A stretch of 50,169 nucleotides of DNA from a virus. Under the pieces are notes generated by a model that did no database searches, was not told the origin of the DNA, and worked only from the letters and a program-made list of their open reading frames with translations. Position 1 is the stretch's first letter, and each line of letters starts with the position of its first letter. The DNA is taken from IMG/VR virus record IMGVR_UViG_3300035703_000134, positions 1-50,169 of that record. One strand, given 5' to 3'. The position numbers and the translations under genes are program-made. Below, in pieces: positions 1 to 50,169 of this stretch.

Positions 1-2
1 AC

Positions 3-3000
3 GACCGTCTGACCAAGGGCATGAACGTCGCGATGGCGTTCACCAGCCGCACGGCCATGCCCAAGTTCATCCTGGACGAGCGCACCGGCCAGCGGTTCCA
101 GGTCTGGGACGGCGACAACTACGACGCGCGCTTCCTGGATCCCAAGCCCGGCCAGCCCGGCAACGAGCTCAACCAGGGCATGATCGTTGGCCTGACCAAC
201 AAGGACAAGACCACCAAGCCTGAGGATGCCGCGGTCAAGCACAACGGCTTCTTCCTCGACTACGACCCCGACCGCGACGGCGACACCCTGGTCATCAAGA
301 CCCAGAAGGCCCTGGCCGGCGGTGGCAAGAAGACGATCCCGATCGCGGCCAAGCCCGCCAACGATGGCGAGGCGAAGATCACTGCCAGCCGCCAGCGCAC
401 GCCGCTGGGGTTCTATTCCGCGCTGGCCGACGGCGTCGATGGCATCAAGACCAACGCCGCGCCTGCGGCCGGCTGGAAGGACGCGATCAAGGGGCTGGTG
501 AACAAGGGCGCCGTGAAGGCCGACGAGGTCGAGTGGTCTGGCGTCAACGACTGGCTCGACTTGCAGACCGGGCGCGTTACGAAGGAGCAGGTCGCGGAGT
601 ACCTGAAGCAGGGCGGAGTGCGGGTTGAAGAGGTGGTGAACTCCGCGCAAGCGGACAACAGAGAAGACAAGTTCCTCGACAAGTGGGCGCCTGAAGCTGA
701 ATCGATCGGCATGAACATCGGCTTCCTGGGCAACGGCAAGCTCGTGTTCACCGAAGAGGACTACACCGCCGACGACGTGTTGTCCTCCGATTGGGCAACC
801 AACGCGGAGCGCGACTTGGTGATGCGAATGGAGCAAGACTGGACCGCAGGCAGGTCGGCCGGCTCGATTACCAAGTACGACCTATACACCCTGCCCGGTG
901 GAAGCAACAACTACCGCGAGGTGCTGCTGACGTTGCCAACTGCGGTTGACGCCAAAACTAAGCGTCTGATGGACGAAGAGCGGTACCTTGTGCTGTCGTC
1001 AGAGCAGCAGGCGGAGGTTGACGCGGCCAAGCGCAAATCGGGCGTGCAATACCGCTCCAGCCACTGGGACCAGCCCAACGTCCTGGCGCATATCCGCGTC
1101 AACGACCGCACCGACGCCGACGGCAAGAAGGTGCTGTTCGTCGAGGAGCTCCAGTCCGACTGGGGCCAAGAGGGGAAGAAGAAGGGGTTCAAGCGTTCCG
1201 ACGCAGAGATGGTCGCGGCAGGCAAGCGGATGGCAGAAGACCACGCCGCATACATCAAAGAAGAATCCAATGCGCTGAACGAAGAGTTGCGCAGTGTCAA
1301 AGCTCGCCTGCGTCAGATCCCCGCGGGCGAAACCGCAGACGCGGCTGCGCCGCTGCGTGCGCGAGAGGAAAGCATCTATCGTCAGCTCAGAATTCTTGCT
1401 GAGTCAGAACCCGGTAAGCCAAAGAACGATGGCGCGCCCACCGCACCCTTCGTCACGAAGACGGAAGGCTGGCTCAACCTCGCGCTCAAGCGCGTCATCA
1501 CGATGGCCGTCGAGGGTGGCTACGACCGCGTGGCGTTCGTCAACGGCGAGCAGTCTGCTGATCGGTACAACTTGAGCAAGACGATCAAGTATGTTCAGTG
1601 GGACACCGGTTACGACGAAAACCGCAGGCTCATAACACTGGAAACAACTGACGGAAAAGCACTGGGCATCACCGTACAGGACGGCGTCGTCGAGGACTCT
1701 TCGATTGGCGCTGACGGCAAACCCCTTGATGAAGTGTTGGGCAAGGAGCTGGCTGGCAGGATCACGTCGCAAAGAAGCGGCGACCTCCGCGGGTTGCAGT
1801 TGAAGATGGGCGGCGAAGGCATGAAGACCTTCTACGACACCATCGTGCCCACGGCGCTGAAGAAGCTGCTGCCGAAGGTGGGTGGTGGGCAGATCGCGAA
1901 CGTGCTACTGGACAACCAGAGCCCCGTCATCCAGGTCGACGATAACGCTTGGGCTGTGAGGGAGGACGACAGTGGCCGCGCCTATCGCACCGAACAGGAG
2001 GCTATCGCGGCGGCCACCTCCGGCTCCACACAACCCGGCTTCGACGTCACCGACGCCATGCGCGAGAAGGTGGCCGAGGGCCTGCCGCTGTTCAGCCGCC
2101 AGCGCGACACCGGCTGGCGCGACGAGACCGGCCGCGCGCAGTTCGCACCAGGGGCCGTGGCCTACCGCTACGCCGCCGACGTGGCCAACGCCGTGCTCGA
2201 CAAGGTCGGCTTGAAGCCGATCAGCACCGAGCTCGGTCGCGCCATGCGCAAGATGAAGGTCGAGGTCGAGCGCGCCCAGAACCTCACGGTCGACGTGGCC
2301 GAGAAGCTCAAGACGCTGTCCGAGGACGAGCGCCAGATGATCAGCGACGTCATCGAGGGCGAGCTCAAGGCCGGCGTCACGCCGCCCAAGAAGATCCTCG
2401 ATCTGGCCGCCTCCATGCAGACGATCATGTCCGAGCAGAGCGCCGAGCTCGTGCGCCTGGGGATGCTGAGCCCAGAGGCCGCCGGCCGCTGGGAGGGCAA
2501 GTACCTGCCGCGCTTCTACGAGACCAAGCTCACCGGCGAGGTCAAGGGCTGGGCGCGCGCCGCGCTGGAGCTGGTGCGCAAGCCCCGCACGATGCAGGGC
2601 ATCAAGGGCAGCAACCTCAAGAGCCGCGGCATCTTCAAGACCATCCCGGTCGACGAGCTCGACCAGTGGACGGCCGAGGGCTGGGAGCAGCGCGACCCCG
2701 GGTTCAACCCGGCCAAGGACCGCGAGACCCAGGTCTGGCGTGACTTCACGCGCGAGGAGCGCGAGGAGATGGGCGAGATCCGCGACGCGATGTTCCGCTT
2801 CGTCATGGGCTACAACGCCACCCAGCGCGACGTGGCGCTGGGCCGGATGTACGAGCGCATCGCCCAGGACGTGGCCAGCCGCACGGAGAAGGAGGGCTTC
2901 GTCCAGGTGCCCGACACCAAGGTCACCGACACGCAGGCCCGGCGCTACGGGGCCCTGGCTGGCATGTACGTGCCCAAGGAGGTGATGGATCACCTGTCGG

Positions 3001-4472
3001 CCTACGACGGCACGATGCAGAACGAGATCGTCAAGATGTACCTGTCGGCGCTGGCCAAGTGGAAGGAGGGCAAGACCGTCCTCAACCCGGTCTCGCACGC
3101 CAACAACATCCTGTCGAACCTGACCATGGCGCACTTCGCCGGCGTGTCCTACTGGGACGCGGGCAAGTACGCGGGCGCGGTGCGCGACCTGATGCGCAAC
3201 GACCCGATGGTCAAGGAGGCGCAGGAGGCGGGCCTCTTCTTGGGCACGTTCAGCCGGGCCGATCTGCTCAAGGACATGCCCGACCAGCTCAAGATGCTGG
3301 CCGGTGCCAGCGAGGGCAAGATCGCCAAGGCCGGCAACACCGTCTGGAACGCGCTGTCCTTCTTCCTCAACAAGCCCCTGGGCAAGGCGTACGACGCCGA
3401 GGACCAGTTCTTCCGGTACCTGATCTACCGCGACGCGCGCAAGCGGGGCCTGGAGTCCGACGACGCGGTCGAGTACGCCCAGAAGTTCATCTTCACCTAC
3501 GACGACCTGCCCAAGACCGCGCGCATCATCCGCGACACGGCGCTGCCGTTCTTCAGCTACACCTACAAGGTGGTGCCGGCCCTGGCCAGCACGGCGCTCG
3601 AGAAGCCCTGGCGCTTCGCCGCCCCGGCCGGGGTCCTGTACGGCGTGAACGCGCTGTTCTACGCCATGGCCCAGGCCGCGGACGAGGGCGAGGACGACGA
3701 CTGGCTGGAGGCCGCCCGGCGCTACATCACCGACCCGGCCTTCCGCGCCAGGGCCAAGGGGCTGGAGGAGTCGGAGCGGGCGAACCTGCCGGAGTGGATG
3801 AAGGGGATGAGTGCTACCCTCGGGACCCCCAAGGCGATCCGCCTGGGCATGGACGACGTGACCAACCTGCCCCTGTTCCTGGATGTCAGCAAGATCTTCC
3901 CCGGTGGCGACCTGCTCGATGCGGTCAACAACTCCGGGGGCGTGGCGATGCTCCAGCCGCTGACGCCGTCCAGCCCGCTGCTGACGACCTTCGTGGCCAT
4001 GATGGCCAACCGGGACATGTTCCTGGGCAAGGACGTCACCAAGGGCAGCGACACCCAGGCCGAGCTGGCCGAGAAGCGGGGCGAGTGGCTCTGGCGGCAG
4101 TTCTCGCCCGCCCTGGCGGTGGGCAACTACCACTGGGATCGGACGCTGAACGCGATCGCCAGCATCGCCGGCGAGCCGGTCTTGGGCTACACCGGGTTCG
4201 GCAAGGACGGGCTGCCGGTGCAGCCGGGGCTGGCGGCGCTGCAGACGGTGGGTATCAAGGTGCGGCCGATCGACCTGGAGATGAGCGAGCGGATCGAGCA
4301 GTCGGATCGCAAGCGGTTGATCCGGGAGCTGGACGCCGAGATCCGGCGGTTGAACCAGCTCGAGGCGCGCGGGGCGATCACGGCGGACAACGCCGAGGCG
4401 CAGCGTGAGCTGCAGCGCGAGAAGCGGATCCGGTTGCGCGAGGGGCTGACGGTCGACGGGGAGGAGCGTTGA
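3..4472 (+). CDS. Large polyvalent virion/ejection protein (LPD38-type), 5' truncated
   Basis: The frame is open to the left edge, so the start is missing; at least 1489 residues remain (the first internal ATG is at 21). Such giant proteins are usually packaged and ejected with podovirus DNA; that role is inference. At about 1080-1770 a segment with SSHWDQPNVLAHIR, EELQSDWG and LALKRVITMAVEGGYDR motifs is typical of phage polyvalent proteins. At about 3050-3720 a block with LNPVSHANNILSN, AEDQFFRYLIYRDA and LPFFSYTYKVVPALA matches the LPD38 domain, followed by one hydrophobic segment near 3625-3680. The C terminus is charged and helical. It ends just before a terminator and the integrase, so it is probably the last gene of the late operon that starts at 24908 on a circular map. 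No catalytic residues were identified. Confidence 0.85.
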   Translation, partial: DRLTKGMNVAMAFTSRTAMPKFILDERTGQRFQVWDGDNYDARFLDPKPGQPGNELNQGMIVGLTNKDKTTKPEDAAVKHNGFFLDYDPDRDGDTLVIKTQKALAGGGKKTIPIAAKPANDGEAKITASRQRTPLGFYSALADGVDGIKTNAAPAAGWKDAIKGLVNKGAVKADEVEWSGVNDWLDLQTGRVTKEQVAEYLKQGGVRVEEVVNSAQADNREDKFLDKWAPEAESIGMNIGFLGNGKLVFTEEDYTADDVLSSDWATNAERDLVMRMEQDWTAGRSAGSITKYDLYTLPGGSNNYREVLLTLPTAVDAKTKRLMDEERYLVLSSEQQAEVDAAKRKSGVQYRSSHWDQPNVLAHIRVNDRTDADGKKVLFVEELQSDWGQEGKKKGFKRSDAEMVAAGKRMAEDHAAYIKEESNALNEELRSVKARLRQIPAGETADAAAPLRAREESIYRQLRILAESEPGKPKNDGAPTAPFVTKTEGWLNLALKRVITMAVEGGYDRVAFVNGEQSADRYNLSKTIKYVQWDTGYDENRRLITLETTDGKALGITVQDGVVEDSSIGADGKPLDEVLGKELAGRITSQRSGDLRGLQLKMGGEGMKTFYDTIVPTALKKLLPKVGGGQIANVLLDNQSPVIQVDDNAWAVREDDSGRAYRTEQEAIAAATSGSTQPGFDVTDAMREKVAEGLPLFSRQRDTGWRDETGRAQFAPGAVAYRYAADVANAVLDKVGLKPISTELGRAMRKMKVEVERAQNLTVDVAEKLKTLSEDERQMISDVIEGELKAGVTPPKKILDLAASMQTIMSEQSAELVRLGMLSPEAAGRWEGKYLPRFYETKLTGEVKGWARAALELVRKPRTMQGIKGSNLKSRGIFKTIPVDELDQWTAEGWEQRDPGFNPAKDRETQVWRDFTREEREEMGEIRDAMFRFVMGYNATQRDVALGRMYERIAQDVASRTEKEGFVQVPDTKVTDTQARRYGALAGMYVPKEVMDHLSAYDGTMQNEIVKMYLSALAKWKEGKTVLNPVSHANNILSNLTMAHFAGVSYWDAGKYAGAVRDLMRNDPMVKEAQEAGLFLGTFSRADLLKDMPDQLKMLAGASEGKIAKAGNTVWNALSFFLNKPLGKAYDAEDQFFRYLIYRDARKRGLESDDAVEYAQKFIFTYDDLPKTARIIRDTALPFFSYTYKVVPALASTALEKPWRFAAPAGVLYGVNALFYAMAQAADEGEDDDWLEAARRYITDPAFRARAKGLEESERANLPEWMKGMSATLGTPKAIRLGMDDVTNLPLFLDVSKIFPGGDLLDAVNNSGGVAMLQPLTPSSPLLTTFVAMMANRDMFLGKDVTKGSDTQAELAEKRGEWLWRQFSPALAVGNYHWDRTLNAIASIAGEPVLGYTGFGKDGLPVQPGLAALQTVGIKVRPIDLEMSERIEQSDRKRLIRELDAEIRRLNQLEARGAITADNAEAQRELQREKRIRLREGLTVDGEER

Positions 4473-4486
4473 GCTCTTCAGGAAAT

Positions 4487-4517
4487 GAAACGCCCGGCGC
4501 GGAGCCGGGCGGTTTCC
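4487..4517 (+). terminator. Terminator after the polyvalent protein gene
   Basis: An inverted repeat pairs GAAACGCCCGGC (4487-4498) with GCCGGGC-G-GTTTC (4504-4516), with a five-base loop and one bulged base. It starts 15 bases after the stop codon of the late gene. The run of Ts is short (TTTCC), so termination strength is uncertain, but position and stability fit the end of the late transcript, which would protect the att/int region from read-through. Confidence 0.6.
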
Positions 4518-4791
4518 TGTGCAAATCCGGTGCCGGTTTCCTGGGCCCGTGTGCAATCCGTGTGCAACGGATATGTACGTTTATGCACTTTTACAACACT
4601 CTGCTGTACGCTAAGTCCTTGATTTCTAAGGGACAGGGACTGTACGGCAGTGTATACTTGGTGCCCAGAAGAGGTGGTTTCTTGCACGCGTAAGTACTTG
4701 AAAGTAAACTGATTTCTCCGAGGTTGTGCGCAATCCCTGTGCAAGGGTACTTAGGCGTACACCCGCGTACAACTAAGTACAGGAGAGTCAG
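4518..4791. other. attP: Candidate attP region: core plus integrase arm-type repeats
   Basis: This 319-bp gap (4473-4791) between late gene and integrase is rich in short repeats. TGTGCAA occurs at 4518, 4550, 4561 and 4738, with a variant TGCGCAA at 4727. The 20-mers at 4551-4570 and 4728-4747 match at 17 of 20 positions. TAAGTAC occurs at 4691 and 4774, and inverted at 4746. The two repeat groups flank a 16-bp segment at 4659-4674 whose reverse complement, CCTCTTCTGGGCACCA, looks like the 3' end of a tRNA gene, most like tRNA-Leu. Repeats on both sides of a tRNA-like core beside an integrase gene are the usual layout of a phage attachment site. The site assignment is inference. Confidence 0.65.
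4659..4674 (-). other. Candidate attP core (tRNA 3' end, probably tRNA-Leu)
   Basis: On the minus strand this reads as the last bases of a tRNA: end of the T arm, acceptor strand TCTGGGC, discriminator A and CCA. The matching acceptor 5' strand would be GCCCAGA, as in many betaproteobacterial tRNA-Leu genes (from memory). Only the tRNA tail is present; there is no complete tRNA here. Confidence 0.55.
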
Positions 4792-5841
4792 ATGGCTTCA
4801 ATCAAGCGGTATCCCGACAAGAACGTCGGGCCGAAATGGCGGGCGGTCGTACGCAAAATCGGCTTCAAGGCCCGCTCCAAGATTTTCGATCTCAAGACCG
4901 ACGCCGAGGCCTGGGCCGGCGACGTGGAAGCGTCCATGCGCCAGCCCACCTACCGCGAGCTCGCCAAGGCGCGCGAGCACACCGTCGGCGAGATCTTCGA
5001 GCGGTTCCGCAACGAGGTCTGCCCAGACCGCGCCGGCGGCAAGTGGGAGTCGACCCGGCTCAACCGCCTGATCCTCGACGTCGAGTTCACCAAGCGCCGC
5101 CTGGACCAGATCCGGTTCGAGGACGTGCGCGACTGGCGTGACCAGCGGCTCAAGGAAGTCTCCCCCGCCACCGTCAACCGCGAGATGAACCTCATCTCGG
5201 GCGTCTTCTCGCACGCGATCAAGGAGTGGTCGACGCCGCTGCCCTACAACCCGGTGTCGCTGGTCAGCCGCCCCAAGGGCGTGGCGCGCTATCGCTTTCG
5301 CCGCTGGCATCAGTACGAGCTCGACGCGGTCATCAAGGCCGCGGAGTTCGACGAGGCGGTGCTGCCCCAGATCGGCAAGGACTACGTGGTCTGGGCGCTG
5401 CTCATCGCCTGCGAGTGCGCCATCCGCCCGAAGGAGCTGTGCTCGCTGACCGTGCGGGACTTCCACGAAGCGGACCGCTACGTGCACGTGCACAAGACCA
5501 AGAACGACGCGCACAAGGACACGGCCGGTCGCCACGTGCCGCTCAACAAGCGGGCCACCGAGCTGTTCAAGAAGCTCTGCCAGGGCAAGGCGGCCGACGA
5601 CAAGATCGTCCCGATCCAGGAGGACACGCTCGGCGCGTACTTCCGCGAGCTGCGCATGAAGGCCGGGCTGAAGAACGCCGACCTGCGCTTCTACGACAGC
5701 CGGCACGAAGGCACGACCCGGCTCGCCAAGAAGCTGCCCAACGTGCTGGTGCTGTCAGCGGCCACGGGTCACAAGAACCTTCAGTCGCTCAAGCACTACT
5801 ACAACCCGCTGCCCTCCGAGATCGCAGCGATGCTCGACTGA
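4792..5841 (+). CDS. int: Tyrosine recombinase / phage integrase
   Basis: This 349-residue site-specific recombinase would integrate and excise the phage at the attP just upstream. The N-terminal ~60 residues resemble an arm-binding domain, residues ~62-150 a SAM-like core-binding domain, and ~170-349 the catalytic domain. Visible active-site residues are R212 (AIRPKEL), K235 or K237 in the beta-hairpin (KTKN), R304 (YDSRHEG), H327 (TGHK) and the nucleophile Y336 (HYYN). The usual first histidine of the HxxR motif is tyrosine (Y301). The ATG is preceded by AGGAGAGTCAG, a good ribosome binding site. The 3' end overlaps the convergent gene 5799-6185 by 43 bases. Confidence 0.95.
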   Translation: MASIKRYPDKNVGPKWRAVVRKIGFKARSKIFDLKTDAEAWAGDVEASMRQPTYRELAKAREHTVGEIFERFRNEVCPDRAGGKWESTRLNRLILDVEFTKRRLDQIRFEDVRDWRDQRLKEVSPATVNREMNLISGVFSHAIKEWSTPLPYNPVSLVSRPKGVARYRFRRWHQYELDAVIKAAEFDEAVLPQIGKDYVVWALLIACECAIRPKELCSLTVRDFHEADRYVHVHKTKNDAHKDTAGRHVPLNKRATELFKKLCQGKAADDKIVPIQEDTLGAYFRELRMKAGLKNADLRFYDSRHEGTTRLAKKLPNVLVLSAATGHKNLQSLKHYYNPLPSEIAAMLD

Positions 5842-6185
5842 CCGGCCATGGCGTGCAGCAACCGGGCCGCCTGGATCTTGGCCCGGTAGCGCGCCTGCTT
5901 CTGGGCTTCGGTCATGCGCTGGCGCTTGGCATCCCTGCCCGCGCCCAGCTTGTAGATCTTGAGGATGTCGCGCCCGCGGACGTCCTTCTCCCACGCGCAG
6001 ATGTGAGCTGCCCCAGCCCGATGCAACTCCCGGGTGTACTGGAGCACTGTCACGTAGTGTAGCCCGGTCATCTCCGCCAGCTCGACGCACGTGTACGTGC
6101 CCTCGAGCAGCAGCTTGATGAGCTGCGCCTGGGTGATCGCGTTGACCTTGATGACGCGCTTGCCCTTGTTGTTGGGCGGAGTCAC
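5799..6185 (-). CDS. Winged-helix/HTH DNA-binding protein, unknown role
   Basis: The 128-residue protein has a helix-turn-helix-like segment (about residues 12-50, with LLEGTYTCVELAEMTGLHY) resembling winged-helix regulators. The C terminus is basic and resembles small phage proteins with a RQRMTEAQKQARYRAK segment. The GTG at 6185 was chosen because it overlaps the stop of the upstream gene as GTGA; the frame stays open further upstream, but those residues are low-complexity shadow. It is the last gene of the leftward early operon and converges on int, overlapping its 3' end, so it could influence int expression. Function is unknown. Confidence 0.75.
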   Translation of the reverse strand: MTPPNNKGKRVIKVNAITQAQLIKLLLEGTYTCVELAEMTGLHYVTVLQYTRELHRAGAAHICAWEKDVRGRDILKIYKLGAGRDAKRQRMTEAQKQARYRAKIQAARLLHAMAGQSSIAAISEGSGL

Positions 6186-6343
6186 AGCCACAGGTCCACC
6201 CCCATCATCACAGAGACCAAGCCGATCAGCGCCACCACGGCTACGAGCATCACGGTCTGGGTCTTGCGCTCTTGCTGGCGCCGGCAGGGGTAGGGCGTAG
6301 GGCACGGGCTGAGCCCGTTGTTGCAGGGTCCTGAGCAGCGCAT
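6182..6343 (-). CDS. Small single-pass membrane protein
   Basis: Fifty-three residues: a cysteine- and proline-containing N terminus (C3, C7, C14, C20), a basic stretch RRQQERK, and one transmembrane helix of about 20 residues (VMLVAVVALIGLVSVMMG) near the C terminus. The ATG overlaps the upstream stop as TGATG, and AGGAG lies seven bases upstream. No family is recognised. Small membrane proteins in early operons often act in exclusion or host takeover, but nothing here shows that. Confidence 0.7.
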   Translation of the reverse strand: MRCSGPCNNGLSPCPTPYPCRRQQERKTQTVMLVAVVALIGLVSVMMGVDLWL

Positions 6344-7008
6344 CACTCGCTCCTGTCGTCGTACGTCACGGAGCTCGTATCCCCCAGGCGCCACTTCGCG
6401 TGCTGCTCGACGCGGAACTTGCGCGTGGCCACCTTGAAGTCGGGGAACTTCATCTGCTGCGGGTTGAACGCCGGGTCGTAGAAGCGGCAACGGTTGTTCG
6501 GCTGCAGCGCGAACTGGCCATGGTCCAGGCGCAGCACGTTGTAGCTCTTGTGCTCGTCCACGGTCTCGCTGAACGTGAAGTCCGGGATCCGCGGATCGGG
6601 GCTGCACGTGTCCAGCGTGAACATGTACTCGCCGCCGTAGGTTCTCTTGTCCTTGGCGAAGAACTCTGCGCGCAAGCCCTTGAGGAAGGGCTTCTCGACC
6701 ACCGTCACGTGATAGCTCAATGCGTCCCAGATCTGGAGCACGTCCAGGGGCAGCTCGGTGAAGCTGTCCTCCTCGATCTCGAGCTCGCCCCAGTTCGGCG
6801 TGTAGAACGCGCTGATGGGCAGCTTGTCGTACAGCGCGCCGTACTGCGGGAGGTAGGTCTCAAAGCGGAAGGCCTCGCCGCGGATGGCCTTGACGCTGAC
6901 CCAGATGCCTTCGACGAGCGCCTCATCCTGGCGCTGCGGATCGAAGTCGTACAGGTACTCAGGGCGCACCAGCACCTTCACCGGTGGCAACGGACACACA
7001 AAGCTCAT
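6343..7008 (-). CDS. Hypothetical phage protein, 221 aa
   Basis: A soluble, mixed-charge protein with no signal peptide, membrane segment or nucleotide-binding motif that I can see. It begins MSFVCPLPPVKVLV and has several aromatic-rich strands suggesting a beta-rich fold. The start overlaps the end of the upstream gene by four bases, and the stop overlaps the next start as TGATG, so it is translationally coupled in the leftward operon. No family was recognised. Confidence 0.75.
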   Translation of the reverse strand: MSFVCPLPPVKVLVRPEYLYDFDPQRQDEALVEGIWVSVKAIRGEAFRFETYLPQYGALYDKLPISAFYTPNWGELEIEEDSFTELPLDVLQIWDALSYHVTVVEKPFLKGLRAEFFAKDKRTYGGEYMFTLDTCSPDPRIPDFTFSETVDEHKSYNVLRLDHGQFALQPNNRCRFYDPAFNPQQMKFPDFKVATRKFRVEQHAKWRLGDTSSVTYDDRSE

Positions 7009-7238
7009 GCCTTCTTCTCCTCGAACAGTCTTCCTTCACGGCCACATTTGCCGTCGTAGCGCATGTCGATGCACGTGCCGTGGTGGCCGAAGCCGCCCGT
7101 GCTCTTCGTGTTGATCGCGCAGCTCATGACGACACTGGTGTTGCCGCGCCGGCCGCCGCTGATGCGCTCGCGGTAGTGCGTGCACCGCTTGCACAGCTTG
7201 CGCTCCTCGCCCCAGGTGTATTCAGGCAGCTGCCACAT
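7005..7238 (-). CDS. Small cysteine-rich protein, possible zinc binder
   Basis: Seventy-seven residues with a CKRCTHYRE knuckle (C16, C19) and further cysteines at 40, 56 and 65 plus histidines at 52 and 53; the spacing could form one or two zinc sites. The protein is basic and polar, and lies in the leftward early operon with four-base overlaps on both sides. Function is unknown; DNA or RNA binding is only a guess from the knuckle. Confidence 0.7.
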   Translation of the reverse strand: MWQLPEYTWGEERKLCKRCTHYRERISGGRRGNTSVVMSCAINTKSTGGFGHHGTCIDMRYDGKCGREGRLFEEKKA

Positions 7239-7546
7239 CAGCTCTGCTCCTTCATCAGGTAGCGCAGCTCCACCACCCGGGCGGCCTCGCGCAACTTCGA
7301 CACGTTGGTCGTCTTCATCACCTCGATGGCGATCGCCACGAAGGTCTCGATCTCAGCCCGCTCCTCATCGCCCCAGCCGATCAGCTCCGCGACGCACACC
7401 TGGAGCCGCTTGTCCTTGAGCTTGGCGATCGTCTCGACCACGTACTCCAGGTCCTCGCGCGGCAGCGTCGCGCGCTCGCGCAGCAGCGCGTGCATGCGAT
7501 TGGCTTGCTCGGCCACGAAGTCAGCGTCGGGCTTGATGCGCTTCAC
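7238..7546 (-). CDS. Hypothetical helical protein, 102 aa
   Basis: The GTG at 7546 overlaps the upstream stop as GTGA, the coupling used throughout this operon. An ATG at 7603 would extend it by 19 low-complexity residues into the upstream gene and is less likely. The protein (start KRIKPDADFVAEQANRMHAL) is predicted mostly alpha-helical, with alternating charge and no recognised domain. The ribosome binding site is weak, consistent with reinitiation after the upstream gene. Confidence 0.7.
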   Translation of the reverse strand: MKRIKPDADFVAEQANRMHALLRERATLPREDLEYVVETIAKLKDKRLQVCVAELIGWGDEERAEIETFVAIAIEVMKTTNVSKLREAARVVELRYLMKEQS

Positions 7547-7749
7547 TTCCTGGCTTTCTCGCGGCAGGCTTCCAGCCACTCGAGGACATCGGCCTCGAGC
7601 CACACCAGCCGCGTGCTGCCAGGGATGCGCAGCCGCGGAGGCAGCGTCTCGGGCCGGCGACGGCAGTCGGTCTTGATCGTCGAGACCGAGCGGCGCAGCA
7701 GCACTGCGAGGTCCTCGGGGGTCAGGGTCTTCAGGGTTGCGCTGGTCAT
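7543..7749 (-). CDS. AlpA/excisionase-like HTH protein
   Basis: This 68-residue protein has a MerR/AlpA-type helix-turn-helix near the N terminus (LTPEDLAVLLRRSVSTIKTD) followed by a beta-wing-like RLRIPGSTRLVWLEADVLEWL. This architecture is usual for phage excisionases and small transcriptional activators. The ATG overlaps the upstream stop (TGATG), with GAGGAG about eight bases upstream. In this phage it could be the directionality factor for the integrase or a regulator; neighbours do not decide which. Confidence 0.75.
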   Translation of the reverse strand: MTSATLKTLTPEDLAVLLRRSVSTIKTDCRRRPETLPPRLRIPGSTRLVWLEADVLEWLEACREKARK

Positions 7750-8045
7750 CACTTGGTCTCCTCTTCGATCAGCTTCTCGATGTAGTGCTTGGCCTTGCGC
7801 AGGTCCTCAACACCGCCCTTGTGCCGCCACCGGCTGAGGTACTTCACGGCGTTGCCGTCCAGGTACCCGAGCTTCCAGTCCAGGATCACGTCCCAGGTCT
7901 CGAACTTGAGCTGCTTGTAGTGGGTGCCGCCGTACTGCACGGCGTTGGCACCGGCGTGCTCACGCGGCCCCTTGCCGCGGCACTGCTCATCGAGCTGGCG
8001 CTGCACCTCGAGCTGCGCGCCCGTCAAACCAACGATTGTCTTCAT
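7749..8045 (-). CDS. DUF3310 family protein
   Basis: The 98-residue protein contains the hallmark DUF3310 pattern in its second half: HYKQLKFETWDVI, GNAVKYLSRWRHKGG, then EDLRKAKHYIEKLIEE. DUF3310 proteins are widespread small phage proteins of unknown biochemical role, often annotated loosely as nucleotide kinases without catalytic evidence. The stop overlaps the next start as TGATG, and it follows the polymerase gene directly. Family assignment is secure by pattern; function is not known. Confidence 0.85.
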   Translation of the reverse strand: MKTIVGLTGAQLEVQRQLDEQCRGKGPREHAGANAVQYGGTHYKQLKFETWDVILDWKLGYLDGNAVKYLSRWRHKGGVEDLRKAKHYIEKLIEEETK

Positions 8046-10066
8046 CAGTCGATCTCCTTCATGTAGTACCGTGTCTCAAACCCATCCCCGCGCAGCGGCA
8101 GGTCGGGCGCCCAGGCGATCGGGCGGCCCATGATTTCCTCGACGCCCTTCAGCGAGCCGTAGTCGTCGTGCGCCTCGATCACGATCTCGTCGTGCACGGT
8201 CGTGAGCTGGCGGTAGCCGGCCTCGTCGATGGCCAGCATCGATTCGCGCAGGCAGTCGCGCGCGATCGCCTGGGTGATGTTCTCGACGAGCTTGCCGCCG
8301 TAGGTGGGCAGGCGCGTCCACTGCTTGGTCTTCTGGTCCAGGCCCTCGTAGGTGAGGGACCCGGCGCTGGCGATCACGTAGCGGCTGCCGTCAGCCTTCT
8401 CGCGATACAGGTCCGCGCCTTCGATGCGCGGCTTGACGTACGACAGGCGTCGCCCCGAGGGCAGGGTGATGAACAGGAACCCGCTCTCGTAGCTGAACTC
8501 CAGTCGGGCCCGGCCGCCGGCGATCTCGAGAACGGTCTTGGTCTTGTGGCGCACCGCGTTCTTCGCGCGCTCTTCGCATGCGTACCAAAGCGCGACCACC
8601 TCCGGGTTCGCCTCGCGCCACGCGGTCTTGATGTCCTCGAGCTCGTCCTCGGGGATGCCCATCTCGAGCGCGCCCATGGTCTTGAGCGCGCCGGCCCCGC
8701 CCTGGTAGCCCAGTGCGAGCTCGGCGATCTTGCCCTTCTGCCGGTACGGGCTCTTCTTCGTGACCGACCCGGGCTCGAGCTTGAACATCTGCTCGGCGCT
8801 GGCCTCGTAGATCTTGCCGTGGGTCTTGAACACCTCCAGCCGCCACACGCACCACGCCAGCCACGCGATCACGCGGGCCTCGATGGCGCTGAAGTCGACG
8901 ACGATGAAGCGGTGGTCCTGCTCGGCGATGAAAGCCGTGCGGATGAGCTGGCTCAGCGTGTCCGGCACGTTGCCGAACAGGAGCTCGAGCTCATCGAAAC
9001 GGCCTTCGATCAGCAGGTTGCGCGCGAGGTCGATGTCGCGCAGCTTGTTCTGCGGGAGGTTCTGCACCTGCACCAGCCGGCCAGCCCAGCGCCCGGTGCG
9101 GTTGGCCCCGTAGAACTGCGTGAGCCCGCGGATGCGGTCGTCGTTGCACGCAGCCCTGGCCATGGCCTGGAACTTCGTGACGCTCGTCTTGGCCAGCTCC
9201 TGGCGGATCTCCAGCACGCGGCGCACCGTGTCGCTGTCGGTGGCCTGCAGCACCTTGGGCACGGTCTTCTTGGTCAGGTCGGTGATCGAGTCGTCCTCGG
9301 TCTCCTCCTGCAGCCACGCGAGCAGCTGGTCGCGGCTGTTGGGGTTGTCCAGGCCGGTGAGCTCCATGGCCTCGTCGAGCAGCCGGGTCTTGACCTGCTC
9401 GTCGCACACGATCGCGTTGGCCACCAGGGTGCGGTGCACCTTGATGCCGGCCGCATTCATGCGCTGGTCCAGATGCCACAGTCGCCACTCAATGTCGGGC
9501 ACCGGGAACTTGGCGATGCGCCTGGAGATCTCGCGCTCGGTCTCTACATCTCGTCGGCAGTACTCAACAAATAGCGACCATTTGTCAGGGTCGTGGTGCG
9601 GCAAGTTGCGCGTGCGCCCGTGGTTGGTCTTGGTCGGTTTGCAGGGGATGCAGAAGTAGCGGATCAGCGACCAGCCGGTCATCAGCTTCTGCTTGTCCTC
9701 GGACAGGCCCACCACCTTGCCGACGTCGCCCAGGTTGCCGGGGAGACCCAAGTACAGCGCGTGCACGCTGGTGCAGCGCCACTGCGTGACGTCGAGCGCC
9801 ATGTCGGGGAAGTGCCGGGCGATGCAGGCAGTCTCAAACGCAGCGTTGTACGCGGTCTTGATCACCTCGGGGTCTTCGAGTGCCGCGAGCACGAGCTCGG
9901 GCAGGGCTTCGCCGCGTGCCAGATCGACGACCTGGACGGGTTCGTCATCGAAGGCGTAGGCGAAGAGCAGGATCTCGAAGTCGTCGCTCTCGACGTAGCG
10001 CGACACACCACACTTCTTCAGGTCTACGGAGCTGAACGTCTCGAGGTCGATGCGCAGGGTCGTCAT
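8045..10066 (-). CDS. Phage family-A DNA polymerase (PolA-like)
   Basis: This 673-residue replicative polymerase has an N-terminal 3'-5' exonuclease-like domain beginning RIDLETFS (the D-x-E of Exo I). The polymerase domain shows motif A as VVDFSAIEARVIAW (near residue 390), motif B as KGKIAELALGYQGGAGAL (near 445) and motif C as TVHDEIVIEA (near 625). There is no 5' nuclease domain, as usual in phages. The ATG at 10066 was chosen because it overlaps the upstream stop as ATGA; the frame continues upstream only as low-complexity sequence. Together with the DUF2815, DUF2800, VRR-NUC, SNF2 and primase-helicase genes it forms a recurrent phage replication set. Confidence 0.95.
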   Translation of the reverse strand: MTTLRIDLETFSSVDLKKCGVSRYVESDDFEILLFAYAFDDEPVQVVDLARGEALPELVLAALEDPEVIKTAYNAAFETACIARHFPDMALDVTQWRCTSVHALYLGLPGNLGDVGKVVGLSEDKQKLMTGWSLIRYFCIPCKPTKTNHGRTRNLPHHDPDKWSLFVEYCRRDVETEREISRRIAKFPVPDIEWRLWHLDQRMNAAGIKVHRTLVANAIVCDEQVKTRLLDEAMELTGLDNPNSRDQLLAWLQEETEDDSITDLTKKTVPKVLQATDSDTVRRVLEIRQELAKTSVTKFQAMARAACNDDRIRGLTQFYGANRTGRWAGRLVQVQNLPQNKLRDIDLARNLLIEGRFDELELLFGNVPDTLSQLIRTAFIAEQDHRFIVVDFSAIEARVIAWLAWCVWRLEVFKTHGKIYEASAEQMFKLEPGSVTKKSPYRQKGKIAELALGYQGGAGALKTMGALEMGIPEDELEDIKTAWREANPEVVALWYACEERAKNAVRHKTKTVLEIAGGRARLEFSYESGFLFITLPSGRRLSYVKPRIEGADLYREKADGSRYVIASAGSLTYEGLDQKTKQWTRLPTYGGKLVENITQAIARDCLRESMLAIDEAGYRQLTTVHDEIVIEAHDDYGSLKGVEEIMGRPIAWAPDLPLRGDGFETRYYMKEID

Positions 10067-10167
10067 TGTTTTTGTTCCAGCTCCTCGAGCCGCGCCTGGA
10101 GCTTGGCGATCAGCTGCTCCAGGCGACGGATGAGGATCCACAGGTCTTGTTCAGTCAGCTGTTGCAC
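10063..10167 (-). CDS. Tiny coiled-coil protein, 34 aa
   Basis: A GTG at 10167 opens a 34-residue peptide that is one continuous amphipathic helix (LWILIRRLEQLIAKLQARL), likely a short coiled coil. It overlaps the upstream gene by 17 bases, and its stop overlaps the polymerase start as ATGA, so it may serve translational coupling or be a small partner of the polymerase. The start is uncertain because the ribosome binding site is weak. It could also be non-functional. Confidence 0.45.
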   Translation of the reverse strand: MQQLTEQDLWILIRRLEQLIAKLQARLEELEQKQ

Positions 10168-10426
10168 CCTCGTTGTCTCCGGCGATAGGGGCCTCCGCGG
10201 ACGCGGTCTTGCCCTTGTTCTTGCTGCCCTTGGGGCGGCCTCCGGCACGCTTGACGGGTTGCACGGGATCGGCGGCCGGCTGAGGGTTGAGCTGCTGCTC
10301 GGCCTGCACGCGGATCACGGCGATGAGCTCGGCGACCTGATCGAAGGGCATCTTCGCCAGCGCGTTGAGCACGAGCTGCACGCCGTTGACGCCGAGCTGG
10401 ATGGTGAGGATCTGAGGTTGGTTCAT
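10151..10426 (-). CDS. Hypothetical protein with AT-hook-like tail
   Basis: The 91-residue protein has a helical N-terminal half (MNQPQILTIQLGVNGVQLV) and a C-terminal GGRPKGSKNK segment that looks like an AT-hook, a minor-groove binding motif. The ATG at 10426 was chosen because the upstream gene ends 11 bases before it; no strong Shine-Dalgarno is visible. It sits between a secreted protein and the polymerase. DNA binding is inferred from the motif only. Confidence 0.65.
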   Translation of the reverse strand: MNQPQILTIQLGVNGVQLVLNALAKMPFDQVAELIAVIRVQAEQQLNPQPAADPVQPVKRAGGRPKGSKNKGKTASAEAPIAGDNEGATAD

Positions 10427-10437
10427 GGGTTGTTCTT

Positions 10438-10638
10438 TCACAGGCTGAACGGGCAGTAGCTGTCGAAGATGCGCGTGGTCGTGTACTGGCACTGGTAGTC
10501 CACGCAGTACGTGCCGACGTACTTGAAGCCCTGCTGGGTGCTGATGCCCTCACAACGCAGCAGCGTGCCGGCGCGAGCCACTGCGATCGAGGGGGCGAGG
10601 TTGGCCGCCAGGATGGCGGCCACGAAGAGTTTCTTCAT
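10438..10638 (-). CDS. Small secreted cysteine-containing protein
   Basis: Sixty-six residues with a clear Sec signal peptide (KKLF followed by VAAILAANLAPSIAVARA; cleavage probably after residue 21-23). The mature peptide is about 43 residues with four cysteines (29, 45, 50, 62) that could form two disulfides in the periplasm. GGAGG lies upstream of the ATG. Finding an exported protein inside a replication operon suggests a role at the cell envelope, for example blocking superinfection, but this is speculation. No family was recognised. Confidence 0.75.
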   Translation of the reverse strand: MKKLFVAAILAANLAPSIAVARAGTLLRCEGISTQQGFKYVGTYCVDYQCQYTTTRIFDSYCPFSL

Positions 10639-10652
10639 GGCCTGCCTCCCGA

Positions 10653-11192
10653 TCAGCTGAGGAAGTCTTCTTCCGCGGCGGTGAAGTCGTCCTCGGCGCG
10701 GCTGCGGCCGGACAGCGGTTCACCATCGGCGAGCTTCTGCACGTTCTGCAGACCCGCACCCACGCCCTTGTTGCCGCTCTGGCTGTACGCATAGAAGTTC
10801 AGCGACACGCGGCCGTAGACGCCGCTGTACACCTCGCCCTTGTTCAGGATCGGGTTGAGCTGCGCGTCGACGACGCCGGGCTGCTGCTTGCTGTTGGCGT
10901 TGATGAACCAGTGGCCCTTGTACTCAGCCGAGTCGCGCTCGGTGTCGCCGTCGCGCAGCGGCACCTTCACGCCCGGCGGGACCTTGCCACCCCAGGTCGC
11001 CTTGCCGGCTTCCTTGGCGGCCTCGATTGCGGCCTTGATCTTGTTGACGGTGGCCGTGTCGCTCTTGGGGATCAGCACGCACACGCTGTACTTCGGATCG
11101 CCGCCGTTCATGCCGGCGCGCGGCTCGAAGACGTTGACGTAGGACAGGCGGACCTTGCCGGTGACGACTTTGGTGGGAGACGAGTTGCTCAT
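10653..11192 (-). CDS. DUF2815 ssDNA-binding protein
   Basis: This 179-residue protein matches the DUF2815 family in length and motifs: VTGKVRLSYVNVFEP at the start, a DPKYSVCVLIPKSD strand, GHWFINANSKQQPGV, then VYSGVYGRVSLNFYAY. The tail is acidic (AEDDFTAAEEDF), like other phage single-stranded DNA-binding proteins. Role known for the family: coating ssDNA during replication and recombination. AAAGG lies upstream of the ATG. It lies directly downstream of the DUF2800 nuclease gene, its usual partner. Confidence 0.9.
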   Translation of the reverse strand: MSNSSPTKVVTGKVRLSYVNVFEPRAGMNGGDPKYSVCVLIPKSDTATVNKIKAAIEAAKEAGKATWGGKVPPGVKVPLRDGDTERDSAEYKGHWFINANSKQQPGVVDAQLNPILNKGEVYSGVYGRVSLNFYAYSQSGNKGVGAGLQNVQKLADGEPLSGRSRAEDDFTAAEEDFLS

Positions 11193-11217
11193 GTGGATAC
11201 CTTTCTGATGAGCTGGT

Positions 11218-12399
11218 TCACTGAAAATCTGTAGCGGCTGAAGCCACAGAGCTGAGAGCTGGGCGCTTGTCTTCTGCAGCGACCAGCGTGGGTTTGCCTT
11301 GCGGCTTGACGACGAGGTCGTCCAGCAGCTCGGCGAACTTCTTCTTGCCGATGGCCTTCTCCATGGCGGTGATGCCGAGCAGCGAACGCTCGTAGATCAC
11401 GGCCTCGGGGATGCCCGACTGGAGGAGGCGCGCGGCCACCTCTTCGGCGTTGGCGTACTTGCGATTGCTGCGGCCCTCGACGAGCTTGAAGCCGGGGATC
11501 TCGTGCCCCTTCTCGGCCTGCTTCAAGGCGTAGGCCTTGACGTCGTTGAGCCAGTCGATGGCCATGTCGGCCTTGGCCAGCACCGCGGTCAGCTGCTCGA
11601 CGGTGAGCAGCTCGGGGTCCTTCAGTGCGAAGTCCTGGCGTGCGACCTCGATGGCCGCAGCCGCTCGAGCCGGACACTGGTACCGCGCACGGCAGAACCC
11701 GCTGGTGCAGTGGTCGCCCGGCACGAATTCGCCCTGGCCATCCCAGGCCATGCGCGCACGCGGCATCACGTAGCTCTCGGCCCAGCCCAGCAGCTCGCTC
11801 GTGCTGAGCTCCTCGCTGCCGTAGTTCTCCAGCCGCGGCTGCAGCACGGTCATGCGAACGCGCTGGATGTCGTACAGGTGCGCGAGCTCGTTGTAGGCGC
11901 CCAGTCCGTACAGCCGCATCTGGCTGTTGTCCTGCGCCTCGACGAGCACGCCCTTGCCGTACTTCAGGTCCATCACCTCGACGATCTCGTCGGTGATGAT
12001 CACGAGGTCGCCGGTGCCGAAGCCCTCGGGCACCCAGCGGCTGAAGTCCAGGCGCTTCTCAACGAGGATCACCGGGTCGTCGCAGCGGGCACGGGCCTGC
12101 TCGATCGCCTCGATCGCGCGGGCCACTGCCGCGGCGACATAGTCACGCAGCGCCGGCGAGTCGTACTTCGCCGCGAGATCGGCGGGCAGCGGGTCGACCG
12201 GCAGTTGCAGGTACGTCAGCACGTCCTGCTCGAACACGGCGTGCGCGAACGTGCCCTCGGCGGCGAACTCGCTGCCCTCGTCGGGAAACTGGTCCTCGAG
12301 GCTCGCGCTCGGGGTGCAGGTCAGCCACTTCTTGCTGCCGCTGGCGCTGAGCTTGGCGTGGGCCCGCTCGGCGGGGCCGATGGTCAGGGCGGTGGTCAT
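11218..12399 (-). CDS. DUF2800 Cas4/RecB-like PD-(D/E)XK nuclease
   Basis: This 393-residue member of the DUF2800 family resembles Cas4/RecB nucleases. The N terminus has SASGSKKWLTCTPSASLE and GTFAHAVFEQ (a catalytic His). The core shows GTGDLVII, then EVMDLKYGKGVLVEA (D and K of the PD-DXK site), then NSQMRLYGLGAY (motif QxxxY). Cysteines in HCTSGFCRARYQCPAR, with the early C in LTCTP, could bind an Fe-S cluster. GGGAGGAAGC precedes the ATG. The likely role is end resection with the adjacent ssDNA-binding protein; that pairing is inference from context. Confidence 0.9.
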   Translation of the reverse strand: MTTALTIGPAERAHAKLSASGSKKWLTCTPSASLEDQFPDEGSEFAAEGTFAHAVFEQDVLTYLQLPVDPLPADLAAKYDSPALRDYVAAAVARAIEAIEQARARCDDPVILVEKRLDFSRWVPEGFGTGDLVIITDEIVEVMDLKYGKGVLVEAQDNSQMRLYGLGAYNELAHLYDIQRVRMTVLQPRLENYGSEELSTSELLGWAESYVMPRARMAWDGQGEFVPGDHCTSGFCRARYQCPARAAAAIEVARQDFALKDPELLTVEQLTAVLAKADMAIDWLNDVKAYALKQAEKGHEIPGFKLVEGRSNRKYANAEEVAARLLQSGIPEAVIYERSLLGITAMEKAIGKKKFAELLDDLVVKPQGKPTLVAAEDKRPALSSVASAATDFQ

Positions 12400-12668
12400 G
12401 CTTCCTCCCTGGCCCGCAGCATGTCGTCGGCGAAGGCGTAGCGCGCCTGCGCCCGGGACCGATGCATCGGGCCGTGATAGATGGTCTTGGTGCCGTCGGA
12501 GTTGACGCGGATCTGCTCACGCGTCGGACCGAGCAGGTACTTCTGGATGTCCTGTTCCGTCGCGCGGATCGCGAAGTAGTCGCGCAGCGTCATGCCGCCC
12601 TCGACGCACGCGCCGGCGCTGCGCACGACGTACTGCGGGAACGCGGGTCCGCCGGCGTCGATGCTCAC
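12396..12668 (-). CDS. Small phage protein with GMTLRDYFA motif
   Basis: The GTG at 12668 was chosen because GGAGG lies five bases upstream; another GTG is two codons earlier, and there is open frame beyond. The 90-residue protein has a GGMTLRDYFAIRA motif, shared with the next gene upstream and common in short phage proteins of unknown function. The C-terminal half is basic and helical (SRAQARYAFADDMLRAREEA). Its stop overlaps the DUF2800 start by four bases. Confidence 0.75.
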   Translation of the reverse strand: MSIDAGGPAFPQYVVRSAGACVEGGMTLRDYFAIRATEQDIQKYLLGPTREQIRVNSDGTKTIYHGPMHRSRAQARYAFADDMLRAREEA

Positions 12669-12670
12669 GC

Positions 12671-12919
12671 TCACCTCCGCGCTCTCATCATGGCGCGGGC
12701 CATCGCGTACGCACGGCACGCGATCTCGTCCTCGGCGCCGGTGATGCCCAGCTTCACCGGGTTGTTGATCTGCGCCTGCATCGCCTTGCCGGCGAAGTAG
12801 TCGACCAACGTCATGCCCGGGCAGAAGTAGCTGGCCTCGTCGTCCGGGGCGTCAAGCTCAAACGGGAACGCGTGCACGGCGCCCTGGAGGTTCTTCAGGT
12901 ATTGCTCATCGCTGATCAC
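12671..12919 (-). CDS. Small phage protein with GMTLVDYFA motif
   Basis: Eighty-two residues, starting at a GTG that overlaps the upstream stop as GTGA. It carries PGMTLVDYFAGKAMQA, the same motif as its downstream neighbour, and both end in a helix with a conserved R-A-YA-A arrangement (RAYAMARAMMRARR). The two are probably diverged duplicates, or two members of a widespread small family whose motif suggests a helix-strand interaction site. Function is unknown. Confidence 0.75.
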   Translation of the reverse strand: MISDEQYLKNLQGAVHAFPFELDAPDDEASYFCPGMTLVDYFAGKAMQAQINNPVKLGITGAEDEIACRAYAMARAMMRARR

Positions 12920-13068
12920 AGCAGTGCCTTTCCGACCTCGCGCTCGAGGTCTTCTTGCTTGTCCTTGCGGGTCTGGCGCTTGCCCCAGCCGGCGGGCAGC
13001 AGCGGCTTGCCGCGCTCGTCGAACTGGGGGAACGGCCAGTGGGGGTTGAACTTCTTGCGCGGGGTCAC
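12916..13068 (-). CDS. Small basic hypothetical protein, 50 aa
   Basis: A GTG at 13068 overlaps the upstream stop (GTGA) and is preceded by AGGTGG. The peptide is strongly basic and proline/tryptophan-containing (KKFNPHWPFPQFDERG), then KRQTRKDKQEDLEREV. No signal peptide or membrane segment is present. It could bind nucleic acid by charge alone; no family is recognised. Confidence 0.6.
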   Translation of the reverse strand: MTPRKKFNPHWPFPQFDERGKPLLPAGWGKRQTRKDKQEDLEREVGKALL

Positions 13069-13187
13069 AGGAACCACCTCGCGACGTTGATCGCGATGCC
13101 GGCCATGAAGCCGAGCCACACTGCGACGATCGCGCCAGCGGCGACCGTCAGTGCGACCAGGGTCAGGCCCTCGAGTGCGCCCTTCAA
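13065..13187 (-). CDS. Tiny membrane protein with TTG start
   Basis: A TTG at 13187 overlaps the upstream TGA and has GGGAGG seven bases upstream, the best start in this frame. The 40-residue peptide is nearly all one hydrophobic helix (LTLVALTVAAGAIVAVWLG, then FMAGIAINVARWFL), so it should insert in the inner membrane. No family is recognised. The rare start codon suggests low expression. Confidence 0.55.
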   Translation of the reverse strand: MKGALEGLTLVALTVAAGAIVAVWLGFMAGIAINVARWFL

Positions 13188-13462
13188 TTCGCTGCCTCCC
13201 GCTCCGCGTAACTGTTGAACTGCGCGCGGAAGTCGGTGGCCTGCTCCTCGATCTCCGATCGCAGCAGGTCCAGTGCGCTCAGGCGCGCGGCGTGATTGAA
13301 CGGCAGCAGCGCCACGCCCAGCACGATCGAGCACGCGTCGAAGACCGCGACCGCGGCGAACGCCGGGCCCTTGCTCTGCAGCAGCTCGAAGTACTTCGCG
13401 TGCAGCTCGTTGGCTATCGGGCCGCTGACCTCGCGCACCTCGTCGGGGCTGAGGCGGCTCAT
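13184..13462 (-). CDS. Hypothetical helical protein, 92 aa
   Basis: Begins MSRLSPDEVREVSGPIANEL at an ATG that overlaps the upstream stop as ATGA. A moderately hydrophobic middle segment (AFAAVAVFDACSIVLGVALL) might be a membrane helix or a buried core; charged helices flank it. No family was recognised. Confidence 0.7.
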   Translation of the reverse strand: MSRLSPDEVREVSGPIANELHAKYFELLQSKGPAFAAVAVFDACSIVLGVALLPFNHAARLSALDLLRSEIEEQATDFRAQFNSYAEREAAN

Positions 13463-13719
13463 ACCGGCGCCCCGCTGATGTCGTCGGGCAGGATCAGCTT
13501 CGGGGCCTTGATCGCGGCCTCGGGCTCGGGCTGCTTCTGCATCGCCTCGAACCACTGGATCGCGTCGCGGGCGACGCGGTCCATGTTCGCGCCCAGGTAC
13601 GAGCCGATGATCAGCGCGCTGGTGGGCGGCTCGTTGATCGCGTTCGGGTTGTCGAGGCTGGCCTCGGCGTTGATGGTCTGGTCGTCGCCGTCCCAGATCC
13701 TCATGGTGATGGTGGTCAT
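13459..13719 (-). CDS. Hypothetical protein, 86 aa
   Basis: The ATG at 13719 overlaps the upstream stop (ATGA). The first 20 residues (MTTITMRIWDGDDQTIN) look like a beta strand pair, followed by a helix (RVARDAIQWFEAMQKQPE). The sequence is acidic overall and has no recognised motif. It is coupled to its neighbours in the leftward operon. Confidence 0.7.
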   Translation of the reverse strand: MTTITMRIWDGDDQTINAEASLDNPNAINEPPTSALIIGSYLGANMDRVARDAIQWFEAMQKQPEPEAAIKAPKLILPDDISGAPV

Positions 13720-14018
13720 GCGGTTTCTTTCGTGGTGTCGCGCTGCGCGAGGTGCAGCCCCAACCGCTTCAGGGCGCGGTCGAGCCCCTCCATCTCCCAG
13801 TCGCCCAGGACCTGGAGCTCCAGGTTCACCGGCTCGTCGGTGCGGAACACGACGTCGCCGCGCCAGTCGCGCACCACGAGGTTGGTGGCGCCGCTGTCGA
13901 ACTTCAGGGTCAGCGTCGTCACGCCGCCGTGGCCGGCGTCGCCGCCGCACGGACCGGTCGTCTGGTACTCGAGCTCGACGTGCTCCGGGATCACCGGGAC
14001 GTGCGTGAAGGCGTCCAT
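13716..14018 (-). CDS. Hypothetical protein, 100 aa
   Basis: A beta-rich looking protein (VTTLTLKFDSGATNLVVR, then VVFRTDEPVNLELQVLG) with a short helical C terminus. GGAGG lies upstream of the ATG, which overlaps the previous stop as TGATG. No family was recognised; nothing suggests membrane association or export. Confidence 0.7.
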   Translation of the reverse strand: MDAFTHVPVIPEHVELEYQTTGPCGGDAGHGGVTTLTLKFDSGATNLVVRDWRGDVVFRTDEPVNLELQVLGDWEMEGLDRALKRLGLHLAQRDTTKETA

Positions 14019-14506
14019 CAGATCGCCTCCGCCGCGGCCATCACGGCGGCGAACTTCGACGGCTCGAGCTCGGTGAGCTTGGCCACGCCGAACTTGCTCA
14101 GCAGGGCCTTGACCTTGTCGGCCTTGCCGTCGCGGCTGAGGTCGGCGAGCTTCGCGCGCAGGTCGACCAGGGTCACGGCCGGCTCAGAGGGGGATGCAGG
14201 CGTCGCAGTAGCGGCCGGGGTGCTCGCACCAGCGGACGTCTCCGGCGTCGGCGCTTCCGCAGACGCGGCAGCCTTCGCTGCGCGCGGCTTTTTTGCCGGT
14301 TTGTCCTCGGCTGCCGGGGCCGGCGCTTCGGCCTGGGGCTGCTCGGGCTCGAGCTCGGCGGGCTCGGCGAACATGGTGAGCTGGCGCGCGTTGCGCCGGA
14401 ACTCGGCGCGCTCGAGCTCCTGGATCTCGCCGATCTCGACCAGCGCGCGGCCGATCACGGTGAGGGACTGGCCGTGCAGGCCGCTGAGGTTGATGTCCAT
14501 TGCCAT
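14018..14506 (-). CDS. Two-domain hypothetical protein with Ala/Pro/Glu-rich linker
   Basis: The 162-residue protein has a short N-terminal region (MAMDINLSGLHGQSLTVIG), an alanine-, proline- and glutamate-rich low-complexity linker (about residues 52-110), and a compact C-terminal helical segment (VTLVDLRAKLADLSRDGKAD, then VKALLSKFGVAKLTELEP) that resembles a small LEM/SAP-like helical fold. Linker-tethered helical tails are common in phage replication accessory proteins. Function is unknown. The first ATG is preceded by a purine-rich site. Confidence 0.75.
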   Translation of the reverse strand: MAMDINLSGLHGQSLTVIGRALVEIGEIQELERAEFRRNARQLTMFAEPAELEPEQPQAEAPAPAAEDKPAKKPRAAKAAASAEAPTPETSAGASTPAATATPASPSEPAVTLVDLRAKLADLSRDGKADKVKALLSKFGVAKLTELEPSKFAAVMAAAEAI

Positions 14507-14528
14507 CTCTCTTTCTTGGGTTGGGGGA

Positions 14529-14726
14529 TCAGATGTGCTCGGCCCCGCACTCGGGGCACACGGTGGTGCGCGGCTCCTGGCTCTCGAGCTCGTCCTTGAG
14601 CTCGCGCACGGCGTCGCAGCGGCGGTCCAGGCGCCGGATCAGCTCCAGGACCAGGGGATCGGTGCTGTCCCGCGCGACGCGGTGCAGCTCGCGGTCGGTC
14701 AGCCGATGGAAGTGCGCGTGGTTCAC
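14529..14726 (-). CDS. Small protein with C-terminal zinc-ribbon half
   Basis: Sixty-five residues from a GTG overlapping the upstream stop (GTGA). It is mostly charged helix (RLTDRELHRVARDSTDPLVL, then RRLDRRCDAVRELKDELE), ending in CPECGAEHI, a single CxxC knuckle that could dimerise around zinc. No family was recognised. Confidence 0.7.
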   Translation of the reverse strand: MNHAHFHRLTDRELHRVARDSTDPLVLELIRRLDRRCDAVRELKDELESQEPRTTVCPECGAEHI

Positions 14727-14929
14727 GGGCGCACCGCTCGCACGAAGGTCGGCGTCGGCTTGGCGTCGTAGAACTGGGTGCGGCTCGCGCTGGGCGGGGT
14801 CCACCCGGTGTACCGGTGCCACGTGGCCTGCACGTCGGCGCCGCTGGTCCACCGGAAGTCGGGGTGCCCGACGGGGATCAGCGGATCGGTCCGGGTAGCC
14901 CCGGCGGGGAGGGAGGGGGAGGCAGCCAT
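14723..14929 (-). CDS. First gene of the leftward early operon, hypothetical 68 aa
   Basis: The ATG at 14929 is preceded by AAAGGA at suitable spacing and was preferred to a GTG at 14953. The protein is small and polar with several tryptophans and prolines (GHPDFRWTSGADVQATWHRY). It lies about 45 bases downstream of the predicted leftward promoter, so it is the first product of the operon. A GATAGC half-site overlaps the base just before its start. Function is unknown. Confidence 0.65.
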   Translation of the reverse strand: MAASPSLPAGATRTDPLIPVGHPDFRWTSGADVQATWHRYTGWTPPSASRTQFYDAKPTPTFVRAVRP

Positions 14930-14975
14930 GCTATCGTCCTTTCGCTGGTTCACTGGGTCGCGTTGGCGTCAGCGG

Positions 14976-15005
14976 ATGATAGCGGAGCTGACACGGGCCG
15001 TGCAA
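14976..15005 (-). promoter_or_regulatory. Leftward early promoter (PL-like)
   Basis: On the minus strand TTGCAC (15005-15000) and TATCAT (14981-14976) are separated by 18 bases, a good sigma70 match. It lies just upstream of the first gene of the leftward operon. A candidate operator (14978-14992) overlaps the -10 box. Confidence 0.6.
14978..14992. promoter_or_regulatory. Candidate operator OL at the leftward promoter
   Basis: The 15-mer beginning GATAGC shares 10 of 15 positions with the dyad at 16110-16124 and overlaps the -10 box of the leftward promoter. A lone GATAGC half-site also sits at 14930-14935 (minus strand). Binding by the repressor or the Cro-like protein is inference from the repeated sequence. 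Confidence 0.4.
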
Positions 15006-15044
15006 CAGGTCGCGCGCGCTGACATGGCCGGACAAGGGTAAACA

Positions 15045-15069
15045 CCTACGCACCGCGGAGGTGCGTAGG
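15045..15069 (-). terminator. Hairpin downstream of the repressor gene
   Basis: A perfect 10-bp inverted repeat, CCTACGCACC and GGTGCGTAGG, with loop GCGGA, lies 28 bases after the repressor stop codon. On the minus strand it is followed by TGTTTACC, a weak T-rich run. It probably ends repressor transcription before the leftward promoter; it could also act as an operator. Confidence 0.55.
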
Positions 15070-15096
15070 CCGGATCAGGCGGGAATCAGCGGGGAA

Positions 15097-16041
15097 TCAG
15101 ACGAGCGAGAGCAGGTGCTTCGCGGCTTCGCTGGGCTGGCGGAAGGTGTGGACCTCGATCTTCACGGCGTCGCCGAGCTGCTCGAGATCGAGGAGCTGGG
15201 GCTCGACCGTCGCCGAGGTGGCGCTGCCCGGGGCCCAGATCAGCAGCTGCTTGCGCAGCGGGTGGCCGACCAGGGCCTCCATCATCAGGAGCTGGCCGAA
15301 CTTCTGCACCAGCCACTGGCGGTGGTGGCGGTACATCGGCAGCGAGGTGAACTCCGCGACGACCTTGCCGTCATAGAAGTCGGCGTACATCGACATCACG
15401 GGGCAGGGGATCGGCACGTCGAACGCGGCCTCAATCACCGGATTGACCGAGAAGACCTCGAACTCCACGGCCTTCCAGAACGCTTGTGCCATGCGGCCAG
15501 GGCGCTCGCCCTGGTCCATCGTGCGTTCGAGCGTGCGTGCGACATCGACGGCGTGCTCGACGAGAGCCATCTCGTCGATCGCAGCTTGGCTGGCGGCAAC
15601 CTCCTCGGCCGTCGCGTCAGCCTGCTTGCCGGCGTTGACGATCTGCTGGAGCGCCCCCAGGCGCTGCTCCTCGGACGACGTCGGGTAGCTCTCGGTCCAG
15701 CGGCCCAGGTGGAATCGGGGCCGGTGCAGCCGGGTCTTGTTGTCCTCGGTCTTGTAGATGAAGGGCTTGCCCGAGCGCACCGCGGCGAGGTACCGGGCTC
15801 GGGCGAAGTGGATGTCGTCCGGCGTCGTTGCCTGATCCAGTAGCCACTCGAGCGGGACGTTGACGATCTCGGCGAGCCGGCGCAGCAGCTCCACGGAAGG
15901 GGTCGTGCGGGTGTCCGGGTCCTTGGACTCCCACTGGGTAACCGCGCCACGGGTCAGGCCAAGCCGCTCGGCGAGCTGCGCCTGGGTCAGTTGCGCCGAC
16001 ACCCGGGCGCGCCGGATCTTCTCTGCAAGCAGGTTGCTCAT
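15097..16041 (-). CDS. Phage repressor (CI-type) with unusual C-terminal domain
   Basis: This 314-residue protein has an N-terminal XRE-type helix-turn-helix (residues ~5-70; LTQAQLAERLGLTRGAVTQW). The gene is divergent from a Cro-like gene, the position of a CI-type repressor. The C-terminal ~200 residues show no S24/LexA peptidase motifs: I see no Ala-Gly cleavage site or catalytic Ser/Lys pair. Instead there are YADFYDGKVVAEF and QFGQLLMMEA-like stretches that I do not recognise. It may therefore not respond to RecA in the usual way. No Shine-Dalgarno precedes the ATG, and the predicted start of transcription lies only about three bases upstream, so the mRNA may be leaderless, as for lambda cI. 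Confidence 0.85.
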   Translation of the reverse strand: MSNLLAEKIRRARVSAQLTQAQLAERLGLTRGAVTQWESKDPDTRTTPSVELLRRLAEIVNVPLEWLLDQATTPDDIHFARARYLAAVRSGKPFIYKTEDNKTRLHRPRFHLGRWTESYPTSSEEQRLGALQQIVNAGKQADATAEEVAASQAAIDEMALVEHAVDVARTLERTMDQGERPGRMAQAFWKAVEFEVFSVNPVIEAAFDVPIPCPVMSMYADFYDGKVVAEFTSLPMYRHHRQWLVQKFGQLLMMEALVGHPLRKQLLIWAPGSATSATVEPQLLDLEQLGDAVKIEVHTFRQPSEAAKHLLSLV

Positions 16042-16042
16042 G

Positions 16043-16057
16043 GTAAGCAGAGATTAC
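16043..16057. promoter_or_regulatory. Candidate operator at the repressor promoter
   Basis: The 15-mer GTAAGCAGAGATTAC is an imperfect dyad with GTAA and TTAC arms; it overlaps the repressor -10 box and ends just before the start codon. It matches the Cro-side dyad at 16110-16124 at 9 of 15 positions. Binding here would autoregulate the repressor. Confidence 0.45.
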
Positions 16058-16080
16058 ATGCCGGGGCGGCTCAGGGTCAA
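16051..16080 (-). promoter_or_regulatory. Repressor promoter (PRM-like)
   Basis: On the minus strand TTGACC (16080-16075) and TAATCT (16056-16051) are separated by 18 bases, a good sigma70 promoter directed at the repressor gene. The expected first transcribed base lies about three bases before the ATG. A direct repeat GGTCA at 16075 and 16086 (11-bp spacing) overlaps the -35 region and may be an activator or repressor site. Confidence 0.6.
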
Positions 16081-16097
16081 CCCGAGGTCAGGCGCGC

Positions 16098-16126
16098 TTC
16101 CAACACCGGGATAGCAGCGGTATCAT
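16098..16126 (+). promoter_or_regulatory. Rightward early promoter (PR-like)
   Basis: TTCCAA (16098-16103, weak -35) and TATCAT (16121-16126, -10) with a 17-base spacer point at the Cro-like gene. The -10 box is identical to that of the leftward promoter. Transcription should start about four bases before the ATG, again giving a near-leaderless mRNA; no Shine-Dalgarno is visible. Confidence 0.5.
16110..16124. promoter_or_regulatory. Candidate operator OR at the rightward promoter
   Basis: GATAGCAGCGGTATC is a 15-bp near-palindrome (GATAGC against GGTATC) that overlaps the -10 box of the rightward promoter. Related sequences overlap the -10 boxes of the repressor promoter and the leftward promoter, the arrangement expected for a shared operator set. 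Confidence 0.5.
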
Positions 16127-16136
16127 CACGACCGCT

Positions 16137-16358
16137 ATGAACGTCAGCGACATCGTACGAGAGCTCGGGGGGCCCGCCTACATCGGGCGCCAGCTGGGCA
16201 TCCGCAGCCAAGCCATCAGCCTGTGGATCCGCAAGAACCGGATCCCGGCCGAGCGCGTCCCCGACCTCGAGCGGCTGGCCCGCGAACGCGGCGTGCCGAT
16301 CCGGGCGGAGCAGATGCGCCCCGACGTCCGCTGGTCCGAGCTGAGGACGCCGGCGTGA
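16137..16358 (+). CDS. cro: Cro/YdaS-like small DNA-binding protein
   Basis: Seventy-three residues with a helix-turn-helix (MNVSDIVRELGGPAYIGRQL, then GIRSQAISLWIRKNRIPAE) of the YdaS/Cro type, followed by a helix (RVPDLERLARERGV). Divergent from the repressor and first in the rightward operon, it is the likely Cro-equivalent that switches off repressor synthesis. The stop overlaps the next gene as GTGA. The gene symbol reflects function by position, not close similarity to lambda Cro. Confidence 0.8.
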   Translation: MNVSDIVRELGGPAYIGRQLGIRSQAISLWIRKNRIPAERVPDLERLARERGVPIRAEQMRPDVRWSELRTPA

Positions 16359-16549
16359 CCGAGTTGCATCTGGCTCTGTCGGTCGAGGCCATGCAGGCCT
16401 TGGCGCACGGCGAGGAGCTGGTGATCGACACGCCCGACGGCGAGGTGCGGGTGGTGCTGTGCTGCACCGACGCGTGCGTCAACACGATCAAGACCCAGGT
16501 GGAGCGGGCGCTGCTGCGGCACCTGCCCGCCAACGAGAGCATTCACTGA
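16355..16549 (+). CDS. Hypothetical protein, 64 aa
   Basis: The GTG at 16355 overlaps the Cro-like stop (GTGA) and has GAGGA upstream. The small protein (LHLALSVEAMQALAHGEELV, with a DTPDGEVRVVL strand and CCTDACVNT) looks like an alpha/beta fold of the kind seen beside phage Cro genes. No family was recognised; a role in early regulation is possible from position only. Confidence 0.65.
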   Translation: MTELHLALSVEAMQALAHGEELVIDTPDGEVRVVLCCTDACVNTIKTQVERALLRHLPANESIH

Positions 16550-16558
16550 GGAGCTGCC

Positions 16559-16717
16559 ATGGAGAAGAAGCCGTTTTGGGACAAGCCCAACCCGAAGGAC
16601 AAGCCCAAGAAGATGAGCGCCGCGCAGAAGCTGGCCGCGCGCAAGCGCGCCGCGGCGGCCGGGCGGTCGTACCCCAACCTCGTGGACAACGCAGCCGTGG
16701 CACGGGGCAAGAAATAG
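16559..16717 (+). CDS. Small lysine-rich basic protein, 52 aa
   Basis: The ATG at 16559 has an excellent GAGGAG site six bases upstream. The peptide is very basic (MEKKPFWDKPNPKDKPKKMS, then AAQKLAARKRAAAAGRSYPN), likely disordered and nucleic-acid binding by charge. Similar short KKPFWD-type proteins occur in other phages, often unannotated because of size. Function is unknown. Confidence 0.7.
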   Translation: MEKKPFWDKPNPKDKPKKMSAAQKLAARKRAAAAGRSYPNLVDNAAVARGKK

Positions 16718-16782
16718 GCGGGCCGCTGCCCGCGCAAACCGAGCCGGCCGGAAGCCGGTGTGATCGAGAAAGGAGGCGCGAG

Positions 16783-16980
16783 ATGATGGCGCGCCAGGAG
16801 TATTTCGTTGGACTGCTTGATGACTGCCTGAAGGCCGCGCGCGAAGCCGGCGTTCAAGACGAGGACGAGGGCAGGGTGGTCGCCGCCCTGATTCTGTCGG
16901 ACAGCCTGAACGGGCTGCGCAAGGCGCTGCTGCAGACGGACGTGCTGCGCACCGCCCCGATGATCGTACCGAAGCAGTGA
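16783..16980 (+). CDS. Hypothetical protein, 65 aa
   Basis: Starts at the first of two adjacent ATGs after AAAGGAGG, one of the strongest ribosome binding sites in the window. It is largely helical (MMARQEYFVGLLDDCLKAAR, then VVAALILSDSLNGLRKALLQ) with no recognised motif. It directly precedes the primase-helicase gene (12-base gap) and may be an accessory factor; that is inference. Confidence 0.7.
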   Translation: MMARQEYFVGLLDDCLKAAREAGVQDEDEGRVVAALILSDSLNGLRKALLQTDVLRTAPMIVPKQ

Positions 16981-16992
16981 TGGGGGCGAGCG

Positions 16993-19443
16993 ATGTCAGA
17001 CAAGCCCACTTCACTGCCTGTTCGATTCGACACCATCCCCGCTGATCTCCAGGTCCACGCTCGGTGGGTCCTGTGGAAGTACGTGCACCGCCGCAAGCCC
17101 AGCGGCGGCTGGGTCTGGGCCAAGCTGCCGGTGCAGATCGGGGGTGCCGCGGCCAGCACCACCGACTCCACCACCTGGACGACGTTCGACGACGTCGCCG
17201 ATGAGTACGTCATGGGCGGGTACGACGGCATCGGCTACGTGCTCGGCTCCGACGTGCAGGGCATCGACCTGGACGACTGCCGCGACCCGGGCACCGGCGA
17301 GCTCAGCGAGCTCGCGCAGGAGGTGCTCGAGCGCATCGAGGGCTATGCCGAGGTCAGCCCCAGCGGCACCGGCATCAAGCTGTTCAGCCGCACGAACCTG
17401 GACGGCTCGCGCACGAAAAAGGAAGCCGGCGTCGAGCTCTACCGCGAGGGCCGCTACTTCACCGTCACCGGCCACCAGATCAACGGCCACGAGGCGCTGC
17501 CGGTGGTGCAGCAGGACCTGGGCTGGCTCGTGCAGCAGGTGTTTGACGAGAGTTTGAGCGCGCTGCCAGACGGTGACGAGGATCAAACCGAGCGCGCCCT
17601 GGCCAACCTGCGCCAGCCGCTCGAGGGCTGGGACATGGACCGCGTCCGCTCGGAGATCGGTCCGTACCTGAACCTCGAGATGCACTACGAGGAATGGATC
17701 CGCGTCGGGCAGGCGCTGTACCACCAGTTCGACGGCGACGACGCGGCGTTCGAGCTCTGGGACGAGCTTTTCCGCGACAGTCCGAAGTACGGTGGCCACG
17801 AGTACGGATGGGAGCGGTGGCGCTCGTTCAACACGCAGCGCAAGACCGGCCGCGGGCCCGTGACCCTGGCCTCGGTCCTGAAGATGACCAAGGACAAGCG
17901 CGAGGTGGCCAAGCGCGAGGAGCGCACGGACCTGCTCGAGCAGTTCAAGCAGGCGATCACCGACTGCACCGACGCGCGCGATCTGCAGGATCAGGTGGCC
18001 GCGCGCATCGCCAACACGCCAGCCTTGTCGCAGATGGAGCGCGAGCTGCTGGCCGCTGCGATCCAGGGCCGGGCCAAGGACCTGGGCGTGAAGCTGCCGA
18101 TCGCCACCTGCCGCGGCTGGGTCCGCTCCAGAGGCGGGCCGGTGGCTGCAGGCGGCGGCACGCCGATGCCCGAGTGGGCCAAGCCGTGGGTCTACGTGAC
18201 GGAGGGCGACAAGTTCTTCAACACCGAGACCAAGCAGGAGGTGACGAGCCAGGGCTTTCGCTCGATGTTCAACCGCTACATGCCGCTCGACCAGAAGGGC
18301 AACCGCGAACGCGCCGACCAGTGGGCGGTGGAGATGTGGGGCATGCCGGTGGTGGCGCACAAGGCGTACATGCCAGGGGCGGGCGTCACGTTCGAGATGT
18401 TCGGCCGGCAGTGGGTGAACCTGTACAGGCCGGAGAGCGTGCCGGCGGTGCCGCAGACGTACTCGGCCGAGGACCTCGAGGCCATCGAGCGGGTGGAGCT
18501 GCACCTGCGCACGTACTTGGCCGACGAGCGCGAGCGGGCGCTGCTGGTGAGCTGGATCGCCTGGAACGTGCAGAACCCGGGCGTGAAGATCCGCTGGGCC
18601 CCCTACGTGCACGGCGTGCCGGGCGACGGGAAATCGTTCTTCAGTGAGCTGGTGGCCGTGGCCATGGGCGGGCAGAACGTGCGGTCCCTGAACGGCAGCA
18701 CGCTCGAGAGCAACTTCACGGACTGGGCGGTGGGCTACGCACTGGTGGCCATCGAGGAGATGAAGCAGCACGGCCACAACCGGTACGACATCATGAACCG
18801 GATCAAGCCGTTCATCACGAACTCCCAGGTCGAGATCCACCCCAAGGGCAAGGCGTCGTACACGGCGCCCAACGTCAGCAACTACATCATCTTCTCGAAC
18901 TACCTGGACGGAGCTCCCGTCGACGAGGGCGATCGCCGGTACATGTTCGTGAGCTCGCAGCTGACGACGCCGGAGGCGCAGCGGCTGACGCAGGACGGCT
19001 ACTTCACGCGGCTGTTCGACGCGATCCACGCTCGGCCAGGGGCGATCCGCAAGTGGCTGCTCGAGTACGAGCTGCACCAGGAGTTCGACGCCAACGGCCG
19101 CGCACCGGACACCGAGGTCAAGCGCACGGTCATCGAGATGAGCAAGGGCGAGCTCGAGCTCATCGCCGAGGACCTGATCGAGCGCGGCGTCGAAGGGGTC
19201 AGCAAGACCGTCATCAGCTCGGCGCATCTGGTGCGCGCGATGGTCTCGGCCGGGGTCGAGCAGCCGTCGACGACCAGGGTCAACACGCTTCTGACCAGAC
19301 TTGGGTACCGGTTCGTGCTGCGCAAAAAGTGGCGCGGCGAGGCGTGCCGAGTGTGGCTCCAGCAAGGGGCGGTGATGAGTGAAGACGCGGTTGTCACCGC
19401 GCTGAACGCGACAGCGGACGGCGCGATGGACTTTTTGGAGTGA
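16993..19443 (+). CDS. Primase-helicase (prim-pol, PriCT_2 and D5-like helicase)
   Basis: This 816-residue multidomain replication protein has an N-terminal prim-pol region with GIDLDDC (near residue 91), SPSGTGIKLF (near 121-132) and RYFTVTGH (near 152-160). Residues ~207-290 match PriCT_2 (MHYEEWIRVGQALYHQFDGD, YGWERWRSFN). The C-terminal half is a DUF5906/D5-type helicase with Walker A GVPGDGKS (near 541), Walker B-like ALVAIEEM (near 582-589) and SNYIIFSNYLDG as the sensor segment. It synthesises primers and unwinds DNA, presumably loading at the iteron region just downstream. The ATG follows GGGGGCGAG. Confidence 0.92.
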   Translation: MSDKPTSLPVRFDTIPADLQVHARWVLWKYVHRRKPSGGWVWAKLPVQIGGAAASTTDSTTWTTFDDVADEYVMGGYDGIGYVLGSDVQGIDLDDCRDPGTGELSELAQEVLERIEGYAEVSPSGTGIKLFSRTNLDGSRTKKEAGVELYREGRYFTVTGHQINGHEALPVVQQDLGWLVQQVFDESLSALPDGDEDQTERALANLRQPLEGWDMDRVRSEIGPYLNLEMHYEEWIRVGQALYHQFDGDDAAFELWDELFRDSPKYGGHEYGWERWRSFNTQRKTGRGPVTLASVLKMTKDKREVAKREERTDLLEQFKQAITDCTDARDLQDQVAARIANTPALSQMERELLAAAIQGRAKDLGVKLPIATCRGWVRSRGGPVAAGGGTPMPEWAKPWVYVTEGDKFFNTETKQEVTSQGFRSMFNRYMPLDQKGNRERADQWAVEMWGMPVVAHKAYMPGAGVTFEMFGRQWVNLYRPESVPAVPQTYSAEDLEAIERVELHLRTYLADERERALLVSWIAWNVQNPGVKIRWAPYVHGVPGDGKSFFSELVAVAMGGQNVRSLNGSTLESNFTDWAVGYALVAIEEMKQHGHNRYDIMNRIKPFITNSQVEIHPKGKASYTAPNVSNYIIFSNYLDGAPVDEGDRRYMFVSSQLTTPEAQRLTQDGYFTRLFDAIHARPGAIRKWLLEYELHQEFDANGRAPDTEVKRTVIEMSKGELELIAEDLIERGVEGVSKTVISSAHLVRAMVSAGVEQPSTTRVNTLLTRLGYRFVLRKKWRGEACRVWLQQGAVMSEDAVVTALNATADGAMDFLE

Positions 19444-19656
19444 CAGGAGAGGCCGAAATGAGGTTGTCACCGAGCCTGTCACCGATCTTGTCACCGCACT
19501 TTTCTCTCTGTGTAGAGGTGTCTAGTGACAAGGGTGACGAGTATAGGGGTAGCGCACACATGCGAGAGCGTTGCGTTTTGTGCCGTGTGCCCGCGAAAAA
19601 AACGCACGCGCATATAGGGCATCCAGAACCCCTCTCGTCACGTCACCTTGTCACCG
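19391..19656. repeat. GTCACC iterons: candidate replication origin
   Basis: TTGTCACCG or close variants occur at 19391, 19464, 19476, 19488 and 19648; the copies at 19464, 19476 and 19488 are exactly 12 bp apart. Further GTCACC or GTCAC copies lie at 19636-19647, and reverse-orientation GTGAC at 19525 and 19534. The segment between (about 19497-19620) is noticeably more AT-rich and has an A7 run at about 19595. No convincing gene occupies 19444-19711. Evenly spaced iterons beside an AT-rich stretch and immediately after the primase-helicase gene are the hallmark of a phage origin; origin function is inferred. Confidence 0.55.
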
Positions 19657-19711
19657 CATTGGTTGAGCGCGGGCTGCAGGCCCCCTGGAGGCAGGAAGGC
19701 AGGTTGGAGTG

Positions 19712-19978
19712 ATGCTGGAGAGGCGGATTGAACAGCGGCTCGTGGCGCGAGCGCGATCGGCTGGGGGGCTGGCGGTCAAGTGGGTGGCGCCGTCCATGTC
19801 GGGGGTGCCGGACCGGATCGTGTTCCTGCCGGGCGGCAGGATCTTCTTCGTGGAGCTCAAGGCGCCGGGCAAGTCACCGACGCCGCTGCAGGACCGGATC
19901 ATCGGGATCCTGCGGAGCCTGGGTGCCGAAGTGCACGTCGTAGATTCGATGGAGGCGTGCGATGCGCTTTTCACCTAG
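19712..19978 (+). CDS. VRR-NUC nuclease
   Basis: An 88-residue stand-alone VRR-NUC domain of the PD-(D/E)XK superfamily. Catalytic-core residues visible are E4 in the first helix, D34 (GVPDRIVF), E48 and K50 (FVELKAP) and Q60 (TPLQ). Phage VRR-NUC proteins are predicted structure-specific nucleases that process replication or recombination intermediates. The ATG at 19712 is preceded by AGGTTGGAG; a GTG is one codon earlier. Its last 17 bases overlap the SNF2 gene, typical of the VRR-NUC/SNF2 pair. Confidence 0.92.
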   Translation: MLERRIEQRLVARARSAGGLAVKWVAPSMSGVPDRIVFLPGGRIFFVELKAPGKSPTPLQDRIIGILRSLGAEVHVVDSMEACDALFT

Positions 19979-21299
19979 ACCGTACCAGGAGCAGGCGATC
20001 CGCCGGATGGTGGAGCAGCCGTACCAGCTGCTGGCGCTACGCATGGGGGCCGGCAAGACGGTGGCCACACTGACGGCCATCGAGGAGCTGACGTACGACC
20101 GGTTCGAGGTCTGCAAGACGCTGATCGTGGCCCCGAAGCGGGTGGCGGAGCTTGTGTGGCACGCGGAGGTGCAGAAGTGGGACCACCTTCGGCACCTGAG
20201 GGTGTCACGCGTCGTGGGCAAGGCCGGGCAGCGGTTCGAGGCCCTGGTCGCCGAGGCGGACATCTACGTGATCAACCGCGAGAACTTCGTGTGGCTGACG
20301 GAGTGGGTCGACAGGAGCGGCGAGCCCTGGCCCTTCGAGTGCGTCGTGATCGACGAGAACAGGGGCTTCAAGGATCGGAGCTCCCAGGCCTGGAAGGCGC
20401 TGAAGAAGGTCCGCAAGGCCATCCGCAAGCTGTTCATCCTGACCGGCACGCCGGCACCCAACAGCCTGCTGGAACTGTGGCCGCAGGTCAGCATCCTGGA
20501 CCAGGGGCAGCGCCTGGGCACGGGTATCACCAAGTACCGGGACCGGTGGTTCACGCCGGACAAGAGGAACGGGCAGGTGGTCTACACGTGGAAGCTGCGG
20601 CCCGGGGCCAAGGAGGAGATCTACGAGGCGGTGGCCGACGTGATGCTGAGTGTGGAGAGCGGCGTGGAGCTGCCACCGCGGATCGACAACGTCGTGCAGG
20701 TGAGCTTCGACATGACGCCGTACCGGGACCTCGAGCGCAACCTCGCGACGGCCACCGTCACGGCGGTCAACGCGGCGGTGCTGGCCGGCAAGCTGGCGCA
20801 GATGGCCAACGGTGCGGTGTACGCCGACGCCGGCGGCGTGGAGGAGATCCACGAGGCGAAGCTGGATGCGCTGGAGGAGATCGTCGAGCAGGGCGAGCCG
20901 GTGTTGTGCTTCACGGCGTACGTGCACGATCAGACGCGGATCCTGAAGCGGTTCCCCAAGGCGGTGGTGTTCGACGGGGAGCGGTCCCTGCGTGCGTGGC
21001 AGGCCGGGCGGATTGACTTGCTGCTGATGCATCCGGCATCCGGTGGCCACGGCGTGGATGGACTGCAGGTCGGCGGGTCGGTGGCGGTCTGGTTCGGGCT
21101 GCCGTTCAGCCTGGACCTGTACGAGCAGGCCAACGCGCGGCTGCACCGCAGCGGGCAGGCGAATCAGGTGACGGTCCACCACCTCGTGGCCACGGGGACG
21201 GTGGACGAAAAGATCATGGCCGTCCTGGCGGCCAAGGGGAACGTGCAACGGGCACTGCTGCAAGCGGTGCGAGATCTGAAGGAAGGGGCAATGGCATGA
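19962..21299 (+). CDS. SNF2/DEAD-type phage helicase
   Basis: This 445-residue superfamily 2 ATPase has a Q-like motif RPYQEQAI, Walker A MGAGKT (28-33), motif II VVIDENRGFKD (near residue 130, usually DEAH/DELS) and motif III LTGTPAPN (near 160). The C-terminal lobe has HPASGGHGVDGLQVGG and motif VI QANARLHRSGQ (near 390). Stand-alone phage SNF2 helicases accompany VRR-NUC and PolA genes in replication-recombination modules. GGAGG lies six bases before the ATG. Its stop overlaps the next start as ATGA. Confidence 0.92.
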   Translation: MRFSPRPYQEQAIRRMVEQPYQLLALRMGAGKTVATLTAIEELTYDRFEVCKTLIVAPKRVAELVWHAEVQKWDHLRHLRVSRVVGKAGQRFEALVAEADIYVINRENFVWLTEWVDRSGEPWPFECVVIDENRGFKDRSSQAWKALKKVRKAIRKLFILTGTPAPNSLLELWPQVSILDQGQRLGTGITKYRDRWFTPDKRNGQVVYTWKLRPGAKEEIYEAVADVMLSVESGVELPPRIDNVVQVSFDMTPYRDLERNLATATVTAVNAAVLAGKLAQMANGAVYADAGGVEEIHEAKLDALEEIVEQGEPVLCFTAYVHDQTRILKRFPKAVVFDGERSLRAWQAGRIDLLLMHPASGGHGVDGLQVGGSVAVWFGLPFSLDLYEQANARLHRSGQANQVTVHHLVATGTVDEKIMAVLAAKGNVQRALLQAVRDLKEGAMA

Positions 21300-21757
21300 C
21301 GTCACGCGAGCGCATCGGAACGGCGCAGTACACCGACGACCTGGGCGAGGTCGGGCTCGAGGAGGTCGGCGACGTCGACATCATCAGGAGCTGCGGGATG
21401 GCCGCCCAGGGCAACCCACTGGGGCTGAGCATCTGGCGCTGGCGCGTCGGCGGCGACCAGCGCGAGGCCTTCGCGGTGGCCACCGGGCTGGTGGACCAGG
21501 GGCACGAGGCGGCGCTGGTCTACCGCGTCCTGTCGCACATGGCCGACGACGTGTGCCGGCACTGCCACGGACGGGGCTACGCCGTGCTGCCGGGCGCGCC
21601 GGTGTTGTCCGACGAGATCTGCGTCCACTGCCAGGGCACCGGAAGGGCGGCACTGGCAGGGGAGGCGGAGCGGGGACTGCAGGAGGAGATCCTGCGGATG
21701 GAGCGCGAGTTCGCGTCCGCCGTCATGCGCCGGCTGAGCCGGCAGCTGGATCTTTGA
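21296..21757 (+). CDS. Zinc-finger protein, possible late antiterminator
   Basis: This 153-residue protein has two CxxCxGxG knuckles (CRHCHGRGY at about residue 87 and CVHCQGTGR at about 109), a DnaJ-like zinc centre that also occurs in some lambdoid Q-type antiterminators. It is the last gene of the rightward early operon, the usual place of a late regulator, and the late promoter at 24908 is followed at once by a terminator as Q-dependent promoters are. Both points make it the best Q candidate, but the family match is not proven. The ATG overlaps the helicase stop (ATGA). Its 3' end overlaps the convergent gene 21723-22184 by 35 bases. Confidence 0.75.
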   Translation: MTSRERIGTAQYTDDLGEVGLEEVGDVDIIRSCGMAAQGNPLGLSIWRWRVGGDQREAFAVATGLVDQGHEAALVYRVLSHMADDVCRHCHGRGYAVLPGAPVLSDEICVHCQGTGRAALAGEAERGLQEEILRMEREFASAVMRRLSRQLDL

Positions 21758-22184
21758 GCACCGAGCGATCGAGCTCGAAGCCTTCGCGGACCACCTGCCC
21801 GCAGCACGGGCAGATTGGTTTCTTTTCGGCCCGTTCGAGGGCCCGGTAGACGGCGGAGGCGTGCACGCCGACTTGCTTGGCCGCAGCGAACGGCGTGAGG
21901 CCGTCCTGGAGGATCAGGTCGAGGGCCTGCATGGTCTTGGACTTCACGGGCTCGGGCTCGGTCGGCTGAAAGGTTTGCTTTCGCCATAGTGCCACGAGCG
22001 ACTCGGGCCACCGTTCGGGCAGGGTGGTGTAGGCCGAGGCCACGAGGCGCCCGTTGTGGTCCCAGGCGGCGATCGCCTGGGTGTCGGACTGGCTGGCGCG
22101 CTCGCGCAGCTTCTGACGCACTCCCGGGGACCAGGGAAGGGCCAGGAAGGACTCGAGGTCGACGGCACCGGCGGATTGGTTCAT
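21723..22184 (-). CDS. HTH and zinc-knuckle DNA-binding protein
   Basis: From the ATG at 22184 (ATGA overlap with the upstream stop) the protein is 153 residues. It contains a resolvase-like helix-turn-helix (LILQDGLTPFAAAKQVGVHA) followed by CPCCGQ, a zinc-knuckle half. The N-terminal half has a beta-rich AIAAWDHNGRLVASAY segment. It is the last gene of the second leftward operon and may be a regulator or site-specific DNA binder. Its 3' end overlaps the convergent gene 21296-21757. Confidence 0.75.
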   Translation of the reverse strand: MNQSAGAVDLESFLALPWSPGVRQKLRERASQSDTQAIAAWDHNGRLVASAYTTLPERWPESLVALWRKQTFQPTEPEPVKSKTMQALDLILQDGLTPFAAAKQVGVHASAVYRALERAEKKPICPCCGQVVREGFELDRSVLKDPAAGSAGA

Positions 22185-22387
22185 GACAGGGCCCCGTCTT
22201 CGATGTAGCGCAGCCACCGCTGGACGTCGGCGGTGCTGATCCAGTCGCCCCGGCTGCCGTCGGCCTGGACGGGGTTGAACTTGGGCAGCGCGAGGTGCTG
22301 GCGCAGCTGGTGGATCCGTTCGGACACGGCCTGGGCGGCCAGCTGGCGCTGGCGGCACTCGGCCTCGAGGCGGTTGATGTAGTTCAT
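22181..22387 (-). CDS. Hypothetical protein, 68 aa
   Basis: Starts at an ATG with GGAGACC upstream. An N-terminal helix (MNYINRLEAECRQRQLAAQA) is followed by QADGSRGDWISTADVQRWLR. The helical and acidic-basic pattern could be a protein-interaction helix. No family was recognised. Its stop overlaps the next start as ATGA. Confidence 0.65.
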   Translation of the reverse strand: MNYINRLEAECRQRQLAAQAVSERIHQLRQHLALPKFNPVQADGSRGDWISTADVQRWLRYIEDGALS

Positions 22388-22403
22388 GGTGCGGGTCTCC
22401 GGG

Positions 22404-22538
22404 TCAGATGATGCGGAACCACCAGAGGGCCACCGGGGTGGCGATGCAGGCGGCGAACAGGACGGCGCCGAGGACGCCCATGGCGCCCTTGCAGCGGGCC
22501 TCCAGGCGATCGGCGGGGGATTGGTAGGGGTGGCGCAT
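22404..22538 (-). CDS. Small membrane protein, 44 aa
   Basis: MRHPYQSPADRLEARCKGAM followed by one hydrophobic helix (VLGAVLFAACIATPVALWWF) and a short RII tail: a typical single-pass inner-membrane peptide. The ATG follows GGAGGCCTGAACC, the recurrent junction of this operon. Function is unknown. Confidence 0.65.
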   Translation of the reverse strand: MRHPYQSPADRLEARCKGAMGVLGAVLFAACIATPVALWWFRII

Positions 22539-22541
22539 GGT

Positions 22542-22832
22542 TCAGGCCTCCACGGCTGCAGCGCGGGCCAGCCACTGGCGGCTGCGATTGATCAGGCGGC
22601 CCGGGTAGGCCCGCCACCAGAGGCGATCGTCGTTCTGCACGTCGGTGTCGAAGGCGTACAGCTCGGCGACGTCGAGCACCTCGGCGACGAGGTCGCGGCG
22701 GTGCCCGGGGATCAGGACGGCACCGTCGATCACGGGCAGGCTGACGAGCTCAGTCGCGAGCGGCTGGCCGTCTTCGGCGCCGGGCCCGTGGGCGTACTCG
22801 ATCCATTGAGAGTTGACGCGGAAGGGGGCCAT
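22542..22832 (-). CDS. Hypothetical protein, 96 aa
   Basis: The protein (MAPFRVNSQWIEYAHGPGAE) looks like a mixed alpha/beta soluble protein ending in a tryptophan-rich helix (DRLWWRAYPGRLINRSRQWL). It ends in VEA and is followed after three bases by the next ATG; the ribosome binding site of the next gene lies inside its last codons. The start has GGAGGCCTGAACC upstream. No family was recognised. Confidence 0.7.
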   Translation of the reverse strand: MAPFRVNSQWIEYAHGPGAEDGQPLATELVSLPVIDGAVLIPGHRRDLVAEVLDVAELYAFDTDVQNDDRLWWRAYPGRLINRSRQWLARAAAVEA

Positions 22833-22835
22833 GGT

Positions 22836-23126
22836 TCAGGCCTCCCCGATCAAGCGGCGGGCGGATGCCAGGGCGCCGTCCAGGGTCTTGCATGAGGCCA
22901 GGACGTCGAGGGTCGTGGCGGAGCGGACGACAAAGGGGCGCTTGCGTTCCCGGGCGCCCCAGCGGCCGACGTGCACCAGGGACGTGTAGTCGACGTACAG
23001 GGACGCGCGACGCAGCCGGCGGTCGTGGCAGAAGGCCTGCCAGGGTTTCACCAGGGCCTGGAGCTCAGGCGCGAGCTCAGGCACCTCGCGGGCGACGCAG
23101 GTGCTGAGGATGATGTTGGTCCACAT
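22836..23126 (-). CDS. Hypothetical protein, 96 aa
   Basis: The protein (MWTNIILSTCVAREVPELAP) has a basic centre (CHDRRLRRASLYVDYTSLVH) and ends EA. It is joined to its neighbours by the repeated GGAGGCCTGAGCT-type junction. No family was recognised. Confidence 0.7.
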   Translation of the reverse strand: MWTNIILSTCVAREVPELAPELQALVKPWQAFCHDRRLRRASLYVDYTSLVHVGRWGARERKRPFVVRSATTLDVLASCKTLDGALASARRLIGEA

Positions 23127-23129
23127 AGC

Positions 23130-23438
23130 TCAGGCCTCCACGCGCACGCCGGGCAGGCAGGGGAACGAGCTGGTGCCCAGGTCGTAGTCGTCCCAAATGT
23201 GCAGCCGGCGCCGCGCGTTGCGGTACACCGTCGCGTCGGGGTGCACGGTGCCGTCGCGGTCGCCCAGGACGACACGCGCCAGGGGCTTGCCGGCGGGGAA
23301 GGCGCGGCCGGCGGCCACGTTGACGACGCTGGCGGGCTCGCCGCCCCAGGGCTTGAGGGCGTAGGCCGCGACGCTGGCGAGCTCGCCGTCGTTGCAGCGG
23401 ACGACGTGCGGGGTGATGCGGTAGACGTAGACGCCCAT
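23130..23438 (-). CDS. Hypothetical protein, 102 aa
   Basis: The protein (MGVYVYRITPHVVRCNDGEL) is beta-strand rich with a conserved-looking GDRDGTVHPDATVYRN turn. It ends VEA. Start and stop carry the repeated GGAGGCCTGAGCC junction. No family was recognised. Confidence 0.7.
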   Translation of the reverse strand: MGVYVYRITPHVVRCNDGELASVAAYALKPWGGEPASVVNVAAGRAFPAGKPLARVVLGDRDGTVHPDATVYRNARRRLHIWDDYDLGTSSFPCLPGVRVEA

Positions 23439-23441
23439 GGC

Positions 23442-23606
23442 TCAGGCCTCCAGGTCGTCGTTGCTGACGAACACCCAGGCCTGGACCCAGGTGCCGGCGG
23501 CGCCTTCGGACACCTGCGGCTCGGCGTCGAATTCGATCTTGTCGGACCCATACAGGTCGCGTGCGGCCTGGATGGCCGGGTGTTCGGTGACTTCGGGGGT
23601 GTTCAT
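23442..23606 (-). CDS. Small acidic hypothetical protein, 54 aa
   Basis: The ATG at 23606 follows GGAG. The peptide (MNTPEVTEHPAIQAARDLYG, then DAEPQVSEGAAGTWVQAWVF) is acidic and ends LEA. It is the first of the small genes downstream of DUF932, and the upstream edge of the repeated-junction block. No family was recognised. Confidence 0.65.
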   Translation of the reverse strand: MNTPEVTEHPAIQAARDLYGSDKIEFDAEPQVSEGAAGTWVQAWVFVSNDDLEA

Positions 23607-23664
23607 GGTTCGGTTCTCCGATGGATGCCGGAACGCGCCGGCTCGCAGTGCTGAGGGCACTGGT

Positions 23665-23689
23665 CAGGGCCCGCCTGGGGCAGGCCCTG
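23665..23689 (-). terminator. Weak hairpin between DUF932 and the small genes
   Basis: CAGGGCC and GGCCCTG form a seven-pair stem around an 11-base loop in the 94-base gap between 23606 and 23701. There is no T run, so it may only attenuate transcription or process the mRNA of the leftward operon. Confidence 0.3.
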
Positions 23690-23700
23690 CACCGCTACCC

Positions 23701-24696
23701 TCAGGCGGTCACCAGGGCCATCAGGTCATCCCAGGCGCGCGACTTCAGGTCGGCGCCGCCGCCCCACTGGCTGGCCACGAAGCGGTGCTCGTCGGACCGG
23801 GCGCGGACGTGGTGGTCGGCGTACTCCGTGACCGCCTGCAGCACGCCGTTGGCCGTGCCGAACACGCCGTCGAGGCGGGCGCCCATGCCGTCGCCGTTGA
23901 ACAGCGCGAGGACCTTCTTGAACCCAGCGGTCTCGCGGGCCTTGTCGCGGCCGTCCTGGCCGGGCGCCGTGGCGAACAGGCCGGCGACGATCTCGGCGGC
24001 TTGTTCTTCGTGCACCGACGTGTTGGCCAGCCGCACGAGGTTGTGCTTGAACGCGTCCCAGGCGGCGGTGTTGAGACCCATGGCGGCCTGGACGGCCTTG
24101 GGGTCGAACACCGAGCGGTGCGACACGCGCAGCGCCGGCTTCGCGTCGGCCCTGGCGAACTGCAGGGTGTTCTTGCAGACGACGCGGATCGACGTCAGGC
24201 GGGCCTCAGTGGCCAGCGAGCCGTCGGCGCTGGTGCTGAGCAGCAGGTAGCCGCCGATGCGATCGCGCACCGACGTCGGGGCCGCGTCGCCGATCTTGGC
24301 CGTGGCCCAGAACCGGCGGCCACCGTAGATCGTGCCGGCCGCGCTGAGCTCGAGCCCGCCGGCCTTCGCGACGTCGCGGAAGAACTCGAGGACCTGGGCG
24401 GGCTGGACGACTTGATAGCGGTTCGAGACGACGCCGAGGGCGTCCTTGGTGTCGCTGCGCAGCAGGACGAGCTGGTCGTCCAGGGTGCGCCACGCGTCCG
24501 GCCCCTGGCCGTGGCCGGTGGCGTAGCGGACCTTGGACTTCTGGATCGCCCAGTCCATGCCGGCGGCGGTGCGCCACTCGTCGATCGACTGGCCGGCCTG
24601 CATCGGCTGGCCCAGGCCGTGCCAGGGGGCGCCGTCGCTGGCGAGGTAGGCGAATTCGACGGTGCCGTCGGTGCGGGTGGTGAGTTCGTGGGACAT
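23701..24696 (-). CDS. DUF932 phage/plasmid-like protein
   Basis: The 331-residue protein is a clear DUF932 member: the N-terminal PWHGLGQPMQAG segment, VVSNRYQVVQPAQVLEFF, GGRRFWATAKIG, GYLLLSTSADGS and the VVCKNTLQFA block are all hallmarks. The family is common on phages and plasmids and of unknown biochemical activity; proposed links to recombination or anti-restriction are not established. AGGAAACG precedes the ATG. It heads the second leftward operon behind a promoter with a perfect palindrome. Confidence 0.9.
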   Translation of the reverse strand: MSHELTTRTDGTVEFAYLASDGAPWHGLGQPMQAGQSIDEWRTAAGMDWAIQKSKVRYATGHGQGPDAWRTLDDQLVLLRSDTKDALGVVSNRYQVVQPAQVLEFFRDVAKAGGLELSAAGTIYGGRRFWATAKIGDAAPTSVRDRIGGYLLLSTSADGSLATEARLTSIRVVCKNTLQFARADAKPALRVSHRSVFDPKAVQAAMGLNTAAWDAFKHNLVRLANTSVHEEQAAEIVAGLFATAPGQDGRDKARETAGFKKVLALFNGDGMGARLDGVFGTANGVLQAVTEYADHHVRARSDEHRFVASQWGGGADLKSRAWDDLMALVTA

Positions 24697-24745
24697 GTTC
24701 GTTTCCTTCAGGTTTGGCGCCGGGGACCGCCGGCTCGGTGAAACG

Positions 24746-24773
24746 AACTATGCCATGACATGTCATGTCACAA
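24746..24773 (-). promoter_or_regulatory. DUF932 operon promoter with palindromic operator
   Basis: On the minus strand TTGTGA (24773-24768) and CATAGT (24752-24747) are 15 bases apart; shifting the -10 box by one base gives a 16-base spacer. The spacer contains the perfect 12-bp palindrome ATGACATGTCAT (24755-24766), a likely repressor site. Promoter strength is uncertain because of the short spacer. Confidence 0.5.
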
Positions 24774-24836
24774 CCTAGGGCAAACCCTAAGTTCGACCGC
24801 TCTTCGGCCATGATTTGTTTCTATCGGGTGCGGTCA

Positions 24837-24865
24837 GTCGATAGCCGAAACTAATCGACCTTTTT
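24837..24865 (+). terminator. Hairpin with T run upstream of the late promoter
   Basis: GTCGAT (24837-24842) pairs with ATCGAC (24854-24859) and is followed by CTTTTT. An alternative stem pairs CCGAAA with TTTCGG. It could end stray rightward transcription before the late promoter. The surrounding 24774-24907 gap holds no gene. Confidence 0.35.
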
Positions 24866-24907
24866 CGGCGTTCGGATAGGCGAGCTCAATGGGCCGGTGC
24901 GACCCCA

Positions 24908-24936
24908 TTGACGGGCTCGATCGTCTGCGGCACAAT
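24908..24936 (+). promoter_or_regulatory. Main late promoter (PR'-like)
   Basis: TTGACG (24908-24913) and CACAAT (24931-24936) with an ideal 17-base spacer form one of the strongest sigma70-like promoters in the window. A terminator hairpin follows about 30 bases later, before any gene, and the whole virion gene block lies downstream. This is the layout of a Q-dependent late promoter. Confidence 0.65.
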
Positions 24937-24966
24937 TTTCGCGCGGCACCTCGTCCGCGATTTCCC

Positions 24967-24994
24967 GGCCCGCCTCGTGCGGGCCTTCGCATTT
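24967..24994 (+). terminator. Leader terminator after the late promoter (tR'-like)
   Basis: GGCCCGC (24967-24973) pairs perfectly with GCGGGCC (24979-24985) around loop CTCGT, followed by TTCGCATTT. The T run is interrupted. It sits in the untranslated leader, so without antitermination the late transcript would be cut short. Confidence 0.6.
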
Positions 24995-25005
24995 CTGGGG
25001 CGGAC

Positions 25006-25218
25006 ATGGAGCGAATCACCATCGAGATGGCCGACGACGGCAGCATCACCATCACGGCCGAGTCGCCGGGCGAGGAGCTCGAGACGATGGACGTGGCCAG
25101 CCCCGAGGAGGCAGCCGACGCGGTGCGTGAGCTGCTCGTCGAGGCGGCCGACGACGCCGCGGCAATGTGGGACGAGGAGGCCTCGCGCCGTCCACCGCAG
25201 CCGGGCCTGATGGCCTGA
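25006..25218 (+). CDS. Small acidic protein at the start of the late operon
   Basis: From the ATG at 25006 the protein is 70 residues: a beta-strand pair (MERITIEMADDGSITITAES) followed by an acidic helix (EELETMDVASPEEAADAVRE). Similar short acidic proteins often precede terminase genes in podoviruses (from memory). No signal peptide or membrane segment. The ribosome binding site is weak (GGGG). Confidence 0.65.
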   Translation: MERITIEMADDGSITITAESPGEELETMDVASPEEAADAVRELLVEAADDAAAMWDEEASRRPPQPGLMA

Positions 25219-25260
25219 TTGCACACTCGCTGCACACGCGTGGCGTGAGCAGCAGCTAAG

Positions 25261-25278
25261 TGCCTGATTCATCAGGCA
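25261..25278. promoter_or_regulatory. Perfect 18-bp inverted repeat
   Basis: TGCCTGAT-TC-ATCAGGCA has two perfect eight-base arms separated by two bases. It lies between the first small late gene and the terminator at 25297. It could be a regulator or terminase binding site, or simply part of an mRNA hairpin. Confidence 0.4.
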
Positions 25279-25296
25279 AACCTGAATCCAATCCGG

Positions 25297-25314
25297 GGCC
25301 TCATCGAGGCCTTT
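25297..25314 (+). terminator. Hairpin in the pre-terminase gap
   Basis: GGCCTC and GAGGCC form a six-pair stem with loop ATC followed by TTT. A second potential stop in the late leader, again before the main structural genes. Confidence 0.45.
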
Positions 25315-25646
25315 GTGCTACGTGCGCCCGCTCCCCGAGATGCCGGAAGGCCCGGGGGCAGGGCAGCGCGCAGCCTGGGCGCTGGCCTGGGCTGCAGCGA
25401 CCAGGGGCAGGGCAGGCCTGGGCAGGCAGCGCGGCGCCAGCCGCGTGCCACCTGGGCTGGCTGCGCAGGCAGGGCGCCCGACCCCCTGGAAAAAATTCGG
25501 CCAGAGAAATGGGTCCCATCTGGCGGATGCGTATCCCGGACCCCCACACACCCCCAGATCGCGGTCGGGGCCCCCCGGGGTGGGTAGGTACATGTACATC
25601 CCACAACCCAGACCGCTTTCACAACCAACGCTCGAAAGGAGCAACC
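25315..25646. other. Non-coding pre-terminase region, candidate cos/pac site
   Basis: No supported gene lies here. The motif CCTGGGC repeats at 25374, 25386, 25417 and 25451. A GC-rich block near 25569-25580 and the perfect palindrome GTACATGTAC (25588-25597), flanked by TGGG and CCCA, lie nearer the terminase genes. Packaging sites (cos or pac) usually lie beside the small-terminase gene and contain short repeats bound by that protein. Assignment is inference. Confidence 0.4.
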
Positions 25647-25904
25647 ATGCAGGACTACGGCAACCCCAAGAGCCGCAACACGATGCGCGCCGCAGGCGGA
25701 ACGATGGAGAGCTCTCCGTCGGGCGCCTTCATGCTCAACGGCGGCAAACAAGTCGGCGGCAACGCGACTCAAGGCAAGGGAACCATCCCTAGCCAAGTCA
25801 GCGTGCCCCTGCCCGGCACCAACGCCACGCAGCCGGCCTACAAGGGCGGCGTCAAGCAAAACGTCCCCGGCTTCCAGGGTGGCGTCATCCCCGGAAAGAT
25901 CTGA
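25647..25904 (+). CDS. Small Gly/Ser-rich structural-like protein
   Basis: The ATG at 25647 follows GAAAGGAGC. The 85-residue protein is rich in Gly, Asn, Gln and Ser (NGGKQVGGNATQGKGTIPSQ) and ends in PGFQGGVIPGKI; it looks extended or disordered. It directly precedes the small terminase and may be a packaging accessory or minor virion component. No family recognised. Confidence 0.7.
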   Translation: MQDYGNPKSRNTMRAAGGTMESSPSGAFMLNGGKQVGGNATQGKGTIPSQVSVPLPGTNATQPAYKGGVKQNVPGFQGGVIPGKI

Positions 25905-25911
25905 GGCCGAC

Positions 25912-26385
25912 ATGGCTCGCAAGAACGATGCGTCTCGGCTTGCCGAGCTATCGGGCGCGCCCCCTCGCATGGCCACGGTCGATGATCTCGAGGCCGCGGG
26001 CGCGCCCCGTAGTGGGCGTGCTCACGCATCGCAGATCAGCTCCAGCACCAAGCACCAGTCGGCTCACCGCATCAACCTGAAGGCGGTGGCCGAGGCCCTG
26101 GTCGACGAGGGGCTGGATCCGGCCACCGAGATCGCCAAGGCCCTGGCCAAGAAGATCCCGCTGTTCAAGAGCGGCCAGCAGGTCTTCGACGACAACGGCC
26201 TGCCGGTGATGGTGCACGCGGTCGATGAGGACACGCGGCTGCGCACGCTCAACGAGCTGCTGCAGTACACCCAGCCCAAGCTCAAGGCCGTCGAGGTCAA
26301 GATGTCGGGCAACCTGGAGCTCTCCAGCGAACAGCTCGACCAGCGCCTGGGATCCCTCCTGGCCAAGGCGGGTGGCTTGAAGTGA
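25912..26385 (+). CDS. terS: Terminase small subunit (probable)
   Basis: The ATG at 25912 has GAGG upstream; 157 residues. The central region is helical and charged (KALAKKIPLFKSGQQVFDDN), with a C-terminal segment RTLNELLQYTQPKLKAVEVK seen in small terminase-like phage proteins. Position immediately upstream of the large terminase, overlapping it by four bases, supports the role of DNA recognition. A clear helix-turn-helix is not obvious, so the assignment rests partly on context. Confidence 0.75.
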   Translation: MARKNDASRLAELSGAPPRMATVDDLEAAGAPRSGRAHASQISSSTKHQSAHRINLKAVAEALVDEGLDPATEIAKALAKKIPLFKSGQQVFDDNGLPVMVHAVDEDTRLRTLNELLQYTQPKLKAVEVKMSGNLELSSEQLDQRLGSLLAKAGGLK

Positions 26386-27854
26386 GCGTGCTGGACCTGT
26401 CCAAACTGGACATCTCCACGCTCAGCGACCAGGAAAAGCGCGAGCTCTACGAGCTGCTCAAGCTCAAGGACACGCGCGCCCGGCGCAACCGGCTGGCGGG
26501 CTACAAGCCCTACGCCAAGCAGGTCGCCTTCCATGAGGCCAGCTCGAGCTTCCGCGAGCGGCTCTTCATGGCAGGCAACCAGCTGGGCAAGACCTGGGCG
26601 GGTGCGTTCGAGTGCGCGATGCACGCTACCGGCCGCTACCCGGACTGGTGGACGGGCCGGCGCTTCAACTACGCGATTCGGTGCATGGTCGGCTCCGAAT
26701 CGGCCGAGTTGACCAGGAAGGGCGTGCAGCGCCTGCTGCTGGGCCCGCCCGAGATCCGCGAGGAATGGGGCACGGGCGCGATCCCGCACGACTGTGTGCG
26801 CGACACCAGCATGAAGCAGGGCGTGCCCGACGCCGTCAGCAGCATCGTGGTGCGCCACGTGTGCGGCGAGGACAGCGTCATCCAGTTCAACAGCTACGAC
26901 CAGGGCCGCACCAAGTGGCAGGCCGACACGGTCGACCTCGTGTGGTTCGACGAAGAGCCGCCGCTGCCCATCTACTCCGAGGGCCTCACGCGTACCAACG
27001 CCACCGGCGGCATGGTGTTCGTGACGTTCACGCCGCTGCTCGGCATGTCCGACGTGGTCAAGCGGTACCTGCTGGACAAACCCGCGGGCACCAACGTCAC
27101 GACGATGACGATCGACGACGTCGAGCACTACACGCCCGAGCAGCGCGCCGCGATCATCGCCTCATACCCCGAGCACGAGCGCGAGGCCCGTGCCAAGGGC
27201 ATCCCGATCCTGGGCTCGGGCCGCGTGTTCCCGATCGCCGAAGAGGCGATCAAGTGCACGCCGTTCCCGATCCCGCCGCACTGGTCGCGCATCTGCGGCC
27301 TGGACTTCGGCATCGACCACCCCACGGCCGCCGCGTGGCTGGCCTGGGACCGCGACAGCGACACGGTGTACGTCACTGACGCATACCGGGTGAAGGACGC
27401 CTCGATCGCGATCCACGCTGCCGGCATCAGGGCGCGCGGCGACTGGATCCCAGTGGCGTGGCCGCATGACGGCTTGCAGCGGGATAAGGGCTCGGGCGAG
27501 CAGCTCGCCGAGCAGTACCGCAGCCAGGGGCTGGCGATGCTGCGCCAGCGCGCGATGTTCGAGGACGGCAGCAACGGGGTGGAGGCCGGCGTGGCCGAGA
27601 TGCTCACCCGCATGCAGACGATGCGGCTGCGCGTCTTCAGTCACCTCACCGACTGGTTTGAAGAGTTCCGCCTGTACCACCGCAAGGACGGGCTGATCGT
27701 CAAGGACAGCGACGACTTGCTGTCCGCCACCCGCTACGCGCTGATGATGCGCCGCTTTGCCAAGACGCACGAAGAGGCTGAGGCGCGAATCCGCCCCGGA
27801 CGCATGGCCCCGGCCATCGACTTCGGCGTGTTCGACCCAGTCACTGGGTACTGA
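26382..27854 (+). CDS. terL: Terminase large subunit
   Basis: A 490-residue packaging motor and nuclease. The ATPase domain has Walker A GNQLGKT (residues 65-71) and Walker B VWFDEEPP (D190, E191). The nuclease domain shows CGLDFGIDHPTAAAW (D308) and KDSDDLLSATRYALM (near 441-455). The sequence resembles P22 gp2-like headful terminases. GTG start at 26382 overlaps the small-subunit stop (GTGA). Confidence 0.95.
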   Translation: MSVLDLSKLDISTLSDQEKRELYELLKLKDTRARRNRLAGYKPYAKQVAFHEASSSFRERLFMAGNQLGKTWAGAFECAMHATGRYPDWWTGRRFNYAIRCMVGSESAELTRKGVQRLLLGPPEIREEWGTGAIPHDCVRDTSMKQGVPDAVSSIVVRHVCGEDSVIQFNSYDQGRTKWQADTVDLVWFDEEPPLPIYSEGLTRTNATGGMVFVTFTPLLGMSDVVKRYLLDKPAGTNVTTMTIDDVEHYTPEQRAAIIASYPEHEREARAKGIPILGSGRVFPIAEEAIKCTPFPIPPHWSRICGLDFGIDHPTAAAWLAWDRDSDTVYVTDAYRVKDASIAIHAAGIRARGDWIPVAWPHDGLQRDKGSGEQLAEQYRSQGLAMLRQRAMFEDGSNGVEAGVAEMLTRMQTMRLRVFSHLTDWFEEFRLYHRKDGLIVKDSDDLLSATRYALMMRRFAKTHEEAEARIRPGRMAPAIDFGVFDPVTGY

Positions 27855-27865
27855 AGGACTGAAAC

Positions 27866-30109
27866 ATGGACGAACAACTGCAACCCACCGAGGTCGTCGA
27901 GATCGAGATCGAGGGCATCGATCCCGAAGAGGCGCGTCAGAAGATCGACGAGAAGCTGCAGATGTTCGGCCACTCGCTGGCCAAACAGCGCGACGAGTGG
28001 ATCCGGTCGCGCTACTCCTACGGCGTCGACAAGCGTTGGCTCGAGGACGAGGACCAGTACAACGCCAAGGACAACGTCAACAAGGCAGCCAGCCAGATGA
28101 TGACGTCCGTCGAGCAGGGCTACCCTGTCACGACGCAGGGCGCGCGGCCCACCCGCTCGACCGTCTTCATCGGCATGACGCGGCAGAAGACCAACGCCGC
28201 CGAGGCGCGCGTGGCCGACATCCTGCTGCCGACCGACGATCGCAATTGGGGCATCCAGCCCACGCCCAACCCCAAGCTCATGTCCATGAGCAAGGACGGA
28301 TCGATCGCCGGCGACAAGCTCACCGGCCAGCCCATGGTCGACCCGGCCACCGGCCAGCAGCTGCGCGTGAAGGACGTGGCGCACGCGGCCCTCGAGCTCG
28401 CGCGCCAGAAGGCCCGCGCGATGCAGAACGAGATCGACGACCAGCTCACCGAGTGCGACTACAACGCCGAGCTGCGCAAGGTCATCCACGACGCCGCCGT
28501 GCTGGGCACGGGCGTGATCAAGGGGCCGGTGGTCACCAACCGCGTGCGCCGCGCCTGGATGCCCTACACCGACGTGGCGGGCAATCAGGTTCAGCAGATC
28601 GTCGTGATGGAGGAGCTCTCGCCCGCGTCGTTCCGTGTGGACCCGCGCAACGTCTGGCCCGACCCCGGCTGCGGCGAGAACGTGCACAACGGCAAGGGCA
28701 TCTACGAGCGCGAGAAGCTCACCGCCAAGCAGGTGCGCGATCTGGCCAAGCAGCCCGGGTTCATGGAGGACCAGCTGCGCAAGGTGCTGGAAGAGGGACC
28801 GCGGCGCAGCGCCACGTTCCAGGAGCTCAAGGACGAGGACCAACGCGACGTCGCCCGGGACACCTACGAGATGTGGACGTACTGGGGCGAGGTCGAGCAC
28901 GAGGACCTGGAGTCCGCCGGTGTGGACGTCGGCGACAAGGACGTGCTGCGTACCGTCTCGGCCTGCGTGATCATGATCAACAACACGGTCGTCAAGGCCT
29001 TCCCCAACCCGTTGGAGGGCGGCGACCTGCCGTACGACTTCTACGTGTGGGAGAAGGTCAGCGGCTCGTGCTGGGGCTACGGCATCCCGTACCTCATGCG
29101 CGCCCAGCAGAAGGTGCTGAACGCCGCGTGGCGCCAAATGATGGACAACGCGGGCGTGAGCTCGGGCCCGCAGATCGTGATGAAGCCCGGCGTCATCCAG
29201 CCTGCCGACAAGCAGTGGCAGCTCACCAGCCGCAAGATCTGGTACGCCACCGACGACATGGACGACGTGCGCAAGGCATTCGCCACGTTCGAGTTCGACA
29301 GTCACCAGAACGAGCTGGCCAACATCATCAAGATGGCCACCGAGCTCGCCGACGCCGAGACCGGGGTGCCCACCATCATGCAGGGCGAGAAGGGCGCTGC
29401 ACCCGACACCGTCGGCGGCATGCAGATGTTGATGAACAGCGCCAACGTGGTACTGCGCCGGCTGGTCAAGCAGTTCGACGACATGGTGACCAAGCCCCAT
29501 ATCCGTCGGTACTACGACTACAACATGATGTACAACGAGAACGAGGAGCTCAAGGGCGACTTCTCGATCGACGCACGTGGGTCGTCCGCGCTGATGGTGC
29601 GCGACATCCAGAACCAAGCGTTCATGAACCTGCTGGCCGCGGGCACGAACCCGGTCTATGGCGCCTACATCGACACGCAGAAGCTCTTCGAGAAGGCACT
29701 GCAGGCCCAGCACATCGACCCGGCGGAGGTACTCAAGCCCGAGGCCGAGATCGAGAAGATGAAGGAGCAGCAGGCCATGGCCGCGGAGCAGGGCGGCCAA
29801 GAGGACCCGCGCATCGCAGCCGCCAAGATCCGCGCCGAGACCGACATCCAGAAGGTCCAGGCACAGAACGAAGGCGACATGGCCGAACTGCAGACCCGTC
29901 TGCAGATCGCCCAGGCCAACATCCAGGCCCGGCGCGAGGCGCAGCAGATGCAGCGCGAGATCGAGATGCTGAAGCTCGCCAACACGCAGAACCTGTCGCT
30001 CGAGCAGATCAAGGCACAACTGGCCAACACCGCCATCAAGGAACGCGGCAAGAAGGAACTGTTCGCTGCCGAACAGCGTCTGAAGCTCGTCTCTGGATCC
30101 GGCATCTAA
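27866..30109 (+). CDS. Portal protein (P22-like)
   Basis: This 747-residue protein matches the large podovirus portal family in length, position and motifs: the N-terminal QRDEWIRSRYSYGVDKRWLE, TRQKTNAAEARVADILLPTD and the central DAAVLGTGVIKGPVV region, with a long C-terminal helical tail rich in Gln/Ala/Arg (about residues 620-735) suited to a barrel or internal extension. It forms the dodecameric DNA gate at one vertex. AAGGA precedes the ATG. Confidence 0.92.
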   Translation: MDEQLQPTEVVEIEIEGIDPEEARQKIDEKLQMFGHSLAKQRDEWIRSRYSYGVDKRWLEDEDQYNAKDNVNKAASQMMTSVEQGYPVTTQGARPTRSTVFIGMTRQKTNAAEARVADILLPTDDRNWGIQPTPNPKLMSMSKDGSIAGDKLTGQPMVDPATGQQLRVKDVAHAALELARQKARAMQNEIDDQLTECDYNAELRKVIHDAAVLGTGVIKGPVVTNRVRRAWMPYTDVAGNQVQQIVVMEELSPASFRVDPRNVWPDPGCGENVHNGKGIYEREKLTAKQVRDLAKQPGFMEDQLRKVLEEGPRRSATFQELKDEDQRDVARDTYEMWTYWGEVEHEDLESAGVDVGDKDVLRTVSACVIMINNTVVKAFPNPLEGGDLPYDFYVWEKVSGSCWGYGIPYLMRAQQKVLNAAWRQMMDNAGVSSGPQIVMKPGVIQPADKQWQLTSRKIWYATDDMDDVRKAFATFEFDSHQNELANIIKMATELADAETGVPTIMQGEKGAAPDTVGGMQMLMNSANVVLRRLVKQFDDMVTKPHIRRYYDYNMMYNENEELKGDFSIDARGSSALMVRDIQNQAFMNLLAAGTNPVYGAYIDTQKLFEKALQAQHIDPAEVLKPEAEIEKMKEQQAMAAEQGGQEDPRIAAAKIRAETDIQKVQAQNEGDMAELQTRLQIAQANIQARREAQQMQREIEMLKLANTQNLSLEQIKAQLANTAIKERGKKELFAAEQRLKLVSGSGI

Positions 30110-30121
30110 GGAGACCACGAC

Positions 30122-30490
30122 ATGAGCAAGCACGCCGGCCAACTGGTCGCACTGACATTCCTGGGCCGCGATCTGGCCCACCGCGCGCACCTGCAGACCG
30201 ACAGCTACGCCGAGCACATGGCGCTGGGTGAGTTCTACGAGGGTCTGATCCCGCTGGTCGACTCATTCGCCGAGGCCTACCAGGGTCGCTACAACGAGCG
30301 ACTGGAAATTCCCCTGATGGACAACGAATTCGAGGGCGAGATCGCCGACGTGCTCGAGCAGCAAATGGCGTGGGTCGAAGACCACCGCGAGAAGATCTGC
30401 CCGCGCACTGAGAGCGCGCTGCACAACGAGATCGACTCAATCGTGCACTTGTACCAGTCAACGCTGTACAAGCTGCGGTTCCTCGCGTAA
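30122..30490 (+). CDS. DUF5856 family protein (ferritin-like fold)
   Basis: The 122-residue helical protein has the DUF5856 pattern LAHRAHLQTDSYAEHMAL, then LIPLVDSFAEAYQGRYNERL. The helix bundle with conserved His/Glu/Asp residues resembles Dps/ferritin-like proteins. It occurs in many phages, commonly near structural genes; the biochemical role is unknown. It follows the portal with GGAG upstream of the ATG. Confidence 0.8.
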   Translation: MSKHAGQLVALTFLGRDLAHRAHLQTDSYAEHMALGEFYEGLIPLVDSFAEAYQGRYNERLEIPLMDNEFEGEIADVLEQQMAWVEDHREKICPRTESALHNEIDSIVHLYQSTLYKLRFLA

Positions 30491-30514
30491 CGCCAGCGTA
30501 CAAACGCAACCCTG

Positions 30515-30544
30515 TTGCGCTACTACGTGCTGCAGGGATAGAAT
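30515..30544 (+). promoter_or_regulatory. Second late promoter cassette
   Basis: TTGCGC (30515-30520) and TAGAAT (30539-30544), spacer 18. The transcribed start CTTCGCGGGCGCAGTGCGCC matches the leader at 48056 in 16 of 20 positions and, less closely, that at 24937. A strong terminator follows at 30580, before the next start codon. Confidence 0.6.
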
Positions 30545-30579
30545 CTTCGCGGGCGCAGTGCGCCCTGAATTTGCCAACA

Positions 30580-30603
30580 GGCCCGCCAAAAGCGGGCCTT
30601 TTT
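30580..30603 (+). terminator. Terminator after the second late promoter
   Basis: GGCCCGC (30580-30586) pairs with GCGGGCC (30592-30598) around loop CAAAA and is followed by TTTTT: a textbook intrinsic terminator, sitting between promoter and gene. Confidence 0.85.
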
Positions 30604-30609
30604 CATTCC

Positions 30610-30813
30610 ATGATCGATTTCACCTCCGCCTCGTGGCACCAACTGCGCAAGTGGGCTGAAGAGCAGCTGCGCAAGGCCCGCGAGAAGAACGACGCTGTCG
30701 GCCTTTCGGACGCCGACACCGCCGCATTGCGGGGTGAGATCAGGTTGCTGAAAAGATTTCTCGACCTGCCCAACGCGGCAGCTCGGGGTGTGGTGGTTGA
30801 GCCGGACGAATAA
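30610..30813 (+). CDS. Small conserved phage protein, 67 aa
   Basis: Starts at an ATG seven bases after the terminator with no Shine-Dalgarno in between. Mostly helical (MIDFTSASWHQLRKWAEEQL, then ADTAALRGEIRLLKRFLDLP). Similar short proteins are frequent near portal and scaffold genes in podoviruses (from memory). Function unknown. An in-frame extension upstream exists but would cross the terminator. Confidence 0.65.
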   Translation: MIDFTSASWHQLRKWAEEQLRKAREKNDAVGLSDADTAALRGEIRLLKRFLDLPNAAARGVVVEPDE

Positions 30814-30834
30814 TCCCGCGCAGCCGTGTGAGTG

Positions 30835-30861
30835 AGCCGCCTTAGGGCGGCTTTTGTTTTT
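30835..30861 (+). terminator. Terminator before the scaffold gene
   Basis: AGCCGCC (30835-30841) and GGCGGCT (30846-30852) form a seven-pair stem followed by TTTGTTTTT. The ribosome binding site of the scaffold gene (GGAGAG) begins right after it. Confidence 0.8.
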
Positions 30862-30871
30862 GGAGAGCAAC

Positions 30872-31783
30872 GTGGACCCTGACAATCTGTCTCAGGAGGA
30901 GGCACTGCAGGTTTGGAACGAAGAGGCTGCAAAGCTCGACGCCGGCGACCCGTCGCCCGCGCCTGAGGTCTCAGCCGCTGCCGCGGAACAACCGCCGCAG
31001 ACCGAAAGCGAGCCCGAACCGCAAGCCGCTCAACCCGAGCAGCCCGAGGATCCACTGGCTGGTCTTCCCGAGATCGTGAGGGCGAAACTCGCCGAGATCG
31101 ATCAACTGAAGCAGGCCAATGCTCAACTGCTGCACCACGTCAAAACGACCGAAGGTCGCGTGGCTGCTATGCAGCGAGAGGCTGATTTGGCCCGTCGGGC
31201 AGCGACCCAGGTCGCACCGCAAGACGCGCCGTCCCAAGGCCAGATCGCTGATGCCGCCAAAAGCCCCGAGGAGTGGGAGCAGCTCAAGCAGGATTTCCCT
31301 GAGTGGGCCAGTGCAATCGACAAGAAGCTGACCGCCGAGCTCTCTCGGCTGAAGGCACCCACCGCTGGACTGTCACCCGAACAGGTGCAGGCCATGGTGG
31401 CCGAGCAGGTTGCACAGACCAAGGCCGAGATGGCAGCCGCCATCGAGGAGGCGCGCGTCGAGGGCAAGTACGAGAACTGGCGTGACACGGTGAACTCACC
31501 GGAATTCGCGCAGTGGTTCGCCGTGCAGGCCCCTGAGGTTCGCACCCTGGCCGCAAGCAGTGCGGCGCGTGACGCCATTCGCATGTTGGACCTGTACCAC
31601 CAAGCGAAGGCCAAACCCGCTGCGGAAATCAAGCAAGAGCGCGGAGCACGTCTCGCTGCAGCCGCGACGACTCGACCCGGCCAGACACCGCCGCCACGCA
31701 CCGTGGACGACATGTCGCCGGAAGAGCTCTGGAACTACGAAGCCGCAAAGCGCGAGAAGACACGAGCGCAGCGCGGCTACTGA
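30872..31783 (+). CDS. Scaffolding protein (probable)
   Basis: The GTG at 30872 follows GGAGAG; a TTG further upstream is unlikely because it lies within the terminator. The 303-residue protein has an acidic, Pro/Glu-rich N terminus (residues ~20-65), a long coiled coil (VRAKLAEIDQLKQANAQLLH), another helical segment near residues 150-210, and a charged, Pro-containing C terminus (NYEAAKREKTRAQRGY). Composition and position immediately before the major capsid gene fit a podovirus scaffold; no catalytic motif is seen. Confidence 0.8.
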   Translation: MDPDNLSQEEALQVWNEEAAKLDAGDPSPAPEVSAAAAEQPPQTESEPEPQAAQPEQPEDPLAGLPEIVRAKLAEIDQLKQANAQLLHHVKTTEGRVAAMQREADLARRAATQVAPQDAPSQGQIADAAKSPEEWEQLKQDFPEWASAIDKKLTAELSRLKAPTAGLSPEQVQAMVAEQVAQTKAEMAAAIEEARVEGKYENWRDTVNSPEFAQWFAVQAPEVRTLAASSAARDAIRMLDLYHQAKAKPAAEIKQERGARLAAAATTRPGQTPPPRTVDDMSPEELWNYEAAKREKTRAQRGY

Positions 31784-31806
31784 CCAACATCTGAAAGGAC
31801 CTCAAA

Positions 31807-32865
31807 ATGGCCATCCAAAATTACGGCACCGTTGCATCGCGGAATCTGATCCGCGCTGCACAAGGCATGCTCGAGCATGCTCAACCCATCACCGTTCTCG
31901 GTGACTTCGGCACCCAGCGCGAGATGCCGCAGAACTCGACGGACACCCTGGTGTTCCGTCGTACGCTGCCCTTCGGCGCTTCCACCACCGGCACCACGAT
32001 CGAAGGCTCTTCGCGCTACGTCGGCACCCCCGACATCGTCGCGTCGAACTTTGTGCTGGCTGAGGGCGTCACGCCCAACAGCAACACCATCTCGTTCCAG
32101 GACGTGTCGGTGCAGCTGCAGCAGTACGGTGTGCTGTTCAAGTACAGCTCGAAGGTCGAGCAGCTGTACGAAGACGACATCCCCGGCGAGATGGTCAAGC
32201 TGACCGGCGAGACCCTGGCCGAAGTGATGGAGATGGTGCGCTACGGCGTGCTGAAGGCCGGATCCACCGTGATCTACGCCAACGGCTCCAGCCGCTCGGG
32301 CATCAACACCGCGATCGGCCTGAACGCCCTGCGCAAGGCCGCTCGTACCCTCGAGTCCAACCGCTCGCGTCGCGTGACCTCGCGTCTGGCCCCTGGCGTG
32401 AACTTCGCCACCCGTGCCGTGCAGCCCGCGTTCATCGTGTTCTGCCACACGGACGCCGTGTCCGACGTGCGTAATCTGCCGGGCTTCACCCGCGTGGAAG
32501 AGTACGGCTCGTACAAGCCCATCCACGATCGCGAGATCGGTGCATGCGAAGACTTCCGCTTCATCAGCTCCCCGCTGCTGAAGTCCTTCGCCGGTGCCGG
32601 CTCCAGCACGCTGAACAGCATGCTGTCGGTGGGCGGCTCGAACGTCGACGTGTACCCCTTCATCATCATCGGTGAAGACTGCTGGGGTCAGGTCGCGCTC
32701 AAGGGCATGTCGGCCATCAAGCCGATCGTGCTCAAGGCCAGCCAGACCAACCACGCCAACCCGCTGGGCCAGTTCGGCTACGTGGGCGCGTCTACGTGGT
32801 TCGCCACCGTGCGCTTGAACGACGCCTTCATGGCTCGCATCGAGGCCGGTGTGACCGCTCTGTGA
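31807..32865 (+). CDS. Major capsid protein (N4-gp56 family)
   Basis: The 352-residue protein has the N4-gp56 hallmarks: a FGTQREMPQNSTDTLVFRR strand, an AEGVTPNSNTISFQDVSVQL segment, an E-loop-like QQYGVLFKYSSKVEQLYEDD and RYGVLKAGSTVIYANG, then the P-domain with a DVRNLPGF region and a conserved EYGSYKP segment. It forms the HK97-fold icosahedral shell. GAAAGGACC precedes the ATG. A strong hairpin lies just downstream. Confidence 0.92.
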   Translation: MAIQNYGTVASRNLIRAAQGMLEHAQPITVLGDFGTQREMPQNSTDTLVFRRTLPFGASTTGTTIEGSSRYVGTPDIVASNFVLAEGVTPNSNTISFQDVSVQLQQYGVLFKYSSKVEQLYEDDIPGEMVKLTGETLAEVMEMVRYGVLKAGSTVIYANGSSRSGINTAIGLNALRKAARTLESNRSRRVTSRLAPGVNFATRAVQPAFIVFCHTDAVSDVRNLPGFTRVEEYGSYKPIHDREIGACEDFRFISSPLLKSFAGAGSSTLNSMLSVGGSNVDVYPFIIIGEDCWGQVALKGMSAIKPIVLKASQTNHANPLGQFGYVGASTWFATVRLNDAFMARIEAGVTAL

Positions 32866-32871
32866 TGAATA

Positions 32872-32891
32872 GGGCCGGGGAAACCCGGCCC
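32872..32891 (+). other. Strong hairpin after the capsid gene
   Basis: GGGCCGGG and CCCGGCCC form a perfect eight-pair stem with a GAAA tetraloop, four bases after the capsid stop. There is no T run, so it more likely stabilises the 3' end of the capsid message or attenuates transcription than terminates it. Confidence 0.6.
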
Positions 32892-32913
32892 ATCAACCTG
32901 AAAGGATCACACC

Positions 32914-33099
32914 ATGCCCGCTGAAAGCGTATCGCAACGCATCGCCCATATCCCCGACGGCCTGACCGAACAAGAACTGCGCGCACTGCTCGCAGCTCTG
33001 GTCGACGGCCTGCAGGCGATCATGGCCAAACTCGACGCGGATTCCGGTGTCGGTGACACCAACTACGCCGCGACTCTCGCGCAATACATCACGGACTGA
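32914..33099 (+). CDS. Small virion-cluster protein, 61 aa
   Basis: A helical peptide (QRIAHIPDGLTEQELRALLA, then ALVDGLQAIMAKLDADSGVG) with GAAAGGATC upstream. Small helical proteins between the capsid and decoration genes may be head-stabilising or simply uncharacterised. No family recognised. Confidence 0.7.
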   Translation: MPAESVSQRIAHIPDGLTEQELRALLAALVDGLQAIMAKLDADSGVGDTNYAATLAQYITD

Positions 33100-33110
33100 A
33101 AGGAACCACC

Positions 33111-33551
33111 ATGTCCTACAACATCGAGCAGATCAACAGCGGCTTCGTGTCGCTGTCCGCCGCCGGCCTCGCCGAAGGCACCAACGCCAACACGTTCAAG
33201 ACCGTCAACACGCTGACGTACACCAACAACGGCGTGTTCAAGTCCAAGAACGCCACCGACAACCTCGCGTTCTCTGCCGGCCACACGGCGCTGGGCAATA
33301 GCCAAGCCTGCCTGTTCGGCATCTGGATCGACGGCTCGGGCAACATCACCACGTCGCAAGGCATGATCGTCGCCGCTGGCGATCCCTGCCCGGTGCCCAG
33401 CGCCCCGGCTGCCAACGTGACCCTGGTGGGCCTGCTGAAGGTCACGACCTCCGCGTCGGCCACCTTCACCCCCAACAGCACCGACCTGAGCGCGTCCGGC
33501 GTGACCGACGTGTTCAGCGACTGCATGCTGATGCCGGGCTCCGCCCAGTAA
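33111..33551 (+). CDS. Probable head decoration protein
   Basis: The 146-residue protein is beta-rich (FVSLSAAGLAEGTNANTFKT, then LTYTNNGVFKSKNATDNLAF) with Gly, Thr, Ser and Asn, no signal peptide and no membrane helix. Location directly after the capsid, composition and a predicted beta-barrel-like pattern suggest a decoration or head-stabilising protein. That role is inferred. GAAAGGAACC precedes the ATG. Confidence 0.65.
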   Translation: MSYNIEQINSGFVSLSAAGLAEGTNANTFKTVNTLTYTNNGVFKSKNATDNLAFSAGHTALGNSQACLFGIWIDGSGNITTSQGMIVAAGDPCPVPSAPAANVTLVGLLKVTTSASATFTPNSTDLSASGVTDVFSDCMLMPGSAQ

Positions 33552-33578
33552 GTTGCCATCCTCTCCTTCAAGAGGTTT

Positions 33579-33609
33579 CACGGGCCACCTTCGGGTGGCC
33601 CGTGCTTTT
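33579..33609 (+). terminator. Terminator after the head genes
   Basis: CACGGGCCACC (33579-33589) pairs with GGTGGCCCGTG (33594-33604), eleven pairs around a TTCG loop, followed by CTTTTG. A strong stop or attenuator that would lower expression of the tail genes relative to the head genes. Confidence 0.75.
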
Positions 33610-33646
33610 GGCACATCTGATTTCTAACCCCAACAGGAGAAAAGCG

Positions 33647-34069
33647 ATGGCAAGAAAAGAAGCTACCCCTGGCGTCGAGATCATCGATGACGCCCCGGTC
33701 GTGGAGACCGTGGCTGAGTCGACCGACTTTCGCGAGCTCGCGGCCAGCGAAGCGTTCATGAACGAATTCGTGACGGTGTTGGTACATGCCACCACCGATG
33801 AGAACCAAGCCCCGCACGTGATCGTCAACTGCAACGGCACGAACCAGCCGATCGTGCGTGGCTACCCGACGAAGGTGCGGCGCAAATACGTCGAAATCTT
33901 GGCTCGCATGAAAGAGACCAAGTACACGCAGTACACGCCCAACCCGGCCGCACCGGACGTCACCGAGATGCGCGCTCGCCACGGGCTGGCCTACCCCTTC
34001 GATCTGGTCGATGACGCCAACCCGAAGGGCCGTGCGTGGCTGCAGAACGTGTTGGCCGAGCCCGCCTGA
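33647..34069 (+). CDS. Hypothetical virion-associated protein, 140 aa
   Basis: From the ATG at 33647 (AGGAGAAAAGCG upstream), with a low-complexity acidic N terminus (VVETVAESTDFRELAASEAF) and a conserved-looking IVNCNGTNQPIVRGYPTKVR segment, then a helical C terminus. It is seen in podovirus head-to-tail regions (from memory) but has no assigned role. No membrane or signal segment. Confidence 0.7.
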   Translation: MARKEATPGVEIIDDAPVVETVAESTDFRELAASEAFMNEFVTVLVHATTDENQAPHVIVNCNGTNQPIVRGYPTKVRRKYVEILARMKETKYTQYTPNPAAPDVTEMRARHGLAYPFDLVDDANPKGRAWLQNVLAEPA

Positions 34070-34083
34070 TCAGGAGCACCTGA

Positions 34084-34776
34084 GTGAACTTCCTTCAGCT
34101 CATCAACCGCGCGCGGGTGGAGTGTGGCGCCTCGGGCGCCAGCACTCCGCTGCCGACGGCGCAGGGCCTGACCGGCGAATCCGCGCGGTTCGCCAGCTGG
34201 GTCAACAGCGCCTGGGTTGATGTGCAGACGGCGAAGGAAGACTGGCAGTGGATGCGCGAGCCCTTCCAGTTCAACACCGTCACTCAGCAGCAGGTCTACA
34301 CCGCCGCCCAGGCGGGAGTGGGCAGCACGTTCGGCAACTGGAAGCGGGACAGCTTCCGCTGCTCGTCGGTCGGACAGAACTATCGCGACGAGCAGCTGCT
34401 GAATTACATGGACTTCACGACGTTCCGCAACCTGTACCAGTACGGGAACATGCGGACGACCTACGCCCGTCCGGTGGTGGTCTCGATCACGCCGGACAAG
34501 GATCTGGCCTTCGGCTCGATCCCGGACCAGCCCTACGTGATCGTCGGCGAGTACTACGTCAAGCCGACCGAGTTCTCGGCCGACACCGACGCACCGTCTC
34601 CGTACTTCCCGGACCGGTTCCACATGATGATCGTGTACCGGGCAATGATGTTCTACGGCGGCTACGAGGCTGCGCCCGAGGTCTACGCACGCGGCGAGAC
34701 CGAATTCAAGCGGCTGATGAATCGACTCGACATCGACCAGCTGCCCACCACCGTGAGCGGGCCACCCCTGGCTTGA
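34084..34776 (+). CDS. Head-to-tail adaptor-like protein
   Basis: The 230-residue protein starts at a GTG (GGAGC upstream). Features: an N-terminal helix (MNFLQLINRARVECGASGAS), then WVNSAWVDVQTAKEDWQWMR, a segment typical of P22 gp4-like and other podovirus adaptor or tail-completion proteins, and a helical tail (RFHMMIVYRAMMFYGGYEAA, KRLMNRLD). It probably bridges portal and tail. Family match is moderate, position strong. Confidence 0.7.
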   Translation: MNFLQLINRARVECGASGASTPLPTAQGLTGESARFASWVNSAWVDVQTAKEDWQWMREPFQFNTVTQQQVYTAAQAGVGSTFGNWKRDSFRCSSVGQNYRDEQLLNYMDFTTFRNLYQYGNMRTTYARPVVVSITPDKDLAFGSIPDQPYVIVGEYYVKPTEFSADTDAPSPYFPDRFHMMIVYRAMMFYGGYEAAPEVYARGETEFKRLMNRLDIDQLPTTVSGPPLA

Positions 34777-34786
34777 AGGAGCCGAC

Positions 34787-36832
34787 GTGCCGCTCAAGAC
34801 GCCGCCCGTTCAATACGACCTGATCCGACTGGCCGGAGGCCTGGATCAAGTCACCCCGACGCTTTCGCTGCCCCCGGGCTACGTGCGTCGCGCGGCGAAC
34901 TTCGAGTGCTCGATCACGGGCGGCTACTCCCGCGTCGGGGGCTACGAACGGTTCGATGGCCGGCCGAGTCCTTCGGCGGCGGTCTACAACCTGCTGGACT
35001 GCACTCTGACCGGCGCAGTCGCCGTTGGCGACACGATCACCGGGCAGACGTCTGCGGCGACCGCAAAGGTCATTGCGCTGGCAAGCGGCAACGTGATCGT
35101 CACCCGCGAGGTCGGCGTGCTGCTGACCGGCGAGGGCATCCGCGTTGGCGCGACACCCGTCGGCACGATCGACGAGGTGGTCGGCGTATCAGCCGACGGC
35201 CTGCTGGATGCGACCTACAAGGCGCTGGCCGCCAACGAGTACCGGTCTTCGATCCAGGCGGTGCCGGGCACCGGCTCGATCCTGGGCGTGGCCTTCTACA
35301 ACGGCAAGGTCTACGCGTGGCGTGCGAACGCGGGCAACACCGCGGTTGACATGTACGTCTCTGGCACAAGCGGCTGGACCAAGATCAACTTCCAGAAGGA
35401 GCTGCCGTTCAATATGGGCAGCTCTGCAATCACTGTTGGCCAGACGGTCACCGGCGCCACGAGCGGCGCCACCGGCGTCGTGTCGCGGGTGGTCATTGAG
35501 GACGGCGCCTGGAGCTCGGGCGACGCCCAGGGTCGGCTGATCCTCTCGAGCACGACCGGCACCTTCCAGAACGCAGAGAACTTGCAGGTCTCTGCGGTCA
35601 ACCGTGCGGTGTGCGCGGGCGCAGCCACTCAGATCTCCTTTGCCCTGGGCGGTCGGTTCGAGACCGTCATCGCCAACTTCGGCGGTGGCACGGCCAACTA
35701 CAGGCTCTACGGGTGCGACGGCGTCAATCGCGCGTTCGAGTTCGACGGCACGCTGCTGGTGCCGATCAACAGCACGATGCCGGTCGACACGCCCAAGCAC
35801 ATCGCTTTCCACAAGCAGCACCTGTTCTTGTCGTTCGGTGCGTCGCTGCAGTTCTCCGCGCTGGGAGATCCCTACCAGTGGAGCCCGATCCTGGGCGCTG
35901 GCGAACTGGCGATGAACGCCGAGATCACGAACCTGATCCCGCTGCCGGGCGACCAGTCTTCGGGCGCGCTGGGCGTGTACACCCGCAACGACACCTCGGT
36001 GCTGTACGGCACGAGCTCGGCCAACTTTGCACTGTCCACGTTCAACACCGGCACGGGCGCGATCCCGTACACCGCCCAGAACATGGACCAAGCGTACGTG
36101 CTGGACGATCGCGGCGTGATGACGCTGGGCACGTCGCTGAACTTCGGCAACTTCTTGCCGGCGTCGCTGACGATGAACATCCGGCCGTTCCTCGAGGTGC
36201 GCAAGAACCTCGCGACGGCCAGCGCGGTCAGCCGCGACAAGGGTCAGTACCGGGTGTTCTTCAGCGACGCCAACGCGCTGTACCTGACGATGTTGAACGG
36301 GAAGCTGCTGGGCTCGATGCCAGTGCAGTTCACCAACCCGGTCACCTGCGCGTGCGAGGGCGAGGATACCGACGGAAACGCCGCGACGTTCTTCGGATCT
36401 ACCAACGGTTTCGTGTACCAGCTCGACGTAGGCACCAGCTTCGACGGGCAGCCAATTCCGGCCAACCTGAACCTCGTCTACAACAGCACGCGCTCGCCGC
36501 GAGTGCTCAAGCGGTACCGCAAGGCAGCCGTCGAACTGACAGGCGACTCGTATGCCGAGATCGCCTTCGGCTACGACTTGGCCTACCGCAAGACTTCGCT
36601 GTCCCAGGCTGCTGACGAGACTTACGAGAACGATCTGCGGTCCGCCTACTGGGACAGCATGACCTGGGACAACTTCGTTTGGGATGGTGCGGACATCACG
36701 CCGTCTGAGATCGAGGTTGTGGGCACCGCCGAGAACATGGCGATCCGCATTTCCTCGGTGTCCGCGATTCTTCAGCCGTTCACGGTGAACAACATCATCG
36801 TGCATTACACAGTCCGCCGGGGCCTGCGATGA
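34787..36832 (+). CDS. Tail nozzle-like / DNA-stabilisation protein
   Basis: A 681-residue beta-rich protein from a GTG start (AAGGAG six bases upstream). It begins with VQYDLIRLAGGLDQVTPTLS and has repeated GYDGVNR- and FHKQHLFLSFG-type strands resembling a beta-propeller, as in P22 gp10-like packaged-DNA stabilisation or nozzle proteins. Internal paired segments (TGQTSAATAKVIAL and TGATSGATGVVSRV) look like a duplicated small domain near residues 85-145 and 220-280. Role inferred from size, order and fold-like pattern. Confidence 0.7.
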   Translation: MPLKTPPVQYDLIRLAGGLDQVTPTLSLPPGYVRRAANFECSITGGYSRVGGYERFDGRPSPSAAVYNLLDCTLTGAVAVGDTITGQTSAATAKVIALASGNVIVTREVGVLLTGEGIRVGATPVGTIDEVVGVSADGLLDATYKALAANEYRSSIQAVPGTGSILGVAFYNGKVYAWRANAGNTAVDMYVSGTSGWTKINFQKELPFNMGSSAITVGQTVTGATSGATGVVSRVVIEDGAWSSGDAQGRLILSSTTGTFQNAENLQVSAVNRAVCAGAATQISFALGGRFETVIANFGGGTANYRLYGCDGVNRAFEFDGTLLVPINSTMPVDTPKHIAFHKQHLFLSFGASLQFSALGDPYQWSPILGAGELAMNAEITNLIPLPGDQSSGALGVYTRNDTSVLYGTSSANFALSTFNTGTGAIPYTAQNMDQAYVLDDRGVMTLGTSLNFGNFLPASLTMNIRPFLEVRKNLATASAVSRDKGQYRVFFSDANALYLTMLNGKLLGSMPVQFTNPVTCACEGEDTDGNAATFFGSTNGFVYQLDVGTSFDGQPIPANLNLVYNSTRSPRVLKRYRKAAVELTGDSYAEIAFGYDLAYRKTSLSQAADETYENDLRSAYWDSMTWDNFVWDGADITPSEIEVVGTAENMAIRISSVSAILQPFTVNNIIVHYTVRRGLR

Positions 36833-39800
36833 GCAACAGCTACTACAACCATTCCATCTACCCGACTCCCAACGCACCGGGATCGTCGGCAGCCCTGCGA
36901 GCTGAGCTCGACCTCATCACGGCCGGCTTCAACCTGCTGCCGACGCTGTCGGGCAACGGGTACAAGGTCGCGATGGTCAACGCCGGCGGCACGGCGCTGA
37001 TTGCCTCGAGCGCGCTGCAGTCCCTGGCGATCACCAGCTCGACGATCGACAGCACGCCGATTGGCGCGACGACGCGAGCTGCCGGCAGTTTCACCAACCT
37101 GTCGGTTAACGGGACTGCAGGCCTGGGATCGAGCGTCACGATCAGTGGCGGCACGATCAACAACACGATCATCGGCGGCACGACGCCGGTGGCCGGCTTC
37201 TTCACCACGCTGTCCGCCACCTCTGGCCTGACCGGCAACGTCACCGGCAACCTGACGGGCAACGTCACCGGCAACGTCCTGGGCAACCTGACGGGCAACG
37301 TCACCGGCAACGTCACGGCCACCAGCGGCACCAGCCAGTTCAACAACGTCACGATCAACGGCCAGCTGGATATGGATGCGGGTAGCTCCGCGACCATCAT
37401 CAACCTGCCCAACCCCACGAACAACGGCGACGCGGCCAACAAGGCCTATGTCGACACGCAGGACGCGCTGAAGCTGTCGCTGACCGGCGGCACGATGTCC
37501 GGTGCCATCGCGATGGGCACCAACAAGATCACGGGCCTGGGCACGCCGACGGCTGACGCCGACGCGGCCACCAAGGCCTACGTGGATCAAGTGGCCCAGG
37601 GCCTGGACGTCAAGGCCAGCGTGCGTGTGGCCACGACCGCCAACATCACCCTGTCGGGCACCCAAACGATTGACGGCGTGGCCGTCATCGCCGGCGATCG
37701 CGTGCTGGTCAAGGACCAGTCAACCGGTTCACAGAACGGCGTCTACGTGGTGGCTGCCGGATCCTGGAGCCGCTCCAGCGACATGGATGCCTGGACGGAG
37801 TTCCCGGGCGCGTTCGTGTTCGTCGAGCAGGGCACGGTCAACGACAACAGCGGCTGGGTCTGCACGGTCTCGCAGGGCGGCACGCTGGGCGTGACGACCG
37901 TGACCTGGGAGCAGTTCTCCGGCGCCGGCCAGATCACGGCCGGCACCGGCATGACGAAGACGGGCAACACCCTCAACGTCAACACCGCCTCTGCCTCGCG
38001 CATCGTCGTGGGCGCCGACGAGATCGATCTGGCGACCACCGGTGTCTCCGCGGGTACCTACCGTTCGGTCACTGTCGACCTGTACGGACGGGTGACCGCC
38101 GGTACGAACCCGACGACGTTGGCCGGCTACGGCATCGTCGATGCCTATACGATCGCCCAGGTTGATTCTGCCCTGGCGCTGAAGCTGAATCTGTCCGGCG
38201 GGACGATGTCCGGCCAGATCAACATGGGCACGAACCGGATCACCAACATGGCTGATCCGTCGAGCGCCCAGGACGCTGCGACCAAGAACTACATCGACAC
38301 GATCTTTGGCAGCACGACCAGTGCAGCGGCCTCGGCTTCGGCGGCAGCCACCAGCGCGACCAACGCGGCCAACAGCGCGACGTCCGCTTCGGGCAGTGCC
38401 ACGACCGCGACCAATGCGGCCAACGCCGCGGCGGCCAGCTACGACGACTTCGACGATCGCTACCTGGGGCCCAAGACCAGCAACCCTACGGTCGACAACG
38501 ACGGGAACCCGCTGCAGACCGGCGCGCTGTACTTCAACACCAGCGCCGGCGAGATGCGCGTTTGGAACGGCTCGAGCTGGGTAGCCGCGTACCTGCCCGC
38601 TGCGGGTTACGTCTCCAAGACCGGCGACACCATGACCGGCGAGCTGGCGATCAACGTTAACAGCTCGAACGCCGCGTTGCGTGTCACGCAATCCGGCAGC
38701 GGTTTCGTGATCCAGGTCGAAGATACCTCGAGCGACACGACGCCGTTCGTGGTGCGCGCGGACGGCCGCACAGTGATCGGCGGCACCACCAACTACGGTA
38801 TCGCCGGCCTGACCAATCCGCAGCTGACGGTCAACGAAAGCGAGGCGGTGATCTCCGCGGTGACGTGGAACGGCGCGTCCTCAGGATTCAATGCGAGCCT
38901 GCAGCTCAATCGTTCTCGCAGCAGCACACAGGGTTCGTACACCGTCGTCCAGTCCGGCGATCTGCTGGGCGCCATCCGATTCGGTGGCGACGATGGCACG
39001 CAGTTCATTCGAGCTGCCGACATCTTCGCCGTCGTCGACGGCACGCCGGGCGCCGGCGACATGCCGGGTCGGCTGATTCTCAGCACCACGGCAGACGGCG
39101 CGTCCAGCCCGACCGAGCGCATTCGCATCGACAGCTCGGGCCGCGTGGGCTTCGCTACGACGACCAGCCCGCTGGCCTACATCGACATCCGCGGCAACAA
39201 GGCCCCGACCAACGGCACGACGCTGGATGCAATCAGCTCGGCGTTCACCGCCAACGATGTGACGACGGTGAATGCCACGAGCTTCACCTCGTTTATCGGC
39301 CCTGGCGACAGTGTGGCGCTGACAGGCCTCACGCACTTCGCCGCGGCGCAGCGGTCGTTCGGCGCCGGTGCCAGCGCCACCACGCAGACCGGCTATGAGG
39401 CAGCCAGCAGTCTGACCGGCGCGACCACGAACTACGGTTTCCGCGGGCGTATTGCTACCGGCACGAACCGGTGGAACCTGTTCATGGACGGTACCGCCAG
39501 CAACCACCTTGCTGGCCCGCTCGGGATCAACACGACGTTCCTGAACGACTACCTGCTGCGCATCGGCGGAAACATCACTGGCGCCGTAACGCGCGGGGCA
39601 GCCGAGATCAACGTCACGGCGCAATCCGATGTGACCTCCGAGGCACGCGGTCTTGTGTCGGCGGTCAGTACTGCTGCCACTTCGTTCACCGTCGGCCAGA
39701 CCTCGGCGTTCTTCGCTGCGCAAGGCACGATCGGCGCGGGCAGCACGGTCACGACGCAGGTCGGCTATCTGGTCTCGAGCAGCTTCACCGGCGGCACGAA

Positions 39801-40053
39801 CAACTACGGCTTCCGGGGCGCGATCGCCAGCGGCTCGAACCGGTTCAACCTCTACATGGACGGCACCGCAGCGAACTTCCTCGCCGGCGGTCTGATCATC
39901 AACAACAACCTGGGCGTCGGCTCGGCTGGCTCGCCGAACTACGGCAGCGCGGGTCAGGCCCTGGTTTCAAACGGCGCGGGCGCTGCTCCCAGCTGGGGAA
40001 GCGCAGGCATCTCCACTGGCAAGGCAATAGCCATGGCCATCGTGTTCGGCTAA
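36829..40053 (+). CDS. Tail fibre protein
   Basis: The 1074-residue protein is composed of beta-repeat stretches rich in Gly, Thr, Ser and Asn. Landmarks: a GN(V/L)T repeat (residues ~135-164), two GGTMSG-type collar-like repeats with AATKAYVDQ and AATKNYIDT (typical of fibre shaft modules), an Ala/Ser/Thr coiled region (~500-540), and a C-terminal receptor-binding-like half with repeated NNYGFRG and NLYMDGTAAN motifs (~860-1010). The ATG overlaps the previous stop as ATGA. It binds the host surface. No chaperone domain is visible. Confidence 0.88.
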   Translation: MSNSYYNHSIYPTPNAPGSSAALRAELDLITAGFNLLPTLSGNGYKVAMVNAGGTALIASSALQSLAITSSTIDSTPIGATTRAAGSFTNLSVNGTAGLGSSVTISGGTINNTIIGGTTPVAGFFTTLSATSGLTGNVTGNLTGNVTGNVLGNLTGNVTGNVTATSGTSQFNNVTINGQLDMDAGSSATIINLPNPTNNGDAANKAYVDTQDALKLSLTGGTMSGAIAMGTNKITGLGTPTADADAATKAYVDQVAQGLDVKASVRVATTANITLSGTQTIDGVAVIAGDRVLVKDQSTGSQNGVYVVAAGSWSRSSDMDAWTEFPGAFVFVEQGTVNDNSGWVCTVSQGGTLGVTTVTWEQFSGAGQITAGTGMTKTGNTLNVNTASASRIVVGADEIDLATTGVSAGTYRSVTVDLYGRVTAGTNPTTLAGYGIVDAYTIAQVDSALALKLNLSGGTMSGQINMGTNRITNMADPSSAQDAATKNYIDTIFGSTTSAAASASAAATSATNAANSATSASGSATTATNAANAAAASYDDFDDRYLGPKTSNPTVDNDGNPLQTGALYFNTSAGEMRVWNGSSWVAAYLPAAGYVSKTGDTMTGELAINVNSSNAALRVTQSGSGFVIQVEDTSSDTTPFVVRADGRTVIGGTTNYGIAGLTNPQLTVNESEAVISAVTWNGASSGFNASLQLNRSRSSTQGSYTVVQSGDLLGAIRFGGDDGTQFIRAADIFAVVDGTPGAGDMPGRLILSTTADGASSPTERIRIDSSGRVGFATTTSPLAYIDIRGNKAPTNGTTLDAISSAFTANDVTTVNATSFTSFIGPGDSVALTGLTHFAAAQRSFGAGASATTQTGYEAASSLTGATTNYGFRGRIATGTNRWNLFMDGTASNHLAGPLGINTTFLNDYLLRIGGNITGAVTRGAAEINVTAQSDVTSEARGLVSAVSTAATSFTVGQTSAFFAAQGTIGAGSTVTTQVGYLVSSSFTGGTNNYGFRGAIASGSNRFNLYMDGTAANFLAGGLIINNNLGVGSAGSPNYGSAGQALVSNGAGAAPSWGSAGISTGKAIAMAIVFG
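37231..37320 (+). repeat. Short GN(V/L)T tandem repeat in the tail fibre
   Basis: A run of four-residue units (GNVT, GNLT, GNVL) encoded by near-identical 12-bp units within the fibre gene. It suggests slippage-prone shaft length variation. Confidence 0.7.
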
Positions 40054-40071
40054 CCCAGAAAGGCATCAACC

Positions 40072-40425
40072 ATGGCCGCTCCCAATATTGTCAACGTCGC
40101 AACCATCACCGGCAAGACTGCGGTCCAGGCGGTTACGACGACCGCCACCGCGATCGTCAGCAACGGCGCCGGCAGCAATCAGGTGTTGAAGATCAACGCG
40201 CTGTACGTGGCCAACGTCGACGGCACGAACAACGCCGAGATCACGGTGGACTTGTTCCGTTCGAGTGTCGCGTACCGCCTCGCGTTCACGGTGGTTGTGC
40301 CGGCTGACGCCGTGCTCGACGTGCTCAGCAAGTCGATCTACCTGGAAGAGGGCGACTCGCTGCGGCTGACGGCCAATGCAAACAGCGACCTCGAAGCTGT
40401 GTGCTCCTACGAAATCATCGCCTAA
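40072..40425 (+). CDS. Hypothetical tail-associated protein, 117 aa
   Basis: A small beta-rich protein (MAAPNIVNVATITGKTAVQA, then NAEITVDLFRSSVAYRLAFT), ending in SYEIIA. It lies between the fibre and the adhesin-like genes and may be a fibre-tip or decoration component. No family was recognised; GAAAGGC lies upstream. Confidence 0.65.
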   Translation: MAAPNIVNVATITGKTAVQAVTTTATAIVSNGAGSNQVLKINALYVANVDGTNNAEITVDLFRSSVAYRLAFTVVVPADAVLDVLSKSIYLEEGDSLRLTANANSDLEAVCSYEIIA

Positions 40426-40428
40426 GCC

Positions 40429-41304
40429 ATGGCTGACTTCCCGTCACCGTCGAGTGCCTACGGGCGCTGGAACCTGATGGACCAGCGTGATGCGGTCATG
40501 GGTGCGAATTGGCCGAGCATGCCAATCGTCGTTGACTATGTCGTTGTAGCCGGGGGTGGTGGCGGCGGAGGTGGCAACGCTGGCGGGGGCGGTGGAGGCG
40601 CTGGCGGTGTGCGTTTGCTGAGCTCGCAGTCGCTGACGGTTGGCGTCACCCACACAGTCACTATCGGCTCGGGTGGTACGGGTGGGCAGAACAACATCGC
40701 CGGTACCAACGGCGGAGACTCTTCGTTCAGCGGGGTGGTATCAACTGGCGGCGGCGGCGGCGGCTCGTCGTACAACATGACCGGTGTCGCCGGTGGATCG
40801 GGTGGTGGCGGTGGCGTGTCGGCGAATTCAGGCACGGCCTACGGGGGCGGCGCCGGAACGTCTGGCCAAGGCAACGCTGGCGGTTCTGGCGACACCGTAG
40901 TGAACGGCACTGCCGGCGGCGGCGGGGGCGCGGCAGCCGCGGGTTCATCGGGCTCTACAAGCACGGGCGGCGCGGGCACTACCGTCGCCCTCACCGGCTT
41001 TTCTGGCACCTATGGCGGTGGCGGTGGTGGCTCAAAATACAGCCCTTCGTCCCCACAGGCGCTGGGCGGTACGGGCGGCGGCGGAAATGGCAGCACAGGC
41101 AGCAGTACCAACGGCACCAATGGATCGGCAAACACCGGCGGCGGTGGTGGCGGAAACGTCAACACCGGCGCGTCAGGCGGCTCTGGGGTTGTAGTCATCT
41201 CTGCGCCGCGCGCGGCAGCGGCCACAACCGGGTCGCCAACGGTCACCACCAACGCCGGCCGCACGATCTACACGTTCACAGCCTCTGGCTCCATTACGTT
41301 CTGA
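40429..41304 (+). CDS. Glycine-rich adhesin-like protein 1
   Basis: The 291-residue protein has a short N-terminal FPSPSSAYGRWNLMDQRDAV segment, then a glycine-rich region with poly-Gly runs, and a C-terminal GSGVVVISAPRAA, then TIYTFTASGSITF. Repeated Gly runs in a beta-rich frame resemble the polyglycine-II sandwich adhesins of tail-fibre tips (for example S16 gp38-like); that parallel is inference. First of three tandem paralogues, start close after the previous stop with no Shine-Dalgarno, so translation is probably coupled. Confidence 0.78.
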   Translation: MADFPSPSSAYGRWNLMDQRDAVMGANWPSMPIVVDYVVVAGGGGGGGGNAGGGGGGAGGVRLLSSQSLTVGVTHTVTIGSGGTGGQNNIAGTNGGDSSFSGVVSTGGGGGGSSYNMTGVAGGSGGGGGVSANSGTAYGGGAGTSGQGNAGGSGDTVVNGTAGGGGGAAAAGSSGSTSTGGAGTTVALTGFSGTYGGGGGGSKYSPSSPQALGGTGGGGNGSTGSSTNGTNGSANTGGGGGGNVNTGASGGSGVVVISAPRAAAATTGSPTVTTNAGRTIYTFTASGSITF

Positions 41305-41306
41305 CC

Positions 41307-42200
41307 ATGCCTCAATTTCCAACTATCTCGTCGGCGTCAGACGTCTGGAGTCTGACTGATCAGTATCGTGCAGAAGCGGGGGATAACTGGCCGCCCATGG
41401 GCGTTCTTGTGAACTATCTCGCAATCGCAGGTGGCGGTGGCGGCGGCACCGCCCTTGGCGGTGGCGGCGGTGCGGGAGGATACCTTTCTGGATCGAACTT
41501 TGTAATTCCTTACGGAGTGGCGCAGACCATTACCGTCGGGGCTGGTGGTAGTGGAGCGAGCAGCCGGTCGGTACAGGGTAGTTCCGGCAGCAATTCGGCA
41601 TTGGCTTCTACAACCGCCACTGGTGGCGGAGGGGGCGGCTCCTATTCCTCCGGTGTTCGAGCAGGCGTTAACGGTGGGTCCGGCGGGGGCTCTGCGGATG
41701 GAACCGCGGGCACCGGCGTCGTCGGCCAAGGAAATGCTGGTGGCACAGGATTATCGAAGAACAATCCCGGCGGGGGCGGCGGCGGGGCCGGCGCGGTAGG
41801 TGGGAATGCGACTGGCTCGGCGGGCGGAGCAGGCGGCGCCGGCCTTGCGTCTTCCATCACAGGGTCTAGCGTTACCCGCGGGGGTGGTGGCGGCGGTGGC
41901 GTGCTTGGCCCTACATATGGCACCTATACCGTCGGCAGCGGCGGAAGCGGCGGGGGTGGCTCCGGCGGTAACGGTGAAACAATTTTCGCCACAGCAGGGA
42001 CTGCCAATACGGGCGGCGGCGGTGGCTCTGGCGGGTTTGGCTCTCCAAGCGGAGACGAAGTCGGCAAAGCAGGAGGCTCCGGCGTCGTGATCATCTCCGC
42101 ACCTCGCGCTGCGACATCCACCACTGGATCACCAACCGTCACTACTTCAGGCGGTCGCACCATCTACACCTTTACTGCCTCGGGCAGCATAACTTTCTGA
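41307..42200 (+). CDS. Glycine-rich adhesin-like protein 2
   Basis: A 297-residue paralogue of the preceding gene with the same three-part design: N-terminal FPTISSASDVWSLTDQ segment, Gly-rich body, and a near-identical C terminus (SGVVIISAPRAA, TFTASGSITF). The body differs strongly in the positions of Gly runs and connecting loops, as expected if the body contacts the receptor. The start follows the previous stop by two bases. Confidence 0.78.
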   Translation: MPQFPTISSASDVWSLTDQYRAEAGDNWPPMGVLVNYLAIAGGGGGGTALGGGGGAGGYLSGSNFVIPYGVAQTITVGAGGSGASSRSVQGSSGSNSALASTTATGGGGGGSYSSGVRAGVNGGSGGGSADGTAGTGVVGQGNAGGTGLSKNNPGGGGGGAGAVGGNATGSAGGAGGAGLASSITGSSVTRGGGGGGGVLGPTYGTYTVGSGGSGGGGSGGNGETIFATAGTANTGGGGGSGGFGSPSGDEVGKAGGSGVVIISAPRAATSTTGSPTVTTSGGRTIYTFTASGSITF

Positions 42201-42209
42201 GGCAGCGAC

Positions 42210-43094
42210 ATGGCTCAGTTCCCGTCAACCACATCCGCATCCGGCATCTGGACGCTGAAGAAACAAAAGCGTGCAGAGCAGGGGGATAACTGGCCCGACG
42301 CCGTGCCTTCAATGAATTACCTTGTCGTCGCGGGCGGGGGCAGTGGCGGTGCATACGGCGGCGGTGGGGGCGCGGGGGGCCTGCTCCAGGCAACGAACAT
42401 CACGCCCGTGGCGGGCAGAACCTATACCGTCACTGTTGGCGCTGGAGGAGCGTCAGCATCTAGCCGCGCTGCGGGTAATAACGGTTCAAACAGTAGCCTG
42501 ACCGCTACGGGGCTGTCTGCGACGGCTACCGGCGGAGGCGGCGGCGGATCTTGGAGCAACAGCGCCGGAAAGACCGGCGGTAGCGGCGGTGGCGGCGTAG
42601 GGTATCCCGGTACCGAATCGGCGGGTTCGGGTACTGGCGGCCAAGGGAATGCCGGTGGAACCGGCGTAAACGACGGGGGCCTTTCGTCCGGCGGTGGCGG
42701 CGGTGCCGGGGCTGTCGGTGGCAACGCTGTATCAGGTACGCGAGGGGGTAATGGTGGAAACGGCTTGCAGTCATCCATTGCCGGCAGCGCCACCTTTTAC
42801 GCCGGTGGTGGTGGCGGTACTTCGCTCTTTGGTACTGCTGCGTCCGGTGGCTCTGGGGGAGGCGGCGCTGCGGGTGGCCTTCCGGGAAGTGTAAACGGAA
42901 CAGCGGGCACGGCAAATACCGGCGGGGGCGGCGGCGGGTCTTCTGATGCAACAAGCGGTGCGGGCGGTTCTGGCGTTGTGATCATCAGCGTCGCGAATGC
43001 AACGGTCGTGTCTACAACTGGCTCACCGACTGTCACCACCTCTGGTGGCCGCACCATCTACACCTTCACTGCCAGCGGCAGCATCACGTTCTAA
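42210..43094 (+). CDS. Glycine-rich adhesin-like protein 3
   Basis: A 294-residue third copy with N-terminal FPSTTSASGIWTLKKQKRAE, Gly-rich body and C-terminal SGVVIISVANATVVSTTGSP, TFTASGSITF. All three copies share the last ~25 residues more closely than the body, so gene conversion or domain swapping at the conserved ends is plausible. GAGG lies upstream. Confidence 0.78.
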   Translation: MAQFPSTTSASGIWTLKKQKRAEQGDNWPDAVPSMNYLVVAGGGSGGAYGGGGGAGGLLQATNITPVAGRTYTVTVGAGGASASSRAAGNNGSNSSLTATGLSATATGGGGGGSWSNSAGKTGGSGGGGVGYPGTESAGSGTGGQGNAGGTGVNDGGLSSGGGGGAGAVGGNAVSGTRGGNGGNGLQSSIAGSATFYAGGGGGTSLFGTAASGGSGGGGAAGGLPGSVNGTAGTANTGGGGGGSSDATSGAGGSGVVIISVANATVVSTTGSPTVTTSGGRTIYTFTASGSITF

Positions 43095-43106
43095 GGAGAA
43101 AAGCAC

Positions 43107-43496
43107 ATGGCTCACTTTGCTGAAATCGGACTTAATAACACCGTGCTCCGTGTGATCGTCGTTCACAACAACGAGCTGCTCGACGAGAACGGTGTTGAGC
43201 AAGAGAGCAAGGGCGCTGAGTTTTGCCGCGTTCTGTTCGGTGGCATTTGGGTGCAGACCAGCTACAACGCCAAGTTTCGCAAGAACTACGCTGGCGAAGG
43301 CTTCACCTACGACAGCACTCGCGATGCCTTCATCCCGCCCAAGCCGTTCCCGTCATGGGTGCTCAACGAGGACACCTGCCGCTGGGACGCGCCCGTACCC
43401 TACCCGACTGATGTCGGCACACCTGAAGCGCCGAAGCGGTACGTGTGGGATGAGGCCACGACAAGCTGGGTTGAACTGGTGCTCGCGCCAGCCTAA
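43107..43496 (+). CDS. Conserved phage protein, 129 aa
   Basis: This protein begins MAHFAEIGLNNTVLRVIVVH and carries CRVLFGGIWVQTSYNAKFRK, NYAGEGFTYDSTRDAFIPPK and VLNEDTCRWDAP, motifs of a widespread, uncharacterised phage family usually coded beside fibre or adhesin genes. AGGAGA lies upstream. The family's role is not known; a structural or assembly part in the tail tip is inferred from position. Confidence 0.8.
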   Translation: MAHFAEIGLNNTVLRVIVVHNNELLDENGVEQESKGAEFCRVLFGGIWVQTSYNAKFRKNYAGEGFTYDSTRDAFIPPKPFPSWVLNEDTCRWDAPVPYPTDVGTPEAPKRYVWDEATTSWVELVLAPA

Positions 43497-43518
43497 TCCC
43501 ATCACACCGTGCAACACG

Positions 43519-43543
43519 AAGCCCCGCGCCCGCGGGGCTTTTC
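43519..43543 (+). terminator. Terminator between tail and lysis genes
   Basis: AAGCCCCGC (43519-43527) pairs with GCGGGGCTT (43532-43540) with loop GCCC, followed by TTCC. It separates the fibre/adhesin block from the lysis cassette. Confidence 0.7.
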
Positions 43544-43570
43544 CATTTGGGGAGAAAGGAAGCTACGTAG

Positions 43571-43750
43571 ATGATCAGCCCAGTCGAAGCCCGCCTCGAG
43601 ACGCATGAGGCAGTCTGTGCCCAGCGGTACGCACAGATCGAGCTGCAATTCCGCAGCAGCAATTCACGCCTGAAGCGTATCGAGCAAGTCCTCATCGGCT
43701 GCTGCGGATTCATCATCGCGCTGCTTCTGACCCTGGTGCTGAAGCTCTGA
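43571..43750 (+). CDS. Small membrane protein, XhlA-like
   Basis: Fifty-nine residues from the ATG at 43571: a soluble helical N terminus (MISPVEARLETHEAVCAQRY) and one C-terminal transmembrane helix (IGCCGFIIALLLTLVL). The design resembles XhlA-type holin-associated proteins. AAAGGAAGC lies upstream. First gene of the lysis-side block; its stop overlaps the next start as TGATG. Confidence 0.7.
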   Translation: MISPVEARLETHEAVCAQRYAQIELQFRSSNSRLKRIEQVLIGCCGFIIALLLTLVLKL

Positions 43751-44244
43751 TGGAACCGATCACCGGCATCCTGGCCGCAGTGTCCGCGGCCAACGCGGCG
43801 TTTGGCGCAGTAAAAAAGCTCGTCGCCACTGGCCGTGAAATCCAGGACGTAGCCGGTCAACTGGGCAAGTGGTATGGCGCGTTCGGCGACTTCAACCGCT
43901 TGGCCACCGAGAAGGCCAACAAGAAGCCGTCAGTCTTCAAGCGGCTGATGCACGACGGCTCGATCGAGCAAGAAGCCCTGCAGATCACGATGCACAAGCA
44001 GGCGCTGATCAAGCAGGAGTACGAGCTCAAGATCCTGATCATCGCCCACTACGGCGAGAACGTTTACAACGAAATGATCATGGAGCGCATCCGGCTCAAG
44101 AAGGAGCGCGAGAAGCGCGAGCGCGAGCATCGGCTGCGTCAGCAGGCCTTCGTCCTCAACGCGAAGTACGGCGCCGGCATTGCCTTTCTGGCAACCGCGG
44201 TGGCCGCTCTTTTCTATGTGCTCTGGGAGAAAGTAGGCAAGTAA
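43750..44244 (+). CDS. Coiled membrane protein, 164 aa
   Basis: Starts with a helical, mildly hydrophobic segment (GILAAVSAANAAFGAVKKLV), a central amphipathic stretch and a very charged coiled coil (MERIRLKKEREKREREHRLR), ending in one transmembrane helix (GIAFLATAVAALFYVL). No family was recognised. It is coupled to both neighbours in the lysis block and could be a spanin- or holin-related component. Confidence 0.7.
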   Translation: MEPITGILAAVSAANAAFGAVKKLVATGREIQDVAGQLGKWYGAFGDFNRLATEKANKKPSVFKRLMHDGSIEQEALQITMHKQALIKQEYELKILIIAHYGENVYNEMIMERIRLKKEREKREREHRLRQQAFVLNAKYGAGIAFLATAVAALFYVLWEKVGK

Positions 44245-44744
44245 TGTTCAAGGCACCACCCGCGACGGCGTCGCGGTCTGAGCGCGAGGCTTACGTCAAG
44301 GGACTCGCCGCGATCAGCATCTCCGTGCTGGCACTGCTGCTGGCGATCAACGGCTTCTTCGGCGGATCGAACTCCAGCCGGGTGCTCAACAAGACCATCG
44401 AGGCCAACAACCTCTGGTCCTGGTACCAAGCCAAGAACGTGCGTGCGTCGATGTACGGCATCGCCGCGGAGCAGGGCGGCAAGACCGGCGACACGTTCGA
44501 CAAGCAGGCCCTGCGCCTGCGCGACGACATGCAGGAGATCCAGGCAAAAGCCGCGGCCGCTGAGGCCGAGCGCGATGCGGCCAAGGCCCGATCGCCCTGG
44601 TACAGCTACGCCGGCATGGCGCTGCAGCTCGGAATCGTTCTCTCAAGCGCGGCGATCCTCGCCGTGTCCATGGCGCTGTTCTACAGCTCCGTTCTCGTGG
44701 GCGGCCTGGGTGCTGTCCTTCTACTCACTGCTCTAGGAATCTGA
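44244..44744 (+). CDS. DUF4337-like membrane protein
   Basis: From the ATG at 44244 (TAATG overlap with the previous stop) the 166-residue protein has an N-terminal transmembrane helix (GLAAISISVLALLLAINGFF), a soluble region with NNLWSWYQAKNVRASMY and a charged coil, and two C-terminal helices (LQLGIVLSSAAILAVSMALF, VLVGGLGAVLLLTALG). The topology and the WSWYQAK motif match DUF4337-type membrane proteins. Role in lysis inferred from location only. Confidence 0.72.
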   Translation: MFKAPPATASRSEREAYVKGLAAISISVLALLLAINGFFGGSNSSRVLNKTIEANNLWSWYQAKNVRASMYGIAAEQGGKTGDTFDKQALRLRDDMQEIQAKAAAAEAERDAAKARSPWYSYAGMALQLGIVLSSAAILAVSMALFYSSVLVGGLGAVLLLTALGI

Positions 44745-44746
44745 CA

Positions 44747-45073
44747 ATGGACAAGTTCATCAAGGTCATCGGCGCCCGCTGGTTTCAGTTCGCCCTCATC
44801 CCGCTGATCGTGCTGGTGTGGTTCATTGCGACCGACCCCAGTGGCGGCGCCGACACCCTGCTGCGTGTGCAGCTGTGGGGTCAGGCCTTCTTGGTGACCG
44901 GCATCGCCTACTTGGTCGCCAAGGCCATGCTGGGCAAGGCCTCGAGCGAGGACCTGTACAGCAAGGCCCTGGACGGCAACGTCGGCGCCGGCATCGCCTA
45001 CACCGGCATCTGCCTGCTGCGCGCCTTCGTGCTGATGGCCCTGCTGCTGTTCTTCGCCCAGGTGCAGCGGTGA
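44747..45073 (+). CDS. Putative holin
   Basis: A 108-residue protein with about three hydrophobic segments (WFQFALIPLIVLVWFIATDP, LWGQAFLVTGIAYLVAKAML, IAYTGICLLRAFVLMALLLF). Membrane protein size and position directly before the endolysin gene, with a GTGA overlap, are those of a phage holin. It would form the inner-membrane hole that triggers lysis timing. Sequence identity to a named holin class was not confirmed. Confidence 0.75.
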   Translation: MDKFIKVIGARWFQFALIPLIVLVWFIATDPSGGADTLLRVQLWGQAFLVTGIAYLVAKAMLGKASSEDLYSKALDGNVGAGIAYTGICLLRAFVLMALLLFFAQVQR

Positions 45074-45765
45074 AATCGCTCCTGCTCCTGCTCGCACTGG
45101 CGCAGCCGGCGCTGGCGTTCAAGCTCGAGCGGGACATCCCGCCCCAGGCGCATCAGCACCTCCCGACTCTTTCTGCCCAAGTCCGCGAGGTGATGCCGGG
45201 CTTTCACGCCCCGCATTACTTCGGCGCGCTGATCGAGCACGAGAGCGGCTGCCCGTCCATCAAGTCGATGTGCTGGAACGCCAAGGCGCGGCTGAAGTCG
45301 CAGCGGGAGGAGGGCGCCGGCCTGGGCCAGATCACGCGCGCCTACCGCGAAGACGGCAGCCTGCGCTTCGACGCCCTGGCCGAGACCCGCAAGCTCGACC
45401 CGCGGGGCCTGAACGAGCTGCGCTGGGACAACGTCTACGAGCGCCCCGACCTGCAGATGCGGGTGATGGTGGTCATGACGCGGCAGAACTGGAACCGGGC
45501 TGGCAAGCTCACCAGCGATCCGCACTATCAGCTGCAGCTCACTGACCTGAGCTACAACGCCGGCTTCGGGCGCGTCTTGAACGACATGCGTGCCTGCTCG
45601 CTGCAGGCGGGCTGCAACCCCCAGGTCTGGCACGGCAACGTCGAGAAGACCTGCACGGCCAGCACAAGGCCGCTGTACGGCACCCGGTCGGCTTGCGACA
45701 TCTCGCGTCACCACGTCCATGACGTCGTCGACGTGCGCATGCCCAAGTACAAGGGGAAGGTATGA
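45070..45765 (+). CDS. Endolysin: exported lytic transglycosylase-like
   Basis: GTG start at 45070 overlaps the holin stop (GTGA). The 231-residue protein has a signal peptide (residues 1-16, LLLLLALAQPALA) and a transglycosylase-like catalytic region: ALIEHESGCPSIK with E58 as the likely acid, then AGLGQITRAYREDG. A LSYNAGFGRVLNDMRACS segment matches the third SLT motif. Export by Sec suggests a holin or pinholin acts only as timer. Confidence 0.85.
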   Translation: MKSLLLLLALAQPALAFKLERDIPPQAHQHLPTLSAQVREVMPGFHAPHYFGALIEHESGCPSIKSMCWNAKARLKSQREEGAGLGQITRAYREDGSLRFDALAETRKLDPRGLNELRWDNVYERPDLQMRVMVVMTRQNWNRAGKLTSDPHYQLQLTDLSYNAGFGRVLNDMRACSLQAGCNPQVWHGNVEKTCTASTRPLYGTRSACDISRHHVHDVVDVRMPKYKGKV

Positions 45766-46250
45766 AGTTCCTGGACCTCGTACCCAGCTGGGTCTACGCC
45801 GCGGCGATCGCGCTATTGGTCGTGGCCTGCGGCTGGTTCTACGTCGCCAAGATCAAGGCGCAGGGCGAGCTCGCCACCTACCGTGCAGAGGTCGCCGAGA
45901 ACACCCGCAAGGCCGAGGCCGAGGCACGCGCCAAGGAGCAGGCCATGCAAGTCCAAGTAGAGAGGATCGCCGCCAATGAAGCCAAGAAGACCCAGGTGCT
46001 CGCCGCTCGTGTGGCTGCTGCCGACAGTGCTGCTCGCGGGCTGCGCGACGACATCGAGCGACTCAATGCCCGTCCAGCCCCCGAGGATCCCGAGTCTGCC
46101 GCCTACGCTCGCGAAGCCCGTACCGCCCGAGAGCTACTTGGAGCGTGCGCAGCGGAATATCGAGCAGTGGCAGAAGGAGCTGATCAACTCCGCGACCAAG
46201 TGACGGGGCTCCAGGACTACGCGTCAAACGTCTGTCAGACAAGCCGCTAA
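45762..46250 (+). CDS. Rz: Inner-membrane spanin, Rz-like
   Basis: The 162-residue protein has an N-terminal transmembrane anchor (WVYAAAIALLVVACGWFYVA) and a long charged periplasmic coiled coil (ENTRKAEAEARAKEQAMQVQ). It overlaps the endolysin by four bases and contains Rz1 in the +1 frame. Rz-type spanins fuse inner and outer membranes in the last step of Gram-negative lysis. Confidence 0.9.
   Translation: MKFLDLVPSWVYAAAIALLVVACGWFYVAKIKAQGELATYRAEVAENTRKAEAEARAKEQAMQVQVERIAANEAKKTQVLAARVAAADSAARGLRDDIERLNARPAPEDPESAAYAREARTARELLGACAAEYRAVAEGADQLRDQVTGLQDYASNVCQTSR
45976..46203 (+). CDS. Rz1: Outer-membrane lipoprotein spanin, Rz1-like
   Basis: A 75-residue lipoprotein embedded in Rz in the +1 frame. 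The signal peptide ends in lipobox LLAGC with lipidated C23; the mature part is Pro/Ser-rich (MPVQPPRIPSLPPTLAKPVP). Together with Rz it forms the spanin complex. A complete overlap of this kind is the classical lambda-type arrangement. Confidence 0.9.
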   Translation: MKPRRPRCSPLVWLLPTVLLAGCATTSSDSMPVQPPRIPSLPPTLAKPVPPESYLERAQRNIEQWQKELINSATK

Positions 46251-46277
46251 GAATCCTGGGATGACCGCAGCCGCAGC

Positions 46278-46682
46278 GTGAGCAAGACCAAGCATCAAAA
46301 CGCTCCGAATGCTGAACAGACTCAGCAGTTCGACGAGTTCATCAAGCACTGGCAAGACGTGCTTGGGCTCGGGCGTTGGCGCCTGGAACGCGGCTCCAAA
46401 CCTGCTAAGGACGCCATGGCCTCAGTCGAGTTCAACGACGAGGCCAAACTGGCGACGTACCGGATCGGCGACTTCGGTGCGACGCCCATCAACGAAAAGT
46501 CGCTTTGCATGACTGCGCTCCACGAGGTGCTGCATGTTTTCCTCCATGAGTTGATCGTCACCGCACAGGACCGTGGCGCAACCCCCGAGCAGCTCGACGC
46601 TGCTGAACACGGGGTGATCAACGTGCTCGAGTCGGTCCTGTGGGGAGATGTGCATGGGGTACCCCAGCAAGAGGAGGGATGA
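46278..46682 (+). CDS. HExxH metallopeptidase-like protein
   Basis: The 134-residue protein has HEVLH (residues 82-86) in ALHEVLHVFLHE, a zincin-type metal site, with another conserved GATPEQLDAAEHGV segment. Similar small HExxH proteins occur in other phages (from memory). The GTG start has no good ribosome binding site; a 6-codon frame starting at 46261 ends within the GTG, perhaps for coupling. It follows the spanins and overlaps the phosphoesterase gene. The substrate is unknown. Confidence 0.75.
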   Translation: MSKTKHQNAPNAEQTQQFDEFIKHWQDVLGLGRWRLERGSKPAKDAMASVEFNDEAKLATYRIGDFGATPINEKSLCMTALHEVLHVFLHELIVTAQDRGATPEQLDAAEHGVINVLESVLWGDVHGVPQQEEG

Positions 46683-47640
46683 GGCATTCATCTCGGCGTG
46701 GCATGCCAGTGGTGGTTCGCCTATCCGCTTGAGCCAGGACCTCGGGGTCAGCCTGCGGGCCATCTACGCCCGCCGCGACGCTGTCGAGTCCCGGTACGGC
46801 ATCGCGCTGGTGGCCAACAGCCCCAAGGCCACGAAGCATGACCCGCAAGTGACCCGGGCGATCATGTCTTCGCGGCGAGACGTGAACCGCCTGGAGATCG
46901 CGGACGGCGTGGTGCTGGTGGGCTCGGACGCGCACTACGCCCCAGGGGTAGTCCCGATCGCGCACAAGGCCCTGTGCAACCTGATCGCCGAGCTCGGGCG
47001 CGAGGTCAAGGCCGTGGTGCTCAACGGCGACATCCTGGACGGCGGCAGCATCAGCCGCCATCCGCGGATCCGCTGGAAGCAGACGCCCACGGTGAAGGAC
47101 GAGCTTGATGCAGTGCTCGCCCGCACTGGCGACATCGAGCAGGCGGTGCAACCGGGCACGCACCTGTTCCGCACCTACGGGAACCATTGCGCGCGATTCG
47201 AGTCGCGCCTGTCTTCGATGGTGCCGCAGTACGAAGGCGTCGCAGGGTTCACGCTGCGCGAGCATCTGCCCAAGTGGATGGACTCTGACCGGATCGATGT
47301 CAACGACAACATGGTCATCATCCACGACTGGCACAGCGGCTTGCACAGCGGCTGGAACGACGTGCTCAAGGGCGGCTGCCACACAGTCACCGGCCACACC
47401 CACGAGCTGGGTGCCAAGGCGCACAAGGGCTTCAAGGGCACGCACTACGGGATCAAGACCGGGATGCTGGCCGACGATGACCAGAAGGAATTTGACTACC
47501 GACTTGGGAAGCCGGGTTTCAACTGGCAATCCGGGTTTGCCGTGTTGACGTGGCGAGCCGGCGTGCTGCTGCACCCAGAGTTCTGCGCGGTGCGCGATGA
47601 TGGCAAGGCCTACTTCCGCGGTCGGCTGTTCGCCGACTGA
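46654..47640 (+). CDS. Metallophosphoesterase with N-terminal HTH-like segment
   Basis: A calcineurin-like phosphoesterase of 328 residues. The ATG at 46654 was preferred because GGGGAG lies seven bases upstream. The N terminus (AFISAWHASGGSPIRLSQDL, GVSLRAIYARRDAVES) looks like an HTH, then metal-binding motifs GSDAH (D92, H94), NGDILDGG (D126), YGNHC (N177, H178), IIHDWH (H224) and TGHTHE (H248, H250). Likely a nuclease or phosphatase; the DNA-binding segment favours a nucleic-acid substrate. Late-operon location suggests packaging or DNA clean-up. Confidence 0.88.
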   Translation: MGYPSKRRDEAFISAWHASGGSPIRLSQDLGVSLRAIYARRDAVESRYGIALVANSPKATKHDPQVTRAIMSSRRDVNRLEIADGVVLVGSDAHYAPGVVPIAHKALCNLIAELGREVKAVVLNGDILDGGSISRHPRIRWKQTPTVKDELDAVLARTGDIEQAVQPGTHLFRTYGNHCARFESRLSSMVPQYEGVAGFTLREHLPKWMDSDRIDVNDNMVIIHDWHSGLHSGWNDVLKGGCHTVTGHTHELGAKAHKGFKGTHYGIKTGMLADDDQKEFDYRLGKPGFNWQSGFAVLTWRAGVLLHPEFCAVRDDGKAYFRGRLFAD

Positions 47641-47642
47641 CC

Positions 47643-47789
47643 ATGAGTGGCTGGCTCATCGCCGTGACGGGCGCCACCTACGCCTACATCGCGTTCGAGC
47701 AGGGCTTCAAGGGCAACTGGCCGATGTGCGTGGTGTACGCGGGCTACGCGTTCAGCAACGTCGGCCTGTACGTTTTGGCCGAGAGATAG
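47643..47789 (+). CDS. Small membrane protein, 48 aa
   Basis: Two hydrophobic segments (WLIAVTGATYAYIAFEQGF, MCVVYAGYAFSNVGLYVLA) in a 48-residue peptide that starts two bases after the phosphoesterase stop, without a Shine-Dalgarno, so translation probably reinitiates. Similar tiny membrane proteins appear in many phages. Function unknown. Confidence 0.65.
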   Translation: MSGWLIAVTGATYAYIAFEQGFKGNWPMCVVYAGYAFSNVGLYVLAER

Positions 47790-47801
47790 GAGACACCGTA
47801 C

Positions 47802-48047
47802 ATGAGCGCATCATGGCAACGCAAAGAGGGTAAGTCGGAGAGCGGTGGCCTCAACGAGAAGGGCCGTCGTAGCTACGAGCGCGAGAACCCTGGCAGTGAT
47901 CTCAAGCCGCCCCAGCCCGAGGGCGGCGCGCGCAAGAAGAGCTTCTGCGCGCGGATGAGGGGCATGAAAGCAAAACTTACGAGCAAGAAGACGGCGAACG
48001 ATCCGAACAGCCGGATCAATAAGTCGTTGAGAGCTTGGAAATGTTGA
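47802..48047 (+). CDS. DUF6321-like small basic protein
   Basis: The 81-residue protein has the conserved pattern WQRKEGKSESGGLNEKGRRS, KKSFCARMRGMKAKLTSKK and NDPNSRINKSLRAWKC, which I recognise as DUF6321-type from memory. The family is small, basic and phage-borne, of unknown role; nucleic-acid binding is plausible from charge. AGGAGA lies upstream. Its 3' end carries the -35 box of the third late promoter. Confidence 0.8.
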   Translation: MSASWQRKEGKSESGGLNEKGRRSYERENPGSDLKPPQPEGGARKKSFCARMRGMKAKLTSKKTANDPNSRINKSLRAWKC

Positions 48048-48055
48048 CCTAAAAT
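48027..48055 (+). promoter_or_regulatory. Third late promoter cassette
   Basis: TTGAGA (48027-48032) and TAAAAT (48050-48055) with a 17-base spacer form a strong sigma70-like promoter. The leader CTTCGTGGGGCCAGTGCGCC (48056-48075) matches the leader at 30545 in 16 of 20 positions. A strong terminator follows at 48081, before the coding start at 48119. Confidence 0.7.
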
Positions 48056-48080
48056 CTTCGTGGGGCCAGTGCGCCCGCGA

Positions 48081-48105
48081 AAAGCCGCCTTTGGGCGGCT
48101 TTTTT
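48081..48105 (+). terminator. Terminator after the third late promoter
   Basis: AAAGCCGCC (48081-48089) and GGCGGCTTT (48094-48102) form a nine-pair stem extended by a run of Ts to 48105. It lies in the leader, ahead of the hendecad protein's ribosome binding site (GGAG). Confidence 0.85.
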
Positions 48106-48118
48106 CTTTGGAGCAAAC

Positions 48119-50169
48119 ATGGCGACAGCAGCGAATCCGTTCGACGTCGGCGGGAACAATGGCGGGATCATCGGCGGAGCCATGACCAACGCGACCACGA
48201 ACTCGGCCGCGCAGTTCACCCCGCAACAGCGCGAAGTCAATCGCGCCACCGAGACGGCCGCTGGCCAGATCGACTCCCTCCTGGCCAAGGACAGCCCGCT
48301 GCTGCGCCGTGCTCGCGCAACCGCGATGCAGGACATGAACGCCCGCGGGCTGGTGAACAGCTCGATGGCGCAAGGCGCGGCAGTCGCTGCCATGATCGAT
48401 CGGGTAACGCCGCTCGCCCAGCAGGACGCGGACACCTACAACAAGCGCACCCTGGCCAACATGGGTGCGGTCAATGAGGCCGGCATCTTCAACGCGGCCG
48501 AGCAGAACAAGTTCGGCTTGCAGCGTGGCGAACAGTCTTTCACCGCTGAGCAGGCGGACAAGTCCCGCAGCTTCACGACCAGCGAGCGGCTGGGCTCGCA
48601 GCAATTCAGCTCGGAGCAGAACAAGGCTACTCAGAACTTCCAGGCCGCGCAGGCAGCCCTTGACCGCGCGCTGCGTGCGTCTGAGACGGACAAGAGCATC
48701 GAAGCTCAGAAGGCGCTGCAGACCGCGCAGTTCAACTTTGAGGGCGCGCAGAACGAGCTCAACCGGGTCAACCAGCGCGCGCTGCAGGAGAACCAGCAGA
48801 ACTTCACGGCTCAGCAATCGGCGCTCGAGCGCGCTCAGCAGGACAAGATCCTGACTGCGCAGCAGACGTTCCAGTCGGCGCAGGCCAACCTAGATCGTGC
48901 GCAGCAAGTGCTGCTGGCCGACAAGTCGATCCAAGCTCAGCAGAATCTTCAGCAGGCCCAGCAGCAGTTCCAGGCGGCGCAGGCCAGCCTGGATCGTGAG
49001 CAAGCCAAGCTGCTGCAGCAGGCCCAGCAGACATTTCAGTCGGCACAGAACGAGCTCGAGCGCGCAACGCAGGTCGCTCTGGCCGACAAGAGTATCGCCG
49101 CGCAGGCGGCTCAAGCTGAGGCGACCCGCAACTTCACCGCGGCGCAGGCTGCCCTGGACCGGGCTCAGCAAGTCTCGCTGCAGGAGAGCCAGCAGAAGTT
49201 CACGGCCGGCCAGAACGCTCAGCAGATCCAGGCGCAGAAGGAACTGCAGACTGCCAACCAGAGCTTTCAAGCTGCTCAGAACGAACTCGAACGCGCTCAG
49301 CAAGTCGCGCTCACCGACAAGAGCATTGCCGCCAATCAGGCACTCGAGGCTGCGCGTCAGAAGTTTCAGAGTGCACAGAGCGATCTGGACCGCGCTCAGC
49401 AGCGCGAGCTGCAGACTCAGCAGCAAGAGTTCACCCGTGGCGAGAACGCCGCAGGCCGCACGTTTGAGTCGGGTCAGCGTCAGCTTGATCGCGATCAGCA
49501 GTCATCGCTGGCGCAAGCAGCGCAAACGTTCCAGGCCACTCAGAACGAGAGGGATCGGGCTCAGCAGATCATGCTGACCGACAAGAACATCTCGGCGCAG
49601 CAGGCGCTCGAGCAGTCGCGCCAAGAGTTCCAGCGCGGCGAAGGCATCATTGCTCGTCAATTTGAGTCGTCGCAGCGCCAGCTTGATCGCGACCAGCAGT
49701 CCTCCTTGGCGCAGGCCGCGCAATCGTTCCAGGCATCGCAGAACGAAAAGGATCGGGCTCAGCAGATCATGCTGGCCGACCGCAACATCTCGGCGCAGCA
49801 GGCGCTGGAGAAGGCACGGCAAGAGTTTCAGCGCGGCGAGTCGGCGCTGGACCGCACCCAGCAGCGCGAACTCGCCTCGCAGGCGCAGTCGTTTCAAGCA
49901 TCGCAGAACGAGATGGATCGGGCTCAGCAGATCATGCTGGCCGACCGCAACATCTCGGCGCAGCAGGCGCTGGAGAAGGCACGGCAAGAGTTCCAGCGCG
50001 GCGAGTCGGCGCTGGACCGCACCCAGCAGCGCGAACTCGCCACGCAGGCGCAGTCGTTTCAAGCATCGCAGAACGAGATGGATCGGGCTCAGCAGATCAT
50101 GCTGGCCGACCGCAACATCTCGGCGCAGCAGGCGCTGGAGAAGGCACGGCAAGAGTTCCAGCGCGGCGA
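48119..50169 (+). CDS. Hendecad-repeat coiled-coil virion protein, 3' truncated
   Basis: The frame starts at an ATG after GGAGC and runs past the right edge without a stop: at least 683 residues. Residues ~1-115 are non-repetitive (MATAANPFDVGGNNGGIIGG, RARATAMQDMNARGLVNSSM); after that the protein is almost only Gln/Ala-rich helix with an 11-residue period, such as FQSAQANLDRA, QQVLLADKSIQ, AQQNLQQAQQQ. Hendecads give right-handed coiled coils. Podovirus ejection proteins form long helical internal structures, so an ejection-channel role is plausible. It would be the first of a set whose other end is the protein at the left edge. Confidence 0.85.
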   Translation, partial: MATAANPFDVGGNNGGIIGGAMTNATTNSAAQFTPQQREVNRATETAAGQIDSLLAKDSPLLRRARATAMQDMNARGLVNSSMAQGAAVAAMIDRVTPLAQQDADTYNKRTLANMGAVNEAGIFNAAEQNKFGLQRGEQSFTAEQADKSRSFTTSERLGSQQFSSEQNKATQNFQAAQAALDRALRASETDKSIEAQKALQTAQFNFEGAQNELNRVNQRALQENQQNFTAQQSALERAQQDKILTAQQTFQSAQANLDRAQQVLLADKSIQAQQNLQQAQQQFQAAQASLDREQAKLLQQAQQTFQSAQNELERATQVALADKSIAAQAAQAEATRNFTAAQAALDRAQQVSLQESQQKFTAGQNAQQIQAQKELQTANQSFQAAQNELERAQQVALTDKSIAANQALEAARQKFQSAQSDLDRAQQRELQTQQQEFTRGENAAGRTFESGQRQLDRDQQSSLAQAAQTFQATQNERDRAQQIMLTDKNISAQQALEQSRQEFQRGEGIIARQFESSQRQLDRDQQSSLAQAAQSFQASQNEKDRAQQIMLADRNISAQQALEKARQEFQRGESALDRTQQRELASQAQSFQASQNEMDRAQQIMLADRNISAQQALEKARQEFQRGESALDRTQQRELATQAQSFQASQNEMDRAQQIMLADRNISAQQALEKARQEFQRG
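49751..50169 (+). repeat. 165-bp near-identical tandem repeat at the right edge
   Basis: Two complete 165-bp units (49751-49915, 49916-50080) differ at only two bases; a third unit is cut by the window end after 89 bases. An older, more diverged unit starts at 49553 (198 bp away). 165 and 198 bp are 5 and 6 hendecads, so repeats keep the helical phase. Confidence 0.92.

Follow-up and report, generated by a model that had tools for sequence, protein, structure and literature searches.

Late gene control by Q proteins is, in its textbook form, built on one promoter, one pause and one terminator. Known Q proteins join RNA polymerase paused near the promoter, after which terminators are ignored, and in the known systems both a pause close to the promoter and a terminator in its vicinity are needed (PMC6606751, PMC9371919). 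In phages lambda, 21 and 82 (pR' and tR'; PMC6606751), the Q gene precedes a late operon with one entry point, a -10-like element of the initially transcribed region sets a sigma-dependent pause, and the Q binding element (QBE) is located between -35 and -10. AlpA of Pseudomonas aeruginosa (PMC7969949, PMC9371919) is a single Q-like antiterminator that acts at alpB as well as at PA0807, where the promoter is soon followed by a terminator (at PA0807, 26 bp from the start). It works through an element located between -35 and -10, needs a -10-like pause and controls host genes in two operons. A pause of another kind is given by the core-RNAP consensus G-10Y-1G+1 (PMC4604602, PMC9239205), and the promoter-proximal pauses of Escherichia coli, whose position the promoter dictates, fall at 10-15 nt (PMC7876045). 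For lambda nut/boxB (N) and HK022 put RNA (PMC9378689), antitermination is tied to a 5'-proximal RNA hairpin.

The DNA analysed here (the window, 50,169 bases, equal to the complete IMG/VR virus record) carries three cassettes of a sigma70-type promoter, a short leader and an intrinsic terminator. They are located at 24908-24985 (T, upstream of the terminase gene), 30515-30599 (H, before the scaffold/capsid genes) and 48027-48103 (L, before a long repeat-rich gene), and all are intergenic and on the late strand. With lambda, 21 and 82 they share the promoter, the early intrinsic terminator, a Q-type gene before the late operon and a promoter-proximal pause, which is predicted here. They differ in having three entry points instead of one, in that the predicted pause is a core-RNAP consensus pause at about +11 and not a sigma-dependent pause further downstream, and in that neither a -10-like pause element nor a QBE was found in the cassettes. 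AlpA is similar in its use of several promoters and differs in its targets, two host operons as opposed to three points of one phage late operon. Because the sequence shows a promoter, a pause signal and a terminator at each of three gates, and in addition a Q-like gene, each cassette is read as a late promoter that would be gated by Q-type antitermination, with loading at the promoter-proximal pause and three entry points in total. The probability of this reading is put at roughly 0.7.

Judged by its gene families, the phage appears to be temperate, podovirus-like and of the HMO-2011 kind. An integrase gene (4792-5841) was assigned alongside DNA-metabolism genes, and the capsid gene was assigned at 31807-32865. 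Portal matches among GenBank phages were all below 60% identity and included HMO-2011 and its relatives; GenBank megablast returned no cultured relatives. In the nearest cultured phages (Pseudoalteromonas phage Y3, MW202426, and Pmp11), no H or L cassette was seen. The only host clue is one MAG contig, which is not reliable as a host assignment: a 57.7-kb contig of a Prosthecobacter MAG (L128, L228-L230) contains a Q-like gene and three cassettes, and is probably a phage contig, a prophage or mis-binned. A minus-strand gene at 6343-7008 gave a strong match to PHROG 3704, annotated as ferredoxin, and is a possible auxiliary metabolic gene.

All cassette features are on the plus strand. The T promoter (24908-24936) consists of -35 TTGACG (24908-24913), a 17-nt spacer and -10 CACAAT (24931-24936). 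Its leader (24937-24966) contains the pause core (G-10 at 24943, C-1 at 24952, G+1 at 24953) and the potential stem CGCGG/CCGCG, followed by the terminator hairpin GGCCCGCCTCGTGCGGGCC (24967-24985), which has a weak U-tract. A small ORF of 70 aa (MERITIEM..., 25006-25218) follows directly, and a similar start (MAKTITIEM) follows T in the relative L025. The first large late gene after T encodes the large terminase subunit (26382-27854, plus strand), and the portal/head-tail adaptor gene (27866-30109, plus strand) lies between T and H.

The H promoter (30515-30544) has -35 TTGCGC (30515-30520), an 18-nt spacer and -10 TAGAAT (30539-30544). The leader (30545-30578) carries the pause core (G-10 at 30552, C-1 at 30561, G+1 at 30562) and the potential hairpin GGGCGC(AGT)GCGCCC (30551-30565), and the intrinsic terminator (30579-30599) was identified by consensus scan. 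Directly behind H lies an ORF of 67 aa (MIDFTSASWH..., 30610-30813, plus strand), and similar starts follow H in relatives. A second strong terminator at 30834-30853 comes without a new cassette, so that the 67-aa gene is placed between two terminators. The gene directly 5' of H (30122-30490) matches PHROG 858 (starvation-inducible transcriptional regulator) and DUF5856. For L, both promoter (48027-48055; -35 TTGAGA 48027-48032, 17 nt, -10 TAAAAT 48050-48055) and terminator (48080-48103) were obtained by consensus scan. The L leader (48056-48079) has G-10 at 48063, C-1 at 48072 and G+1 at 48073, with the potential hairpin GGGC(CAGTGC)GCCC at 48063-48076. The gene behind L (48119-50169, plus strand) encodes a long repeat-rich late protein and runs off the record. 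Near-identical tandem segments (QQALEKARQEFQRGESALDRTQQREL...) make up the C-terminal part of this protein, and the record may have broken at this repeat.

A preliminary description of this DNA had named strong copies at 30515 and 48027, and promoter, leader and terminator were found at both places. The leaders at 30545 and 48056, described there as matching in 16 of 20 positions, do match, in 17 of 20. The leader motif CTTCGNGGGNNCAGTGCGCCC has exact matches in the window at 30545 and 48056 only. With up to 3 mismatches, three window hits were obtained against 0.11 expected, the third being a coding match at 14727. The T copy is unrecognisable from its leader sequence alone. The proposed diverged third copy at 24908 nevertheless fits the T position of relatives (TTGACG-17-CACAAT, pause core, terminator hairpin), where orthologous promoters read TTGAC(C/G/A)-17. 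As an evident cassette of promoter, leader and terminator occupies this position in relatives, 1.2-1.5 kb upstream of the gene for the large terminase subunit, the 24908 copy is, judging from sequence, the T cassette of this phage.

The 17 common letters of the two strong copies, the palindromic look of the leader and its near-fixed distance from -10 would also suit a DNA site, either a Q binding element or a palindromic repressor operator overlapping the start. This is considered quite improbable. Known Q sites are located between -35 and -10 (PMC6606751), and no further copy with up to 3 mismatches was found near the repressor gene of the window or its early promoters. Since the three leaders within one genome can differ widely in their letters, with no common DNA sequence readable, a fixed DNA sequence as the recognition target appears disfavoured. 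A repressor operator was rejected on the same variability and on the lack of any window copy at up to 3 mismatches apart from the coding match. A promoter for a phage RNA polymerase was rejected likewise, as no such polymerase was present among the ORFs scanned and the leader letters are too variable.

For conservation, viral contigs were scanned with the leader motif, which was found in 10 contigs, with the full -10/leader/terminator context in 9 of them. Relatives identified by their terminase (66-98% identity) have a cassette after the portal gene with changed letters and the same layout. Whole-contig scans of relatives gave a fixed late-strand trio: T before terminase, H between portal and scaffold, and L before the long virion protein. 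The cassette is conserved in these relatives; the outcome that the preliminary description had named as refuting its idea, a leader not conserved in related phages, was not observed. Tabulation covered 15 contigs of at least 50 kb (G001-G006, G017-G024, G032:C279). T, H and L, each with a terminator or terminator-like hairpin, were present in 10/15 of these near-full-length contigs (G001, G002, G005, G006, G017, G018, G019, G021, G023, G032:C279), where the T sites of G001 and G005 come from a Q-gene-anchored promoter and terminator scan and the L terminator of G032:C279 is bulged-looking and below the scan cut-off. One contig (G004) has all three sites with an H that lacks a terminator. Two sites were found in the other four (G003, G020, G022, G024), and the G003 contig ends before the expected T site; some contigs in the comparison are fragments.

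Two samplings were made independently of the leader. An L cassette was present at 16/16 loci picked by homology to the L-side protein with the protein start in view. In the T cassettes obtained by scanning from the Q-like gene for a promoter plus terminator within 6.5 kb, the pause core was at index 17-19; it was missing from most of the stray matches. Given the full context in 9/10 motif contigs and the cassette at all 16 homology-chosen loci, its recurrence is not due to chance, as far as sequence comparison can tell. Three separate entry points into one late operon, as had been proposed, are therefore predicted, each with a terminator right after the promoter and kept in relatives.

At two loci (L120, L221), the H cassettes of G004 (24720) and G024 (33915) keep -10 and pause core and have no terminator before the next ATG; they are natural ungated versions. 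These two relatives, together with the varying quality of the terminators, would be expected if the cassettes were ordinary strong late promoters beside terminators that separate modules, with leaky readthrough sufficient for late expression and no antitermination. The position of the terminators makes this very improbable: a terminator downstream of the promoter would end the promoter's own transcript within a few tens of nt, and most relatives show this layout at three places, accompanied by a Q-like gene.

For analysis of the leader, 21 cassettes were aligned with MAFFT. Columns C-1 and G+1 were invariant, and G-10 and G-2 were present in at least 90%. Among 51 distinct leaders, part of which were first found by leader-based patterns so that the leader-free samplings weigh more, G-10, Y-1 and G+1 occurred in 51/51, G-2 in 45/51 and T-3 in 42/51; these counts refer to a core of three letters with a tolerance of a few nt in its register, and are not independent because the leaders are related. 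The core was indexed at 16-20 nt after -10, and G+1 was positioned 17 or 18 nt past -10 in 45 leaders. In a subset of 29 leaders, the core was present in all 29 against 9.1 expected from shuffles. The conserved core is the RNAP consensus pause sequence G-10 Y-1 G+1, at which polymerase would be predicted to pause. If transcription starts 7 nt after -10, as assumed here, the pause would occur at an RNA length of about 11. This resembles the G1p promoter-proximal and G-10Y-1G+1 pauses (PMC7876045, PMC4604602, PMC6336406) in its position within 10-15 nt and in the three core letters. No report was found in the open literature of a consensus pause being conserved at phage late promoters as the signal that loads an antiterminator.

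Signals of the described Q systems were searched for in the same material. No -10-like pause element was detected: 23/25 leaders had no hexamer with A2 and T6, and the other two matched at 3/6 positions only. Upstream of -10, the three promoters of one genome showed no excess similarity indicating a shared element (permutation p=0.16), a test that a short or degenerate site could escape. Both results, the poor U-tract of T and the missing H terminators of G004 and G024 were counted against the Q-gate reading.

The leader can also form a hairpin, with arms at about G-10 to -7 and G+1 to +4, i.e. on the same nucleotides as the pause core. A stem of at least 4 bp was possible in 47/51 leaders, where shuffling predicted 28.9; the summed z is 6.6 when the leaders are taken as independent, which they are not. 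Left and right arms covary: T at +2 goes with a left arm GGAC (10 to 1) and C at +2 with GGGC (17 to 2), and for GGAC-GTCC versus GGGC-GCCC a Fisher p of 2e-5 was obtained with phylogeny not removed. Swapping arms between leaders weakened folding (pooled permutation p ~0.001; H 0.01-0.05, T ~0.06-0.12, L not significant), and many leaders taken singly had no significant hairpin energy. The loops show no conserved letters, and Rfam returned no match to a known structured RNA family. Alternative pairing between leader and terminator (an attenuator) was rejected, being possible by inspection at L and not at H or in most relatives.

The stem excess and the covariation of the arms would be explained directly if the conserved object were an RNA hairpin of the boxB/nut or put type, bound by a phage protein or acting alone on RNAP, with the pause consensus following incidentally from one arm being rich in G and the other in C. 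Stems of 4-6 bp with loops of 4-6 nt are boxB-sized, and some cassettes share almost only stem and core. On the Prosthecobacter-MAG contig (L228-L230), the three versions read GCGGGCG(AGTG)CGCCCGC, GGGC(CCGTGC)GCCC (second) and ACGGA(TCAG)TCCGT (third), the last two being an example. The primacy of the hairpin is still judged unlikely, as the four leaders that cannot form a 4-bp stem keep the pause core, and Y-1 is retained in all 51 despite its location in the loop of the commonest hairpins. An RNA site would also not need the near-constant distance between -10 and G+1. Compared with nut and put, which it resembles as a 5'-proximal element of boxB-like size, the potential cassette hairpin starts at about +1, directly before the terminator, its loop is unconserved and the phage encodes a candidate factor that resembles Q and not N. 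Since the three-letter core lies inside a G+C-rich palindrome, the constraints of pause and hairpin are not fully separable.

The candidate factor is encoded at 21296-21757 (plus strand, 153 aa) by a gene that closes the rightward early operon and ends 3.2 kb before T. The protein has two CxxCxGxG zinc-finger motifs and a lambda-Q-like N-terminal motif, and matched PHROG 127/6060 ('anti-termination protein Q-like'). A 23-member profile was searched against 177,635 PDB sequences, and the best match was lambda Q (7ubm, E=1.4e-4), with a match that extends over an N-terminal motif and some of the zinc region. With an AlphaFold model of the protein (pLDDT 79), the first three Foldseek matches in the PDB were all lambda Q (best: probability 1.00, TM 0.54, E 0.019). 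Profile search, Foldseek and PHROGs thus agree on a distant relative of lambda Q, a similarity that derives partly from the common DnaJ-type zinc motif. The gene was present in 10/16 related contigs (49-91% identity) and at 47 viral loci, and tblastn with the protein gave none in cultured GenBank relatives. Close after it, a minus-strand stretch at about 21757-22200 has similar sequence in the window and several relatives, and is possibly a conserved convergent gene. In Pseudoalteromonas phage vB_Pun_Y3, a gene annotated as DnaJ chaperone (L130 552-1136) with CxxCxGxG-type motifs was found at the expected Q position, with a TTGACT promoter and two terminators downstream; its product may be a Q-like antiterminator.

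In the Q-gate reading, host sigma70 polymerase would start at each cassette promoter and pause after about 11 nt at the G-10 Y-1 G+1 signal built into the start of the transcript. The consensus pause would perhaps be strengthened by sigma still holding -10. Unaided polymerase would get no further than the terminator, which follows within a few tens of nt. Polymerase joined during the pause by the Q-like protein would ignore the cassette terminator and later ones. Terminase and portal genes downstream of T, capsid and tail genes downstream of H and the long virion protein gene downstream of L would then be switched on together. A 5'-terminal RNA hairpin would probably form on leaving the polymerase, and may keep Q engaged or protect the long message. 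Each late module would in this way be supplied with fresh antiterminated polymerases. A wider proposal is tentative and on the doubtful side: that a Q-family factor is recruited by consensus pause and nascent 5' hairpin without QBE or sigma-dependent pause, so that any promoter given the short start sequence would become a late promoter, with three synchronised gates.

The interpretation offered in the preliminary description is partly supported. Its distributed form of lambda-type control agrees with the three sites and with a distant Q relative encoded before the late genes; it is not wholly new, as one Q-like factor acting at several promoters is already known outside phages from AlpA (PMC7969949). 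Its idea of the leader as antiterminator loading site is a conjecture: the leaders conserve a consensus pause together with a potential hairpin, and no fixed sequence for binding. Three Q-type gates in one phage late operon were not found described in open papers, subscription literature lying outside the search.

Seemingly the same gate is thus placed at three fixed positions, conserved in uncultured environmental phages related to HMO-2011. Dozens of such gates form a natural alignment that isolates what a gate needs: a promoter, a terminator and, at a defined distance, the consensus pause, in most cases together with a potential hairpin. It becomes directly testable whether an ordinary consensus pause close to a promoter can serve to load a Q-type factor, and why one phage operon should have several loading points. 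The cassette also provides a sequence signature by which late modules and Q genes may be located in metagenomic phages.
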